Of a stretch of 64,000 nt of DNA, positions 1-64,000 are shown piece by piece. The notes under the pieces are model-generated. The model was given only the letters and a program-made list of their open reading frames with translations. It was not told where the DNA came from and ran no database searches. Origin of the DNA: Paragyromitra xinjiangensis (Eukaryota; Ascomycota; Pezizomycetes; Pezizales; Discinaceae); assembly GCA_038503065.1 (NCBI GenBank), contig JBCAMK010000014.1, positions 1,054,001 through 1,118,000 of the forward strand. Reading direction: 5' to 3'. How positions within the stretch are numbered: the first letter of the stretch is position 1; every line of letters begins with the position of its first letter. The position numbers and the translations under genes are program-made.

Positions 1-1353
1 AAGGGACCCACTCCTAATCTTCTCCACCAACTCACCCTTACCATCATTCTCCCAGCAGCCTTATACGGCTCCGAGGTATGGTGGACCGGGTCACAAAGTA
101 TCTTGGACAGACTCTCACCAACATATCATCGTGCTGCAAGGCTAATATATGGCCTTTCCAAATTTACTCCCATACATAAGCTGTTACCTGAAGCCGGGCT
201 TGCTCCCCTCAACCTCCTACTCAATATGTGCACTCAATATTACAGGCTACGCATTCTCCGCAATCCCAAACACCCCCTACACCACACACTATTACAATAC
301 CTCCATTCCACCGAATTCAAAGGCACTGGTCTCCAACGGGTCGGCTCCTTGATCGCCAGACTGCTAACTGGCGCCCCACTCGAAGACCTCTCCCTACCCA
401 CCCATCCTTTCCTACACCCATCCCATATACATATTCAAGGCACCAAACAATCTGCCTCTTTAACCCACATGGATTGGCTACATGGCTTAGTGGAAGCCTG
501 GGTCTTATATTCTGATGGTTCCCGTGCCGAAAGCGGAATTACCGCCTCTGGCTGGAACATTCAACATATCCAATACGGGATCACCACCTCCTCTCACCAG
601 GGCAATTGCAACCTGGGACATCAGTGCGAAAATGAGGATACAGAAATACATGGCATTCAAGAAGCCCTACATTTCCTAATTCACAACTTGCCTGCGGATA
701 ATTCCACTATTTACCTTTGCATTGATAACCAAAATGCTCTTTTATCCCTTTCTGGCAACAGTACTTCCAACCGCCAATATCTAAAAGATACATTGGCACA
801 CATATCTACACTAAACAATCTTAATTCAGAAATTTTTGGCCGATGGACCCCATCCCACACAAACATCCCTGGCAACGAAATTGCTGACCAAATGGCCAAA
901 CAAGGCCTCTCCCTCCCGCCATGCAAACACACCTGCACCACACTGGGCTGGCTTCGACTTCAACCCAAACTCAACCTTCTTAAGCTATGGCAACTCACAA
1001 CCGAAATCCCCGTTGCCCTTCATCCTCCTCCAGTTGTGTGATTTCTTCGCCAAAACCAGGCGAAAGCAATATCCACCCTTCGCACTCAACAAACCAAGGC
1101 GGACCCAAATCCCCTTAGTCCTCCTTCCGCATGTCAATGTGGAGCCATTAATTCCTCCCCACACCTAGCCCTCGTTTGCCCACTTAACGGCACCATCCGA
1201 CCCAATTGGGGCCACAATTGGTATTCAGCCATTCTGCTGAACAATAACCACATTGACCTCTTGCATTTTATTCGCGAGAACAATCTGGCTACGATTTCAA
1301 GCAATAAATATCTTTATGGCGTATCAAATACAAATTTGCTAAATATAAATTGA
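1..1353 (+). pseudogene. LINE ORF2 C-terminal part (RT thumb, RNase H, zinc finger) with premature stop
   Basis: The frame is open from base 1 and shows the connection region typical of these ORF2 proteins (LYGSEVWWTGSQ) and then an RNase H domain. RNase H acidic residues are visible in YSDGS, in ENEDTEIHGIQEA, in IDNQNALL and in GNEIADQMAK. An in-frame TGA at 1039-1041 interrupts it. The relatives C1 and C2 have arginine there in TTRFLRRSQARAIS, so a CGA to TGA change explains the stop. After the stop the same frame continues to a natural TGA at 1351-1353 and includes the terminal finger CQCGAINSSPHLALVC (C-x-C-x7-H-x4-C). The N-terminal endonuclease and RT palm lie outside the window. Confidence 0.88.
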
Positions 1354-1604
1354 TCATAAGGCAATCCGGGCGGGGGAAGTTTTTCTTTTGTATTCAGATG
1401 GTTTAAGTTTGGTTATAAAATTTCCTTGAATAAATCAGTTAGTTGTTGTGGTTATATGTTATATGTTTTGTATTTTCTTTATGTTATGTTATGTTTTATT
1501 TACGGGGATGTTGAGGATGGCGGTGGATGAGACCATGTATTTTATATACGCGTGTCATTCAGTAGCTAGTTAGGTTAGCGACTGTCTAAAATTAAATGAA
1601 ATTG
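1..1604 (+). mobile_element. LINE G1, 3' part (left end outside window)
   Basis: This is the 3' portion of a non-LTR retrotransposon: the end of ORF2 followed by about 250 bp of 3' UTR. The UTR contains ggcggtggatgagaccatgt, matching the terminal region of the C and E elements further right, so G1 is a relative of family C. The tail is A-rich (aaattaaatgaaattgg) rather than pure poly(A). It abuts a gypsy integrase frame that begins at 1610, so it is inserted in that gypsy gene. The target duplication cannot be checked because the other end is outside the window. The 3' boundary is accurate to about 10 bp. Confidence 0.85.
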
Positions 1605-1609
1605 GAAAT

Positions 1610-1720
1610 TGGACCTCAATCTCTATGGACTTCATAGTGGGATTACCTGAATCCAATGGGAATACCAAGATCTGGGTCATAGTTGACTGGTTTTCCAAGA
1701 TGGCTCACTTCATTCCGCTA
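1610..1720 (+). pseudogene. gypsy integrase, segment 1 (first catalytic Asp)
   Basis: The translation runs [15 protein letters not shown] then [16 protein letters not shown]. This is the start of the Ty3/gypsy integrase core; the Asp of MDFIVGLP is the first catalytic residue. The segment ends at an acttcattccgcta target site where the ORF1-only element F1 entered, and the frame resumes at 3585. G1 cuts it off upstream. Confidence 0.88.
1707..1720 (+). repeat. 14-bp target site duplication of F1, left copy
   Basis: The sequence acttcattccgcta occurs here and again at 3571-3584, directly flanking F1. The last base (A) also supplies the A of the F1 ORF1 start codon. A 14-bp duplication fits target-primed insertion by an endonuclease-bearing LINE. 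Confidence 0.95.
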
Positions 1721-3270
1721 TGTCTTCCTCTTCGTCTAGAGGCAGAGGGAGAGGCAGAGGCTTCAGGTCTCCCTCTTCTGTGAATTCACCCCAAAACCCG
1801 CTCCAAACGCCGTTTGGCGCCCCTACAACACCCCCAAACACCCGATTTTCGCCTCTGCTCCATGGAGACCCAGAGCAGACACCTACACAAGCCCTGCCAC
1901 TTCGCCCAGCAGTTCCCCTACCTCACTATGCCTCCCTGCCCGCCACAGACCCCACTGGTACAGACAGTGGGTCGGTTCTCTTGGAAGAGTCTGACTCTGA
2001 CATGACAGACACTGAGGGACCCCTCACCTTTTCCACCACCCTACCTCCAGTCATCCAGATGGATGATTCTAACAGCAATTTGGATCGCCTTGGTGCCATT
2101 GGTACTGGGGAGAACTACAACCCCTCCCTCTTCGCAGTGATGGATGAGCAGAACAGGCTCATCAAAGCACTCACCAAACGCGTCAAGCAGCTTGAAAAAG
2201 CTATCAACACACCCCCACCAGCCCCTACCTTCCACAATGACCCAGCTCTAGTGGAAAAGGTGGCCACCCTCACCTCCAAGGTTGCAGACTTGGAACAGAA
2301 ACGGACCCTCACAACCATTCTGACCTCTGCCAACCTCCCCCTACCTCCAGCACCTGCTCCTCCGCCAGCTACCACCTCCTGGGCTCAGGTTGCCTCTAAA
2401 AAGGCTCCCAGACCCGCCAACAAGGCCTCCAAGCCTCCCAAACAACCCACAGCGCCTCCAAAATGCGACAGAACCCTCATCATCACCAGGAATGGTCTAC
2501 CCATTCCTGATGACATCACCCCACTCCTCATTCGCAATGCAGTCAATGCTGCCCTGGAAAGGCCTTTGATTGCAGAAGTGCGATTCACTCCTGCCCACCA
2601 TGTGCAGCTCATTGCTGTTACCTCCACTACCTCTGACTCCCTCCTCAAGCAAAGACAGAAGCTTGAGGAAGTTGTTCGCACCACCATTCCCAATGCCACC
2701 AGCATGGAAAAGGAAGCCATCCTTACCCAAGTTGTTGTGCACAATGTCCCCACCTCCATCCCCTCTGGCGAAGAGGGATTTCAACAGATCAGGTCTGAGG
2801 TTGAGCAGTTCAACCCAGGCACCACCCTACTTCGCGACCCTCGCTGGCTCACCAGACCTGAGCAGAGAGAGGGGAAACAGGCATCCTCCATGGTTCTTAC
2901 CATTGTGGGGAAGCAGCCTGCCACCACTGCCCTTGAGAGAGGGCTCTCCATGTTTGGACTTCGTCACAAAGTCACCAAATACCTTCGCTTTGGGCCAGAC
3001 ACTCAATGCACCACCTGCCTGGCCTTTGGCCACCCACAACAACGCTGTACCAGCAAAACCCCTTACTGCAACATCTGCGCTGGGCCACATACAGCATCCT
3101 CTCACTCCTGCGCAACCTCCTCTTGCACCATCAAGGGAGCTCCTTGCCTCCACACTACCATCCGTTGCAAGAACTGTAACGAACAGCATCGTGGTAACTT
3201 TTCTGGTTGCCTCACACTCACTCAAGCAAGACTTAGGGCCAGCGAACGTCAGGATCGCATGGCTGTTTAA
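1720..3270 (+). CDS. ORF1 protein (nucleic-acid-binding, zinc knuckle) of F1, 516 aa, intact
   Basis: The start is a true ATG whose A comes from the target site. The N-terminus is serine, arginine and glycine rich ([14 protein letters not shown]). A proline-rich linker and an acidic stretch (near residue 85-100) follow, then a predicted coiled coil around 140-195 ([17 protein letters not shown]). The central conserved region (about 250-420) may be an RRM-like fold; this is inference. The C-terminus carries the knuckle [14 protein letters not shown] (430-443), then [15 protein letters not shown] and [15 protein letters not shown]. Proteins of this type coat retrotransposon RNA and form the particle with ORF2p. 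No ORF2 follows. This is the most complete F-type ORF1 of the [20 protein letters not shown] subfamily here. Confidence 0.92.
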
Positions 3271-3570
3271 GTTTTTCCCTACCTGTTATGATTTAACCAG
3301 CCTTCAGGGGTCTTAGGATTCAGTGGAAGGAGGGCTATAGGCCCAAAACACGCGATGGTGAAGGAAAAAGGAACAGGTTGAGATCTTCGGGTAGTCACTT
3401 GTCTTTCCTTATCATATTAACTGACGATGAGCCTGAGAGAGGCTGAGATGGAACTGGTGGAGGGTTTAGTTAGTTTGTTTTGTTTTCTTTGCGTTCCTGT
3501 TGGGTTTTCTCTTATTGTACGCTATATCCGATTCGGATGCATGCGAGTATGAACAATAAATAAATAAATA
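1721..3570 (+). mobile_element. ORF1-only LINE, copy F1
   Basis: The insertion has exact 14-bp flanking duplications. It contains one ORF (ORF1), a 300-bp 3' UTR and a TAAA-repeat tail, and no ORF2. It is 5'-truncated exactly at the ORF1 start codon relative to F3 and F5, which carry roughly 440 bp of 5' UTR. The 3' UTR has the two stem-loops shared with LINE D (3332-3344 and 3526-3538). As 5' truncation cannot remove a downstream ORF, the lack of ORF2 must be a family trait. Confidence 0.92.
3271..3570 (+). promoter_or_regulatory. F1 3' UTR with two stem-loops and TAAA tail
   Basis: Stem-loop 1 is at 3332-3344 (GGGCTATAGGCCC). Stem-loop 2 is at 3526-3538 (ATCCG-ATT-CGGAT). The tail is AATAAATAAATAAATA. 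Both loops recur in the 3' UTR of LINE D and of every other F copy, with compensatory changes in stem 1. They are the best candidates for the RNA signal recognised by the reverse transcriptase. Confidence 0.75.
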
Positions 3571-3792
3571 ACTTCATTCCGCTACCTAGCGAGAATAAGA
3601 CTGAGGACATGGCAAAACTCTTCCTGAAAGAAATCTGGAAGCTTCATGGTCTCCCTGATGACATAGTCTCGGATAGGGATAGCAAATTCATCTCCCACTT
3701 TTGGCAGTCACTGATGGATCTCCTCAATGTGAAGTTGAACTTGTCTACCGCATTTCATCCACAAACCGATGGTCAAACCGAAAGGGTTAACC
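3571..3792 (+). pseudogene. gypsy integrase, segment 2 (second Asp and catalytic Glu)
   Basis: After the right copy of the F1 target duplication (3571-3584) the integrase frame continues as [20 protein letters not shown]. It then shows the second catalytic Asp in VSDRDSKF and the Glu in [13 protein letters not shown] solo LTR splits the next codon: base c3792 joins a4502-g4503 to restore Gln. Confidence 0.93.
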
Positions 3793-4496
3793 TGTAACGG
3801 GTACCCCCGTTACTGCCTCTAGCATGTGTAGTAAAATAGGGCCGGACTGATGGGACAGTAGGAGCCTGCATCGGTGGAGTTGCTCCCACATGCAGAGAGC
3901 TACCGCGTCCCACTGATCTGGTTGATACAGAGGAACCACATGTGCGTGAGCTGACGAGCTGACGGCACATAGACGGCTGCATCTACCACTCCGAGGAAGT
4001 GGTAGAGTTCTGAATCAACCTGTGCAGTATGCATCAGCGGAAGCTGATAGGCAACGCACTGGCAGCACTATCTACAGATAATACACATGCGGATTAGACT
4101 GAACTGCACTGCGCATGTAGGACTGCAGGGTGCAGGACTATGCCGGTGGTTCATAGAGTCTAGAGTGGTCAGATTGCTAATGGAGGTGCGGCAGCTCTAG
4201 GAGCATAGCCCCCGGAAGTACGGAAGGTCTTCTGGAGTAGAACACCAGTCCATTTGGCAATGGGACTCCGGGTCAAACCCAGTCCCCCACTAGAGCACGG
4301 CAGAGCGAGGACTGCGGAACGCAGGTGTTAAATACATCGCGAATGCTCCACCCTGCTGCTCTGTTCTTCATGCGATAATTGAGCCCTTAAGATTCTTGAG
4401 TAGTTTGCACGAAAGAATCGGATTCTGAACCTGATCTATATCCATTTCGCAACGGCCGTACACCTAGCCTATCTACCTAGGCCTACCCCCGTTACA
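3793..4496 (+). repeat. Solo LTR (704 bp), LTR family 1
   Basis: It starts TGTAACGG and ends CCGTTACA, giving 8-bp inverted ends. It is flanked by 5-bp duplications taacc (3788-3792 and 4497-4501), the expected Ty3/gypsy footprint. The first 20 bases can fold on themselves (GTAACGGG opposite CCCCGTTAC). No internal domain remains, so it arose by LTR-LTR recombination. Its 3' third (ttaagattcttgagta ... aacggccg) resembles the LTRs at 18998 and 50503, so the two LTR families are related. Confidence 0.93.
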
Positions 4497-5149
4497 TAAC
4501 CAGGTTCTGGAGCAGTATATGCGAAGCTATTGTTCCTTCCAGCAGGATGATTGGTCAGATCTCCTCCCCCTCGCCGAGTATGCCTATAACTCTGCTATCT
4601 CCAAGTCCACTAAGGTATCACCCTTTTGTGCAAACTATGGGTTTGAACCTCGGACCAATTGGCCAAATGTGAAGCCAAGAGCAGATTGGGATAACCCGGC
4701 AAGTCAAGTGAAGGTATCCCAGTGGGAAGCCATTTGGCATGCCATGCAGGAGAACCTGGGGAAGGCTAGGATCCGGATGGCCCACTGGTATGATAAGCAT
4801 CACCAGAAGGGACCGGAACTCAAGCCAGGTGATGAGGTTATGCTTGATCGGCGCAATGCACAGACAAAGCGGCCGATGAACAAGCTGGATCAGAAGAAGT
4901 TTGGGCCCTTTAAGGTCAAGAAGGCAGTGGGGAAGCGAGCCTTTGAGCTTGTCTTGCCTCCGGGTATGAAGATTCACCCGGTATTCCACATCAGCCTCTT
5001 GGAACCTTACAAAGCGTCAGCAGACTCTCTGAGAAGAGAACCCCCACCGGAGATGGAGATAGTAAATGAGGAAGAAAACTTGGTGATGAGGGAGATAGCG
5101 GACTCCAGGGTGAACCGCAAAAAGAAGAGAGTGGAGTATCCTGTGTTGT
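4497..5149 (+). pseudogene. gypsy integrase C-terminal region and start of chromodomain, segment 3
   Basis: The reading QVLEQYMRSYC follows directly on the TERVN motif of segment 2. It continues through the C-terminal integrase region (PGDEVMLDRRNAQTKRP, FGPFKVKKAVGKRAFELVLP, HPVFHISLLEPYK), a GPY/F-type module. An acidic linker follows, then the chromodomain start (NRKKKRVEYPVL). It is cut at gtgttgt (5143-5149) by a 45-kb LINE array. The frame resumes at 50188 with WEGYDQEEAAWEPWEHL. Chromodomains in such elements target insertion to heterochromatin (family knowledge). Confidence 0.93.
5143..5149 (+). repeat. Target site gtgttgt, left end of the C/E LINE array
   Basis: This 7-bp site recurs at 42386-42392 (C1/E2 boundary), 44484-44490 (E2/C2 boundary) and 50188-50194 (right end of the array). 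The outer two copies rejoin the gypsy chromodomain codons GTG TTG T. On the left side of each element it is followed directly by the poly(T) that represents the element's poly(A) tail. Confidence 0.9.
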
Positions 5150-5567
5150 TTTTTTTTTTTTTGAATCGATTTAAATTAACTAACTAACTACTAGCTAGCC
5201 AAAATGGCATGGTATACAAAAATACATGGCCTCATCCACCACCAACCTCACAACCCCTACACTTCCGAGTTACAGTCATTATGGTACATGACCAACCGCA
5301 CATTCCGTCACAGGACAGGCCACAAGGAAGCACAAAAAGAAGCGTACAAGAACACCACGAGGGGAAATTCAAGCTTAACGAGTAGGAAAGTAAGACAAAA
5401 GGTAGGCTAAAAGAAAACTTGATCAAGGTAAACAAAACTTGCCAAATGAAAATATGAAAAGCAATGCAACAAGAAAACAGTAAGTATGGTCTCTTACCAA
5501 CAGCACATCCTTCTTACAGGCAGGAGTTCATTGTTGTTGGTGAGAAGAAGTAGGCAAGGTAAGCGGA
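5150..5567 (-). promoter_or_regulatory. E1 3' UTR and poly(A) tail
   Basis: Next to the tail is a block nearly identical to the 3' ends of E2 (42425-42510) and C2 (44508-44590), including gcatggtatacaaaaatac. Beyond about 85 bp, E1 and E2 stay alike but C2 diverges. The block is the probable recognition site for the C-family reverse transcriptase. Confidence 0.7.
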
Positions 5568-6414
5568 TCAGGCATTCGCCGGACAAGGGGTGTGTTTTGC
5601 CAGGGTGAGCTTGGCAAAGTGAGTGCAGGAGGAACACTCAAAGGCGCAGTGTCCCTGCTTGCAGTTGACACATCTGATGGGAGGATGGGTGCACTTGGCT
5701 CCTTTTTGGCATCCTTTGGTACTGCATGGGTGTTGGGCCGTTGGATGGGGCTCAGCGCAGATAGCACAGGCGGTGGTGTTGGGACAGGTCTGCTGATGGT
5801 GACCATACTGCTGACAGTTCCGACATTGTGTGGTGGGAGAAATGGAAAAATATTCCTGGACGCGGCAGGATTTGTTGAACATGGGAATGTAGGTCAACCC
5901 AAGGGTTGCCATGGTGTATTTTTTGGGGAGGGCGATAACAATGGCTGAGGCTGCTTTCCCAGCTCTCCGGGCTTCAGTTGTGAGCCAGCGTGGGATTTGG
6001 GCAAGAGTGAGGGAGGGTGCAGCAGTGGCAATGGCCTCCTGTGCCTCTTTCATGGTGGTGGTTGTGGGAACGCCGTGGATGATGAACTTGGACCATCTGG
6101 AATTGGGTCGCACATCGGAGATGGGGAGGTGAAGGAGATTGCAGGTGTCTTCAATCTCTCTTTGGTAGAGAGAGCAGACCTGTTCGCCAGATTCTGTGGG
6201 TCGGGTAAGAAGAACAAAGTTGTATCTCTCTGTTCTGGTGCACATGAGGATGGAAGAATTGCGAGGGGCAAGAGTGATGTTGACAGCCTTTAAAAGGGCA
6301 TCACTGGTGATTTAATGAGAGGAGGTGGAGGTTTCCACGATGATCTCGCGATTGATCTTGGTGTACTCGGGGTTGTAGAGGGGGGTGACCTTAGGCTTCT
6401 TGGTCTTGTTTGTG
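5568..6414 (-). pseudogene. ORF1 C-terminal part of E1, with premature stop
   Basis: The frame matches E2 ORF1 from NTNKTKKPKVTPLYNP to the C-terminus CPANA. It includes the conserved RPNSRWSKFIIHGVP stretch and the knuckles CRNCQQYGHHQQTC, CAICAEPHPTAQHPC and CVNCKQGHCAFECSSC. A TAA at 6312-6314 replaces a GAA that E2 retains (SSHEITSDALL), so it is dead as well as truncated. The upstream half was separated by LTR insertion at 6414. Confidence 0.88.
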
Positions 6415-6828
6415 TGTAACGGGGGTAGGCCTAGGTAGATAGGCTAGGTGTACGGCCGTTGCGAAATGGATATAGATCAAGTTCAGAATCCGATTCTTTC
6501 GTGCAAACTACTCAAGAATCTTAAGGGCTCAATTATCGCTAAAGAGAGAGCAGCAGGGTGGAGCATTCGCGGTGTATTTAACAACTGCGTTCCGCAGTCC
6601 TCACTCTGCCGTGCTCTAGTGGGGGACTGGGTTTGACCCGGAGTCCCATTGCCAAATGGACTGGTGTTCTACTCCGGAAGACCTTCCGTACTTCCGGGGG
6701 CTATGCTCCTAGAGCTGCCGCACCTCCATTAGCAATCTGACCACTCTAGACTCTATGAACCACTGGCATAGTCCTGCATACTGCAGTCCTACATGCACGG
6801 CGCAGTTCAGTCTAATCCGCATGTGTAT
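6415..6828 (-). repeat. LTR family 1 (copy 2), 3' part, interrupted by A1-A2
   Basis: On this strand it begins TGTAACGG and runs as the reverse complement of the solo LTR at 3793-4496. It breaks at gcatgtgtat (6819-6828), where the A-family LINE array enters. The LTR resumes at 20346. It lies in E1, so it inserted after E1. Confidence 0.88.
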
Positions 6829-6989
6829 TTATTTTATTTATTTATTTATTTTTATACGGCCCTGATACAAAAGTATATCGCCTCAACTACCACCGCTAAA
6901 ACTTCCCCTAAAACAAAACAAAACAAAACAAAACAAAAACAAAAAACAAAAAACAAAAACAAACAAATAAACAAAACTAAAAAACAATT

Positions 6990-9900
6990 TTAAATATCAA
7001 GCGCATCCATAAAAGAAAAGCAATTCGCGATATTTAGATCATTCCCAAAAAGAAAATCCCATTTAATATCCCGTTGTTCAAAAAATAAAGCTCGTTCAGA
7101 AATGTAGAGTGGACAGAAAAGAATGCGGTGTTTAGTAGAATCTTCTTCTCCGCATTGGCAAATGGTAGGGGGTTGCCCTGGCAGGTGGTCGGCTTTGGAG
7201 AGTTCGTTTCTGACTTTCCAAATTCTTTTTGCGTGGTGTAGGGGTAATTGGGCGATTTTTGGATTTAATTGTTTGGAATGTGGATGTGGAGGTGCCCATT
7301 TGTGATGTAGGGCTTTGTGCGGTTGGAGGGATAACCAATTTAATGTGGTTCGCGTCCATTTGCAGGATGGTAAGTGGTAGGCTTCTTTGGCTAGGCGGTC
7401 TGCTGTTTCATTTCCTGTGATACCTGTGTGTGATGGGGTCCATTTGCCCATTACTTGGCAGCCGATTGATTGTAATGTTTGTATGCTGAGGAGAGTGTGC
7501 CAAAGGTATTCCCTGTTGGCTGTGGTTGAGCCTGTTAACGCCAATAGGGCATTTTGGTTGTCCACGCAAAGGAAGACTGGAGCGGGGTGCATGATGTGAT
7601 TGATGAGTAGATGAGTGGCTTCTTGTATGCCGTGGATTTCTGCATCTTCGTTTTCAGCGTGGTGTGCAATGTTGCATCGGTGTGAAATATTTTGAGTTTC
7701 GATGCCAAAGCGGATATGAATTAGGTGTGCGGCTGTCGATGTGATTCCATCTTCGGCTTTAGAGCCATCGGAGTATAGGAGCCAGGCGTTTTCTAGTGTG
7801 CCAATCCAGGTTTTGTGTTCCTGGGCTGTTTCTTCTTTGGATTTGGAAGATATGAAGATGTTTTCGCGCGGAAGATAGGCTGGTAAGGAGGGGGGGAGGA
7901 GGTTTTCAAGAGGTGGGGAGTGTTGTAATAGAGGTGAGAGAAGTGAAGCGATGCGTTTGAGTCCAGTTCCTTGGTACTCTTGATTTTGTGGTAAAAGTTT
8001 AATTAAGGGAAGGAAGGCTGGGTTGTGAGGTCCAGTTTTTAGGATTCTGATGGCGTATTTTTGTGTGTACATGTCTAATAATAGATCTAGTGGTGGGAGG
8101 GCGGCTTCTGCGAGTAGCTTTTCGAGTTTGGTTCGCCGTGGAAGGCCGGTGATTAGCCTGGCGAGTGAATGATATGCTGGTTTGATTTTTTCCAAAAGGT
8201 TTTGTTTGCCTGTCCACCAGAGGGGTGAACCCCATAAGAAGTTGGGTATGGCTAGGGCGTTGGTGAGTTGGTGGAGGTTGAATGGAGTGAGATTGTGTGC
8301 TTTGGCCATGGTGCTGAGGCGTTGTGTGATTGCCCTGAGTCGGTTGGAAGCTTTATCTATTTGTGGGAGGAAGGAAAGTTTGTCATCAATGTGTATTCCG
8401 AGTGATTTGATTACCTGCAAAGGTAAAATTTCGAGGTTGATTGATGGTATGGAGAGTGGAGTGTCCAGTTTCCTGACTGTGGTTTTTGTGAGAAAGTGTA
8501 TGAGTTCTGTTTTGGATGGTGAGTAATTGATGTTGAGATATTTGGCCCTATTGATTTTTTCCGTGAATCTGTTTTGTAGGGTGATATTTGCGAACTTGGT
8601 GCTAAAAGCTCCTTGTAAGAGGCCATTGTCATCTATGTAGATGGATGATTGTTGGAGGTTGGAGGGGGAGGGTGTGGCATCTAATGCTGCGCTGTATATA
8701 GTGAATGCGATGGAAGAAATGGGTGAGCCTTGAGGGAGGCCTTGTGGGAATGGTTTAGGGTTTTCCTTTTGTTGATTGAAGGAAAAGGAAATCATGCGAT
8801 CGTTGTTGAATTCTTTATACCAGTTGGTAATCCAGTTGGGAAAAGTGTAGTGTTGGAAGATGTGGAGCATTTGCGAGTGAATTACGCAGTTGAATGCTCC
8901 TTCTATTTCTGACGTGAGGAGGGACGGTCTGATTTCTCTGTTGCCGCTTTTATTTTTGCTTCTAATGATTTTCCTGTCGAGCCATTCTTGGGCTGTGGTG
9001 AGCAGGTTGGCGAGAGGATCTATGGCGGATATGGAAGTTCTTGCTCCCGTGTGTTGGGAATTTATTGCGCCTGTAGTGACTGCGTAGGCTTCTAATTTTT
9101 TGGCTACGCATTTCTCTAGGAGTTTGCCTAGGCATGAGAGTAGGGAAATAGGACGATATGATTTGGGTGTGGAGTAGTCGGGTTTTGATGCTTTGGGTAT
9201 TGGGGTAATGAGGGCATGTTTCCAACAGGTTGGCATGACTGAGTGGAGTAGTGCTTGGTTGAAAATTTTGGGTATGAGGTTGGGGTCGGCGAGGTGTGCT
9301 TGGATGATGATGGGATATGTTATGCCATCTGCGCCTGGGGCTGAATTCTTGTTGGTTTTGGCGAGGAGTTTGCTGATGTGGTTTGATATGATGTGTGGAA
9401 GTTCGTGTGTGATGTTCGTGTGCGGTGGTTGTAGCCACTGTGGTGGTATGGATTGTGGGGTGGTGTTGTTGGGTGGGAAAAAGGCCTTTGTGAAGATTTG
9501 GCATTTATCTTGAATTTCGGATTTGTTTTCAAGTGAGGGAATATTGGTGGGGGGGGTGCGTCCTTTGGATTGTTTAATGGTTTTCCATAGGGCGTCAGGG
9601 TCTTTGGTGTTGAGTCTTTGCTGCCAGTGGTGTTCTTTGGCGAGTTTGACTTCTTTTTGCCATTTTTTATGTAAATTTTTGGCGGTGAGTTTGTTTTCTG
9701 GTGTGGGGTGTGTTCTGCTGTGTTTGTTTGTGGCGCTAAGGGCCTTGCGTAGTTTGGTGAGTTCTTTGGTCCACCATGATTTAGATTTTTGGGAGGGTTT
9801 GGATAGGGGGATTGCGGTTTCTGTCGCTTGTTGTAGCATGTGCGTTAGGGTTTCGCATGCTGATGTGGTTTGCGCTTTGGTTGTGAGCAGCATTTTGTGT

Positions 9901-10676
9901 ATTGGGTGGTTTTGTATTATGCGATGAAATTTGTCCCAATCTGCTTTGTGAATGTCCCTTTTGGGGCGTGTGTGGGTGTGGGCGTTTAAGATGAATGTTG
10001 TGGTGATGGTGGCGTGATCTGAGCCGTCTTTGAGGCCTGAGTCGCTTTCCCATAATTGGGCAAGATGATCGATGCCCTTGGATAGCGTGAGGTCGATTAT
10101 GGAGGAGTTGTTGCCATTGCGCGGGAAGTGTATGTATGTTCCTGGGTGATTGTGAAGGTAATATTTTTGTTCTTCGAGCCATGAAACTAGTAGATTGGAT
10201 ATGGGTCTAGTTCTGTCGATGGTTGGGAAGTGTAGGTGTGTTTTGGCGCCATACCACCATGTGTGGTGGAGGTTGAAGTCTCCGCAGATGATATGGTTAG
10301 GTAGGAAGGTGTTGGTGGAGAGGTAGTTGTGTGATGATGGTAGATGATTTGCGTAGATGTTTGTGATGTCTATGGTTAGATTTGGGAGTTTGATTTGAAC
10401 TGTTAGGCAGTTGTTGAAATATGTGGATTTTTGTATTGGATTGAGATGTGATTTGATATAGCTAACGCATTTGGGATTTGGTGATAAGGGTGCGAATAGG
10501 GTGAAGTTTGGAATTTGAGGTGGTAGACCTGTTGGTAAGCACCAGGGGTCTTGTAGTAAGAGTGCTATTAGATTTTCGTTTGTTGCGGCGTGTTGTGTTA
10601 CTGAATAGGTGGAGGCCATTCCTTTGGCACAGTTCAGTTGCTGTACCAGGGCTATGCCTGATGATTTGGTTGTCAT
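6990..10676 (-). CDS. LINE ORF2 of A1 (endonuclease, RT, RNase H), 1228 aa, intact frame
   Basis: The ATG lies one base after the ORF1 stop (TAAAATG). The APE-type endonuclease occupies about 1-235, with QQLNCAKG, QDPW, GDFNLHHTWWYG, IDLTL and SDH. RT occupies about 430-790, with NSAPGADGITYP, SYRPISLLSCLGKLLEK, SEIEGAFNCV, GLPQGSPISS and the catalytic YIDD. RNase H follows (YSDGS, AEIHGIQEA, VDNQNALLAL, GNETADRLAK). The C-terminal finger is CQCGEEDSTKHRILFC. Two residues after the YIDD core differ from A2 (YIDDNGLL against YIDDDALL); the catalytic pair is kept. It nicks target DNA and reverse-transcribes the element RNA. Its partner ORF1 is interrupted, so the copy cannot move as a unit. Confidence 0.93.
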   Translation of the reverse strand: MTTKSSGIALVQQLNCAKGMASTYSVTQHAATNENLIALLLQDPWCLPTGLPPQIPNFTLFAPLSPNPKCVSYIKSHLNPIQKSTYFNNCLTVQIKLPNLTIDITNIYANHLPSSHNYLSTNTFLPNHIICGDFNLHHTWWYGAKTHLHFPTIDRTRPISNLLVSWLEEQKYYLHNHPGTYIHFPRNGNNSSIIDLTLSKGIDHLAQLWESDSGLKDGSDHATITTTFILNAHTHTRPKRDIHKADWDKFHRIIQNHPIHKMLLTTKAQTTSACETLTHMLQQATETAIPLSKPSQKSKSWWTKELTKLRKALSATNKHSRTHPTPENKLTAKNLHKKWQKEVKLAKEHHWQQRLNTKDPDALWKTIKQSKGRTPPTNIPSLENKSEIQDKCQIFTKAFFPPNNTTPQSIPPQWLQPPHTNITHELPHIISNHISKLLAKTNKNSAPGADGITYPIIIQAHLADPNLIPKIFNQALLHSVMPTCWKHALITPIPKASKPDYSTPKSYRPISLLSCLGKLLEKCVAKKLEAYAVTTGAINSQHTGARTSISAIDPLANLLTTAQEWLDRKIIRSKNKSGNREIRPSLLTSEIEGAFNCVIHSQMLHIFQHYTFPNWITNWYKEFNNDRMISFSFNQQKENPKPFPQGLPQGSPISSIAFTIYSAALDATPSPSNLQQSSIYIDDNGLLQGAFSTKFANITLQNRFTEKINRAKYLNINYSPSKTELIHFLTKTTVRKLDTPLSIPSINLEILPLQVIKSLGIHIDDKLSFLPQIDKASNRLRAITQRLSTMAKAHNLTPFNLHQLTNALAIPNFLWGSPLWWTGKQNLLEKIKPAYHSLARLITGLPRRTKLEKLLAEAALPPLDLLLDMYTQKYAIRILKTGPHNPAFLPLIKLLPQNQEYQGTGLKRIASLLSPLLQHSPPLENLLPPSLPAYLPRENIFISSKSKEETAQEHKTWIGTLENAWLLYSDGSKAEDGITSTAAHLIHIRFGIETQNISHRCNIAHHAENEDAEIHGIQEATHLLINHIMHPAPVFLCVDNQNALLALTGSTTANREYLWHTLLSIQTLQSIGCQVMGKWTPSHTGITGNETADRLAKEAYHLPSCKWTRTTLNWLSLQPHKALHHKWAPPHPHSKQLNPKIAQLPLHHAKRIWKVRNELSKADHLPGQPPTICQCGEEDSTKHRILFCPLYISERALFFEQRDIKWDFLFGNDLNIANCFSFMDALDI

Positions 10677-11957
10677 TTTAATTTTTGGTGGTGGGTTTTT
10701 TGGAGTGGTTTTCTAGATGTAGGGCTCTGGTCTTGGCTTTTTCTGGGCAGTCAATGGCTGTGTGTTGGTTGGTATCGCAGCATGCGCAGCGAAGGGGCAT
10801 GTGGGTGCATCTGGCTCCTCCTTTGCAGGTGGGGGTGGAGCACTTGTGGTCTTTGGTATGGTGGGATTGGGCACATATGGCACAAGCAGTGTCGTTTTTG
10901 CATGTTGCGTCATGGTGTCCGAGTTTTTGACAGTTGCGACATTGGGTGGTGGGATTGATGGGATGGTATTCTCGTGCTTTGCATGTGGTGTTGAAAAGGT
11001 TAAGGTATGTGAAACCGAGTGATTTGAGGGTGTGTTTGGCAGGTATGGCGATGACGATGGAGGAATGTTTTTTCCCTTTGCGACCTTCTTCGGTGCTGAG
11101 CCATCTGGGTGCCTGTGCGAGTTCGACTTCAGGGAGGGCTGCCTGGAGTGCGCTGGTGATGTCAGTAATCTGGGTTGGTTTGCTGTTAAAGTAGGTTGGG
11201 ACGCTGTCTAAGATGAATTTGGACCATCTGCTGTTGACCCTGGCGTTGGTGATGGGGATTTTGAGGAGTGTGCATGCGGAGGTAATTTCATGTTGGTATT
11301 GTGAAAGGAAGGTGTCTGCTGGTTCATTGGGGCGTGTGAGGAGCATTAAGTTGTCTCCATTTGTTTTCCTGACTGCAAGGATGCAGGTTTTTTGTGCTCC
11401 TAGCTTGTTGTTTATGGCGTCAAGGATTGCGTCAGGGGTGATGGTTGTTGAGAGAGGTTTGGTGAGTTCGAAGATGATTTCTCTTTTGTCCATGGTGTAG
11501 TCTGGCTTGTATAGGGGTTGGAGTGCTGGTTTTTTGCCCTTTTTGTTTTGGACTTGTTGGAATGAGGGTTTGCCTGGTGCTGGGGCAGTGATGTTAGCGT
11601 AGGAGGTTTGAGCTCCTTGTTTGGGTTTGGTTTGGTTGGTTAGGTTGGTGAATTGGGGGGCTTGAATGATGGGGATGGTGGGGGCAGTTGGAGTGGTTTT
11701 GGTTGTTTGTAGGCTGTGGAGTCTATTGTCCAGTGTACGGACGTCGTTTTGGAGCCTGATGTTTTGAGCCTTGATGTCGGCAAGTTTGGTGAGGGAAGAT
11801 TCGTTCTGTTTGTGGCTGAACTGAATTTGGGTTTTGAGACTGCTTCGCTGTTGTTGGAAGTCTAGCTTGAGGTCTGCAATTTGGCTTTGGATGAGCCAGG
11901 CGAGGTAGTTGGTGGCTTTGCCGTGGTTGAGGTTCTGGAGTTCCTCGGGCGCAAATT

Positions 11958-13222
11958 CGGACACTGAGGGACCCCTCACCTTCTCCACCACCCTACCTCC
12001 AGTCATCCAGATGGATGATTCTAACAGCAATTTGGATCGCCTTGGTGCCATTGGTACTGGGGAGAACTACAACCCCTCCCTCTTCGCAGTGATGGATGAG
12101 CAGAACAGGCTCATCAAAGCACTCACCAAACGCGTCAAACAGCTTGAAAAAGCTATCAACACACCCCCTCCAGCCCCTACCTTCCACAACGACCCAGCTC
12201 TAGTGGAAAAGGTGGCTACCCTCACCTCCAAGGTAGCAGACTTGGAACAGAAACGGACTCTCACAACCATTCTGACCTCTGCCAACCTCCCTCTACCTCC
12301 AGCAGCTGCTCCCCCGCCAGCCACCACCTCCTGGGCTCAGGTTGCCTCCAAAAAGGCTCCCAGACCCGCCAGCAAGGCCTCCAAGCCTACCAAACAACCT
12401 GCAAACCCCCCAAAACGCGACCGTACCCTCATCATCACCAGGAATGGTCTACCCATTCCTGATGACATCACCCCACTCCTCATTCGCAATGCAGTCAATG
12501 CTGCTCTGGAAAGGCCATTGATTGCAGAGGTGCGATTCACACCAGCTCACCATGTGCAGCTCATTGCTGTCACCTCCACCACCTCTGACTCCCTCCTTAA
12601 GCAAAGACAGAAGCTTGAGGAAGTGGTTCGCAACACCATCCCCAATGCCAACAGCATGGAAAAGGAAGCAGTCCTGACCCAGGTTGTTGTGCACAACATT
12701 CCCACCTCCATCCCCTCTGGCGAAGAGGGCTTCCAGCAAATCAGATTTGAGGTTGAGCAGTTTAACCCAGGCACCACCCTACTCCGCAACCCCCGTTGGC
12801 TCACTAGACCTGAGCAGAGAGAGGGGAAACAGGCATCCTCCATGGTTCTTACCATTGTGGGGAAGCAGCCTGCCACCACTGCCCTTGAGAGAGGGCTCTC
12901 CATGTTTGGACTTCGTCACAAAGTCACCAAATACCTTCGCTTTGGGCCAGACACCCAATGTACTACCTGCCTGGCCTTTGGCCACCCACAACAACGCTGT
13001 ACCAGCAAGACACCCTTCTGCAACATCTGTGCTGGGCCTCATACAGCATCCTCCCACTCCTGCGCAACCTCCTCTTGCACCATCAAGGGAGCTCCCTGCC
13101 TCCACACTATCATCCGTTGCAAGAACTGTAACGAACCGCATCGTGGTAACTTTTCTGGTTGCCTCAAACTCACCCAAGCCAAACTTAGTGCCAGCGAACG
13201 TCAGGATCGCATGGTAACTTAA
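11958..13222 (+). pseudogene. ORF1 of F6, lacking about the first 96 residues
   Basis: The frame corresponds to residues 97 onward of the F1 protein: coiled coil, core and C-terminal knuckles ([44 protein letters not shown]). The native start is missing. The frame happens to stay open leftward into antisense A1 sequence, which is chance and not a fusion gene. Confidence 0.9.
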
Positions 13223-13545
13223 GTTACACCCCACCCTTATTGATGTATCCAACCTTCAGGGGTCTTTGGACCTGGTGGAAGGAGTGCTATAGGCACAAAG
13301 CAAGCGATGGTAAAGGAAGAATGCCCAGGGTAGTCTTGACACTGTGAGAGGGAGTCACTAGATCGGGGTATTAACACATTCACTGATGACGAGCCTAGAA
13401 GAGGCTGAGTTGGAACTGGTGGAGGATTAGTTAGTTTTGTTTTGTTTTCTTTTATGTTCCTGTTGGGTTTTCTTCTGCTGTACGCCATATCCGTTTCGGA
13501 TGCATGCGAGTATGAACAATAAATAAATAATAAATAAATAAATAA
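11958..13545 (+). mobile_element. ORF1-only LINE, copy F6 (5'-truncated), in A1 ORF1
   Basis: It is flanked by a 13-bp duplication tcgggcgcaaatt (11945-11957 and 13546-13558). It starts within ORF1 at the codons for the acidic motif DTEGPL and keeps the complete 3' UTR, both stem-loops (13284-13296 and 13489-13501) and a TAAA tail. It is opposite in orientation to A1. By eye it is almost base-for-base identical to F3, including the 3' UTR, so both stem from a recent source. Confidence 0.93.
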
Positions 13546-14024
13546 TCGGGCGCAAATTGTGTGAAGTTCATGTTGGAGTTGTATTCTTGTCCTCCAATGT
13601 CTTCTTCGTCTTCGTCGGCTTCGCTAGAGGAGCTGCTGTGGTGGGAAGGGGGTTTATCTGTCATGGGGAGGTCTGCTGCGTCGAAAGCAGAGAGCGCAGT
13701 GGAGCCTTCAGCTTGTGACATGGGGATTGTTTTGCGTTGGATGGGAGGAGAAAGGTGAGAGGAGGTTCGTTTGCGGCCAGCAACCTTTGGTGGGGTTATT
13801 TGAACGCGGACAAAGTGCACTGGGGTTGTGATGGGTGAGGGGGATCTCCTGGGGGGAGTTTGGGGATCCAGAGTGATGGCTCCGATGCAGGAGGAGGTAA
13901 ATTTCCTGAAGCGGGTTAAAAGTGGTGAGAAAAGAAGCAGTAAAGTTAAAGACTTTTTGCTGTGTGTGACGCGGTTGCAACGCAGAATTTGGTGTTTTCG
14001 GCTATTTCAATCAGCGATGTCGGG

Positions 14025-14034
14025 GCATGTGTAT
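14025..14034 (+). repeat. Target site gcatgtgtat between A1 and A2
   Basis: The 10-bp site stands once on each side of the array (6819-6828 and 20346-20355) and once between the two elements. The outer copies rejoin the LTR sequence (compare the intact LTR around 4093-4102 on the other strand). Confidence 0.9.
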
Positions 14035-14183
14035 TTATTTTATTTTATTTTATTTATTTTTATACGGCCCTGATACAAAATATATCGCCTCAACTACCGC
14101 CACTATCTCTTCCCCTGAAACATAAGGAAAATATAACAAAACTTATCAAATCAACAAAATAACAATATATAAAGAAATAACTT

Positions 14184-17100
14184 TCAAATATCAAGCGCAT
14201 CTATAAAAGAAAAACAATTTGCAATATTTAAATCATTTTCAAAGAGAAAATCCCATTTGATATCCCATTGTTCGAAAAAAAGAGCTCGTTCAGAAATATA
14301 ACGTGGGCATGAAAGAATACGGTGTTTGGTAGAATCTTCTTCTCCGCATTGACATAGGGTGGGGGGTTGCCCCGGTAGGTGATCGGCTTTGGAGAGTTCA
14401 TTTCTGACTTTCCAGATTCTTTTTGCGCAATGTAGAGGCAATTGGGCGATTTTTGGATTTAATTGTTTGGAGTATAAGTGTGGAATGGCCCATTTGTGAT
14501 TTAGAGCTTTGTGCGGTTGGAGGGATAGCCAGTTCAATGTGGTTCGTGTCCATTTGCATGACGGTAGGTGGTAGGCTTCTTTGGCTAAGCGATCTGCTGT
14601 TTCGTTTCCTGTGATGCCTGTGTGCGATGGGGTCCATTTGCCCATTACTTGGCAGCCGATTGATTGTAGGGTTTGTATGTTTAGGAGGGTGTGCCAGAGG
14701 TATTCTCTGTTGGCTGTGGTTGAGCCTGTTAGCGCCAGTAGGGCATTTTGGTTGTCCACGCAAAGGTAGACTGGGGTGGGGTGCATGATGTTGTTGACGA
14801 GTAGATGGGTGGCTTCTTGTATGCCATGGATTTCTGCGTCTTCGTTTTCGGCGTGATGTGCAATATTGCATCGATGTGAGTGGCTTTGTGTTTCAATGCC
14901 GAGGCGGATGTGAATTAAGTGTGCAGCTGTCGATGTGATCCCATCCTCGGCTTTAGAGCCGTCGGAGTATAGGAGCCAGGCGTTTTGTAATGTGCCAATC
15001 CAGGATTTGTGTTCTCGGGCTGTTTCTTCTTTGGACTTGGGGGATATGAGGATGTTCTCGGGTGAAAGATAAGCTGGTAAAAAGGAAGGATGAAGATTTT
15101 CAAGAGGTGGGGAATTTTGGAGCAAAGGTGTGAGAAGTGAAGCAATGCGTTTGAGTCCAGTTCCTTGGTATTCTTGGTTTTGTGGTAGGAGTTTAATCAG
15201 GGGGAGGAAGGCTGGATTATGAGGTCCGGTCTTCAGAATTCTGATGGCGTATTTTTGTGTGTGCATGTCTAGTAGTAAATCTAATGGTGGGAGGGCAGCT
15301 TCTGCAAGTAATTTTTCGAGTTTAGTTCGTCGTGGAAGGCCAGTGATTAGCCTGGCGAGTGAATGATAGGCTGGTTTAGTTCTTTCCAAAAGGTTTTGTT
15401 TGCCTGTCCACCAAAGAGGTGAACCCCATAAGAAGTTGGGTATGGCTAGAGCGTTGATGAGTTGGTGAAGGTTGATTGGAGTAAGGTTGTGTGCTTTGGC
15501 CATGGTGCTTAGGCGTTGTGTGATTGCCCTAAGTCGGTTGGATGCCTTGTCTATTTGTGGGAGAAAGGAGAGTTTATCATCAATGTGTATCCCAAGTGAT
15601 TTAATCACTTGCGAGGGTAAAATTTCGAGATTAATTGACGGTATGGAAAGTGGCATGTCCAGTTTCCTGACCGTGGTTTTTGTGAGAAAATGTATGAGTT
15701 CTGTTTTGGGTGGTGAATAATTAATGTTGAGGTATTTGGCCCTGTTGATTTTTTCCGTGAATCTGTTTTGCAGGGTGATATTTGCGAATTTGGTGCTGAA
15801 GGCTCCTTGTAGGAGGGCGTCATCATCTATGTAGATGGATGATTGTTGGAGGTTCGAAGGGGAAGGTGTGGCATCCAATGCTGCACTGTAAATAGTGAAT
15901 GCGATGGAGGAGATGGGTGAGCCTTGTGGGAGGCCTTGCGGGAATGGTTTGGGGTCTTCCTTTTGTTGATTGAAAGAGAAGGAAATTGTACGTTTATTGT
16001 TGAATTCTTCGTACCAGTTGGTAATCCAGTTGGGGAAGGTGTAGTGTTGGAGAATGTGAAGCATTTGCGAGTGAATTACACAGTTGAATGCTCCTTCTAT
16101 GTCGGATGTGAGGAGGGATGGTCTAATTTCCCTATTGCCGCTTTTATTTTTGCTTCTGACGATTTTCCTGTCGAGCCATTCTTGAGCTGTGGTGAGCAGG
16201 TTGGCGAGGGGATCTATGGCGGATATGGAAGTTCTTGCTCCTGTGTGTTGAGAATTTATTGCGCCTGTGGTGACTGCGTATGCTTCTAATTTTTTGGCTA
16301 CGCATTTCTCTAGGAGTTTGCCTAGGCATGAGAGTAGTGAAATGGGGCGGTAGGATTTGGGTGTGGAGTAATCGGGTTTCGATGCTTTAGGTATTGGGGT
16401 AATGAGAGCGTGTTTCCAACAGTTTGGCATGACTGAATGGAGTAATGCTTGATTGAAGATTTTGGGTATTAGATTGGGATCAGCAAGGTGTGTTTGAATG
16501 ATGATGGGGTAGGTGATGCCATCTGCGCCTGGAGCTGAATTTTTGTTGGTTTTGGCGAGGAGTTTGCTGATGTGGTTTGATGTGATGTGTGGGAGTTCGT
16601 GTGTGATGTTCGTGTGCGGTGGTTGTAGCCATTGTGGTGGTATGGGTTGTGGGGTGGAATTGTTGGGTGGAAAGAAGGCCTTTGTGAAGATTTGGCATTT
16701 ATCTGGGAATTCTGTTTTGTTTTCGAGTGTGGGAATGTTGGTGGGGGGGGTGCGTCCTTTGGATTGTTTGATGGTTTTCCATAGGATGTCAGGATCACTG
16801 GTGTTGAGTCTTTGTTGCCAGTGGTGTTCTTTGGCGAGTTTGACTTCTTTTTGCCATTTTTTGTGTAGGTTTTTGGCGGTGAGTTTGTTTTCTGGTGTGG
16901 GGTATGTTCTGCTGTATTTGTTTGTGGCGCTGAGCGCCTTGCGTAGTTTGGTGAGTTCTTTGGTCCACCACGATTTAGATTTTTGGGAGGGTTTGGAGAG
17001 GGGGATCGCGGTTTCTGTCGCTTGTTGTATCATGCGCGTTAGGGTTTCGCATGCCAGTGTGGTTTGTGCTTTGGTTGTGAGTGGCATTTCGTGTATTGGA

Positions 17101-17870
17101 TGGCTTTGTATTATGCGATGAAATTTGTCCCAGTCTGCTCTGTGAATGTCGCTTTTGGGGCGAGTGTGGGTGTGAGCGTTTAGGATGAATGTTGTGGTGA
17201 TAGTGGTGTGGTCTGAGCCATCTTTGAGGCCTGAATCATTTTCCCATAATTGGGCAAGATGATCGATGCCTTTGGATAGCGTGAGATCAATTATGGATGA
17301 ATTGTTGCCATTGCGTGGAAAGTGTGTGTAAGTTCCTGGATGGTTGTGTAGGTGGTACTCTTGTTCCTCTAGCCATGAGACTAGGAGATTGGATATTGGT
17401 CTGGTTCGGTCAATGGTTGAAAAATGTAGGTGTGTTTTGGAGCCATACCACCATGTGTGGTGGAGGTTAAAGTCTCCGCAGATGATGTGGTTGGGTAGGA
17501 AGGTATTAGTGGATAGGTAATTGTATGATGATGGTAGGTGATTTGCGTAGATATTGGTAATGTCTATTGTTAGGTTTGGGAGTTTGATTTGTACTGTGAT
17601 GCAGTTGTTGAAGTATGTGGATTTTTGTATTGGATTAAGGTGTGATTTGATGTAGGTGGCGCATTTGGGGTTTGGTGATAGCGGTGTGAATAGAGTAAAG
17701 TTCGGGATTTGAGGTGGTAGACCTGTTGGTAAACACCAGGGGTCTTGTAGTAGGAGTGCTATTAAGTTTTCGTTTGTTGCGGCGTGTTGTGTTACTGAAT
17801 AAGTGGAGGCCATTCCTTTGGCACAGTTCAGTTGCTGTACCAGGGCTATGCCTGATGACTTGGTTGTCAT
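14184..17870 (-). CDS. LINE ORF2 of A2, 1228 aa, intact and the best-preserved here
   Basis: The ATG follows the ORF1 stop by one base. Endonuclease motifs are QDPW (42-45), GDFN (132-135), IDLTL (about 194) and SDH (219-221). RT runs from NSAPGADGI (about 445) through SYRPISLLSCLGK (about 506), the first catalytic Asp in TSDIEGAFN (590) and LPQGSPIS (about 647) to YIDD (680-683). RNase H residues are D970, E1013, D1039 and D1093, the canonical set. The finger CQCGEEDSTKHRILSC starts near 1173. All expected catalytic residues are present, so the protein could be functional if expressed. Its own ORF1 is broken. Confidence 0.94.
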   Translation of the reverse strand: MTTKSSGIALVQQLNCAKGMASTYSVTQHAATNENLIALLLQDPWCLPTGLPPQIPNFTLFTPLSPNPKCATYIKSHLNPIQKSTYFNNCITVQIKLPNLTIDITNIYANHLPSSYNYLSTNTFLPNHIICGDFNLHHTWWYGSKTHLHFSTIDRTRPISNLLVSWLEEQEYHLHNHPGTYTHFPRNGNNSSIIDLTLSKGIDHLAQLWENDSGLKDGSDHTTITTTFILNAHTHTRPKSDIHRADWDKFHRIIQSHPIHEMPLTTKAQTTLACETLTRMIQQATETAIPLSKPSQKSKSWWTKELTKLRKALSATNKYSRTYPTPENKLTAKNLHKKWQKEVKLAKEHHWQQRLNTSDPDILWKTIKQSKGRTPPTNIPTLENKTEFPDKCQIFTKAFFPPNNSTPQPIPPQWLQPPHTNITHELPHITSNHISKLLAKTNKNSAPGADGITYPIIIQTHLADPNLIPKIFNQALLHSVMPNCWKHALITPIPKASKPDYSTPKSYRPISLLSCLGKLLEKCVAKKLEAYAVTTGAINSQHTGARTSISAIDPLANLLTTAQEWLDRKIVRSKNKSGNREIRPSLLTSDIEGAFNCVIHSQMLHILQHYTFPNWITNWYEEFNNKRTISFSFNQQKEDPKPFPQGLPQGSPISSIAFTIYSAALDATPSPSNLQQSSIYIDDDALLQGAFSTKFANITLQNRFTEKINRAKYLNINYSPPKTELIHFLTKTTVRKLDMPLSIPSINLEILPSQVIKSLGIHIDDKLSFLPQIDKASNRLRAITQRLSTMAKAHNLTPINLHQLINALAIPNFLWGSPLWWTGKQNLLERTKPAYHSLARLITGLPRRTKLEKLLAEAALPPLDLLLDMHTQKYAIRILKTGPHNPAFLPLIKLLPQNQEYQGTGLKRIASLLTPLLQNSPPLENLHPSFLPAYLSPENILISPKSKEETAREHKSWIGTLQNAWLLYSDGSKAEDGITSTAAHLIHIRLGIETQSHSHRCNIAHHAENEDAEIHGIQEATHLLVNNIMHPTPVYLCVDNQNALLALTGSTTANREYLWHTLLNIQTLQSIGCQVMGKWTPSHTGITGNETADRLAKEAYHLPSCKWTRTTLNWLSLQPHKALNHKWAIPHLYSKQLNPKIAQLPLHCAKRIWKVRNELSKADHLPGQPPTLCQCGEEDSTKHRILSCPRYISERALFFEQWDIKWDFLFENDLNIANCFSFIDALDI

Positions 17871-17871
17871 T

Positions 17872-20042
17872 TTAATTATTGGTGGTGGATTTTTTGGAGT
17901 GGTTTACTAGATATAGTGCTCTTGTTTTGGCTTTCTCTGGGCATTCAATGGCTGTGTATTGGTTGTTGTCGCAGCATGCGCAGCGAAGAGGCATGTGAGT
18001 GGATCTGGCTCCTCCTTTGCAGGTGGGGGTGGAGCACTTATGATCTTTGGTGTGGTGGGATTGGGCACATATGGCGCAGGCAGTGTCATTTTTGCATGTT
18101 GCATCGTGGTGTCCAAGTTTTTGGCAGTTGCGGCATTGGGTGGTGGGGTTGATGGGATGGTATTCTCGTGCTTTGCAAGTGGCGTTGAAAAGGTTGAGAT
18201 ATGTAAAGCCGAGTGATTTAAGGGTGTGCTTGGCGGGTATGGCGATGACGATGGAAGAATGTTTTTTCTCTTTGCGGCCTTCTTCGGTGCTTAGCCATCT
18301 GGGTGCTTGTGCGAGTTCGACTTTAGGGAGGGCTGCTTGGAGCGCATTGGTAATGTCGATGATTTGAGTTGGTTTGCTGTTGAAGGAGGTTGGGACACTG
18401 TCAAGGATGAATTTGGACCATCTGCTGTTGACTCTGGTGTTGGTGATGGGAATTTTGAGTAGTGTGCAGGCGGAGGTGATTTCATGTTGGTATTGCGAAA
18501 GGAAGGTGTCTGCAGGTTCATTGGGGCGTGTGAGGAGCATTAAGTTGTCTCCATTTGTTTTCCTGACTGCGAGGATGCAGGTTTTTTGTGCTCCTAGCTT
18601 GTTGTTTATGGCGTCAAGGATTGCGTTGGGGGTGATGGTTGTTGGGAGGGGTTCAGTGAGTTCCAGAATGATTTCTCTTTTGTCCGTGGTATAATCCGGC
18701 TTGTAGAGGGGTTGGGGAGTTGGTTTTTTCCCCTTTTTGTTCTGAATTTGTTGAAATGAGGGTTCATTTGGTGCTGGGGCGGTGATGTTGGCATAGGAGG
18801 TTTGAGCTCCTTGTTTCGGTTTGGTCTGGTTGGTGAGTTGGGGGGCCTGAATAGTGGGAATGATGGTGGTGGTTGGTGTGGTTTTTGCAGTTTGCAGGCT
18901 GTGAAGTCTGTTGTCTAGGGTGCGAACGTCGTTCTGAAGCCTGATGTTTTGTGCCTTGATATCGGCGAGTTTGGTGAGGGAGGATTCATGCTGTTTGTGT
19001 AACGGACCCACAAGGCTGTTACATGCGAAAGGTAGAATAGACCCGGGCAGACGGAGAGGTACAAGGACCAGCATGAGTGGAGTAGCTACCACATGCTAAG
19101 GAACACCAGTACCCTGCTGACCTGGTGGGTAGGAACATCCGGAGGTGCTAAGGCTGACGGGCCTGTAGCAGATCTCCGATGACATCAAGCACATAGAAAT
19201 GCGGTTGAGTTCCTAATCCACCTGTGCATGCCCCACCAGCTATGGCTGATAGGCGGCGCAACTGGGAGAACTATTTTAGCGGACACCTGACGCAACTATG
19301 GACTGATCAGCGCCATGCAAGTAGTCCTGCAGGACTAGGCTGGCGGATCATAGAGTCCTGACTGGTAGAGCAGTGCATGAGGAGCGGTTGCACATAAGGT
19401 GCAGAACTCCAGCGGAATGTGAGAGAACACTTCCGAAGGGAACCGCCCATGATCACTGACAGGATTCAGGGTTAACCGGATCCCCCAGCTGAGTAGAACT
19501 GAGTAGAGGCGGCGAGCATGCAGTACTACAAGTACTGGCGAGCCCCGCCACCAGTTGCTCTTCTCCATCTTCAACCAGAGACCTAGTGACGAGAATTACC
19601 AAGTTCCGCCCTTAAGATTATTGAGTATACTGCACGAAAATACTTTAAGATCTCAGCCTGACTTTAGTATAAGCAACGGCCGTTTTCCTACCTAGCTTAG
19701 CAGTTGTCTAGAGGACCACCCCCGTTACAGTTTGTTGCTGAATTGGATTTGTGTCTTGAGACTGCTTAGCTGTTGTTGGAAGTCTAGCTTCAAGTCTGCA
19801 ATTTGGCTTTGAATGAGCCAGCCGAGGTAGTTTGTGGTTTTGCCGTGGTTGAGATTTTGGAGTTCCTCGGGCACTAGTTGGGTGAAGTTCATGTCAGAGT
19901 TGTAGTCTTGTCCTCCGATGTCTTCTTCGTCTTCATCGGCTTCGCTAGAGGAGCTGCTGTGGTGGGAGGGTGGTTTGTCCATCATGGGAAGGTCTGCTGC
20001 GTCAAAGGCAGAGAGCGCAGTGGAGCCTTCAGCTTGAGACAT
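17872..20042 (-). pseudogene. ORF1 of A2, interrupted by a solo LTR
   Basis: The ATG at 20042 starts MSQAEGSTALSAFDAAD. The frame runs to 19730, is broken by the LTR and resumes at 18992, ending at TAA 17872. Without the LTR and one gtttg copy it is a clean 477-residue frame. The knuckles CRNCQKLGHHDATC and CAICAQSHHTKDHKC are kept. One cysteine of the third finger is now Ser (GGARSTHMP against GGARCTHMP in A1). The break lies in the coiled-coil region. Confidence 0.9.
18998..19729 (+). repeat. Solo LTR (732 bp), same family as the gypsy 3' LTR
   Basis: It runs from TGTAACGG to CCGTTACA and is flanked by the 5-bp duplication gtttg (18993-18997 and 19730-19734). It is nearly identical along its length to the LTR at 50503-51235. 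Its insertion in A2 shows that this gypsy family was still moving after the A array formed inside the first gypsy copy. Confidence 0.94.
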
Positions 20043-20345
20043 TGGGGCTGTTTTGCGTTGGGTAGGAGGGGAGAGATGGGAGGATGTTCGTTTGCGGCCA
20101 GCAACCTTTGGTGGGGTTGTTTGAACGCGGTCAAAGTGCACTGGGGTTGCGATGGGTGAGGGGGATCTCCTGGGGGGAGTTTGGGGATCCAGAGTGATGA
20201 CTCCAATGCAGGAGGAGGTAAATTTCCTGAAGTGGGGTAAAAGTGGTGAGAAAAGAAGCAGTAAAGTTAAAGACTTTTTGCTGTGTGTAACGCGGTTGCA
20301 ACGCAGAATTTGGTGTTTTCGGCTATTTCAATCAGCGATGTCGGC

Positions 20346-20623
20346 GCATGTGTATTACCTGTAGATAGCGCTGCCAGTGCGTTGCCTATCAGCTTCCGCT
20401 GATGCATACTGCACAGGTTGATTCAGAACTCTACCACTTCCTCGGAGTGGTAGATGCAGCCGTCTATGTGCCGTCAGCTCGTCAGCTTACGCACATGCGA
20501 TTCCTCTGTATCAACCAGATCAGTGGGATGCAGTAGCTCTCTGCATGTGGGAGCAACCCCACCGATGCAGGCTCCTACAGTCCCATCAGTCCGGCCCTGA
20601 TCTACTACGCATACTAGAGGCAG
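20346..20623 (-). repeat. LTR family 1 (copy 2), 5' part, interrupted by B array
   Basis: It continues the LTR left at 6828, from gcatgtgtattacctg to ctagaggcag (20614-20623). About 20 bp of the LTR terminus (reverse complement of TGTAACGGGTACCCCCGTTA) should follow but never appear, because the B array starts here and its far end has been deleted. Confidence 0.87.
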
Positions 20624-20957
20624 TATATAACACGCGACTGCCCACCTCGCTTCTACTTCTCCTCCATCATCTCCGACCGCAAACCCAACACCACAAACCA
20701 CCTCTCTCAGAATCCCACGATACCAAAAGTCTTTATCTCTCTGGCATCGTTTATCATCACACCCCACTCCGCATCTGGGAACTCATCACTCCCATCGCTC
20801 CCCCATCAATCTGGCTCCCAATACTCCTCCCAGAGTATCGCCATCACCACCCGCAACTCCTGTCCGACTTGTTTGGGCACCCGTCACACCCACACCTCTC
20901 GCAGGGCGCAAACGCACCTCCAGTCACCTTTCCCCCCACCTCACCTGCACCTCCAAC

Positions 20958-22391
20958 ATGTCTGCACCTGAGGGCAGCACCGCCCTCTCCGCATTCGATC
21001 CCACTGATCTCCCAATGGAGGACAAACCCGCATCCAACCATAGCAGCCCCTCCAGCAAACACGACGACGACGAAAGCGTCGGAGGTCAGGAGTACAACTC
21101 CAACCTCAACTTCACCCAAATTCCTGCCGAAGACATGGCGAATATGACCAACGCCACCTCCACCAACTACCTCGCCTGGTTCATTCAAACCCAATTCAAC
21201 ACCATGAAAGACGAATTTGAAAGACAAATGGACAGCCTCCAAGCCCAGATCAAATTTAACAACATCCAAAACACAAACACCACCTCCAAACTCGCCGAAA
21301 TCAAAGCACAAAACATTTCCCTCCAAAACACAGTCCGCTCCTTAGATGCCAGACTCCTCCACATCCAAACCAACCAAAAGACTCAAGCCACTCCTTCCAC
21401 CACAAACAGCAAACCTCCCACCACAAACAACACCAAACCATCCAACACCTCCAATAAAACGCAAGAGTCCTACGCCAGCAAAATCACAACTGCACCCGGC
21501 GAAAACAACTTCACCACCATCACCAACAAAAAGACCCCGAAAATACAACCACTATACAAACCTGAATTCACCACTGATAAAAGAGAAATCATAATCGAAC
21601 TCACAGAACCCCTCCCCACCCCAGCCACCCCAGATTCCATACTCAATGCCATCAACAACCGACTAGGGTCCGTTAACACGTGCATCCTAGCAGTCCGAAA
21701 AACCAATAATGACAACCTCATACTCACCACCAAACCAAACGAAGCCGCCGACAAATTCATCGAACAATATGAGCATGAAATCACCTCAGCGTGCAACCTT
21801 CTCAAAATCCCAATCACCAACATCAGAGTCAACAGCAGATGGTCAAAATTCATCATTGACGCTGTCCCCCTTAACTTCAATCTCGAACCCGTCACGCCTA
21901 CCACCATCACCAATGCCCTTCAAGCCGCCATCCCTGATGTACAGCTAGCCCAAGCCCCAAGATGGCTCTCCACAGAAGAAAAGCGAGCTGGCAAGAAAGC
22001 TTCTTCCATCGTCATCGCCCTACCAGCCAAACACACTCTCAAATCCCTAGGCTTTACCTATCTCAACATCCTAAACGCCACATGCAAAATCCGCGAATAT
22101 CATCCCATCAATCCAACCACCCAATGCCGCAACTGTCAAAAACTAGGACATCATGATGCCACATGCAAACAAGAAGTCGCCTGCGCCATCTGCGCACTCG
22201 CTCACCACACTAAAAACCACAAATGCGATCAAATCACGTGCAAAGGAGGCGCCAGATGCATACACATGCCCCTCAGATGCGCATGCTGCAACACCAATCA
22301 ACATACCGCCATTGACTGCCCCGAAAAAATGAAGACCAGAGCACTTTATCTTGCTCAACGCGCACAAAAACTCAACAACCGTAATGATTAA
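20958..22391 (+). CDS. ORF1 protein of B1, 477 aa, intact
   Basis: It starts MSAPEGSTALSAFDPTDLP, homologous to the A start. An acidic Ser-rich segment follows, then a coiled coil near residues 75-135 (NTTSKLAEIKAQNISLQNTVRSLDARLL), a Thr/Asn/Pro linker and the core with NSRWSKFIIDAVP. The knuckles are CRNCQKLGHHDATC, CAICALAHHTKNHKC and CACCNTNQHTAIDC. The likely role is RNA binding in the retrotransposon particle. The stop TAA (22389-22391) overlaps the ORF2 start (ATGATTAA). Confidence 0.92.
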   Translation: MSAPEGSTALSAFDPTDLPMEDKPASNHSSPSSKHDDDESVGGQEYNSNLNFTQIPAEDMANMTNATSTNYLAWFIQTQFNTMKDEFERQMDSLQAQIKFNNIQNTNTTSKLAEIKAQNISLQNTVRSLDARLLHIQTNQKTQATPSTTNSKPPTTNNTKPSNTSNKTQESYASKITTAPGENNFTTITNKKTPKIQPLYKPEFTTDKREIIIELTEPLPTPATPDSILNAINNRLGSVNTCILAVRKTNNDNLILTTKPNEAADKFIEQYEHEITSACNLLKIPITNIRVNSRWSKFIIDAVPLNFNLEPVTPTTITNALQAAIPDVQLAQAPRWLSTEEKRAGKKASSIVIALPAKHTLKSLGFTYLNILNATCKIREYHPINPTTQCRNCQKLGHHDATCKQEVACAICALAHHTKNHKCDQITCKGGARCIHMPLRCACCNTNQHTAIDCPEKMKTRALYLAQRAQKLNNRND

Positions 22392-25300
22392 ACACACAAC
22401 ACACATCACAGGCATAGCCCAAGTGCAACAACTGAATTGCGCTAAAGGAAAGGCCTCCACTCTTTCAGTACTCCATCACTCAAACATCAACACCCAACTC
22501 GCTATACTCGCACTACAGGACCCATGGTCAGAAACCCAAGGCCTACCACCCAACATTTCAAATTTCCATCGCTTTTCACCAACAAACCAAAACCCCAAAT
22601 GTGTCATATACATAAACGCAAACATGAACCTAAACCCACGCATCTCAAATTCTTATTTCAACAACGTCATTTCAATTATCATAACTACAGCAATAGGCGA
22701 GATTGAAGTCTCCAACATCTACGCCAATCACACACCAACAACACACACATACCTTAACATGTACAACTTCCTCCCCATGCACATAATACTAGCAGACACC
22801 AACCTACATCACACATGGTGGTACGGCTCCGAAACCGATCACTATACTTCTTCCATCAACAAAACCAGACTCATAGCCAATCAGCTTGTCGACTGGCTCG
22901 AAGATCACAACTACCAACTCATCAACCACCCAGGAACTTTCACACATTTCCCTAGAAATGGCAACAAAAAGTCCATCATCGACCTCACCCTATTTAGGAA
23001 CACACAACAATACCTCATAACATGGCAATCTGACCAAAACCTCAGGGACAACTCCGATCACACCCTAATCACAACCACCATATTCCTCCCATCAAAACCC
23101 ACAGCCACACCTAAACGCAACCTCAGCAAAGCAAACTGGACCCTGTTCCACACCATAATACAACAATCAGCACTCAACAAATCCCAACCCACCAACGCCA
23201 GCGACACCACAAAAGAATGTGAACAACTCACCTCCCTCATACAACTCGCCACAATCACAGCCATACCATTATCAAAGCCCAGCCAACATTCCAAAGGCTG
23301 GTGGACCAACGAACTATCTAAACTCAAAAGGAAAATAAACACCATAAATCACATACTCCGATTACCCAACCCACCACAAAACGCCAGGAAAACCCTCTAA
23401 CACCTTCGCACACAATGGAAAACAGAAATAATTGAAGCCAAAAAACACCACTGGCATCAACACCTATCCACCAACGATCCTAGACAAATATGGCAAGCCA
23501 TTAAACAAACCAATGGCCGCAGACCCCCCACCACCATACAACCACTACACAACGCACCTAACTTTGAAGCACAATGCGATGCCTTCAAATCCACCTTCTT
23601 CCCACCGATACTCGCTTCCCCCCAGCCTTTACCACAAAACTGGCTTCCCCCATCCGCATCAGATCAATCCCTCAACACACCCTACATCACCTCAGAGCTA
23701 ATCTCAAAGCTACTCGCCAAAACTTCTCCCGCCTCCGCACCAGGACCAGATGGAATTCTCTACCCCCATATACAACATGTTCATCAAGCCGCCCCTTTAC
23801 TCATCCCCAAAATCTTCACAGCAGCCCTCCACTTTGGCGCCTTCCCTGATATATGGAAACAAGCCATCATCACACCTATACCCAAACCAGGCAAGGACGA
23901 TTACGCCAAACCCAACGCCTATTGACCCATTTCATTATTATCATGCCTTGGCAAGCTATTAGAACGCATTATCACCAGACAATTAGAACTCGCCGCAATA
24001 ACTTCAGGCGCAATCAACCACCAACACACAGGAGGACGCACAGGAATCTCAGCAATAGATGCCCTCCAACAAATCATCACACCTTCTCAATCCTGGCTCG
24101 ACACTCCTGCTACAACAGGACACCAAAAACAACTGCGACCCTCCATCCTCACCACAGACATTGAAGGAGCATTCAACTGCGTCATTCATCAACAAATGAT
24201 CGCTATCTTCCGTCACTTTAAATTTCCCACATACCTCATACACTGGTACCAAACTTTTACCAACAACCGAACTATAGCCTTCAGATTCAACAACACCACA
24301 AGCCCAACAACATCCTTTAACAGTGGACTTCCACAAGGATCCGCTGTTTCTTCCATTGCTTTTACTATATACAGCGCTGCCCTAGAGACCGAACCATCAG
24401 CCTCCAACCTCACTCATTCCAACACCTACATTGACGATAATGCCATGCTACAAGCAAGCTTTTCTCAAAAATTCGCCACCATGACATTACAACAACGCCT
24501 GAATTCCAAAATCGAAAGAGGCTCATACCTTAACATCCTCTTTTCCCCGCCAAAAACAGAACTCATGCATCTGCGACTCAGTTCCAGAATCAAAGATCCC
24601 ACACCCACTCCCATCACACTTTATAATCAAAGCATCCTACCCACCGAACAAAACCGCATGCTTGGTCTTATAATCGACCGAAGATTAACCTTCCATCAAC
24701 ACACTCACCACATCGTCGCCTCCCTTCTCAAAACCAAAGGAATCATTTATCCCCTCCTTAAATCCATACACCTCACTCCCGCTACAATACATCACATATT
24801 GCTCATAGTCCACATCCCCAAAATGCTATGGGGCTCCCCCATGTGGTGGACGGGCGCTCCCACCATCATAGACAACATTCAACCAGCATACCATAGCCTC
24901 GCTCGTCTCATCACTGGTCTTCCCAGAAACACCAAAATCCCCCAATTATTGCGTGAAGCCTCCCTACCACCACTCAACCTCCTCCTGGATTACCATACAC
25001 AAAAATACGGCATACGCATTCTGAAAAACAATGCGCACAATCCAGCCTTCCTCCCACTACTCAAGCTCCTTCCACAAACAATAAACTATAAAGGCACAGG
25101 ACTCAAAAGGGTAGCTTCCCTACTCCAACCCCTCATCAACAACCAATCCCTCGAAAGACTTGATTACTCCTTTCAACCACACTTTCTCACACCTAATTCC
25201 CTGCAAATTTCTCAACGTTCCAAACAACAAACAGCCACGCAACACATTAGCTGGACAGGCACTCTTGAAAATGCCTGGCTCCTATACACAGATGGTTCCC

Positions 25301-26076
25301 TCAGCGACAATGGACATTCCTCTTCCGGAGTCTACATCGCCCACATACGCTACGGCATCACCACCCAAACCTTCACACATTCCTGCGCTCTCGGACATTA
25401 CGCTGAAAATGAAGATGCTGAAATTCACGCCATACAAGAAGCCCTGTCCTTATTGCTTCAACACATCATTCACCCAACTCCCATATATATATGCGTCGAT
25501 AACCAAAACGCCTTAAAGTCACTCATAGGAGGACCCACACATAATAAGGAATACCTATGGCACGCACTTAACACATGCAATTCACTCCAGAGCATAGGGT
25601 GCCCCATCACTGGAGTATGGACACCTTCCCACACGCAAATATTTGGCAACGAGAAAGCCGATCAATTAGCCACAACTGCCCACAACAAACCCCTCTGTTC
25701 ATTGCATCGCCTCACCCTCGGACATCTCTCACTCCTTCCCAAAAAACATCTACTTAAAACATGGGCTTCCAACACCACAGAGCCCACCTCCTTTCACATT
25801 GCACAACATCTCACATCGCTTTCAAGAAAACGATTTTCCAAACTTGTGAAAATACGCAATCAAGTACACCTCATTGATCCTACCGGATTCACTGATCCTC
25901 TTATATGCGCATGCGGCGAACAGGATGGCTCCCATCACCGCATTATGATTTGCAAACTCAGAAATAAAGAACGTCAAGATTTCTTTAAAGCTTCGGAACC
26001 AAATTGGAATATTTTCTTTTCGCCAAAGTTAAATTTTTCTGATTTTTTTTCTTATATTGATTCTCTCGGGTTATAA
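22384..26076 (+). pseudogene. LINE ORF2 of B1, two nonsense mutations
   Basis: The ATG at 22384 begins MIKHTTHITGIAQVQQLNCAKGK and overlaps the ORF1 stop. The frame is the same length as in B2 (1230 codons), with no frameshift. TAA at 23398-23400 replaces a Lys codon. TGA at 23923-23925 replaces the Arg of the RT motif AYRPISLLSCLGK. Endonuclease (QDPW, ADTNLHHTWWYG, IDLTL, SDH), RT (GLPQGSAVSS, YIDD) and RNase H motifs are otherwise present, as is the finger CACGEQDGSHHRIMIC. The endonuclease GDFN motif reads ADTN in the B family; the Asn is kept. Confidence 0.92.
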
Positions 26077-26270
26077 AATTGCTTGGTTAGCAAAGAAATG
26101 ATTGTTATTTTTCAGTTATTTTCGTTGTTAAAATTTTCCTTTTATTTTGTTTTCGTTTGATAAAAATTTGTTTGAGAAAATCGGGGAGGAATTATTTGTA
26201 GTTGGCGGTGGATGAGGCGATATACTTTAGTATTAGGGCCGTAAAATTAAAACACTAAAACACTAAAACA

Positions 26271-26280
26271 CTAGAGGCAG
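26271..26280 (+). repeat. Target site ctagaggcag between B1 and B2
   Basis: The same 10 bp stand at 20614-20623 (LTR/B1) and 31953-31962 (B2/B3). The site comes from the LTR, where it is part of the conserved ctagaggcagtaacggggg end. Confidence 0.88.
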
Positions 26281-26614
26281 TATATAACCAGCGACCGCCC
26301 ACCTTGCTTCTACTTTTCCTCCATCACCTCCGACCGCAAACTCAACACCACAAACCACCTCTCCCAGAAATCCACAGAACCAAAAGTCTTTATCTCTTTG
26401 GCCTTGTCCATCATCATACCCCACTTCGCTTCTGGGAACTCATCACTCCCATCGCTCCCCCATCAATCTGGCTCCCAATACTCCACCCAGAGTATCGCCA
26501 TCACCACCCGCAACTCCCGTCCGACTTGTTTGGGCACCCATCACACCCACACCCCTTGCTGGGCGCAAACGCACCTCTAGCCACCTTTCCCCCCATCTCA
26601 CCCGAACCTCCAAC

Positions 26615-28054
26615 ATGTCGGCACCTGAAGGCAGTACCGCCCTCTCCGCCTTCGATCCCGCAGACCTCCCAATGGAAGACAAACCTGCCTCCAACCACAG
26701 CAGCTCCTCCAGTGAACACGATGACGATGAAAGCATTGGAGGTCAGGAATTTAACTCCAACCTCAACTTCACCCAAATCCCCGCCGAAGAAATGGCAAAT
26801 ATGACCAACGCCACATCCACCAACTACCTCGCCTGGTTCATCCAGAGCCAATTCAACTCAAAGAAAGACGAATTTGAGAGACAAATGGACACCCTCCTAG
26901 CTCAAATCAAATTCAACAACATTCAGAACACCAACACCACCTCCAAACTCGCGGAAATCAAAGCTCAAAACATTTCCCTCCAAAACACCGTACGCTCCCT
27001 AGACGCCAGATTGTTACACCTCCAAACCAACCAAAGCGCCAACACCAACACTACTGCCACGAACAACAAACCTCCCACCACAAACACCAGCAAACCCTCC
27101 AACACCAACACCACCAACAAAGCACAAGACACCTATGCCAGCAAAGCCACAACTGCACCTGGCGAAAATAATTTCACCAGCGTCACCAATCGCAAAACCC
27201 CAAAAATCCAACCACTCTACAAGCCCGATTTCACTACCGACAAAAGAGAAATCATAATTGAACTCACCGAACCCCTTCCCACTTCAGCCACCCCAGACTC
27301 CATACTTAATGCCATCAACAACCGCCTAGGAGCTGTCAACACATGCATCCTGGCCGTTCGCAAAACCAACAATGACAATCTCATCCTCACCACCAAACCC
27401 AACGAAGCTGCTGACAAATTCATCGAACAATACGAACACGAAATCACCTCAGCATGCAACCTTCTCAAAATCCCAATCACCAACATCAGAATCAACAGCA
27501 GATGGTCCAAATTCATCATCGACGCAGTCCCTCTCAATTTCAACCTCGAACCCGTCACACCCACCACCATCACCAATGCACTTCAAGCCGCCCTTCCTGA
27601 CGTACAACTAGCCCAAGCCCCAAGATGGCTATCCACAGAAGAAAAACGCATTGGCAAAAAAGCCTCTTCCATCGTCATCGCTCTGCCAGCCAAACACACC
27701 CTCAAAACCCTAGGCTTCACCTACCTCAACATCCTAAACGCCACCTGCAAAATCCGCGAATATCACCCAATTAATCCCACCACCCAATGCCGAAACTGTC
27801 AAAAACTCGGACACCACGATGCCACCTGCAAGCAAGAAGTTGGCTGTGCCATCTGCGCACTCACCCACCACACCAAAGACCACAAATGCGACCAAATCAC
27901 ATGCAAAGGAGGTGCCAGATGCACACACATGCCACTCAGATGCGCCTGCTGCAACACCAACCAACACACCGCCATTGACTGCCCCGAAAAAATGAAGACC
28001 AGAGCACTTTATCTTGCTCAACGCGCACAAAAAATCAACAACCGTAATGATTAA
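26615..28054 (+). CDS. ORF1 protein of B2, 479 aa, intact
   Basis: It has the same layout as B1 ORF1: MSAPEGSTALSAFDPADLP start, acidic region, coiled coil, Asn/Thr-rich linker two residues longer than in B1, conserved core, three C-terminal Cys/His clusters. The stop TAA overlaps the ORF2 ATG as ATGATTAA. Confidence 0.92.
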   Translation: MSAPEGSTALSAFDPADLPMEDKPASNHSSSSSEHDDDESIGGQEFNSNLNFTQIPAEEMANMTNATSTNYLAWFIQSQFNSKKDEFERQMDTLLAQIKFNNIQNTNTTSKLAEIKAQNISLQNTVRSLDARLLHLQTNQSANTNTTATNNKPPTTNTSKPSNTNTTNKAQDTYASKATTAPGENNFTSVTNRKTPKIQPLYKPDFTTDKREIIIELTEPLPTSATPDSILNAINNRLGAVNTCILAVRKTNNDNLILTTKPNEAADKFIEQYEHEITSACNLLKIPITNIRINSRWSKFIIDAVPLNFNLEPVTPTTITNALQAALPDVQLAQAPRWLSTEEKRIGKKASSIVIALPAKHTLKTLGFTYLNILNATCKIREYHPINPTTQCRNCQKLGHHDATCKQEVGCAICALTHHTKDHKCDQITCKGGARCTHMPLRCACCNTNQHTAIDCPEKMKTRALYLAQRAQKINNRND

Positions 28055-31000
28055 ACACACAACACAAATCACAGGCATAGCCCAAGTGCAACAACTGAAT
28101 TGCGCTAAAGGAAAGGCCTCCACTCTCTCAGTACTCCATCATGCAAACATCAACACCCAGCTCGCCATACTTGCACTACAAGACCCATGGTCAGAGACCC
28201 AGGGCCTACCACCAAACATCACAAACTTTCATTGCTTTTCACCAACAAATCAGAATCCCAAATGCGTCACATACGTAAATGCAAACATGAACCTAAATCC
28301 ACGCATCTCAACCTCCTTCTTCAACAACGCCATATCAATCATCATCACCACGGCAATAGGTGACATCGAAATCTCTAACATCTACGCCAACCACACACCA
28401 ACAACACACACCTATCTTAATATGCACCACTTCCTCCCCATGCACATAATATTAGCAGACACCAACCTACATCACACATGGTGGTACGGACTTGAAACCG
28501 ACACCCACCGCACTTCCATCAATAGAACCAGACTAATAGCCAACCAACTTGTGGACTGGCTAGAAGATCACAACTACCAACTCATCAATCACCCAGGAAC
28601 CCTCACACACTTCCCCAGAAATGGCAACCAAAATTCCATCATCGATCTCACCCTATTCAAAAACATACAACAATACCTCATAACGTGGCAATCCGATCAA
28701 GGACTAAGGGACAACTCTATTCACACCCTAATCACAACCACCATATTCCTTCCACCAAAACCCACTGCCACACCCAAACGCAATCTCAGCAGAGCAAACT
28801 GGATTCAATTCCACAACATAATAAAACAATCAGCACTTAACAACTCCCAACCCACCAACGCCAATGAAACCACCAAAGAATGCGAACAGCTCACCTCCCT
28901 CATACAATTTGCCACTATCACAGCCATACCTTTATCAAAACCTAGCCAACACTCCAAAGGCTGGTGGACCAATGAACTTTCCAAACTCAAAAAGAAAATA
29001 AATGCCATCAATCACTTAATCAAACGACCCAACCCACCACAACATGCCAAAAACCTTCTCAAAAACCTTCGAACGCAATGGAAAACCGAAATCAACGAAG
29101 CCAAAAAACATCACTGGCACCAACGGCTATCCTCCAACGATCCCAAACAAATATGGCAAGCCATCAAACAAACCAATGGCCGCAGACCTCCCACCACCAT
29201 ACAACCCCTACACAATGCACCCGACTTTGAAGCACAATGCAATGCCTTTAAATCCACCTTCTTCCCACCCATTCTCGCCTCCCCCCAGCCACTACCACAA
29301 AACTGGCTCCCCCCACCCGCATCAGATCAATCCCTCAACACACCTCATGTCACCCCAGAGCTAATTTCCAAACTGCTCGCCAAAACCTCCGCCGCATCCG
29401 CTCCAGGACACGATGGAATCCTCTATCCTCACATACAGCACGTTCATCAAGCTGCTCCCCTACTCATTCCCAAAATCTTCACAGCTGTCCTTCGCTTCGG
29501 CGCCTTTCCCAATATATGGAAAAAAGCTATCATCACACCCATACCCAAATCAGGCAAAGACGACTATTCCAAACCCAACGCCTACCGCCCTATTTCACTA
29601 TTATCATGTCTTGGCAAACTCCTAGAACGCATCATCACCAGACAACTGGAAATTGCTGCAATAAATTCAGGAGCAATCAATCACCAACACACAGGTGGAC
29701 GCACAGGAATCTCGGCAATAGACGCCCTACAACAAATCATCACACCATCCCAATCCTGGCTCGACACTCCTGCCACAACAGGACACCAAAAGCAACTACG
29801 ACCCTCCATCCTCACTACAGACATCGAAGGAGCATTCAACTGCGTCATCCACCAACAGATGATCGCAATCTTCCTTCACTTTAAATTTCCCACTTACCTT
29901 ATACAATGGTACCAAAGCTTCACCACCAATCGAACAATAGCCTTCCGCTTTAACAGCACCACAAGCCCAACATCACCTTTTAACAGTGGACTCCCTCAAG
30001 GATCTGCTGTGTCATCCATTGCTTTCACCATATACAGTGCCGCATTAGACACTGAACCGTCACCCTCCAACCTCACTCATTCCAACACCTACATTGACGA
30101 CAACGCCATGCTACAAGCAAGTTTCTCACAAAAATTTGCCACCAGGACACTGCAACAACGTCTCAATCTTAAAATCGAAAGAGGCTCATACCTCAACATT
30201 CTTTTTACCCCACCAAAAACGGAACTCATGCATCTAAGACTCAGTTCTAGAATCAAAGATCCCACCCCCATTCCCATCACACTCTACGATCAAAGCATAT
30301 CGCCTACCGAACAAAACCGCATGCTAGGTCTTATAATCGATCGAAGATTAACCTTTCACCAACACACACACCACATCGTCGCCTCCCTATTGAAAACCAA
30401 AGGAGCCACTTATCCTCTTCTAAAATCCATACATCTCACCCCCGCTACAATCCATCACATATTACACATAGTCCACATTCCCAAGATACTATGGGGCTCC
30501 CCCATATGGTGGACAGGTGCACCCACCATAATAGACAATATTCAACCAGCATATCATAGCCTCGCCCGCCTTATTACAGGCCTTCCCAGATATATCAAAA
30601 TAACCCATCTACTACGCGAAGCCGCCCTACCACCGCTCAATTTATTGCTAAATTATCATTCACAAAAATATGGCATACGCATTCTAAAAAACAACGCACA
30701 TAACCCAGCCTTCCTTCCACTACTCAAGCTCCTTCCACAAACAACAGAATACAAAGGAACAGGACTCAAAAGAATAGCCTCCCTACTCCAACCCCTCATC
30801 AACAATCAACTTCTCGAAAGACTTGAATTTTCATTTCATCCCCCATTCCTCACATCAAGCTCTTTACAAATTTCCCAACTTTCCAAACAACAAACAGCCA
30901 CGCAACAAATCAATTGGACAGGCACATTAGAAAATTCCTGGCTCCTTTACACAGATGGCTCTCTCAACGACAACGGACATTCATCCTCCGGCGCATACAT

Positions 31001-31739
31001 CGCCCACATATGATATGGCATCACCACACAAACATATACACATTCCTGCGCCCTCGGACATTATGCCGAGAATGAAGACACTGAAATTCATGCCATACAA
31101 GAAGCTCTAGCCCTCCTGCTCCAACACATCATTTATCCAACTCCCATATATATATGCGTCGACAATCAAAACGCCCTAAAGTCACTCGCAGGAGGACCCA
31201 CACACAATAAGGAATACCTGTGGCACGCACTCAATGCATGCAATTCACTTCAAAATATAGGATGTTCCATCACTGGCATATGGACTCCCTCTCACACACA
31301 AATCTTTGGCAATGAAAAAGCCGATCAACTAGCCACATTCGCTCATAACAAACCCCTCTGCCCATGGCACCGCCTTACCCTTGGACACCTTTCACTCCTA
31401 CCCAAGAAACATCTACTCCAATCATGGGCCTCCAACGCTCCAGAGCCCGTCGCGCTTCACATCGCGCAACACCTCACACCATTATCACGAAAACGGTTCT
31501 CCAAACTTGCGAAGATACGCAATCAAGCGCACTTCATCGATCCCACCGGATTCACCGATCCCCTCACATGCATATGCGGCGAACAGGATGGTTCTTACCA
31601 TCGCATCATGTCCTGCAAATTCAGAAACAAGGAACGACAAGATTTCTTTAAAAATTCAGAACCAGATTGGAATATTTTCTTTTCGTCTAAGTTAAATTTT
31701 TCCGAGTTTTTTTCTTATATTAATCTGTTAGGGTTATAA
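28047..31739 (+). pseudogene. LINE ORF2 of B2, one nonsense mutation in RNase H
   Basis: The ORF spans 1230 codons with a single TGA at 31011-31013 in the RNase H domain (AYIAHI-stop-YGITTQT). B1 has an Arg codon (CGC) at this position. Endonuclease and RT are complete (QDPW, IDLTL, GLPQGSAVSS, YIDD), so a truncated protein of about 988 residues with EN and RT but without a full RNase H could in principle be made. After the stop the frame retains VDNQNALKSL, GNEKADQLA and the finger CICGEQDGSYHRIMSC. Confidence 0.92.
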
Positions 31740-32296
31740 AATCATACGAATAAGCAAGTGGATGATTGATTTGGGTTTCCTTTCAGTTATTTTCTTTCGT
31801 AAATGCTTTGTTATCATTTTTTTCTTTTCGATGAGTTAAAAAATTGGTGCGGAAACAGGAAGAATTTATTTGTAGTTGGTGGTGGATGAGGCGATATACT
31901 TTAGTATTAGGGCCGTAGAATTAAAACACTAAAACACTAAAACACTAAAACACTAGAGGCAGCATATAACAAGCGACCGCCCACCTCGCTTCTACCTTTC
32001 CTCCATCATCTCTGACCGCAAACTCAACACCACAAACCATCTCTCCCAGAATCTCACAGAACCAAGAGTCTCTATCTCTCTGGCCTCGTTTATCACCACA
32101 CCCCACTCCGCATCTGGGAATTCATCACTCCCATCGCTCCCCCATCAACCTGGCTCCCAATACTCCTCCCAGAGTATCGCCATCACCACCCGCAACTCCT
32201 GTCCGACTTGTTTGGGCACCCATCACACCCACACCTCTCACTGGGCGCAAACGCACATCCAGCCACCTTTCTCCCCACCTTACCCGAACCTCCAAC

Positions 32297-33730
32297 ATGT
32301 CTGCACTTGAAGGCAGTACTGCCCTCTCTGCCTTTGACCCCGCAGATCTCCCAATGGAAGACAAACCCGCTTCCAATCACAGCAGCTCTTCCAGTGAGCA
32401 TGACGACAACGAAAGCGTTGGAGGTCAGGAATTCAATTCCAACCTCAACTTCACCCAAATCCCCGCCGAAGAAATGGCAAACATGACCAACGCCACATCC
32501 ACCAATTATCTCGCCTGGTTCATCCAAAGCCAATTCAACTCAATGAAAGACGAATTTGAGAGACAAATGGACACCCTCCTAGCTCAAATAAAATTCAACA
32601 ACATCCAGAACACCAACACCACCTCCAAACTCGCGGAAATCAAAGCGCAAAACATTTCCCTCCAAAACACCGTCCGCTCCCTAGACGCCAGACTCCTACA
32701 CCTGCAAACTAATCTGAGCGCCAAAGTCAACACCCCCGCCGCAAACAACAAACCTCCCACCACAAGCACCAGCAAACCCTCCAATACTACCAACAAAGCA
32801 CAAGAAACCTACACCAGCAAAGCCACAACAGCACCTGGCGAAAATAATTTCACCACTGTCACCAACCGCAAAACCCCCAAAATCCAACCACTCTACAAGC
32901 CCGATTTGACCACCGATAAAAGAGAAATCATAATTGAACTCACTGAACCCCTTCCCGCCTCGGCCACCCCAGATTCCATACTCAATGCCGTCAACAACTG
33001 TCTAGGAGCCGTCAACACATGCATCCTAGCCGTCCGCAAAACCAACAACGACAATCTCATCCTCACCACCAAACCTAACGAAGCCGCTGACAAATTCATA
33101 GAACAATACGAACATGAAATCACCTCAGCATGCAACCTTCTCAAAATCCCAATCACCAACATCAGAATCAACAGCAGGTGGTCCAAATTCATCATCGACG
33201 CTGTCCCCCTAAACTTCAACCTCGAACCCGTCACACCTACCACCATCACCAATGCCCTCCAAGCCGCCCTACCTGATGTACAATTGGCCCAAGCCCCGAG
33301 ATGGCTATCTACAGAAGAGAAATGCATCGGCAAAAAAGCCTCCTCCATCGTCATCGCCCTGCCAGCCAAACACACTCTCAAAACCCTAGGCTTCACCTAC
33401 CTCAACATCCTAAATGCCACCTGCAAAATCCGTGAATACCACCCCATCAACCCCACCACCCAATGTCGAAACTGTCAAAAACTTGGTCACCACGATGCCA
33501 CCTGCAAGCAAGAAGTCGCCTGTGCCATTTGCGCACTTGCCCACCACACCAAAGACCACAAATGCGACCAAATCACATGCAAAGGAGGTGCCAGATGCAC
33601 ACACATGCCACTCAGATGTGCCTGCTGCAACACCAACCAACATACTGCCATTGACTGCCCCGAAAAAATGAAGACCAGAGCACTTTACCTTGCTCAACGC
33701 GCCCAAAAAATTAACAACCGTAATGATTAA
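32297..33730 (+). CDS. ORF1 protein of B3, 477 aa, intact
   Basis: It starts MSALEGSTALSAFDPADLP and has the coiled coil, core and knuckles as in B1 and B2 (CRNCQKLGHHDATC, CAICALAHHTKDHKC, CACCNTNQHTAIDC). One Arg near a conserved site is Cys here (STEEKCIGKK against STEEKRIGKK). The stop overlaps the ORF2 ATG at 33723. Confidence 0.91.
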   Translation: MSALEGSTALSAFDPADLPMEDKPASNHSSSSSEHDDNESVGGQEFNSNLNFTQIPAEEMANMTNATSTNYLAWFIQSQFNSMKDEFERQMDTLLAQIKFNNIQNTNTTSKLAEIKAQNISLQNTVRSLDARLLHLQTNLSAKVNTPAANNKPPTTSTSKPSNTTNKAQETYTSKATTAPGENNFTTVTNRKTPKIQPLYKPDLTTDKREIIIELTEPLPASATPDSILNAVNNCLGAVNTCILAVRKTNNDNLILTTKPNEAADKFIEQYEHEITSACNLLKIPITNIRINSRWSKFIIDAVPLNFNLEPVTPTTITNALQAALPDVQLAQAPRWLSTEEKCIGKKASSIVIALPAKHTLKTLGFTYLNILNATCKIREYHPINPTTQCRNCQKLGHHDATCKQEVACAICALAHHTKDHKCDQITCKGGARCTHMPLRCACCNTNQHTAIDCPEKMKTRALYLAQRAQKINNRND

Positions 33731-36700
33731 ACACACAACACAAATCACAGGCATAGCCCAAGTGCAACAACTGAATTGCGCTAAAGGAAAGGCCTCCACT
33801 CTCTCAGTACTCCATCATGCAAACATCAACACCCAACTCGCCATACTTGCATTACAAGACCCATGGTCAGAAACCCAGGGCCTACCACCAAACATCACAA
33901 ATTTTCACCGCTTTTCACCCACAAACCAAAATCCCAAATGCGTCACCTACATTAATGCAAACATGAACCTAAATCCAGGCATTTCAACTTCCTTTTTTAA
34001 CAACGCAATATCAATCATCATCACCACAGCAATAAGTGACATTGAAATCTCCAACATCTACGCTAACCACTTACCAACAACACACACTTACCTCAACATG
34101 CATCACTTCCTTCCCATGCACATAATACTAGCAGACACAAACCTACACCACACATGGTGGTACGGACTCGAAACCGACACCCACCTCACCTCCATCAACA
34201 GAACCAGACTAATAGCCAATCAACTCGTGGACTGGCTAGAAGATAACAGTTACCAACTCATCAATCATCCAGGAACTTTCACACATTTCCCCAGAAATGG
34301 CAACAAAAATTCCATCATCGATCTCACCCTACTCAGAAATACACAACAATACCTCATAACGTGGCAATCTGATCAAGGATTAAGAGATAACTCTGACCAC
34401 ACCCTAATCACAACCACCCTATTTCTCCCACCAAAGCCCACAGCCACACCCAAACGCAACCTCAGCAAAGCAAATTGGATTCAATTTCAAAACATAATAA
34501 AACAATCAGCACTCAACAACTCCCAACCAACCAACGCCAGTGAAACCACCAAAGAATGCGAACAGCTCACCTCTCTCATTCAATTCGCCACCATCACAGC
34601 CATACCTTTATCGAAACCCAGCCAACACTCCAAAGGCTGGTGGACCAACGAACTTTCAAAATTAAAAAAGAAAATAAACGCCATCAGTCATCTAATCAAA
34701 CGACCCAATTCACCACAACATGCCAAAAGCCTACTCAAAAATCTGCGAACTCAATGGAAAACCGAAATCAATGAAGCCAAAAAACACCACTGGCATCAAC
34801 AGCTATCCACCAACGATCCCAAACAAATATGGCAAGCCATTAAACAAACCAATGGCCGCCGACCCCCCACCACCATACAACCCTTACACAACGCACCCGA
34901 TTTCGAAGCACAATGCAATTCGTTTAAATCCACCTTCTTCCCACCCATTCTCGCCTCTCCCCAGCCACTACCACAAAACTGGCTTCCCCCACCCATATTA
35001 GATCAATCCCTCAACACACCTCACATCACCTCAGAGTCAATTTCCAAATTACTTGCTAAAACTTCCCCTGCATCCGCTCCAGGACATGACGGAATCCTTT
35101 ATCCTCATATACAACACGCTCACCAAGCCGCTCCCTTACTCATTCCTAAAATTTTCATGGCTGCCCTTCGCTTTGGCGCCTTTCCCGACATATGGAAACA
35201 AGCAATCGTCACACCCATACCTAAGACAGGCAAAGACGATTACTCCAAACCCAATGCCTACCGCCCCATTTCGCTATTATCATGCCTTGGCAAACTTCTA
35301 GAACGCATCATCACTAGACAATTAGAACTTGCTGCAATAAATTCAGGCGCAATCAACCATCAACACACAGGTGGACGCACAGGAATTTCAGCAATAGATG
35401 CTCTACAACAAATCATCACACCATCCCAAACCTGGCTTGACACCCCCGCCACAACAGGACATCAAAAACAACTGCGACCCTCCATTCTCACCACAGACAT
35501 CGAAGGAGCCTTCAACTGCGTCATACATCAACAGATGACCGTAATCTTCCTCCACTTCAAATTCCCCACATACCTAATCCAATGGTACCAAAGCTTCACC
35601 ACCAACTGAACAATAGCCTTTCGCTTTAACAGCACCACAAGTCCAACATCACCCTTCAACAGTGGACTCCCCCAAGGGTCCGCAGTTTCATCCATCGCCT
35701 TCACAATATACAGTGCCGCACTAGACACTGAAACATCACCCTCCAATCTCAATTATTCCAACACCTACATAGACGATAACGCCATGCTACAAGCAAGTTT
35801 TTCACAGAAGTTTGCTACCATGACACTACAACAACGTCTCAATCTCAAAATCGATAGAGGCTCACACCTCAATATCCTCTTCTCCGCACCAAAAACGGAA
35901 CTCATGCACTTAAGACTCAGCTCCAGAGTTAAAGATCCCACCCCCATTCCCATCACATTGTACGACCAAAGCATATCACCCACCGAACAAAACCGCATGC
36001 TAGGCCTCATAATCGATCGGAGATTAACATTTCACCAACATACACATCACATCGCCGCCTCCCTACTCAAAACCAAAGGAGCCATCTACCCCCTCCTCAA
36101 ATCCATACACCTCACCCCCGCCACAATACATCACATATTAAACATAGTCCACATTCCAAAAATGCTATGGGGTTCTCCCATATGGTGGACAGGTGCACCC
36201 ACTATCATAGACAACATCCAACCAGCATATCACAGCCTCGCCCATCTCATCACGGGCCTTCCCAGATACACCAAAACAACCCACCTACTACGCGAAGCCG
36301 CCCTACCACCGCTCAACCTCCTCTTAGATTATCATTCACAAAAATATGGCATACGCATCCTAAAAAACAATGCGCACAACCCTGCCTTCCTTCCATTACT
36401 TAAGTTTCTTCCACAAATAACAGAATACAAAGGAACAGGACTCAAAAGAATAGCTTCTCTGCTTCAACCTCTCATCAACAACCAACCCCTCGAAAGACTT
36501 GAATTTCCCTTTCACCCCCCATTTCTTACATCAAGCTCTTTACAAATCTCCCAACTCTCCAAACAACAAACAGCCACGCAACATACCAATTGGACAGGCA
36601 CACTAGAAAATTCCTGGCTCCTCTATACGGATGGCTCCCTTAATGACAACGGACACTCATCCTCTGGTGCATACATTGCCCATATACAATACGGCATCAC

Positions 36701-37154
36701 CACACAAACATTCACACATTCCTGTGCCCTCGGACACCATGCTGAGAATGAAGACACCGAAATCCACGCCATACAAGAAGCCTTAGCCCTCTTGCTCCAA
36801 CACATCATTTATCCTACTTCCATATACATATGTGTCGATAATCAAAATGCCCTCAAGTCACTCGCAGGAGGACCCACACATAACAAAGAATACCTATGGC
36901 ACGCACTTAATGCATGCAACTCACTTCAAAACATAGGATGCTCCATCAGTGGCGTATGGACTCCTTCTCACACACAAATCCTTGGCAACGAGAAAGCTGA
37001 TCAATTGGCCACACTCGCCCACAACAAACCCCTCTGCCCATGGCATCGTCTTACCCTTGGACACCTTTCACTCCTACCCAAGAAACATCTACTCAAATCA
37101 TGGGCTTCCAACACCCCAGAGCCCGTCGCACTACACATCGCGCAACACCTTACA
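33723..37154 (+). pseudogene. LINE ORF2 of B3, nonsense mutation and missing C-terminus
   Basis: The endonuclease and first RT blocks are intact up to TGA at 35607-35609 (FTTN-stop-TIAFRF; B2 has CGA Arg). The frame then continues with GLPQGSAVSS, YIDD and RNase H to HIAQHL, where the B3/C1 junction removes the terminal finger. The apparent continuation to 37292 is antisense C1 sequence. Confidence 0.91.
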
Positions 37155-40100
37155 GGTCGAAGTGGATTTGAATCTGCATTGGTGAGTTCGGTGCGCAGCA
37201 GAGATATGGCTCTCGCTTGTGATCTCCTTAAGAAACGTGTGGTTTGTGGCGGGTATAAAGAAACTGGAAAGGCAGTTTGTGATTGCCATTGATCTAGGGC
37301 GTTGCGTTTGGGTTGAAGGGTGAGCCAGCCTAGAGTGGTGACTGTATGATGGCAGGGAGGGAGATTTGCTCCCATTTTTGCTTGGTTATCCGCCATCTCA
37401 TTACCTGGGATCCCCATATGAGATGGGGTCCAGAGTCCATGGACATCGCATTGGAGATTATGGAGTGTTTGAATGTGATTTAACGCAGCGGAGAGAAATT
37501 GTCTATTTGAAGTGGAGTGACCTGAAAGTGCTAAGAGTGCGTTCTGATTGTCGACACATAGGTAGACTGGAAGAGGTAAGGTGATGAGTTTTTGCAGCAG
37601 GAAGAATAAAGCTTCTTGTATGCCATGTATCTCGGCATCCTCATTTTCGCAATAAGGGCCAAGGCAGCAAGAACCTGTGTAGGAAGAAATGGGGATGCCA
37701 TTCTGATAGCGAAGGATGTTCCATCCTGCGGCAGTGATGCCATTTTCCTGTTTTGAGCCGTCGGAGTATAGTAGCCATGCTTCTTGTAATGATTGAAGCC
37801 AATCTAAATGGGTGAGAGAAGCGGAATATTTTGTGCCAGAAATATGGATGTTTTCGGTTGGCAAGAAAGGAGAGGTAGGTAAGTTTAGACTTTCCAGCGG
37901 AGAGTCAGGAATGAGGTTTGCAATAAGGGAGCCAATGCGTTGAATGCCTGTGCCTTGTGTTGATGAAGGATGTAGATTTGCCAGGAGGGATGTGTGTAGG
38001 GGATTTTGTGGGTTCTTTAAGAGCCGGATGCCATATTGTCGGGAATGAAGATCAAGGAGGAGATGTAACGGGAGGAGACCCGCTTCGGGGAGAAGTTTAC
38101 TTATTGGAGTCCATCGGGGGAGACCTGTGATTAGGCGTGCGAGTCGATGATAAGCGGGGCTGAGTCGGTCTAAAATTCCCTGACTGCCAGTCCACCAGAC
38201 TTCGGCTCCATAGAGAGCGCCAGGAAGGGAAATTGAATTCGCCAATTGGTGAATTAGGTTGGGGGTTGGGCCTTTGTTCCGAACTAATTTTCGGATTAAT
38301 TCGGTGGTGTGACGGAGGGAAGTCGCCGCTTTGGTTGCATGTTTATGGAAGAGTAGGCGTTGGTCAACGATTATGCCCAAAGTTTTAATGTGCGTTGATG
38401 GATGCACGATGTTTCCTTGAATTTTGATGGGAGTGTCCAGTCCTGCCTGCTGCAATTTGGCTTGGACTGGGATTATATGCATGAGTTCGGTTTTGGGGGG
38501 GGAGAAGGTGATGTTGAGGTGGGAGGCCCTGTCCAATTTGATTGCGAACCTTTCCTCTAATCTTTTAATTGCGAAGGGGCGAGTGCGTGCATTTTGTAGC
38601 ATTGTGTCATCGTCGATGTATATGGTGGAGAGTTCAGTGTCCTTCTGTTGTGAAGAGGGAGAGTCCAGGGCGCCTGCATATATTGTGAAGGCTATGGAGG
38701 ATATGGGAGAGCCTTGTGGGAGGCCTGTTGCTAGGATGTTGGTGGGACCTATTTCGCCATTGATTCGGAAGGCAATGGAACGATTAGAGGTAAAAGAAGT
38801 GAACCAGCGTGTACACCAGTCCGGAAAAGTATAATGCTTGAGAATGTCTAAGAATCTGGGATAAGAAACACAATTGAAGGCACCTTCTATGTCCGTTGCG
38901 AGTAGGCTGGGACGAAGGGGTTGGCCGTGTTTGACTTGGAATCTGTGCAGAATTGCAAGCTGGGTGCGTGCATTAGACAGAAGTAGCAGGAGGGAATCAG
39001 AGGCAGAAATGCCTGATCTGGCGCCTGTGTGATGGCTTTGGAGGGCTCCGTTTAACGAAGCTATTTGTTCAAGTCGTTTCGCCATGAGCTTCTCAAGCAA
39101 TTTGCTCAGGCATGATAGGAGGGATACCGGCCGATAGCTTTTGGCTTGGGTGTAGTCAGGTTTGTTGGATTTGGGTATGGGGACGCAGTGAGCTAGCTTC
39201 CATTCCTCTGGCATAATGCCATGGGTGAGGAGCACTGTAAAGAGTAAGGTAAGGAGTTCTGGTCTGGCTCGATGAAGTTCTCTAAGTGAGAGATAATTTA
39301 TTCCATCCGGCCCTACTGCAGTTGAAAGATTGGCTTTTTGAAGTAACTTCCCGATTTCACTTGCCGAGATGTTCAAAGGGGTATCGTAGGTGTTTCTTTT
39401 AGGAGGAGGTAGAAAGTTTGCTGGAAAGGGGGGAGGATCTTTTGTTTTGGGTGGAAAGAAGGTTGAATGAAAGGTCTGAGCAATGCCACTAGTGGTGGTT
39501 TGACCTTCGATGTTATGTAAGGTGGGTTTGTTCCTTGCTTGAGAGCCTTTAATGAGGTTGTAGGCTGAGCTTGCAGTTGTGTTTTGAAGGGAGATGTGCC
39601 AATGGTTCCATTGTGCGAGTTTGATTTCCTGTTTCCATAAGGAGCGAAGGGAATTGGCTCGGTTTCTCCAGTGCGAGGGAGCATTAGGCTTCCTTGATTG
39701 TCTGAGTAGCCATGCTAACTTGCGTTTGATATTGGTGAGGGTGGATGTCCACCAGTTCTTGGTGTGGGTTTTTGGTTGGGACATGGGGACTGCGACGTGA
39801 ATGGCTTGTTGTAGGCATTTTGTGATTGAATTGAGTGATGATAGAGTGTTTTCGGGTGTGCCAAAGTGAAGAGGTATGATGGTGTCTTGGACGGACTTAT
39901 GAAAGGCCGGCCAGTCTGTTTTGGAAAAGAGGGGTCGCGCTATGTATGAAGGTGGTTGCAGATTGATGATGGTTTGGATGAGGAGGTGGTCAGAATTGTG
40001 TTGATTTTTTGCTAGGGCCGCCCAGTTTCCTAGGTGAGCATCCAGCCCTCTGGCGAAGGTGAGGTCTATTGCTGTGGGAGAGGAGCCATTCCTAGGAAAA

Positions 40101-40666
40101 TGAGTTAGGGTGCCTGGTTTGTTGAGGAGGGAAAAATGATTGTCTTCCAGGAAGTCGATGAGGTGTGCAGTGACACTGTTGTATTTGGAAAAGAGGTGTT
40201 GGTATGAATCTGCTTTGGGTCCATACCACCAGGGGTGATGAAGGTTAAAATCGCCCCTGAGGATGGTGTTGCGGTGAAATGCATGAGTGAAGATTGGAAG
40301 GTGAAGATCTTTTGTGGGCTGCAAGTAAAGATTGCATAGGTCTATGGTTGTAAGACTGAGGGTACAGCGAGTTGTGATGAGATTCGAATTTGGTTGCATG
40401 GTGACTAGGGTTTTTATGCCCAGGTGTTTGCGAATGTAGGTTACTACTTTAGGAGGAGAATTTGTGTTTGAAGGAAAGAAAGCATCAAACTGATGTGCGA
40501 GCGGAGGAAGATTGTTGTGATCTAACCAAGGTTCTTGTAACAATAGGAAAATAATAGAAGAATTATTGTTCGCGTCTAAGATTGCTGAAAGGGTGGAGGC
40601 TTGTCCTTTGGCACAGTTCAGTTGCTGTGCAAGGGTTACGCCGGGTGTGTTCAGTTGTGGATTCAT
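37155..40666 (-). pseudogene. LINE ORF2 of C1, lacks the C-terminal zinc finger
   Basis: The ATG at 40666 shares its A with the ORF1 stop (TAATG). The frame is uninterrupted for about 1170 codons. Endonuclease motifs are QEPW, GDFNLHHPWWYGP, IDLTF and SDH. RT motifs are LSTAVGPDGINY, SYRPVSLLSCLSKLLEK, ATDIEGAFNCV, GLPQGSPISS and YIDDDTMLQ. RNase H motifs are YSDGS, AEIHGIQEA, VDNQNALLAL and GNEMADNQAK. The sequence leaves homology with C2 after TNADSNPLRP, before the CNCG finger. EN, RT and RNase H cores are therefore complete; only the terminal finger is lost. Confidence 0.92.
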
Positions 40667-42072
40667 TAAACGGTGGGGGTTTCTTTATTGATTGAGCGGA
40701 TGTTGGCAATGATTTTGGCGTAGTGAGTGCAGGAGTTGCGCTCGAATGCCTTGTGGGACTGGTTACAGTTAACACAGCGGATTGGAGGGTGGGAGCATTT
40801 GGTGCCCACGGGGCAGTTGGGGGTGTTGCAGGGGTGTTTGGAGGTTTCATGTAGTTCCGCGCAGATGGCACAGACAGAATCCTTTTTGCAAGTTTGCTGA
40901 TGGTGTCTGTATGATTGGCATTTACGGCATTGGGTGGTGGGGGTGACCGAGAAGTATTCCTGAATCCGGCACATTGCGTTGAAAAGGGGGATTTGGGAGA
41001 AACCAAGGGTTTCAGAGGTGAATTTCTGTGGGAGGGCGATGATGACTGCAGAGTGGGTTTTCTTGGTCCTGGCCTCTGGGGTGGTTAGCCATCTAGGGAC
41101 CTGGGCGAGAACAATGGTGGGGATTGCTGTGGTGAGGGCCTCGGTGACGTTCTCCATGGTTACGGTGGTGGGGATGTTGTGAATGATGAATTTTGACCAG
41201 CGAGAGTTGGGGCGAGCTTCGGTAATGGGTACTTTGAGGAGGGTGCAAGCTGCTTTGATTTCCTTGGAGAAGGCAGAGCAGATTTGTTCTGCGGATTCAT
41301 CAGGTCTGGTGGTTAGGACAAGGTTTTGTCTTGCTGTCTTCGTGCAGATGAGGAGGGAAGTGTTGCGAGGGGCAAGTTCCTTGTTGATTGCAGTGAGTAT
41401 TGCGCCATTGGTAAGTGTTTCGGGAATGTCCCCGGAGGTTTCTATAACAATTTGGCGATTGATGGTGGTGAATTGGGGCTGGAAGAGTTTGGGAGCTGGT
41501 GTTTTCTTCTTGCGCCCGTTGCTTTTGGTTTGTGGTGCAGCAGGTTTTTGGGCTGCTTGGGCATAAGTGATGGGTTTGCCATTATTGACAAGGGGAATGT
41601 CGCGTGCTGGGGGTGGGTTGGTGTGGGTGTTGGAATTTTGGGGAGGAGGGGTGGTCCCGAGTTTCTTGTCCATTTTGTGCAGGAGAGAGGACATGCCGTT
41701 CATCGCAGTGGAAAGAGAGGCAACCATTTTTTGCAGTTGTTGGGTCTCTTTTTTGAGTGCATCGATGTTGTCTCTTTGATTAGAGACTTTTTGCAGGAGA
41801 AATTGGTTGTCTTCAACCATTTTGGCGTCAATGCAAGCAAAGCTGCTTTTCATGAGCCAGGATTGATACTGGCCACAGTCTTCTCCAGATGAAAGCTCAG
41901 GCATGTAGTCTTCGGTGGAGTCGAAGTCTTTGAGCCAGTTGGGCATGGAGTCACTTGGGATTTCTCCCATGTGCTCTTCGTCGATGTATTGGGAATCGGT
42001 GGTGAGGGGAGCTGGGCCTGCGGTGGCAGGGTCAGCAAACATGGAGAGACCAGTGGATCCTGGAAAGGACAT
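40666..42072 (-). CDS. ORF1 protein of C1, about 468 aa, intact
   Basis: I place the start at ATG 42072 (MSFPGSTGLSMFADP), which aligns with the starts of A, B and E ORF1. The frame is also open upstream to an ATG at 42378 that C2 lacks. The layout is an acidic N-terminus, a coiled coil (DNIDALKKETQQLQKMVASL), a Pro-rich linker, the core with RPNSRWSKFIIHNIP, and knuckles CRKCQSYRHHQQTC, CAICAELHETSKHPC and CVNCNQSHKAFERNSC. In the first knuckle the usual Gly before His is Arg (C2 has YGHHQQTC). The stop overlaps the ORF2 start as TAATG, suggesting termination-reinitiation. Confidence 0.9.
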   Translation of the reverse strand: MSFPGSTGLSMFADPATAGPAPLTTDSQYIDEEHMGEIPSDSMPNWLKDFDSTEDYMPELSSGEDCGQYQSWLMKSSFACIDAKMVEDNQFLLQKVSNQRDNIDALKKETQQLQKMVASLSTAMNGMSSLLHKMDKKLGTTPPPQNSNTHTNPPPARDIPLVNNGKPITYAQAAQKPAAPQTKSNGRKKKTPAPKLFQPQFTTINRQIVIETSGDIPETLTNGAILTAINKELAPRNTSLLICTKTARQNLVLTTRPDESAEQICSAFSKEIKAACTLLKVPITEARPNSRWSKFIIHNIPTTVTMENVTEALTTAIPTIVLAQVPRWLTTPEARTKKTHSAVIIALPQKFTSETLGFSQIPLFNAMCRIQEYFSVTPTTQCRKCQSYRHHQQTCKKDSVCAICAELHETSKHPCNTPNCPVGTKCSHPPIRCVNCNQSHKAFERNSCTHYAKIIANIRSINKETPTV

Positions 42073-42385
42073 TTTGGTGGGTGAGCCGGCGCGTGCTGGG
42101 GCAGGTGAGGGGTTGGAGAGTTCTCTTTTGCGACCGATGATAGGGAGGGTGAAGCTGGGGCCAAGGCCTACAAGCTTCACAGGAGATGGGGATGGGGTTC
42201 TGGAATGCCTCGGAGGAGTTTGAGGAGAATCCAGTGTGTTCTGGGGCAATGCGCCCGTGCTTTTATGAAAGCGGGGTAAGGGTGGTGATAAGTGAAGCGC
42301 GAGAATTAAAGACTTTTGTGTGTGTGTAACGCCGTTGCAACGTGATTTTTGGTGTTTTGCAGGGATCTTTTTAGTCATGGGGACG

Positions 42386-42390
42386 GTGTT

Positions 42391-42392
<2 letters not shown>
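42386..42392 (+). repeat. Target site gtgttgt between C1 and E2
   Basis: The gypsy chromodomain target site stands between the C1 5' end (ggggacg) and the E2 poly(T). A run of T of more than 25 bases follows, the longest tail in the window. Confidence 0.88.
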
Positions 42393-42425
<33 letters not shown>

Positions 42426-44483
42426 AATCGATTTAGATTGACTAACTACCTACAAGCTAGCCAAAATGGCACGGTATACAAAAATACATGGCCTCATCCA
42501 CCGCCAACCTCACAACCCCTACACTCCCGAGTTACAGTCATTATGGTACATGACCAACCGCACATTCCATCACAGGACAGGCCACAAGGAAGCACAAAAA
42601 GAAGCGTACAAGAACACCGCAAGGGGAAATTCAAGCTTAACGAGTAAGAAAATAAAACAAAAGGTAGGCTAAAAGAAAACTTGATCAAGGTAGACGAAAC
42701 TTGCCAAATAAGAATGAGAAACAATGCAACAAGAAAACAGTAAGTATGGTCTCTTACCAACCGCACATCCTTCTTACGGGCAGGAATTCATTGTTGTTGG
42801 TGAGAGGAGGTAGGCGAGGTGAGCAGATCAGGCATTCGCCGGACAAGGGGTGCGTTTCGCCAGGGTGAGCTTGGCAAAGTGAGTACAAGAGGAACGCTCA
42901 AAGGCGCGGTGTCCCTGCTTGCAGTTAACACATCTGATGGGAGGATGGGTGCACTTGGCTCCTTTTTGGCATCCTTTGGTACTGCATGGGTGTTGGGCCG
43001 TTGGATGGGGCTCAGCGCAGATGGCACAGGCGGTGGTATTGGGACAGGTCTGCTGATGGTGGCCATATTGCTGACAGTTCCGACATTGTGTGGTGGAAGA
43101 AATGGAAAAATATTCCTGGACGCGGCAGGATTTGTTGAACATGGGAATATAGGTCAGCCCAAGGGTTGCCATGGTGTATTTTTTGGGAAGGGCGATAACA
43201 ATGGCTGAAGCTGCTTTCCCAGCTCTCTGGGCTTCAGTTGTAAGCCAGCGTGGGATTTGGGCAAGAGTAAGGGAAGGAGCAGCAGTGGCAATAGCCTCCT
43301 GTGCCTCTTTCATGGTGGTGGTTGTGGGAACGCCGTGGATGATGAACTTGGACCATCTGGAGTTGGGCCGCACATCAGAAATGGGAAGGTGAAGGAGGTT
43401 GCAGGCATCTTCAATCTCTCTTTGATAGAGAGAGCAGACCTGTTCGCCGGATTCTGTAGGTCGGGTGAGAAGGACAAAGTTGTATCTCTCTGTTCTGGTG
43501 CACATGAGGATGGAGGAGTTGCGAGGGGCGAGAGTGATGTTGACAGCCTTTAGAAGGGCATCACTGGTGATTTCATGGGAGGAGGTGGAGGTTTCTACAA
43601 TGATCTCGCGATTGATCTTTGTGTACTCGGGGTTGTAGAGGGGGGTGACCTTGGGCTTCTTGGTCTTGTTCGTGTTGACGGGAGCAGCAGCAGCTTGTGC
43701 ATATGTGGTGAGTTTTGGGCCAGGGGCCTCTGGGGGGGCGGGAGCTGGGTGTGGGACGAGAGGGGTATTGGGTTTGGTAGAGATATCTCTAACCAGAGAG
43801 GAGAGGGCATTGTTGGCTCTTGAGAGCTCGTTGATGCGGGAGGTGAGGGTAAGAATGTCGGATGCCTGGTGATCCAGTTTGTTGATGAGTGCTTGCTGGT
43901 TGAGTTGCATTTGCTCCGTTAAGGCTGCAAAGCTGTTCTGGATGGTCCAGAGCATGTATTGCTGGACATCTTTGCCATCCTCCTCTGCTGGGACTTCGGG
44001 AGCGTAGTCTTGGTCAGGGGAAAATGGGAGGTGGGATGGGGGGGGCGTTGCTTTGCTGGGGTGGGAGGGCCGAGGAGGAGGATTCCCCCATGTCAAGATC
44101 TTCTGCAAAAGCAGACAGTGCAGTGGAGCCAAAGAAAGCCATGTCTTTTGAGGGAGATGGTATTCTGGCTGGTTGAGGTGAGGGGTTGGAAAGCTGACAC
44201 TTCCTGGAAGGATCGGCCTTCTTGCGACCGTTACCTTTCCCAAAGATAGGTGGCAGGCGCACGTCCACCAACTTAACAGGTGATGGGGAGGGTGAAGCTG
44301 AACGTCTGGGAGGTGTTTGTGGAGGATCCAGTGTGATTTCCACGGGTTGCGACCGTGAAAACTGAAAGCGGGGTAAGGGTGGTGATAAACGAAGCCAAAG
44401 AGCTAAAGACTTTTGGGTGCGTGTAACGCCGTTGCAACGGAGTTTCTGGTGTTTTGCAGGGATCTTTTCCAGTCGCGAGGACG
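42393..44483 (-). mobile_element. ORF1-only LINE, copy E2 (complete, 2.1 kb)
   Basis: E2 has both ends: a 5' UTR like that of C1 and C2 (about 44345-44483), one ORF1, a 435-bp 3' UTR and a long poly(A). No ORF2 exists between ORF1 and tail. The terminal 85 bp match C2. It sits between C1 and C2 in the same target site. I infer that it is a non-autonomous partner of the C family. Confidence 0.9.
42828..44142 (-). pseudogene. ORF1 of E2, single frameshift in a G8 run
   Basis: The ATG at 44142 begins MAFFGSTALSAFAEDLDMG, homologous to A, B and C starts. Near 44038-44045 (eight G on the plus strand) the frame slips by one base. From there the protein continues as HLPFSPDQDYAPEVPAEEDG through a coiled-coil region, the core (RPNSRWSKFIIHGVP) and knuckles CRNCQQYGHHQQTC, CAICAEPHPTAQHPC and CVNCKQGHRAFERSSC to the stop at 42828. 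The slip may be real or a sequencing error in the homopolymer. The rest is intact, unlike E1. Confidence 0.88.
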
Positions 44484-44490
44484 GTGTTGT
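44484..44490 (+). repeat. Target site gtgttgt between E2 and C2
   Basis: The third copy of the site follows the E2 5' end (cgcgaggacg) and precedes the C2 poly(T). Confidence 0.88.
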
Positions 44491-44722
44491 TTTTTTTTTT
44501 TTTTTTTGAATCGATTTAGATTGACTAACTACCTACTAGCTATTCAAAATGGCACGGTATACAAAAATACATGGCCTCATCCACCACCAAAACACAAATC
44601 AACCCCGTGATACACTAAAGAAAATACAAAACCAAAAACACTAACTAACGAAACAAGAAAAATCTTATAACTGAAAAACCCACTGGATACAAAGGAAAAA
44701 CTTCCTCCGCCCAGCTGACCAG

Positions 44723-47700
44723 TTAAATATAATCAAGCAAATTTAAATCGGAAATACGATCATAATAATTTTTTGAAGAAAGGGTTGCCAAATTGTTATC
44801 TCGAATGAATGCTAGCAGGGCAGTGACATCGGAATTTTGTAGGATGGATTGGGTCCAGCTTTGAGAAAAGTTGGGTCGAGTTATAGTGTTGAGGGGACAT
44901 TGCAATATGAGATGTCGTGAAGATAGAAGTGCGCCACAGTTGCAATCTATTGGTGGGCGTAATGGGTTTGGGTCTGCATTGGTGAGTTCGCAACGCAGGA
45001 GAGAAATAGCTCTTGCTTGAGATCGTCTGAGGAATCGGGTGGTTTGTGGGGGAACCAGGGAGACTGGGAAGGGACTTTGTAGTTGCCATTCTCTTATCAG
45101 AGAAAGTTTCGGTTGGAGTGTCAGCCATCCTAAGGTGGTGACTGTGTGTGCGCAGAAGGGAGAATTTGCTCCTTTTTTCGCTTGTTCGTCTGCCATTTCG
45201 TTGCCTGGAATGCCCATGTGAGAGGGGGTCCAAATGGCATTGACGTCGCATTGTAAATTATGGAGAATTTGAATGTGGGCGAGGGCAGCGGAAAGAAATT
45301 GTCTATTAGAAGTGGGGTGACCTGCTAAGGCTAGGAGAGCGTTCTGGTTATCAACACAGAGGTACACCGGGAGGGGAGTGGTGATGAGGTGTCTGAGGAG
45401 GTGTGCGAGGGCTTCTTGTATGCCATGAATTTCAGCGTCCTCGTTTTCGCAATGGGGGCCAAGGCAGCATGAATTTGTGTAGGAAGAAATTGGGGTTCCG
45501 TTTTGGTATCGGAGAATGTTCCATCCTGCGGAAGTGATGCCATTCTCCTGTTTGGAACCATCAGAATAGAGTACCCATGCTTGATGTAGGGTTTGAAGCC
45601 AGTCGAGGTGGGTGAGGGAGGCAGACTGCTTGCTGCCTGTGATATGAATGTTCGTATTGGCAAGGTATGGAGCAATGGGGGGGGAAAGGATTTCCAATGG
45701 GGGGCCTGTGAGAAGTTTGGAAATGAGAGAACCAATACGTTGGATCCCTGTTCCTTGTGTATTGGAAGGATGTAGATGTGCTAGGAGGGGTTGATGTAAA
45801 GGATTAAGTGAATTTTTGAGAAGCCGAATGCCATAACGTTGGGAATGCATGTTGAGTAGGAGTGGCAGTGGAGGTAAGCCTGCTTCGGGGAGTAATTTGT
45901 TAATTGAAGTCCAACGGGGAAGGCCTGTAATTAGGCGAGCTAATTTGTGATATGCAGGATTGAGGCGATCCAGGATTGTTTGACTTCCTGTCCACCAAAC
46001 TTCGGCTCCATATAAGGCGCCAGGGAGGGCGATGGAATTTGCGAGTTGATGTAGGAGATTGGGGGTTGGTCCTTTGTTGCGGGTTAATTTCCGTATTCAC
46101 TCGGTTGTAGAACGAAGGGAAGTGGCTGCTTTATTAGCATGTTTGTGAAAAAGTAGGCGTTGATCAACGATGATGCCTAGGGTTTTGATGTGTGCCGAAG
46201 GAGATATGGTGTTTCCTAGGATGTTGATGGGCGTGTTCATGCCAGCCTGCTGTAATTTGGCTTGGGTAGGAATGATGTGCATGAGTTCGGTTTTGGGAAG
46301 AGAAAAACTGATGTTGAGGTGGGCAGCCCTTCTGAGTTTGGAATCAAATCTTTCTTCCAATCTTTTCACAGCGAAAGGGCGGGTGCGCGCATTTTGGAGC
46401 ATGGTGTCATCATCAATGTATATGGTGGAAAGTTTGGTGTTTGTTTGTGGAGAGGATGGGGAGTCCAGTGCGCCTGCATATATCGTGAAGGCGATGGATG
46501 AAATGGGAGATCCCTGAGGGAGGCCTGTTGGTAAATTGTTGCTGGGGCCAATTTCGCCATTGATGCGGAAGGCAATCATGCGATCAGAAGTGAAGCTGGT
46601 GAGCCATTGGATGCACCATTTGGGAAATGTGTAATGTGTCAGGATGTCTAGGAATCTGGGGTAAGAAACGCAATTGAAAGCACCTTCTATATCAGTTGCG
46701 AGTAATGTGGAACGTGGGGGTTGTCCATGTTTGACTTGAAATTGATGCGGAATTGCATTATGTGTCCTCGCATTAGTGAGGAGTAGGAGGAGAGAATCAG
46801 AAGCAGAAATGCCCGATCTTGCACCTGTGTGATGTGGTTGGAGGGCGCCATTTTGGGTGGCTATGGCTTCAAGCCTTTTGGCCATGAGTTTTTCAAGGAG
46901 TTTCCCTAAGCATGAGAGAAGGGAGACTGGGCGATGGCTTTTGGCTTGTGTGTAATCGGGTTTATTGGCTTTGGGTATGGGTACGCAATGTGCCAATTTC
47001 CATTCGTTTGGCATAATGCCATGAGTGAGGAGTGCTGTGAAAAGCAATGTGAGGAGTTGTGGCCGGGCTCGGTGGAGTTCCCTGAGTGATAGGTAATTGA
47101 TGCCATCCGGTCCCACCGCAGTGGAGAGGTTGGCCTTTTGTAGGAGCTTTTCTATTTCCAACGCAGAAATGAGGAGGGGGGTATTCGAGGTGTCCCTTGT
47201 TGGCGGGGGAAGGAAATTTTGGGGAAAGGAGGGGGGATCTTCTGTATGGGGGGGAAAGAAGGCAGCGTGAAAAGCTTGCGCGATGTCATGTGTGGATGTG
47301 TTGCCTCCGATGTTATGTATGGAGGGTTTATTGCGGGCTTGCGAGCCTTTAATAAGGTTATAGGCGGATGATGCTGTGGCATTTCTAAGTGAGGTGTGCC
47401 AGTGGTTCCATTGCGCGAGTTTCACTTCCTGCTTCCAAATGGAGCGAAGGGCAATGGCTCTCTTTTTCCAGTGGGGAGGGGAATTGGGCTTCCGTGACTG
47501 CCTTAGGAGCCATGCGAGTTTTCGTTTGATATTGGTGAGGGTGGGTGTCCACCAGTTTTTAGTGTGAGTTGCTGGTTTTGACATTGGTACTGCGGTTTGG
47601 ATTGCCTCATGGAGGCAACGCATTATAGATTTGAGTGAGAGCAGTGTATTGTCGGGTGTGGAGAAGGAAAGAAAAATGTCGGCATTTTGTATGACTTCGT

Positions 47701-48466
47701 GGAAAAGAGGCCAGTCCGTTTTAGAAAAGAGGGGTCGTGATATGTATGTAGGTGGTTGAAGGTTTAGGATGGTTTGAGTTAGCAGGTGATCAGAATTATG
47801 TTGGTTGTGTGTTATGGCTGCCCATGGACCGAGTTGCGCATCTAGCCCTTTTGCAAAGGTGAGATCAATGGCTGTGGGGGAGGAGCCATTTCTGGGGAAG
47901 TGCGTTAGGGTGCCTGGTTTGTTAAGGAGGGTGAAGTGGTTATCTTCAAGAAAGTCGATGAGAGTTTGGGTGAGGCTCCCATGTTTGGAAAAGAGATGTT
48001 GATGGGCTTCGGCGTTGGGTCCGTACCACCAGGGGTTATGGAGATTGAAGTCGCCTGTGAGGAGGGTGTTGTGGTGAAAGTTATGCGTGAAGATGGGGAG
48101 ATGTAGGTCTTTTGTTGGCTGTAAATATAGATTGCAAAGATCTAATGTAGTGAGGCTGAGGGTGCAGCGAACTGTGATGAGATTGGGATTCGGTTGCATG
48201 GTGACTAGGGTTTTGATGCCAAGGTATTTGCGGACGTAGGTTACTACCTTGGGGGGTAGATTCTGATGTGTTGGGAAGAAAGCATTGAAGTGATGGGCAA
48301 GCGGGGGAAGGTTGTTATGGTCGAGCCAAGGTTCTTGAAGTAAAAGAAAAATAATGGAAGAATTCTTGTCCGCGTCAATGATTGCTGAAAGAGTAGAGGC
48401 CTGACCTTTGGCACAGTTCAACTGCTGTACCAGGGTGTTGCCGGTTGTATTGTGTTGTGTATTCAT
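44723..48466 (-). pseudogene. LINE ORF2 of C2, one internal stop
   Basis: The frame is 1247 codons from the ATG at 48466 (TAATG overlap with ORF1). It carries the endonuclease (QEPW, GDFNLHNPWWYGP, IDLTF, SDH), RT (SHRPVSLLSCLGKLLEK, ATDIEGAFNCV, GLPQGSPISS, YIDDDTMLQ) and RNase H (YSDGS, AEIHGIQEA, VDNQNALLAL, GNEMADEQAK), and ends with the finger CNCGALLSSRHLILQC. A TGA at 46097-46099 replaces the Leu codon TTA of C1 (TTELIRKL) between the RT and RNase H regions. A product of 789 residues would hold the EN and RT cores. Confidence 0.92.
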
Positions 48467-49875
48467 TAAATGGCAGGGGTGTCTTTATTGGTAGAGCGGA
48501 GGTTTGCAATGATTTTTGCGTAATGGGTGCATGAGTTGCGTTCGAAAGCTTTGTGGGATTGATTGCAGTTGATGCAGCGGATTGGGGGGTGTGAGCACTT
48601 AGTGCCGGCAGGACAGTTGGGAGTGTTGCAAGGGTGCTTGGAGGTTTCATGGGGCTCCGCGCAGATTGCGCAGACGTTGTCCTTCTTGCAGGTCTGTTGA
48701 TGGTGCCCATAAGCTTGACACTTGCGGCATTGGGTGGTTGGGGTGACGGAGAAATATTCTTGAATGCGGCACATGGAATTGAAGAGGGGGATTTGGGTGA
48801 AGCCAAGGGTTTCTGTTGTGAATTTTTGCGGAAGAGCAATGACGATTGCAGAGTGGGTTTTGTTTGCCCTTGCTTCCGGGGTTGTAAGCCATCTGGGGGT
48901 TTGTGCAAGGATGATGGTGGGGATGGCCGTGGTGAGAGCGGTGACAATGTCTGGTATGCTGACGGTGGTGGGGACGTTATGGATGATGAATTTAGACCAG
49001 CGTGAGTTGGGGCGAGCTTCAGTGATGGGGACTTTGAGGAGTGCGCAGGCTGCTTCGATTTCCTTGGAGTAGGCAGCACAGATTTGTTCTGCAGATTCAT
49101 CCGGTCGGGTGGTTAAAACAAGGTTTTGGCGGGCCGTTTTGGTGCAGATGAGGAGGGAGGTGTTGCGGGGGTTGAGTTCCTTGTTGATGGCGGTGAGAAT
49201 AGCGCCATTGGTAAGAGTTTCGGGGATGTCACCAGAGGTCTCAATGATGATTTGCCTGTTGATTGTTGTGAATTGGGGTTGGAAGAGTTTGGGGACTGGT
49301 GTTTTCTTTTTGCGTCCGTTACCTTTGGTTTGTGGGACTGCGGGTTTTTGGGCTGCCTGGGCGTAAGTGATGGGCTTCCCACTGTTGATGAGGGGGGTGT
49401 TGCGCGGAGGAGGGGGGTTGGTGTTGGTGTTGGTGTTGATTGGGAGGGTGGGAGAGGTGGAGAGTCTTTTGTCCATTTTATGAAGGAGGGAAGACATGTT
49501 GTTCATGGCGGTGGAAAGGGAGGCAACCATTTGTTGCAAATGTTGGGTCTCCTTTTTGAGGACATCGATGTTGTCCCTCTGTTCAGAGACTTTGTGGAGG
49601 AGGAGTTGGTTGTCTTCAACCATTTTGGCGTCGATGCGTGCAAAGCTGCTTTTCATGAGCCAAGATTGGTATTGGCCACAGTCTTCACCAGAGGGGAGTT
49701 CGGGCATGTAGTCTTCGGCGAGGTCGAAATCTTTGAGCCAGTTGGGGGTGGAGTCACCTGGGACTTCTCCCATGTGCTCTTCATCAATATATTGGGAATC
49801 AGTGGTGAGGGCAGCTGGGCCTGCGGTGGCAGGGTCGGCGAACATGGAGAGGCCAGTAGATCCTGGAAGGGACAT
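48466..49875 (-). CDS. ORF1 protein of C2, 469 aa, intact
   Basis: The ATG at 49875 gives MSLPGSTGLSMFADPATAG. The frame extends upstream without ATG through a conserved peptide (TPSPSPVKLVGLGPSF). The coiled coil is near DNIDVLKKETQHLQQMVASL, the core has RPNSRWSKFIIHNVP and knuckles are CRKCQAYGHHQQTC, CAICAEPHETSKHPC and CINCNQSHKAFERNSC. The stop codon TAA shares its last A with the ORF2 ATG. The likely function is RNA binding and particle formation. Confidence 0.91.
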   Translation of the reverse strand: MSLPGSTGLSMFADPATAGPAALTTDSQYIDEEHMGEVPGDSTPNWLKDFDLAEDYMPELPSGEDCGQYQSWLMKSSFARIDAKMVEDNQLLLHKVSEQRDNIDVLKKETQHLQQMVASLSTAMNNMSSLLHKMDKRLSTSPTLPINTNTNTNPPPPRNTPLINSGKPITYAQAAQKPAVPQTKGNGRKKKTPVPKLFQPQFTTINRQIIIETSGDIPETLTNGAILTAINKELNPRNTSLLICTKTARQNLVLTTRPDESAEQICAAYSKEIEAACALLKVPITEARPNSRWSKFIIHNVPTTVSIPDIVTALTTAIPTIILAQTPRWLTTPEARANKTHSAIVIALPQKFTTETLGFTQIPLFNSMCRIQEYFSVTPTTQCRKCQAYGHHQQTCKKDNVCAICAEPHETSKHPCNTPNCPAGTKCSHPPIRCINCNQSHKAFERNSCTHYAKIIANLRSTNKDTPAI

Positions 49876-50187
49876 CTTGGTGGGTGATCCGGAGCGAGCA
49901 GGGGCAGGTGAGGGGTTTGAGAGTTCTCTCTTGCGTCCGATAATGGGGAGGGTGAAGCTGGGGCCAAGGCCTACAAGCTTCACTGGAGATGGGGATGGGG
50001 TTCTGGAATGCCTCGGTGGAGTTTGAGGAGGATCCAGTGTGTTGTGGGGCAATGCGCCCGTGCTTTGTAAAAGCGGGGTAAGGGTGGTGATAAATGAAGC
50101 GTGAGAGTTAAAGACTTTTGTGTGTGTGTAACGCCGTTGCAACGTAGATTTTGGAGTTTTGCAGGGATTATTTTAGTCGCGAGGACG

Positions 50188-50331
50188 GTGTTGTGGGAAG
50201 GATATGACCAGGAAGAGGCTGCATGGGAACCCTGGGAACATCTTAGGAATAGTGCCGAAGAGGCCCTTTCAGATTTCCACAGGAGGTACCCTAAGAAGCC
50301 CCGAGACAGGAGGATTGCGGGGCCAGAGTAG
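50188..50331 (+). pseudogene. gypsy pol C-terminus, segment 4 (chromodomain end)
   Basis: After the right target copy gtgttgt the gypsy frame resumes as VLWEGYDQEEAAWEPWEHL and ends with RDRRIAGPE and TAG at 50329-50331. Joined to segment 3 it gives the chromodomain signature EYPVLWEGY...WEPWEHL, with the aromatic residues expected for methyl-lysine binding. Confidence 0.92.
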
Positions 50332-50502
50332 CCCATTTCCTTATAGTTCTTGTTTTCCTTTGTTAAATCATTTCCGCTTTGTACACGAGAATTTCCTATT
50401 GCAGTACTAGAGTAGTAGACCTAGAAGTTTAGAAGAATAGACTAGACTATAGAACTCAAGCAGTAAAAGATCCCGAAGACAGGATCTAGGAGAGGGAGGT
50501 AC
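50332..50502 (+). promoter_or_regulatory. gypsy 3' UTR and polypurine tract
   Basis: The 170 bp between the pol stop and the LTR hold no ORF. They end in a purine-rich stretch, aggagagggaggtac (50488-50502), immediately before the TGTAACGG of the LTR. This is the expected primer site for plus-strand DNA synthesis, and it identifies the next LTR as the 3' one. Confidence 0.75.
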
Positions 50503-51235
50503 TGTAACGGACCCACAACGCTGTTACATGCGAAAGGAAGAATAGACCCAGGCAGACGGAGAGGTACAAGGACCAGCATGAGTGGAGTAGCTACCACATG
50601 CTAGGGAACACCAGTACCCCGCTGACCTGGTGGTTAGGAACATCCGGAGGTGCTATGGCTGATGGGCCTGTAGCAGATCTCCGATGACATCAAACACATA
50701 GATATGTGGTTGAGTTCCTAATCTACCTGTGCATGCCCCACCAGCTATGGCTGATAGGCGGCGCAACTTGGAGAACTATTCTAGCGGACACCTGACGCAA
50801 CTATGGACTGATCGGCGCCATGCAAGTAGTCCTACAGGACTAGGCTGGCAGATCATAGAGTCCTGACTGGTAGAGCGGTGCATGAGGAGCGGTTGCACAT
50901 GAGGTGCAGAACTCCAGCGGAATGTGAGAGAACACTTCCGAAGAGACCCGCCCATGATCACTGACAGGATTCAGGGTTAACCGGATCCCCCAGCTGAGTA
51001 GAACTGAGTAGAGGCGGCGAGCATGCAGTACTACAAGTACTGGCGAGCCCCGCCACCAGTTGCTGTTCTCCATCTTCAACCAGAGACCTAGTGACAAGAA
51101 TTACCAAGTTCCGCCCTTAAGATTATTGAGTATACTGCACGAAAATACTTTAAGATCTCTGCCTGACTTTAGTATAAGCAACGGCCGTTATCCTACCTAG
51201 CCTTAGCAGTTGTCTAGAGGACCACCCCCGTTACA
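50503..51235 (+). repeat. gypsy 3' LTR (733 bp)
   Basis: It starts TGTAACGG, ends CCGTTACA, and is preceded by a polypurine tract. It is nearly identical to the solo LTR at 18998-19729. The five bases after it are gtata; the matching left duplication is outside the window. Confidence 0.9.
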
Positions 51236-51468
51236 GTATAATCTTAAGGACTCAGTCAACTTGAGATCACCCATCATGAGATCCTCTCGCAGATCCGAAA
51301 CCCCGGCGATTAATGCCCCGGTGCTTCCCCTTCAGATTACATGGGAGAAGAAGGAACTAGCAGTAGTAGAGACAGACATGACCCAACTAGTCCACCGTCC
51401 GAAATCCACTATCCAAAGACATATCCCAGGCATCTCTACTCCATGGACAGACACATCAAAAGTCACCG
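51236..51468. other. Unassigned 233-bp flank
   Basis: The sequence between the gypsy 3' LTR and the 5' end of F2 matches nothing else in the window. A reading frame is open across it, but it runs into the LTR and F2 and has no recognisable motif. It is the only candidate for non-transposon or older host DNA here. Confidence 0.5.
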
Positions 51469-52224
51469 AACCGACAACAACAACGCCAAAGTGACTTTTT
51501 GGTCACAACTCCACCAATACTACTCCGATTAACGAGATTTTTGATTATTCGGAATCAGCTCGCTGCCCTCGTTCGATCCTGCTATTGTACGTCGAGGTCG
51601 CTCTCGATTTGCAAAAGTTGTTGTCGAATTCGCTGTTTTACCCCTCTTTCCCCCCCAACAACAAAAACCTCACCAAACTTTGGCAATCTGCATTTTGTCA
51701 TAACTCCACCAGTTTTCGTCCGGTTAGCTCGACCCCGGGCTTTTTGGAACCGCCTCAGCGCGCCCGTTCGATCGCCCTCTCGTTCGTTCGGATCCGACCA
51801 GAACTGCAGAAGTTCTGCTCAATTTCCCATTTCCCTCCGCCAGGGACCCCCCCCAACACACCCCACCTCCTCCTGTCGGTTCAGGACCCTTCTCTATGTC
51901 TTCCTCTTCGTCTAGAGGCAGAGGGAGAGGCAGAGGCTTCAGGTCTCCCTCTTCTGTGACTAGTTCACCTCAAAACCCGCTCCAAACGCCCTTTGGCGCA
52001 CCTACAACCCCCCCAAACACCCGATTTTCACCTTTGCTCCATGGAGACCCAGAGCAAACACCTACCCAAGCCCTGCCACTTCGCCCAGCAGTCCCCCTAC
52101 CTCACTATGCCTCCCTGCCCGCCACAGAGCCCACAGAGAGTGGCTCTGTCCTCCTGGAAGAGTCTGACTCTGACATGACGGACACTGAAGGACCCCTCAC
52201 CTTCTCCACCACCCTACCTCCAGT
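51469..52224 (+). mobile_element. ORF1-only LINE, copy F2, 5' part
   Basis: It begins with the same 5' end as F3 and F5 (aaccgacaacaacaacgcc) and has the full 5' UTR. ORF1 starts at ATG 51896 and runs to the codons for TTLPPV. It is interrupted at 52224 by LINE D. The remainder would lie right of the window. Confidence 0.9.
51896..52224 (+). pseudogene. ORF1 of F2, N-terminal 109 codons only
   Basis: The N-terminus [20 protein letters not shown] and the acidic DTEGPLTFS region match F1 and F3. The frame then runs into the D tail and stops. The coiled coil, core and knuckles are missing. Confidence 0.9.
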
Positions 52225-52649
52225 TATTTATTTATTTATTGCTCATATTGCATAAATCCGTCTCGGATATGGCATACAGTGAAAGGAAACCCCATGACCG
52301 CACAATAACTAACAAAGGAAAATCCTCCGCGAACATGAACCAACTAATTAGTAGATATCCACATCAGATATCCCTTTGCGAAAAACAGAAGAAACATAAA
52401 TCAAAACAAAATAACAAAAGGAAAATAACAAAAGAGGAAATAACAATTTTTATCTCAAAGTTCTACCAAACAGTAGAAACGAACGGAATATCAATCGACA
52501 GGGTAAAATCATAGGGAAATACTCAAACAGTTTTTTATCATCAGAAATCCTCCACACGGTCATGTTCCATCTCACCCCACTTTCAGGGTATTCATCAGTT
52601 TTCTATCGTCCTTCACCATCACATGCTTTGGGCCTATAGCCCATTCTTA
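52225..52649 (-). promoter_or_regulatory. D 3' UTR with two stem-loops and TAAA tail
   Basis: On the plus strand stem-loop 1 reads gggcctatagccc (52630-52642), just beyond or touching the ORF2 stop region, and stem-loop 2 reads atccg-tct-cggat (52256-52268). The loop of SL2 differs from F (TTT, ATT) while the stem is identical. SL1 matches F1 exactly. The tail context TATGANCAATAAATAAATAA is shared with F. Confidence 0.75.
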
Positions 52650-54739
52650 CTAGCCGTTCTCTCTTTCTCCTTCGCTCTCTTCCTCTTCGTCGTTGTAGAG
52701 GTATATTCCTTGGTGGGAGTACCTGTTGTCTTCTTGTCGTTCCAGGGTCCAATTTCTGGTAGCGATTTGGGTTGGTGTGAGGAATGTTTCAATGGTGGCA
52801 GCGAGGCCAGCATTGGTATGCATCGCAGTTCTCCATGTGAGTGGCATTGGTTTAAGGGCTGCTTTGAGTGCTTTGCGATGGGTAGGAAGTGGTTCCTGGC
52901 CACACTCTAGCAGTAGGTGTTGTGGTGTTTGGTTATCAAAGCCACATTTGCATTTAGTGTCTTCAATGTTGTTGGTAGGGATTCTGGCGAGGTAGGATTT
53001 GGTGTATCCATGTCCGGTTCTCATTTGAGTGATGGTGGAGGCTGTTCTTCTGGGGATGTTTCCCCTCAGCGGGGCACTTGGTTTCAGTGCTGGTTGTCCG
53101 TAGTAGCTGCGGCCTTTTTTTGCCTGCTTCCATTTGGCTTTCCATATCGTCAGGGAGTGTTCCTTGATGTTTCTCTTGAGGTATGTGATGGAGGTGAGGA
53201 CATCTGATTCTATCCTTGTTCCTTGGGCTCCTATCTTGGCGAGCTTATCAGCTAGCTCGTTGCCGGCAACGTTGACATGTCCTGGTACCCAATAAACATG
53301 GGTTTTGATGCCATTGTCTTCGAGTTGAAGCAAGTTGTTGCGGGCTTCAATGACCAGGTGCTGGCCTGGCATAGGGAGGGGTGTTGTCATTCGTTGTACT
53401 GCTGCATGGTTGTCGCAGTAGATGTAGACATCATTTGTCAGGTGAGGTGATCGCTGTACTTGTAGGATTGCATGCTTAGTGGCTTTTGCAATACCATAAA
53501 GTTCTGCGTCAAAGACTTCATTTTCTTTGCCGAGGTGGTAGGATTTGTTGACCACAGAGTGACCTCTACGGAAACCAGCAACTCCAGCTCCTGTTTTGCC
53601 TTCCAGGAGGGAGCCATCAGTGTAGAAGACTAAGCGATCAGTCCTAGTACTGTCTCCAGCTGTGTGGTTCCGATGGTTTTCTGCTGCGGCGTCTTTGTCT
53701 GCAGGGTCAATATAGATGTCTATGGTGTTTTGGTGCCATGGTGGGCATGCCAGATTGTCTACACATTCAATCTCTGATTGTGGCTGGACCCATTTGTTGG
53801 TAGATGCCAGTATCCTATGTAGTCTTGTTTCGTATTTGGGAGGTGGTGGTTTGGTGCCATGGAGTGTTGTTGGAGCTATCTGGGTTGTTGTTTTCCTGGG
53901 TTGAAGGCCAGGAATCAGGGCAGAGGGAGGTGATGGGATGGGTGTTGGGTAGGGAAAGGACTCGGAGTGCATATTTCCTTTGCAACTCGTCCAATCTGAT
54001 TGGGGTAGGGAGGAGTCCTGTCTCTGCTTCCAGGGCATGGACAGGTGAAGTTCTGAAGGCTCCAGCAATCTTGCGCATTGCTTGATTCTGGACTTTCTGG
54101 ATGGTGTTGCTGAGTCCAATCTGCCCGTTCCACCATACTTCAGCTCCGAAGTCACTGATGGTGGCTACACAGGTTTGGTAGAGTTGGCGGAGTGCTTTGT
54201 AACTCAGTCCTTTTTCTGTGCTTGCGAGACGGGAGATAGCCATGAAGGCTCGAAGTGCGGAGGCAGCTTTGGTCTTCACATGATGCTTGAATGTGAGTTT
54301 ACGGTCAAACCAGACACCCAGCCATCGCTGGACATCTGCAGCCTCAATCACGTTGCCATCAGGCATTGTGACTTTGGCTTCATCAGAGGTGTCAGTTGTT
54401 CGTCGGGAGTGGAAGTGAGTGAGTTCTGTCTTTGGATTGTCAAAGTACAAGGCATTTTTCTCACCCCATTCAGAGGAGGTGAGTGCCATTGCTTCCAGTG
54501 TTCGAGAATTTTCTGCTTCAGACTTTCCTGTAACCAGAAGGCCCACGTCATCGACATAGCTGGGGCAGGTGGAATCAGGATATTTTTCTTCTAGCTCGTT
54601 GAACAACGGAGCCAGGTAGAGGAGGAAAAGGATAGGGGAGGTGGGGGATCCTTGTGGGATGCCAGTTTGAATGGGTGCCATGGCTTCAATTTCACCATCG
54701 AATGCCATGCAGGCTGTTCGATTGCTGAAACTGCACATA

Positions 54740-55186
54740 ACCGACAACAACAACGCCAAAGTGACTTTTTGGTCACAACTCCACCAATACTACTCCGATT
54801 AACGAGATTTTTGATTATTCGGAATCAGCTCGCTGCCCTCGTTCGATCCTGCTATTGTACGTCGAGGTCGCTCTCGATTTGCAAAAGTTGTTGTCGAATT
54901 CGCTGTTTTACCCCTCTTTTCCCCCCCAACAACAAAAACCTCACCAAACTTTGGCAATCTGCATTTTGCCATAACTCCACCAGTTTTCGTCCGATTAGCT
55001 CGACCCCGGGCTTTTTGGAACCGCCTCAGCGCGCCCGTTCGATCGCCCTTTCGTTCGTTCGGATCCGACCAGAACTGCAGAAGTTCTGATCGATTTCCCA
55101 CCCCCTCCGCCAGGGACCCCTCCAGGGCCCAGCAACCCCCCCCACAACACACTCCACCTCCTCCTGTCGGTTCAGGATCCTTCTCT
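54740..55186 (+). promoter_or_regulatory. F3 5' UTR
   Basis: The 5' UTR is shared with F2 (51469-51895) and F5 (60711-61151, minus). It begins ccgacaacaacaacgccaaa and includes caaaagttgttgtcgaattcg and a C-rich end before the ATG. As LINEs must carry their own promoter, an internal promoter is likely here; no specific box can be named. Confidence 0.55.
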
Positions 55187-56729
55187 ATGTCTTCCTCTTC
55201 GTCTAGAGGCAGAGGGAGAGGCAGAGGCTTCAGGTCTCCCTCTTCTGTGACCAGCTCACCTCAAAACCCGCTCCAAACGCCGTTTGGCGCCCCTACAACA
55301 CCCCCAAACACCCGTTTTTCGCCTCTGCTCCATGGAGACCCAGAGCAAACACCTACTCAAGCCCTGCCACTTCGCCCAGCAGTCCCCCTACCTCACTATG
55401 CCTCCCTGCCCGCCACAGAGCCCACAGAGAGTGGCTCTGTCCTCCTGGAAGAGTCTGACTCTGACATGACGGACACTGAGGGACCCCTCACCTTCTCCAC
55501 CACCCTACCTCCAGTCATCCAGATGGATGATTCTAACAGCAATTTGGATCGCCTTGGTGCCATTGGTACTGGGGAGAACTACAACCCCTCCCTCTTCGCA
55601 GTGATGGATGAGCAGAACAGGCTCATCAAAGCACTCACCAAACGCGTCAAACAGCTTGAAAAAGCTATCAACACACCCTCCAGCCCCTACCTTCCACACC
55701 GACCCAGCTCTAGTGGAAAAGGTGGCTACCCTCACCTCCAAGGTAGCAGACTTGGAACAGAAACGGACTCTCACAACCATTCTGACCTCTGCCAACCTCC
55801 CTCTACCTCCAGCAGCTGCTCCCGCCAGCCACCACCTCCTGGGCTCAGGTTGCCTCCAAAAAGGCTCCCAGACCCGCCAGCAAGGCCTCCAAGCCTACCA
55901 AACAACCTGCAAACCCCCAAAACGCGACCGTACCCTCATCATCACCAGGAATGGTCTACCCATTCCTGATGACATCACCCCACTCCTCATTCGCAATGCA
56001 GTCAATGCTGCTCTGGAAAGGCCATTGATTGCAGAGGTGCGATTCACACCAGCTCACCATGTGCAGCTCATTGCTGTCACCTCCACCACCTCTGACTCCC
56101 TCCTTAAGCAAAGACAGAAGCTTGAGGAAGTGGTTCGCAACACCATCCCCAATGCCAACAGCATGGAAAAGGAAGCAGTCCTGACCCAGGTTGTTGTGCA
56201 CAACATTCCCACCTCCATCCCCTCTGGCGAAGAGGGCTTCCAGCAAATCAGATTTGAGGTTGAGCAGTTTAACCCAGGCACCACCCTACTCCGCAACCCC
56301 CGTTGGCTCACTAGACCTGAGCAGAGAGAGGGGAAACAGGCATCCTCCATGGTTCTTACCATTGTGGGGAAGCAGCCTGCCACCACTGCCCTTGAGAGAG
56401 GGCTCTCCATGTTTGGACTTCGTCACAAAGTCACCAAATACCTTCGCTTTGGGCCAGACACCCAATGTACTACCTGCCTGGCCTTTGGCCACCCACAACA
56501 ACGCTGTACCAGCAAGACACCCTTCTGCAACATCTGTGCTGGGCCTCATACAGCATCCTCCCACTCCTGCGCAACCTCCTCTTGCACCATCAAGGGAGCT
56601 CCCTGCCTCCACACTATCATCCGTTGCAAGAACTGTAACGAACCGCATCGTGGTAACTTTTCTGGTTGCCTCAAACTCACCCAAGCCAAACTTAGTGCCA
56701 GCGAACGTCAGGATCGCATGGTAACTTAA
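55187..56729 (+). pseudogene. ORF1 of F3, three small indels in C runs
   Basis: The start [20 protein letters not shown] and the end are as in F1. Compared with the otherwise near-identical F6, it lacks two C near 55676, two near 55816 and one near 55914. The frame shifts at each, and the net change of five bases leaves the last part open to the normal stop at 56727-56729. All three lie in C homopolymers, so a sequencing or assembly error must be considered. C-terminal knuckles are intact. Confidence 0.88.
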
Positions 56730-58905
56730 GTTACACCCCACCCTTATTGATGTATCCAACCTTCAGGGGTCTTTGGACCTGGTGGAAGGAGTGCTATAGG
56801 CACAAAGCAAGCGATGGTAAAGGAAGAATGCCCAGGGTAGTCTTGACACTGTGAGAGGGAGTCACTAGATCGGGGTATTAACACATTCACTGATGACGAG
56901 CCTAGAAGAGGCTGAGTTGGAACTGGTGGAGGATTAGTTAGTTTTGTTTTGTTTTCTTTTATGTTCCTGTTGGGTTTTCTTCTGCTGTACGCCATATCCG
57001 TTTCGGATGCATGCGAGTATGAACAATAAATAAATAAATAAATAAATGTTCGATTGCTGAGGAAGGAGTCCACCCATCGGCAGATGGGAAGTGGGAGGTC
57101 CAGTTCTATCATGGTCTTGATCAGTCGTCGTTTGAATACAAAATCATATGCACCTTTCACGTCCATGCACAGTGCAGAGAGTGTTAGGCCTTTCTTTTTG
57201 GCTGCATCGGCAAGCGTGCTGATAAGCATGCAAGCATCCACAGCTGATCTTTTTGGTCGACCTCCAATTTGCCATCTATGGAGAAGGTGATATCTTTCTG
57301 CCATAAATGCTAATCGGGTTGCTATGATCTTTTCTGAGACTTTGCCTAGGCAGTTGAGGAGTGATACTGGTCGGTAGGCTTTTGCTATCGTGTAGTCTGG
57401 TTTATTGGCCTTTCTAATGATTGCAATTGTAGCTTCACGCCATATGGTTGGGTGGTATCCTGCTTTCATGGTGGCTTTGTAGAAGGAATTGAACTGCGTT
57501 GGGTCAACTTGGTATGCTTTTTGAATGCATAGGAAGCCAATTCCATCAGGTCCAGGGGCTTTCTTTGGTGCTGAGGTCATGATTGCTTTCCGAATCTCAT
57601 CGTTGGTGAGGTCTTTCCATGGGATCTTGTGTTTTCCTGCTGGAACAGGTTCATCAAGTTCCACTGAGGGAGGGGGAGGGAATAGAGTTGCTCGGAAGAG
57701 ATTGGCTTTCTCTTCAAAGGTTTTGGACTCTTGGAGGGTGGTGGGATTGTGTAGGGTGGGGGTGCGTTCACATCTGCGAGGCTTGGTGTACCTCATTGCT
57801 GTGAAGACATCTTTTCCGTGAGCTTCTTCTAGGAATGTATTCCAGTGTTCACTTTTTGCTGTTCTGATTCGTCTAAAGTAGGATGTTCGCAGGTTTTTGA
57901 ATCTTCGCCACATGGTTGGAGTCTGATCTGTTCTCCAGTCCCTGAGGGCTGTCTTCATATGTCTGCGTCCTTCTTTGATGTCTTCATTCCACCAAGGTTT
58001 GGCGAAGGGCGATGGTTTTCGTTTGGGTACATGGATGTTGGCAGCTGCTATGATTGAATCTCGTAGGTGTTGAGCTGCTTCGTCTAGGTTTGAATGGGTT
58101 GGATGGGAGTGTAGGAACTCCCAGATGTCTTTAGTAGTGATGGAGGAAAGGGTGAAAGTTTGTTGGAAGCCGTCCCAGTCCGCCTTGGCCCAATTAAATT
58201 GTTCCGTTGATGGTGGGGGGGCACATTCCAAAGAGTCGGAAGCAATTTCAAACTGGACAACTTCATGGTCGGATCCTGTTGCAAGGTCTTCCATGACTGC
58301 CCAGTTCATAATCAAGTCTGTCATCGGTGAGGAGGAGAAGGCAAGATCCAAAACGGATCTGCCAGTGCCTGTTGGGTAGTTGTAGGTATAAATGTCAGGC
58401 TCGTTAATGAGGGTGTAGTTGAATTCTTCTAGTATAGCTAGAAGAGCTTCATGTCGTTTTGGTGAACGGACTCGTGAGTCCCAGAGAGGATGGTGGGCAT
58501 TGAAGTCACCTGCCATGATACAGCGTTCTGGTAGCTTTAGTCCCACAAGTACACGTTCAACTGTGTATTGCGGGTGGCTGTCAGGAGATCGTTGTGATGC
58601 TGCAGGTTGTTCATTGTAGATGTTGAGGAGGGTAAAGGAAGGAATGGAGGGGGTTGACAGCTCTATGGCCTGTACATCTTCGTTATTGATGATGTCGGGC
58701 CTTGGCTGATATTTCAGGAAGAGGTTGGATTTTGATATAAAGGTCATGGTTCGAGGGCGGTTAATACAGCTTGGAATCATTCTTGCAAATGACCCATGTG
58801 ATATTGATGTCCAGGAGTTTGGTGGTGCGTCAGGGGAAGTATCGGGCATAACAAAGGGTTCTTGAATAATAACTATATCAGCCGTTTCTGAGGCTGAGTT
58901 GAGGA

Positions 58906-61151
58906 TTATTTATTTATTATTTATTTATTATTCATACTCGCATGCATCCGAAACGGATATGGCGTACAGCAGAAGAAAACCCTACAGGAACATAAAAGAA
59001 AACAAAACAAAACTAACTAATCCTCCACCAGTTCCAACTCAGCCTCTTCTAGGCTCGTCATCAATGAATGTGTTAATACCCCGATCTAGTGACTCCCTCT
59101 CACAGTGTCAAGACTACCCTGGGCATTCTTCTCTCACCATCACATATTGTGTGCCTATAGCACTCCCTCCACTAAGCCCAAAGGCCCATGAGGGCTGGAT
59201 AAATCAATACAGGTAGGGGGAAACTTTAAAGAACCATGCGATCCTGACGTTCGCTGGCCTTAAGTCTAGCTTCAGTGAGTTTGAGGCAACCAGAAAAGTT
59301 ACCACGATGCTGTTCATCACAGTTCTTGCAACGGATGATGGTGTGGAGGCAAGGAGCTCCCTTGATGGTGCAAGAGGAGGTTGCGCAGGAGTGGGAGGAT
59401 GCTGTATGAGGCCCAGCACAGATGTTGCAGAAAGGCGTTTTGCTGGTACAGCGTTGTTGTGGATGGCCAAAGGCCAGACAGGTAGTGCATTGGGTATCTG
59501 GTCCAAAGCGAAGGTATTTGGTGACTTTGTGGCGAAGTCCAAACATGGAGAGCCCTCTCTCAAGGGCAGTGGTGGCAGGTTGTTTCCCCACAATGGTTAA
59601 GACCATGGAGGAGGCCTGCTTTCCCTCTCTCTGCTCAGGCCTGGTGAGCCAGCGAGGGTCGCGGAGTAGGGTGGTGCCTGGGTTGAACTGCTCAACCTCA
59701 GACCTGATCTGCTGGAATCCCTCTTCGCCAGAGGGGATGGAGGTAGGGACATTGTGCACAACAACTTGGGTAAGGATGGCTTCCTTTTCCATGCTGGTGG
59801 CATTGGGGATGGTGGTGCGAACTACTTCTTCAAGCTTTTGTCTCTGCTTGAGGAGGGAGTCAGAGGTGGTGGAGGTGACAGCAATGAGCTGAACATGGTG
59901 AGCTGGTGTGAATCGCACCTCTGCAATCAATGGCTTGTCTAGGGCAGCATTGACTGCATTGCGAATGAGGAGTGGGGTGATGTCATCAGGAATGGGTAGA
60001 CCATTCCTGGTGATGATGAGGGTGCGGTCGCGTTTTGGGGGGTTTGCTGGTGGTTTGGTGGCTTTGGTGGCTTTGGGGGCGGGTTTGGAGGCCTTTTTGG
60101 AGTCAACCTGGGCCCAGGAGTTGTTGGCAGGTGCTGGGGCAGCTGCTGGAGGTAGGGGGAGGTTGGCAGTGGCCAGAATGCTGGTGAGGGCGCGTTTCTG
60201 TTCCAAGTCTGCTACCTTGGTGGTGAGGGTAGCTACTTTCTCCACAAGAGCAGGGTCGTTGTGGAATGTAGGAGGTGGTGGGGGAGCATTGGCAGCCTTT
60301 CTGAGCTGCTTGATCTCTCTATTCAATTGCTTGACGTAGAGGCGGTATTGGAATAGATCTTTGGCAAGCTGAATGACAGCATCTGCGATCTTGGAGGTGG
60401 TGTTGAGGAGTGGGGGGTTGAAGTCTTCCAGGGACTCGTGCTCAGACTCAGACTCACTCATCTCATGGTCCTGAGAGTCTGGGGGAGCAGGGAGAGACTC
60501 ATAGTCTTGTAGGGGCACTGCTGGGCGCAGTGGTAGGGCCTGTGTGGGTGTTTGTTCTGGGTCTCCATGGTGGGAGGCAGAAAATCGCGAATTGGGGGGT
60601 GTGGTGGGTGCAATGGGTGTTGTGGGGGTAGAAAAGGGCGAATTTGCGCCAGGAGAGGGAGACTGGAAGCCTCTGCCTCTCCCTCTGCCTCTAGACGAAG
60701 AGGAAGACATGGAGGAGGGTCCTGAACCGACAGGAGGTTGTGGGAGGGGTGGTGCTGGGCCCTGGAGGGGGTCCCTGGCGGAGGGGGGTGGGAAATCGAG
60801 CAGAACTTCTGCAGTTCTGGTCGGATCCGAACGAACGAGAGGGCGATCGAACGGGCGCGTTAAGGCGGTTCCAAAAAGCCCGGGGTCGAGCTAATCGGAC
60901 GAAAACTGGTGGAGTTATGACAAAATGCAGATTGCCAAAGTTTGGTGAGGTTTTTGTTGTTGGGGGGGAAAAGAGGGGTAAAACAGCGAATTCGACAACA
61001 ACTTTTGCAAATCGAGAGCGACCTCGACGTACAATAGCAGGATCGAACGAGGGCAGCGAGCTGATTCCGAATAATCAAAAATCTCGTTAATCGGAGTAGT
61101 ATTGGTGGAGTTGTGACCAAAAAGTCACTTTGGCGTTGTTGTTGTCGGTTT
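58906..61151 (-). mobile_element. ORF1-only LINE, copy F5 (full length, 2.25 kb)
   Basis: It is flanked by 14-bp duplications ggctgagttgagga (58892-58905 and 61152-61165) near the start of D ORF2. It has the 5' UTR, intact ORF1, 3' UTR with stem-loops (59151-59163 and 58946-58958) and a TAAA/TAA tail. It is a different subfamily from F1, F3 and F6 by its ORF1 N-terminus, with no room for ORF2. Confidence 0.95.
59226..60710 (-). CDS. ORF1 protein of F5, 494 aa, intact
   Basis: It starts with a true [23 protein letters not shown], then a Pro/Thr-rich region and an acidic segment (SESESEHESLEDF). The coiled coil region is YVKQLNREIKQLRKAANAP. The core and C-terminus are very close to F1 ([16 protein letters not shown]; knuckles [29 protein letters not shown] and [15 protein letters not shown]). 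The N-terminal half differs strongly from F1 between residues 20 and 130, while the C-terminal half is almost the same. The likely role is RNA binding, supplying the particle protein for a borrowed reverse transcriptase. Confidence 0.92.
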   Translation of the reverse strand: MSSSSSRGRGRGRGFQSPSPGANSPFSTPTTPIAPTTPPNSRFSASHHGDPEQTPTQALPLRPAVPLQDYESLPAPPDSQDHEMSESESEHESLEDFNPPLLNTTSKIADAVIQLAKDLFQYRLYVKQLNREIKQLRKAANAPPPPPTFHNDPALVEKVATLTTKVADLEQKRALTSILATANLPLPPAAAPAPANNSWAQVDSKKASKPAPKATKATKPPANPPKRDRTLIITRNGLPIPDDITPLLIRNAVNAALDKPLIAEVRFTPAHHVQLIAVTSTTSDSLLKQRQKLEEVVRTTIPNATSMEKEAILTQVVVHNVPTSIPSGEEGFQQIRSEVEQFNPGTTLLRDPRWLTRPEQREGKQASSMVLTIVGKQPATTALERGLSMFGLRHKVTKYLRFGPDTQCTTCLAFGHPQQRCTSKTPFCNICAGPHTASSHSCATSSCTIKGAPCLHTIIRCKNCDEQHRGNFSGCLKLTEARLKASERQDRMVL

Positions 61152-61240
61152 GGCTGAGTTGAGGAGGGATAACATAACATTTTGGTTTCTTTGGCAGTTG
61201 TGTTGCATCAGGCGGATCTTGTGTGGGTTTGGTTGCACAA

Positions 61241-62680
61241 TCATTGTTCCACCATGATGTCTTTTTCAGTTCGGGAGAGGTCTGGGCGTGCAACACAGGA
61301 TCTGTCAGTGGCTTTATGTGTGCCACCACAGTTGATGCATTTGGGAGGCATGTGGGCGCAGGAGTCAGTGGCTCTGCAAGTCCCACAGAAGTGCTTGTTG
61401 GTAGCATGGTCGTGTCCACAGTAGGCACAGGCTGGCTTGGTGGAGGGGCATCTCTGGAACTTGTGTCCAAACTTTTGACAGTTAGAACATTGGTCACCAG
61501 GGCGTGCAGTCAAGTAGGCTCCGGTCCTGTGTCTTTGGCCAAAGATGAGGATTCCGTTTTTGATCAGTTTGTTGTACATGCTTTTGCTGGTGATGGCAAT
61601 CATCACCGAGCTGTGGGACTTTCCATTTCTCTTGTCAGGGTGGGTCATGTAGCGAGGAGGTGCTGCCAGTTTGAGATCACTGTTTTGGTATTCCAGTTCA
61701 TTTTGCAGGTCGCTCATGCCAGTACGATTGTCGGGGTATTCCATGATTGGGACTCCGTGGATGGCAACCTTGTGCCAGGACTCCTGTTTGGAGAGAAAGA
61801 GAGCTTTCTCATCGCTTTCCTTCACAACTTTCTCAATGGTGGCCTTGTGCAGGTCAAAGTCAGTGCTGGTGAATCCATTGCGAGTGTAGAGCAGGAGATT
61901 TGCTTTCAGGTTCCAGGAGATTCCTGAGATCTGGAGGCTTTCTGGTGCTTTGGCAGTCAGGAGTTCTTTGTTGATGGTGTTGCGCAGGACAAGGAGATTG
62001 AGGCTTTCTTCTTTCTGATCACCACTGCGTTGGACAATCATGTTCTTGGTGAGTTCTGGGGTTGGGGTTGTGGGGGTGTCAGTGTTGGCCTTTGCAGGCT
62101 TTCCATCTTTCGCCACAGTGGCCCAAGTCTTTGGTGCAGGAGGTGGAGGAGGGGGAGGAGGTGCTGGCGCGATTTCAGTTGCCTTTCCTTTTCCCTTGTT
62201 CTTCTTGGGTTGTTGGGGAGCGGTGGGGATTGTTGTTGCTGTGATTGCTGGTACGACAGGAGTTGCTTTCAGGGTGCGGTGGATTGAATCCACTTTCCCG
62301 ATCACAGTGTGGCTCATGGAGCCCAGGGAGGTTGAGATTTGGGTGGTGAGGTTGCTAACCATCATCTTAAGCTCAGCGATTTCCTTGTTCAGGTGTTCAT
62401 TCTGTGCCATGAGGTGCTGGTTGACGTCGTTTTGACTCATTGGGAGTGCAAAGTAGCTGGGAGTGCGTTTGGGAGGGGGAGCAGATTGCTGTTGGTTGCC
62501 AAAGGTTCTCTTTGACGGGCCAGCTGCGGATCTGGTCCTGGTCATTGGTTCTGGCTCGTAGGTGAGGTCAATTCCTCCCAAAGTGTTTCTAAATGATAGA
62601 GGATGTGTGGGGGAGTTGCCAGCTGAGGAGAAGAATGGTGGTGGGAGTGTAATCTTGCGAGCAAATGGTGCCGGGAGAGG
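61241..62680 (-). pseudogene. ORF1 of D, N-terminus cut off by F4
   Basis: An in-frame ATG lies at 62545 (MTRTRSAAGPSKRTFGN), but the frame is open upstream to the F4 junction at 62680 (APFARKITLPPPFFSS), so the native start is probably further 5' and lost. The layout is a coiled coil (NEHLNKEIAELKMMVSNL), a Lys/Pro-rich linker, a core with HKVAIHGVP and the knuckles CSNCQKFGHKFQRC, CAYCGHDHATNKHFC and CINCGGTHKATDRSC. The core aligns with the F ORF1 (RYMTHPDKRNGKSHSSV against [17 protein letters not shown]). The stop TGA overlaps the ORF2 ATG. Confidence 0.87.
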
Positions 62681-64000
62681 TTATTTATTTTTATTTATAT
62701 TTCATACTGCATGAATCCGAAACGGATATGGCATACATATAGAGAAAACCAAACAGAAAACAAAAACAAAACGCAACTAACTACCCGATTCCTCCCACTG
62801 GGTCCAACTCAGCCCTCTATGGCTATTCTTCAGTTAATGTATTAATACCCCGATCTAGTGTCCTCTCTCACAGGACAAGACTACCCTGGGCATTCTTCTT
62901 TCACCAGCACATGCTTTGTGCCTATAGCACGTCCCTCCAACAATCCGAGCACTGTCAAGGGAGATGAAGTCGTAAGGGTGGGGGGGAGACTTAGATTTGC
63001 ATGCGATTCTGTTGTTCGCTTGCAGCTAGTCTTGCTGCTGTGAGTTTGAGGCACTCGGGGGAGTTACCACGATGTTGTTCGCCACAGTTGGCGCAGCGGA
63101 GGATGGTGTGAAGGCAGGGAGATCCTTTGACATGGCAGGAAGGTTTGCCGCAGGTGTGTGTTGACACTGTATGAGGCCCAGCACAGATGGTACAGATAGG
63201 GGTCTTGCTGGTACAGCGCTGTTGGTGGTGGCCAAAGGCCAGGCAGTGGGTGCATTGGGTGTCCTGTCCAAAGCGAAGGTATTTGGAGACCTTGAGGCGG
63301 CGTCCGAAAAGGGAGAGCCCTCTCTCAAGGGCAGTGGTGGCAGGTTGTTTCCCCTGGATGGTAAGAACCATAGAAGAAGCCTGCTTGCCCTCTCTCTGCT
63401 CTGGTCTGGTGAGCCAGCGAGGGTCACGCATGAGGGTGGTGCCAGGGTTGAACTGTTCAACCTCTGACCTGATGTGTTGAAATCCTTCTTCGCCAGAAGG
63501 AATGGAGGTGGGTACGTTATGCAAAACAACCTGAAAAAGAGTGACTTCTTTCTCCAGGCTGTTGGCATTGGGGATGGTGGATCTCACAATCTCTTCAAGC
63601 TTTGATCTCTGCTTGAGGAGTGTGTCGGAGGTGGTGGTGGTGACAGCAATGAGCTGCACATGATGGGCAGGTGTAAATCGCACCTCTGCAATCAATGGGC
63701 TTTCTAGGGCTGCATTGACTGCATTGCGAATGGTGAGTGGGGTGACATCCTCAGGAAGGGGTAGACCATTCCTGGTGATAATGAGTGTGCGGTCACGTTT
63801 GGGGGGGCTGATGGGTGTTTTGGGGGCCTTGGAGGCCTTGGGGGCGGGTCTGGAAGCCTTTTTGGAGGCAACCTGGGCCCAGGAGTGTGGTGCAGGCGCT
63901 GGGGCAGCTGCTGGAGGTAGGGGGAGTGAGGCAGGACCAGAGGCAGAGGCAGAGGCCAAGATGGTAGTGAGGGCGCGTTTCTGCTCCAGATCTGCTACTT
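62681..64000 (-). mobile_element. ORF1-only LINE, copy F4 (5' part outside window)
   Basis: The tail (AATAAAAATAAATAA on its strand) starts at 62681 in D ORF1. Stem-loop 2 (62715-62727) and stem-loop 1 (62918-62930) follow, then the ORF1 C-terminus. It represents a third F subfamily, more diverged. The target duplication cannot be verified. Confidence 0.88.
62991..64000 (-). CDS. ORF1 protein of F4, C-terminal part
   Basis: The frame is open from the window edge ([16 protein letters not shown]) to the stop at 62991. It has the Pro/Ala linker, the core ([19 protein letters not shown] and [16 protein letters not shown]) and the knuckles CTHCLAFGHHQQRC, CTICAGPHTVSTHTC and CANCGEQHRGNSPEC. No defect is seen in the visible part. 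Confidence 0.9.
   Translation of the reverse strand, partial: VADLEQKRALTTILASASASGPASLPLPPAAAPAPAPHSWAQVASKKASRPAPKASKAPKTPISPPKRDRTLIITRNGLPLPEDVTPLTIRNAVNAALESPLIAEVRFTPAHHVQLIAVTTTTSDTLLKQRSKLEEIVRSTIPNANSLEKEVTLFQVVLHNVPTSIPSGEEGFQHIRSEVEQFNPGTTLMRDPRWLTRPEQREGKQASSMVLTIQGKQPATTALERGLSLFGRRLKVSKYLRFGQDTQCTHCLAFGHHQQRCTSKTPICTICAGPHTVSTHTCGKPSCHVKGSPCLHTILRCANCGEQHRGNSPECLKLTAARLAASEQQNRMQI

Follow-up and report, generated by a model that had tools for sequence, protein, structure and literature searches.

An ORF1-only LINE family that appears to be mobilised by the ORF2 protein of LINE D, a long-separated relative

How does a LINE family keep spreading when it encodes only an ORF1 protein? 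The question is raised by family F in the window, the whole 64-kb stretch of DNA that was analysed. F is an ORF1-only non-LTR retrotransposon whose complete copies run from a 5′UTR through ORF1 into a 3′UTR of about 300 nt and a TAAA tail. Six F stretches were mapped in the window by BLASTN, as many as the original prediction had counted:

1718..3571, + strand: F1, an F element starting at the ORF1 start codon, with an open 516-aa ORF1 at 1720-3270; 13-bp target duplication ACTTCATTCCGCT
11958..13546, + strand: 5′-truncated F copy with about 420 C-terminal ORF1 codons, 3′UTR and tail; 13-bp duplication TCGGGCGCAAATT
51469..52224, + strand: F element of which the 5′ part is seen, interrupted by a D insertion; its first 776 nt are 94.7% identical to F5 and are followed by the D tail
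54739..57047, + strand: F5, both ends present, inserted in D ORF2 (BLASTN map); 14-bp duplication TGTTCGATTGCTGA
58906..61150, - strand: F6, both ends present, of the 82% ORF1 subfamily, between D ORF1 and D ORF2; 14-bp duplication TCCTCAACTCAGCC
62681..64000, - strand: F7, which belongs to the 74% subfamily and lies in the 5′ portion of D (BLASTN), with its 5′ end beyond the window

Five window copies show their 3′ end, and in all of them ORF1 or what is left of it leads straight into the 3′UTR (~300 nt) and the TAAA tail, as had been described; the own 3′ end of the copy at 51469-52224 is not visible because the D 3′ end interrupts it. The copy at 11958 sits in ORF1 of a family A LINE, and the ORF1 match of F7 extends past the window to contig position 1118490. 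Intact ORF1 frames had been claimed for F1 and F5. The F1 frame is open, but the 54739 copy has a 5′UTR, an ORF1 split over two frames, a 3′UTR and a TAAA tail; if this is the F5 that was meant, coordinates having been given for F1 only, the claim is mistaken for F5. F6 contains an open 494-aa ORF1 at 60710-59226.

All four window copies with both ends are flanked by target duplications, of 13, 13, 14 and 14 bp, within the predicted range of 13-14 bp. At the F5 target site the D copies L033, L034 and L047 are uninterrupted, and L033 is also uninterrupted at the F6 target, with one base different. The duplications, together with the D copies that run uninterrupted through these two target sites, rule out truncation and bear out the earlier claim that ORF2 was not lost in this way. 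Among 33 F copies scanned, 26 had a recognised 5′ end; 16 of these gave a duplication of 12-15 bp and 10 gave none, and a separate scan added a seventeenth duplication at F locus L013. D duplications measured 14, 14 and 14 bp (3/3 copies). The suggested comparison of F and D insertions yielded similar duplication lengths (F 12-15 bp, D 14 bp), a likeness that is weak evidence alone. No insertion-site motif for F was evident by eye among the scanned copies.

The genome-wide analysis confirmed the observation and made it stronger. ORF2 was absent from 30/30 F loci fetched with their flanks, including any ORF2 of their own as the original prediction had asked, and other sequence followed the TAAA tail. 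A same-strand D ORF2 lay within 2.5 kb downstream in 4 of 111 F-type ORF1 match rows (a few of which are pieces of one copy), with an F 3′ end between the two in 4/4. Four divergent F copies could be followed beyond ORF1, two through the tail to the flank, one into its own tail and one to island 1 of the 3′ end (see below), where the fetched piece ends. ORF1 was free of stops in 73 of 85 scored matches and in 58 of the 68 near-full-length ones (genome-wide, the best 83 of 586 candidates being scored). F insertions lie far from contig ends, with target duplications, inside repeat clusters. F and D occupy the same chromosomal compartment, and the closest copies are 99.7-99.8% identical both within F and within D, indicating recent activity. 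With no ORF2, selection on ORF1, target duplications and a 3′ tail, F fits the ORF1-only nonautonomous, HAL1-like kind of LINE, and the 3′ islands that it shares with D suggest that it may also be mobilised in trans.

LINE D, the candidate helper, is represented in the window by the following parts:

61241..62581, - strand: D ORF1, 446 aa read, with three zinc-knuckle-like motifs
57048..58849, - strand: D ORF2 with the endonuclease and the beginning of RT (Pfam PF14529, 1.7e-16; PF03372, 1.2e-10; PF00078, 3.9e-11)
52650..54739, - strand: D ORF2 with the remainder of RT and with RNase H (Pfam PF00078, 1.2e-12; PF00075, 4.2e-10)
52225..52649, - strand: D 3′UTR and TAAA tail (sequence comparison)

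This copy is broken by F insertions, and its RT/RNase H part lies in two overlapping frames. D has an ORF1 plus an ORF2 in which Pfam finds the predicted endonuclease, RT and RNase H domains, and is by this measure an autonomous LINE. Six D ORF2 copies among the matches listed have a 1341-codon open frame with no stop in the matched part, and 22 of 30 D loci have a full-length D ORF1 match ahead of ORF2. The 76 listed D-ORF2 matches (73 of 385 candidates scored) include no intermediate ORF2, none falling between 65% and 30% identity.

The 3′ end of F had been predicted to have two stem-loops and the tail in common with D, and two islands and a TAAA tail were found:

52609..52640, - strand: island 1, D copy, part of the GGGCTATAGGCCC stem-loop and downstream bases
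56793..56824, + strand: island 1, F5 copy, GTGCTATAGGCAC form (sequence comparison and pattern search)
56972..57047, + strand: island 2, F5 copy, the ATCCGnnnCGGAT hairpin, the bases after it and the TAAA tail in common with D, 81% identical over 69 nt

The terminal 52-71 nt of F copies of all types are 79-87% identical to D, and the first island, of 34 nt, is 91-94% identical to D in F1-type copies and weaker in other F types. Compared with the whole window at 1e-5, the D 3′UTR matched D and F ends only, and no BLASTN match to the islands was found in the window's other LINEs. The 3′UTRs of F1, F5 and F7 aligned to D better than all 200 dinucleotide shuffles (z = 11.8, 8.2 and 11.4), whereas 1 of 12 control pairs (F5 with A2) exceeded its own shuffles, the B and C slices in these controls possibly missing their true 3′ ends. 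Across the genome, the island-1 pattern occurs at 222 sites (reversed control, 0) and the island-2 pattern at 218 (control, 1). The island-1 stem takes the form GG..CC or GU..AC and is paired in 42/42 occurrences examined, some counted twice in overlapping loci; single-sequence folds of the islands were not significant (z -0.9 to -2.0). Among 100 3′ ends listed (222 in all), 68 were typed, 45 as F-type with short spacing and 23 as D-type with long spacing. These 68 included no third spacing class, and no F-type 3′ end lay at D's usual distance from ORF2. For 30/45 short and 0/23 long 3′ ends, the end of a scored F ORF1 lies immediately upstream, and no scored ORF was in reach of 12/45 short, 6/23 long and 11/32 untyped ones.

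F ORF1 is gag-like, with all three zinc-knuckle-like motifs present in 33 of 35 ORF1s. Between F subfamilies its dN/dS is 0.15-0.34 (0.05-0.22 in the C-terminal half), well below the neutral value of 1; these cross-subfamily ratios use five divergent sequences, and the 30 F loci are the top 30 of 85 ORF1 protein matches, a choice that biases dN/dS downward. Judged by these ratios, F ORF1 is under purifying selection, as had been suggested. The F1 group and the divergent copies, at dS 0.40-0.78, have open frames whose lengths differ by whole codons, and F1 and F6 form a mosaic, with 57-78% nucleotide identity in N-terminal blocks and 91-97% in C-terminal blocks. A profile search of solved structures returned only two weak matches to unrelated proteins (E = 0.0084 and 0.048), and a viral-contig search with P0003 gave a single 40% match over 39 residues.

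In the ORF1 tree, where the first ~31 codons of row A1 are antisense F, F ORF1 is kin to the ORF1s of D, A, B and C and to proteins of Maublancomyces gigas, the source of the nearest named relatives of both F and D ORF1, which points to a related discomycete as the host. F and D ORF1 are about 28-30% identical, as diverged as had been claimed, and form separate clades, each with its own M. gigas relatives; of four F-like M. gigas proteins, three show 53-55% identity and one 39%. The 5′UTRs of F and D are alignable (z 6.3), and the UTRs align only in parts. The low ORF1 identity and the separate clades rule out a recent origin of F by deletion from present D. With an ORF1 clade apart from that of D and Maublancomyces relatives of its own, F is not simply half of D but looks like its long-separated sister, one that has lost ORF2.

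The explanation we favour, with a probability of about 77%, is that F is a nonautonomous non-LTR retrotransposon with ORF1p as its sole protein, is copied by D ORF2 and stems from an old relative of D. F RNA would be packaged in cis by F ORF1p, and the D ORF2 protein (endonuclease, RT and RNase H) would recognise the 3′ end common to both elements and copy F RNA into the nicked target, mobilising F in trans. ORF2 would have been lost from that old relative and not from present-day D. The role of D as helper has gained support from the shared 3′ islands, the similar target duplications, the common compartment and the recent activity of both families. It is possible, if somewhat doubtful, that F has been ORF1-only since before the host lineage and M. 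gigas split, as a self-sustaining gag-only LINE lineage that tracked D via retained 3′ RNA signals while ORF1 diverged to ~30% identity; F would then rank among the oldest helper-dependent LINE lineages known.

F might instead be moved by a different ORF2, from the window LINEs A, B or C or from a helper that is extinct or outside the scored sets. Family A has a TAAA-type tail too, the ORF2s of A and B are numerous in the same or adjoining regions (32 of 38 matches listed without stops), and the F5 3′ end scores 31 with that of A2 against a shuffle maximum of 27. We consider this unlikely, however, given that the D 3′UTR matches only D and F ends in the window at 1e-5, that D outscores every shuffle with each of the three F types tested and that the typed 3′ ends fall into two spacing classes. 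Less probable again is that low dN/dS reflects best-match choice and exchange between copies, with F a passive RNA parasite of D resembling a long SINE. Both the selection of loci by protein match and the F1/F6 mosaic would suit such a parasite, but the frames that stay open at dS 0.40-0.78 with whole-codon length differences, the three zinc-knuckle-like motifs in 33 of 35 ORF1s and the F-like M. gigas proteins argue against it.

A mutual partnership, in which F also supplies ORF1p to D as proposed for HeT-A and TART, would fit the long co-existence implied by M. gigas relatives for both ORF1 clades, the shared compartment and the recent activity; we rate it very improbable, as the full-length ORF1 ahead of ORF2 in most D loci means that D does not obviously need F. 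Hardly credible at all is that the present F copies are a truncated or internally deleted two-ORF LINE. The alignable 5′UTRs imply that F probably descends from a two-ORF element, but target duplications at both ends, uniform ORF1-3′UTR junctions in 30/30 loci and several diverged subfamilies of the same structure already contradict deletion for the present copies, and it describes only their ancient origin. F copies as truncated D are ruled out by the duplications, the uniform junctions and the uninterrupted D copies.

Partnerships of the kind proposed for F and D are already known from HAL1 in mammals, HeT-A in fruit flies and TRE5-A.2 in a social amoeba; what is probably new is the probable fungal host and the long divergence from the probable helper. 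Mammalian HAL1 (half-L1) likewise encodes ORF1p only, and guinea pig HAL1, described as having kept its coding capacity for about 29-44 Myr, has been read as cis ORF1p plus trans ORF2p (PMC3627910, PMC5753468). The parallel drawn originally with HAL1 holds for the kind of element but not for its descent, since HAL1 derived from L1, its helper, several times independently, whereas F ORF1 is not nested in the D clade. F also differs in its probable fungal host, its RNase H-bearing candidate helper and its specific shared 3′ islands. An L1 origin does not fit an ORF1 that is kin to those of D, A, B and C and has three zinc-knuckle-like motifs; to our knowledge, mammalian L1 ORF1p has no such motifs.

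The best functional precedent we found is TRE5-A.2 of Dictyostelium discoideum, described as lacking all of ORF2, keeping ORF1 and apparently being mobilised in trans by the TRE5-A.1 ORF2 protein (PMC5391098). Unlike F, it is a derivative of its own helper and is targeted near tRNA genes; ORF1 identity of ~28-30% and UTRs alignable only in parts set F apart from direct derivatives. HeT-A of Drosophila telomeres is described as lacking pol and is proposed to obtain the enzyme from a distinct partner, TART (PMC4467039). F differs in its target-site duplications inside repeat clusters, far from contig ends. HeT-A attaches to chromosome ends and is not known to make target duplications. In SINE/LINE pairs with stringent 3′ recognition, a common 3′-terminal sequence is the presumed RT recognition signal (PMC3747384). 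F and D resemble such pairs as putative parasite and helper with a common 3′-terminal sequence. SINEs are short and noncoding, whereas F is protein-coding and, by its dN/dS, under selection.

A literature search, with limited coverage of subscription papers, found no earlier fungal ORF1-only LINE. Such LINEs are rare, the literature surveyed giving three cases: HAL1 and TRE5-A.2, which are derivatives of their helpers, and HeT-A, a telomere specialist. F, in contrast, is dispersed in a probably fungal genome, has many open ORF1s and a number of diverged subfamilies, and shares its 3′ islands with a candidate helper. The F/D system is suited to asking why an ORF1p is retained by a LINE RNA that can borrow ORF2p, and which features of the 3′ RNA are read by the RT of a LINE with RNase H; with two island-1 stem forms and two spacing classes, it also offers natural variants for testing.

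Nested LINEs are abundant in the 64-kb window, which belongs to a genome of 48.2 Mb in 22 contigs. The stretch at 51469-64000 combines D, a complete LINE with ORF1 and ORF2, and copies of F, a LINE family with ORF1 only:

62581-61241, minus strand, LINE D ORF1
58849-57048 and 54739-52650, minus strand, LINE D ORF2, in two parts
to 52225, minus strand, LINE D 3'UTR and tail
54739-57047, plus strand, F5, interrupting D
61150-58906, minus strand, F6, interrupting D
64000-62681, minus strand, F7, interrupting D
51469-52224, F copy itself interrupted by D

The D ORF2 contains endonuclease, RT and RNase H domains (Pfam), and F ORF1 matched no Pfam family at 0.01. A motif scan based on zinc-knuckle spacings found three such motifs in D ORF1 and likewise in 33/35 F ORF1s.

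The ORF1 of the window copy F1 gave 85 matches (the best 83 of 586 first-look candidates were scored), and the best 30 were examined with 1.5 kb of flank. As the original prediction had it, F copies pass from ORF1 to a 3'UTR and TAAA tail with no ORF2: all 30 loci show ORF1, a 3'UTR of ~300 nt, the tail and then other sequence, which at L023 is another F. Four more divergent copies were followed in the same order into the flank (2/4), into the tail (1/4) or to the post-stop island of the 3'UTR only (1/4). D ORF1 was matched upstream of D ORF2 in 28/30 loci, at full length in 22/30 (the match at L046 is short by three residues); the two loci lacking it are L042 and L031, the latter being the D of the window, whose ORF1 and ORF2 are separated by F6. 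F ORF1 lies beside or inside D in L031, L040 and L043, and the duplications were examined for F5 and F6. Two match lists together gave 111 F-type ORF1 rows, a few of which are fragments of a single copy. In four rows a D ORF2 on the same strand is at most 2.5 kb away; the 383-nt case is F6, and in the other three an F 3' end intervenes. F is well supported as a real ORF1-only LINE family.

The F copies are true insertions. Target duplications of 13-14 bp had been reported for the four copies of which the window shows both ends, and we found 13 bp (copies at 1718 and 11958) and 14 bp (F5 and F6). A 5' end was recognised in 26/33 F copies examined; 16 of these 26 carry duplications of 12-15 bp, nine of them of 14 bp, compared with 14 bp in 3/3 D copies. 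The duplication scan found none in the remaining 10, one of which, L013, has a 14 bp duplication in a separate scan. Both F and D often have additional nucleotides that separate the duplication from the 5' end of the element. The F5 target is read through uninterrupted by D copies L033, L034 and L047, and the F6 target is uninterrupted in L033, with one base different.

Two window copies merit description. F1 (1718-3571) starts at its own ORF1 start codon, immediately 3' of the 13-bp duplication, in surroundings that by eye resemble an LTR-retrotransposon integrase. The copy at 11958 is inserted within the ORF1 of a family A LINE (11940-11975 and 13541-13560), so the open frame called A ORF1 (12051-10678) starts in antisense F.

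The selection on F ORF1 suggested earlier was supported by Nei-Gojobori estimates, dN/dS being 0.15-0.34 between subfamilies (five divergent sequences; dS 0.22-0.78). Values were 0.07-0.17 among four close copies, and the median was 0.12 over 432/435 pairs of the best 30 loci (dS >0.01), a set biased by consisting of top protein matches. Across seven pairs, dN/dS was 0.05-0.22 in the C-terminal half and 0.17-0.50 in the N-terminal half. Near-full-length matches were stop-free in 58/68 cases (best 83 of 586 candidates scored). F6 (59226-60710) and F1 are 91-97% identical in blocks of the C-terminal part but 57-78% in those of the N-terminal part; for L064 and L061 the ranges are 94-99% and 67-88%, respectively. 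The mosaic make-up of the subfamilies (F6, L001, L061, L064) suggests that F lineages have switched templates or recombined with one another.

The 3' ends of F and D have two sequence islands and the tail in common, in agreement with the original prediction of shared stem-loops. By BLASTN, the last 52-71 nt of the D 3'UTR are 79-87% identical in F copies. Island 1, a stretch of 34 nt that follows the stop codon, matches F1-type copies at 91-94%; this island is visible by alignment in F5 and F7 types and spans 28 nt at 86% in F6. Across the window, the D 3'UTR had no BLASTN match at 1e-5 in families other than D and F. Against 200 dinucleotide shuffles, comparison with D gave z of 11.8 (F1), 8.2 (F5) and 11.4 (F7); F types against A1, A2, B1 and C3, from the other LINE families, gave 0.7-5.3, with 1/12 pairs (F5-A2) above the shuffle maximum; the B and C slices may miss true 3' ends. 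The island-1 stem is paired in 42/42 occurrences examined (some counted twice). It takes the form GG..CC in D and in F copies of the F1 type, and all others have GU..AC, a difference that may be one evolutionary event. Single-sequence folds of the islands were not significant.

A pattern search of the genome gave 222 sites for island 1, with none in the reversed control, and 218 for the terminal hairpin, with one in the control. Spacing was analysed for 100 listed sites of each, and 68 of these islands have a mate among the listed hairpins, 45 at 174-236 nt (short) and 23 at 364-371 nt (long). A scored F ORF1 ends at most 250 nt upstream of 30/45 short and 0/23 long ends; 17/23 long and 3/45 short ends have a D ORF2 in the 12 kb that precede them, the three short ones at 2.7-5.3 kb, none at D's usual 3.88 kb. 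Neither ORF appears in the scored lists for 12 short and 6 long ends. The 32 untyped islands follow F ORF1 (15), D ORF2 (6) or neither (11). Spacing and upstream ORFs thus define two kinds of 3' end among the listed sites, with no third kind seen.

The common 3' signals suggest that F is probably mobilised in trans by the D ORF2 protein. F RNA would be translated into ORF1p that binds it, judging from selection and known ORF1p properties; D ORF2p would recognise F RNA by the common 3' end, nick the target and prime its reverse transcription. Published accounts offer precedents in TRE5-A.2 (PMC5391098), HAL1 (PMC3627910, PMC5753468) and HeT-A/TART (PMC4467039), and PMC3747384 discusses common 3' ends as signals for recognition. 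ORF1-only LINEs are a known kind; what is new is that the host is probably a fungus and that F diverged long ago from its probable helper.

In a 29-sequence ORF1 tree, rooted for drawing only and with long branches that meet, four proteins of Maublancomyces gigas form a group with F (100/99), and five other M. gigas proteins form one with D (100/100). The related proteins P0002-P0005 join F (94/94, under the program's star). F1 ORF1 is 28% identical to D (132 bits) and 31% to A1 (106 bits). The 5'UTRs of D and F align with a score of 152.5 against 89 ± 10 for shuffles (maximum 117.5). The simplest account is that one two-ORF LINE was ancestral to both, that they separated before the split of the host and Maublancomyces, and that the F lineage lost ORF2 at some stage. 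P0002-P0005 are ~42-44% identical to F ORF1 and P0130 is 86% identical to D ORF1, so kin of both exist in other sequenced material.

Over all contigs with matches, those listed for F, D and A/B occupy one stretch of ~65-190 kb per contig (the window being C14:1054001-1118000), except four distant ORF2-like matches at G000:C4:1423431, C16:1475895, C18:1213181 and C13:1545860. These are 29-30% identical to D ORF2 and represent a different LINE family. One LINE stretch per contig is the pattern expected of nested-LINE centromeres, for which these stretches are candidates.
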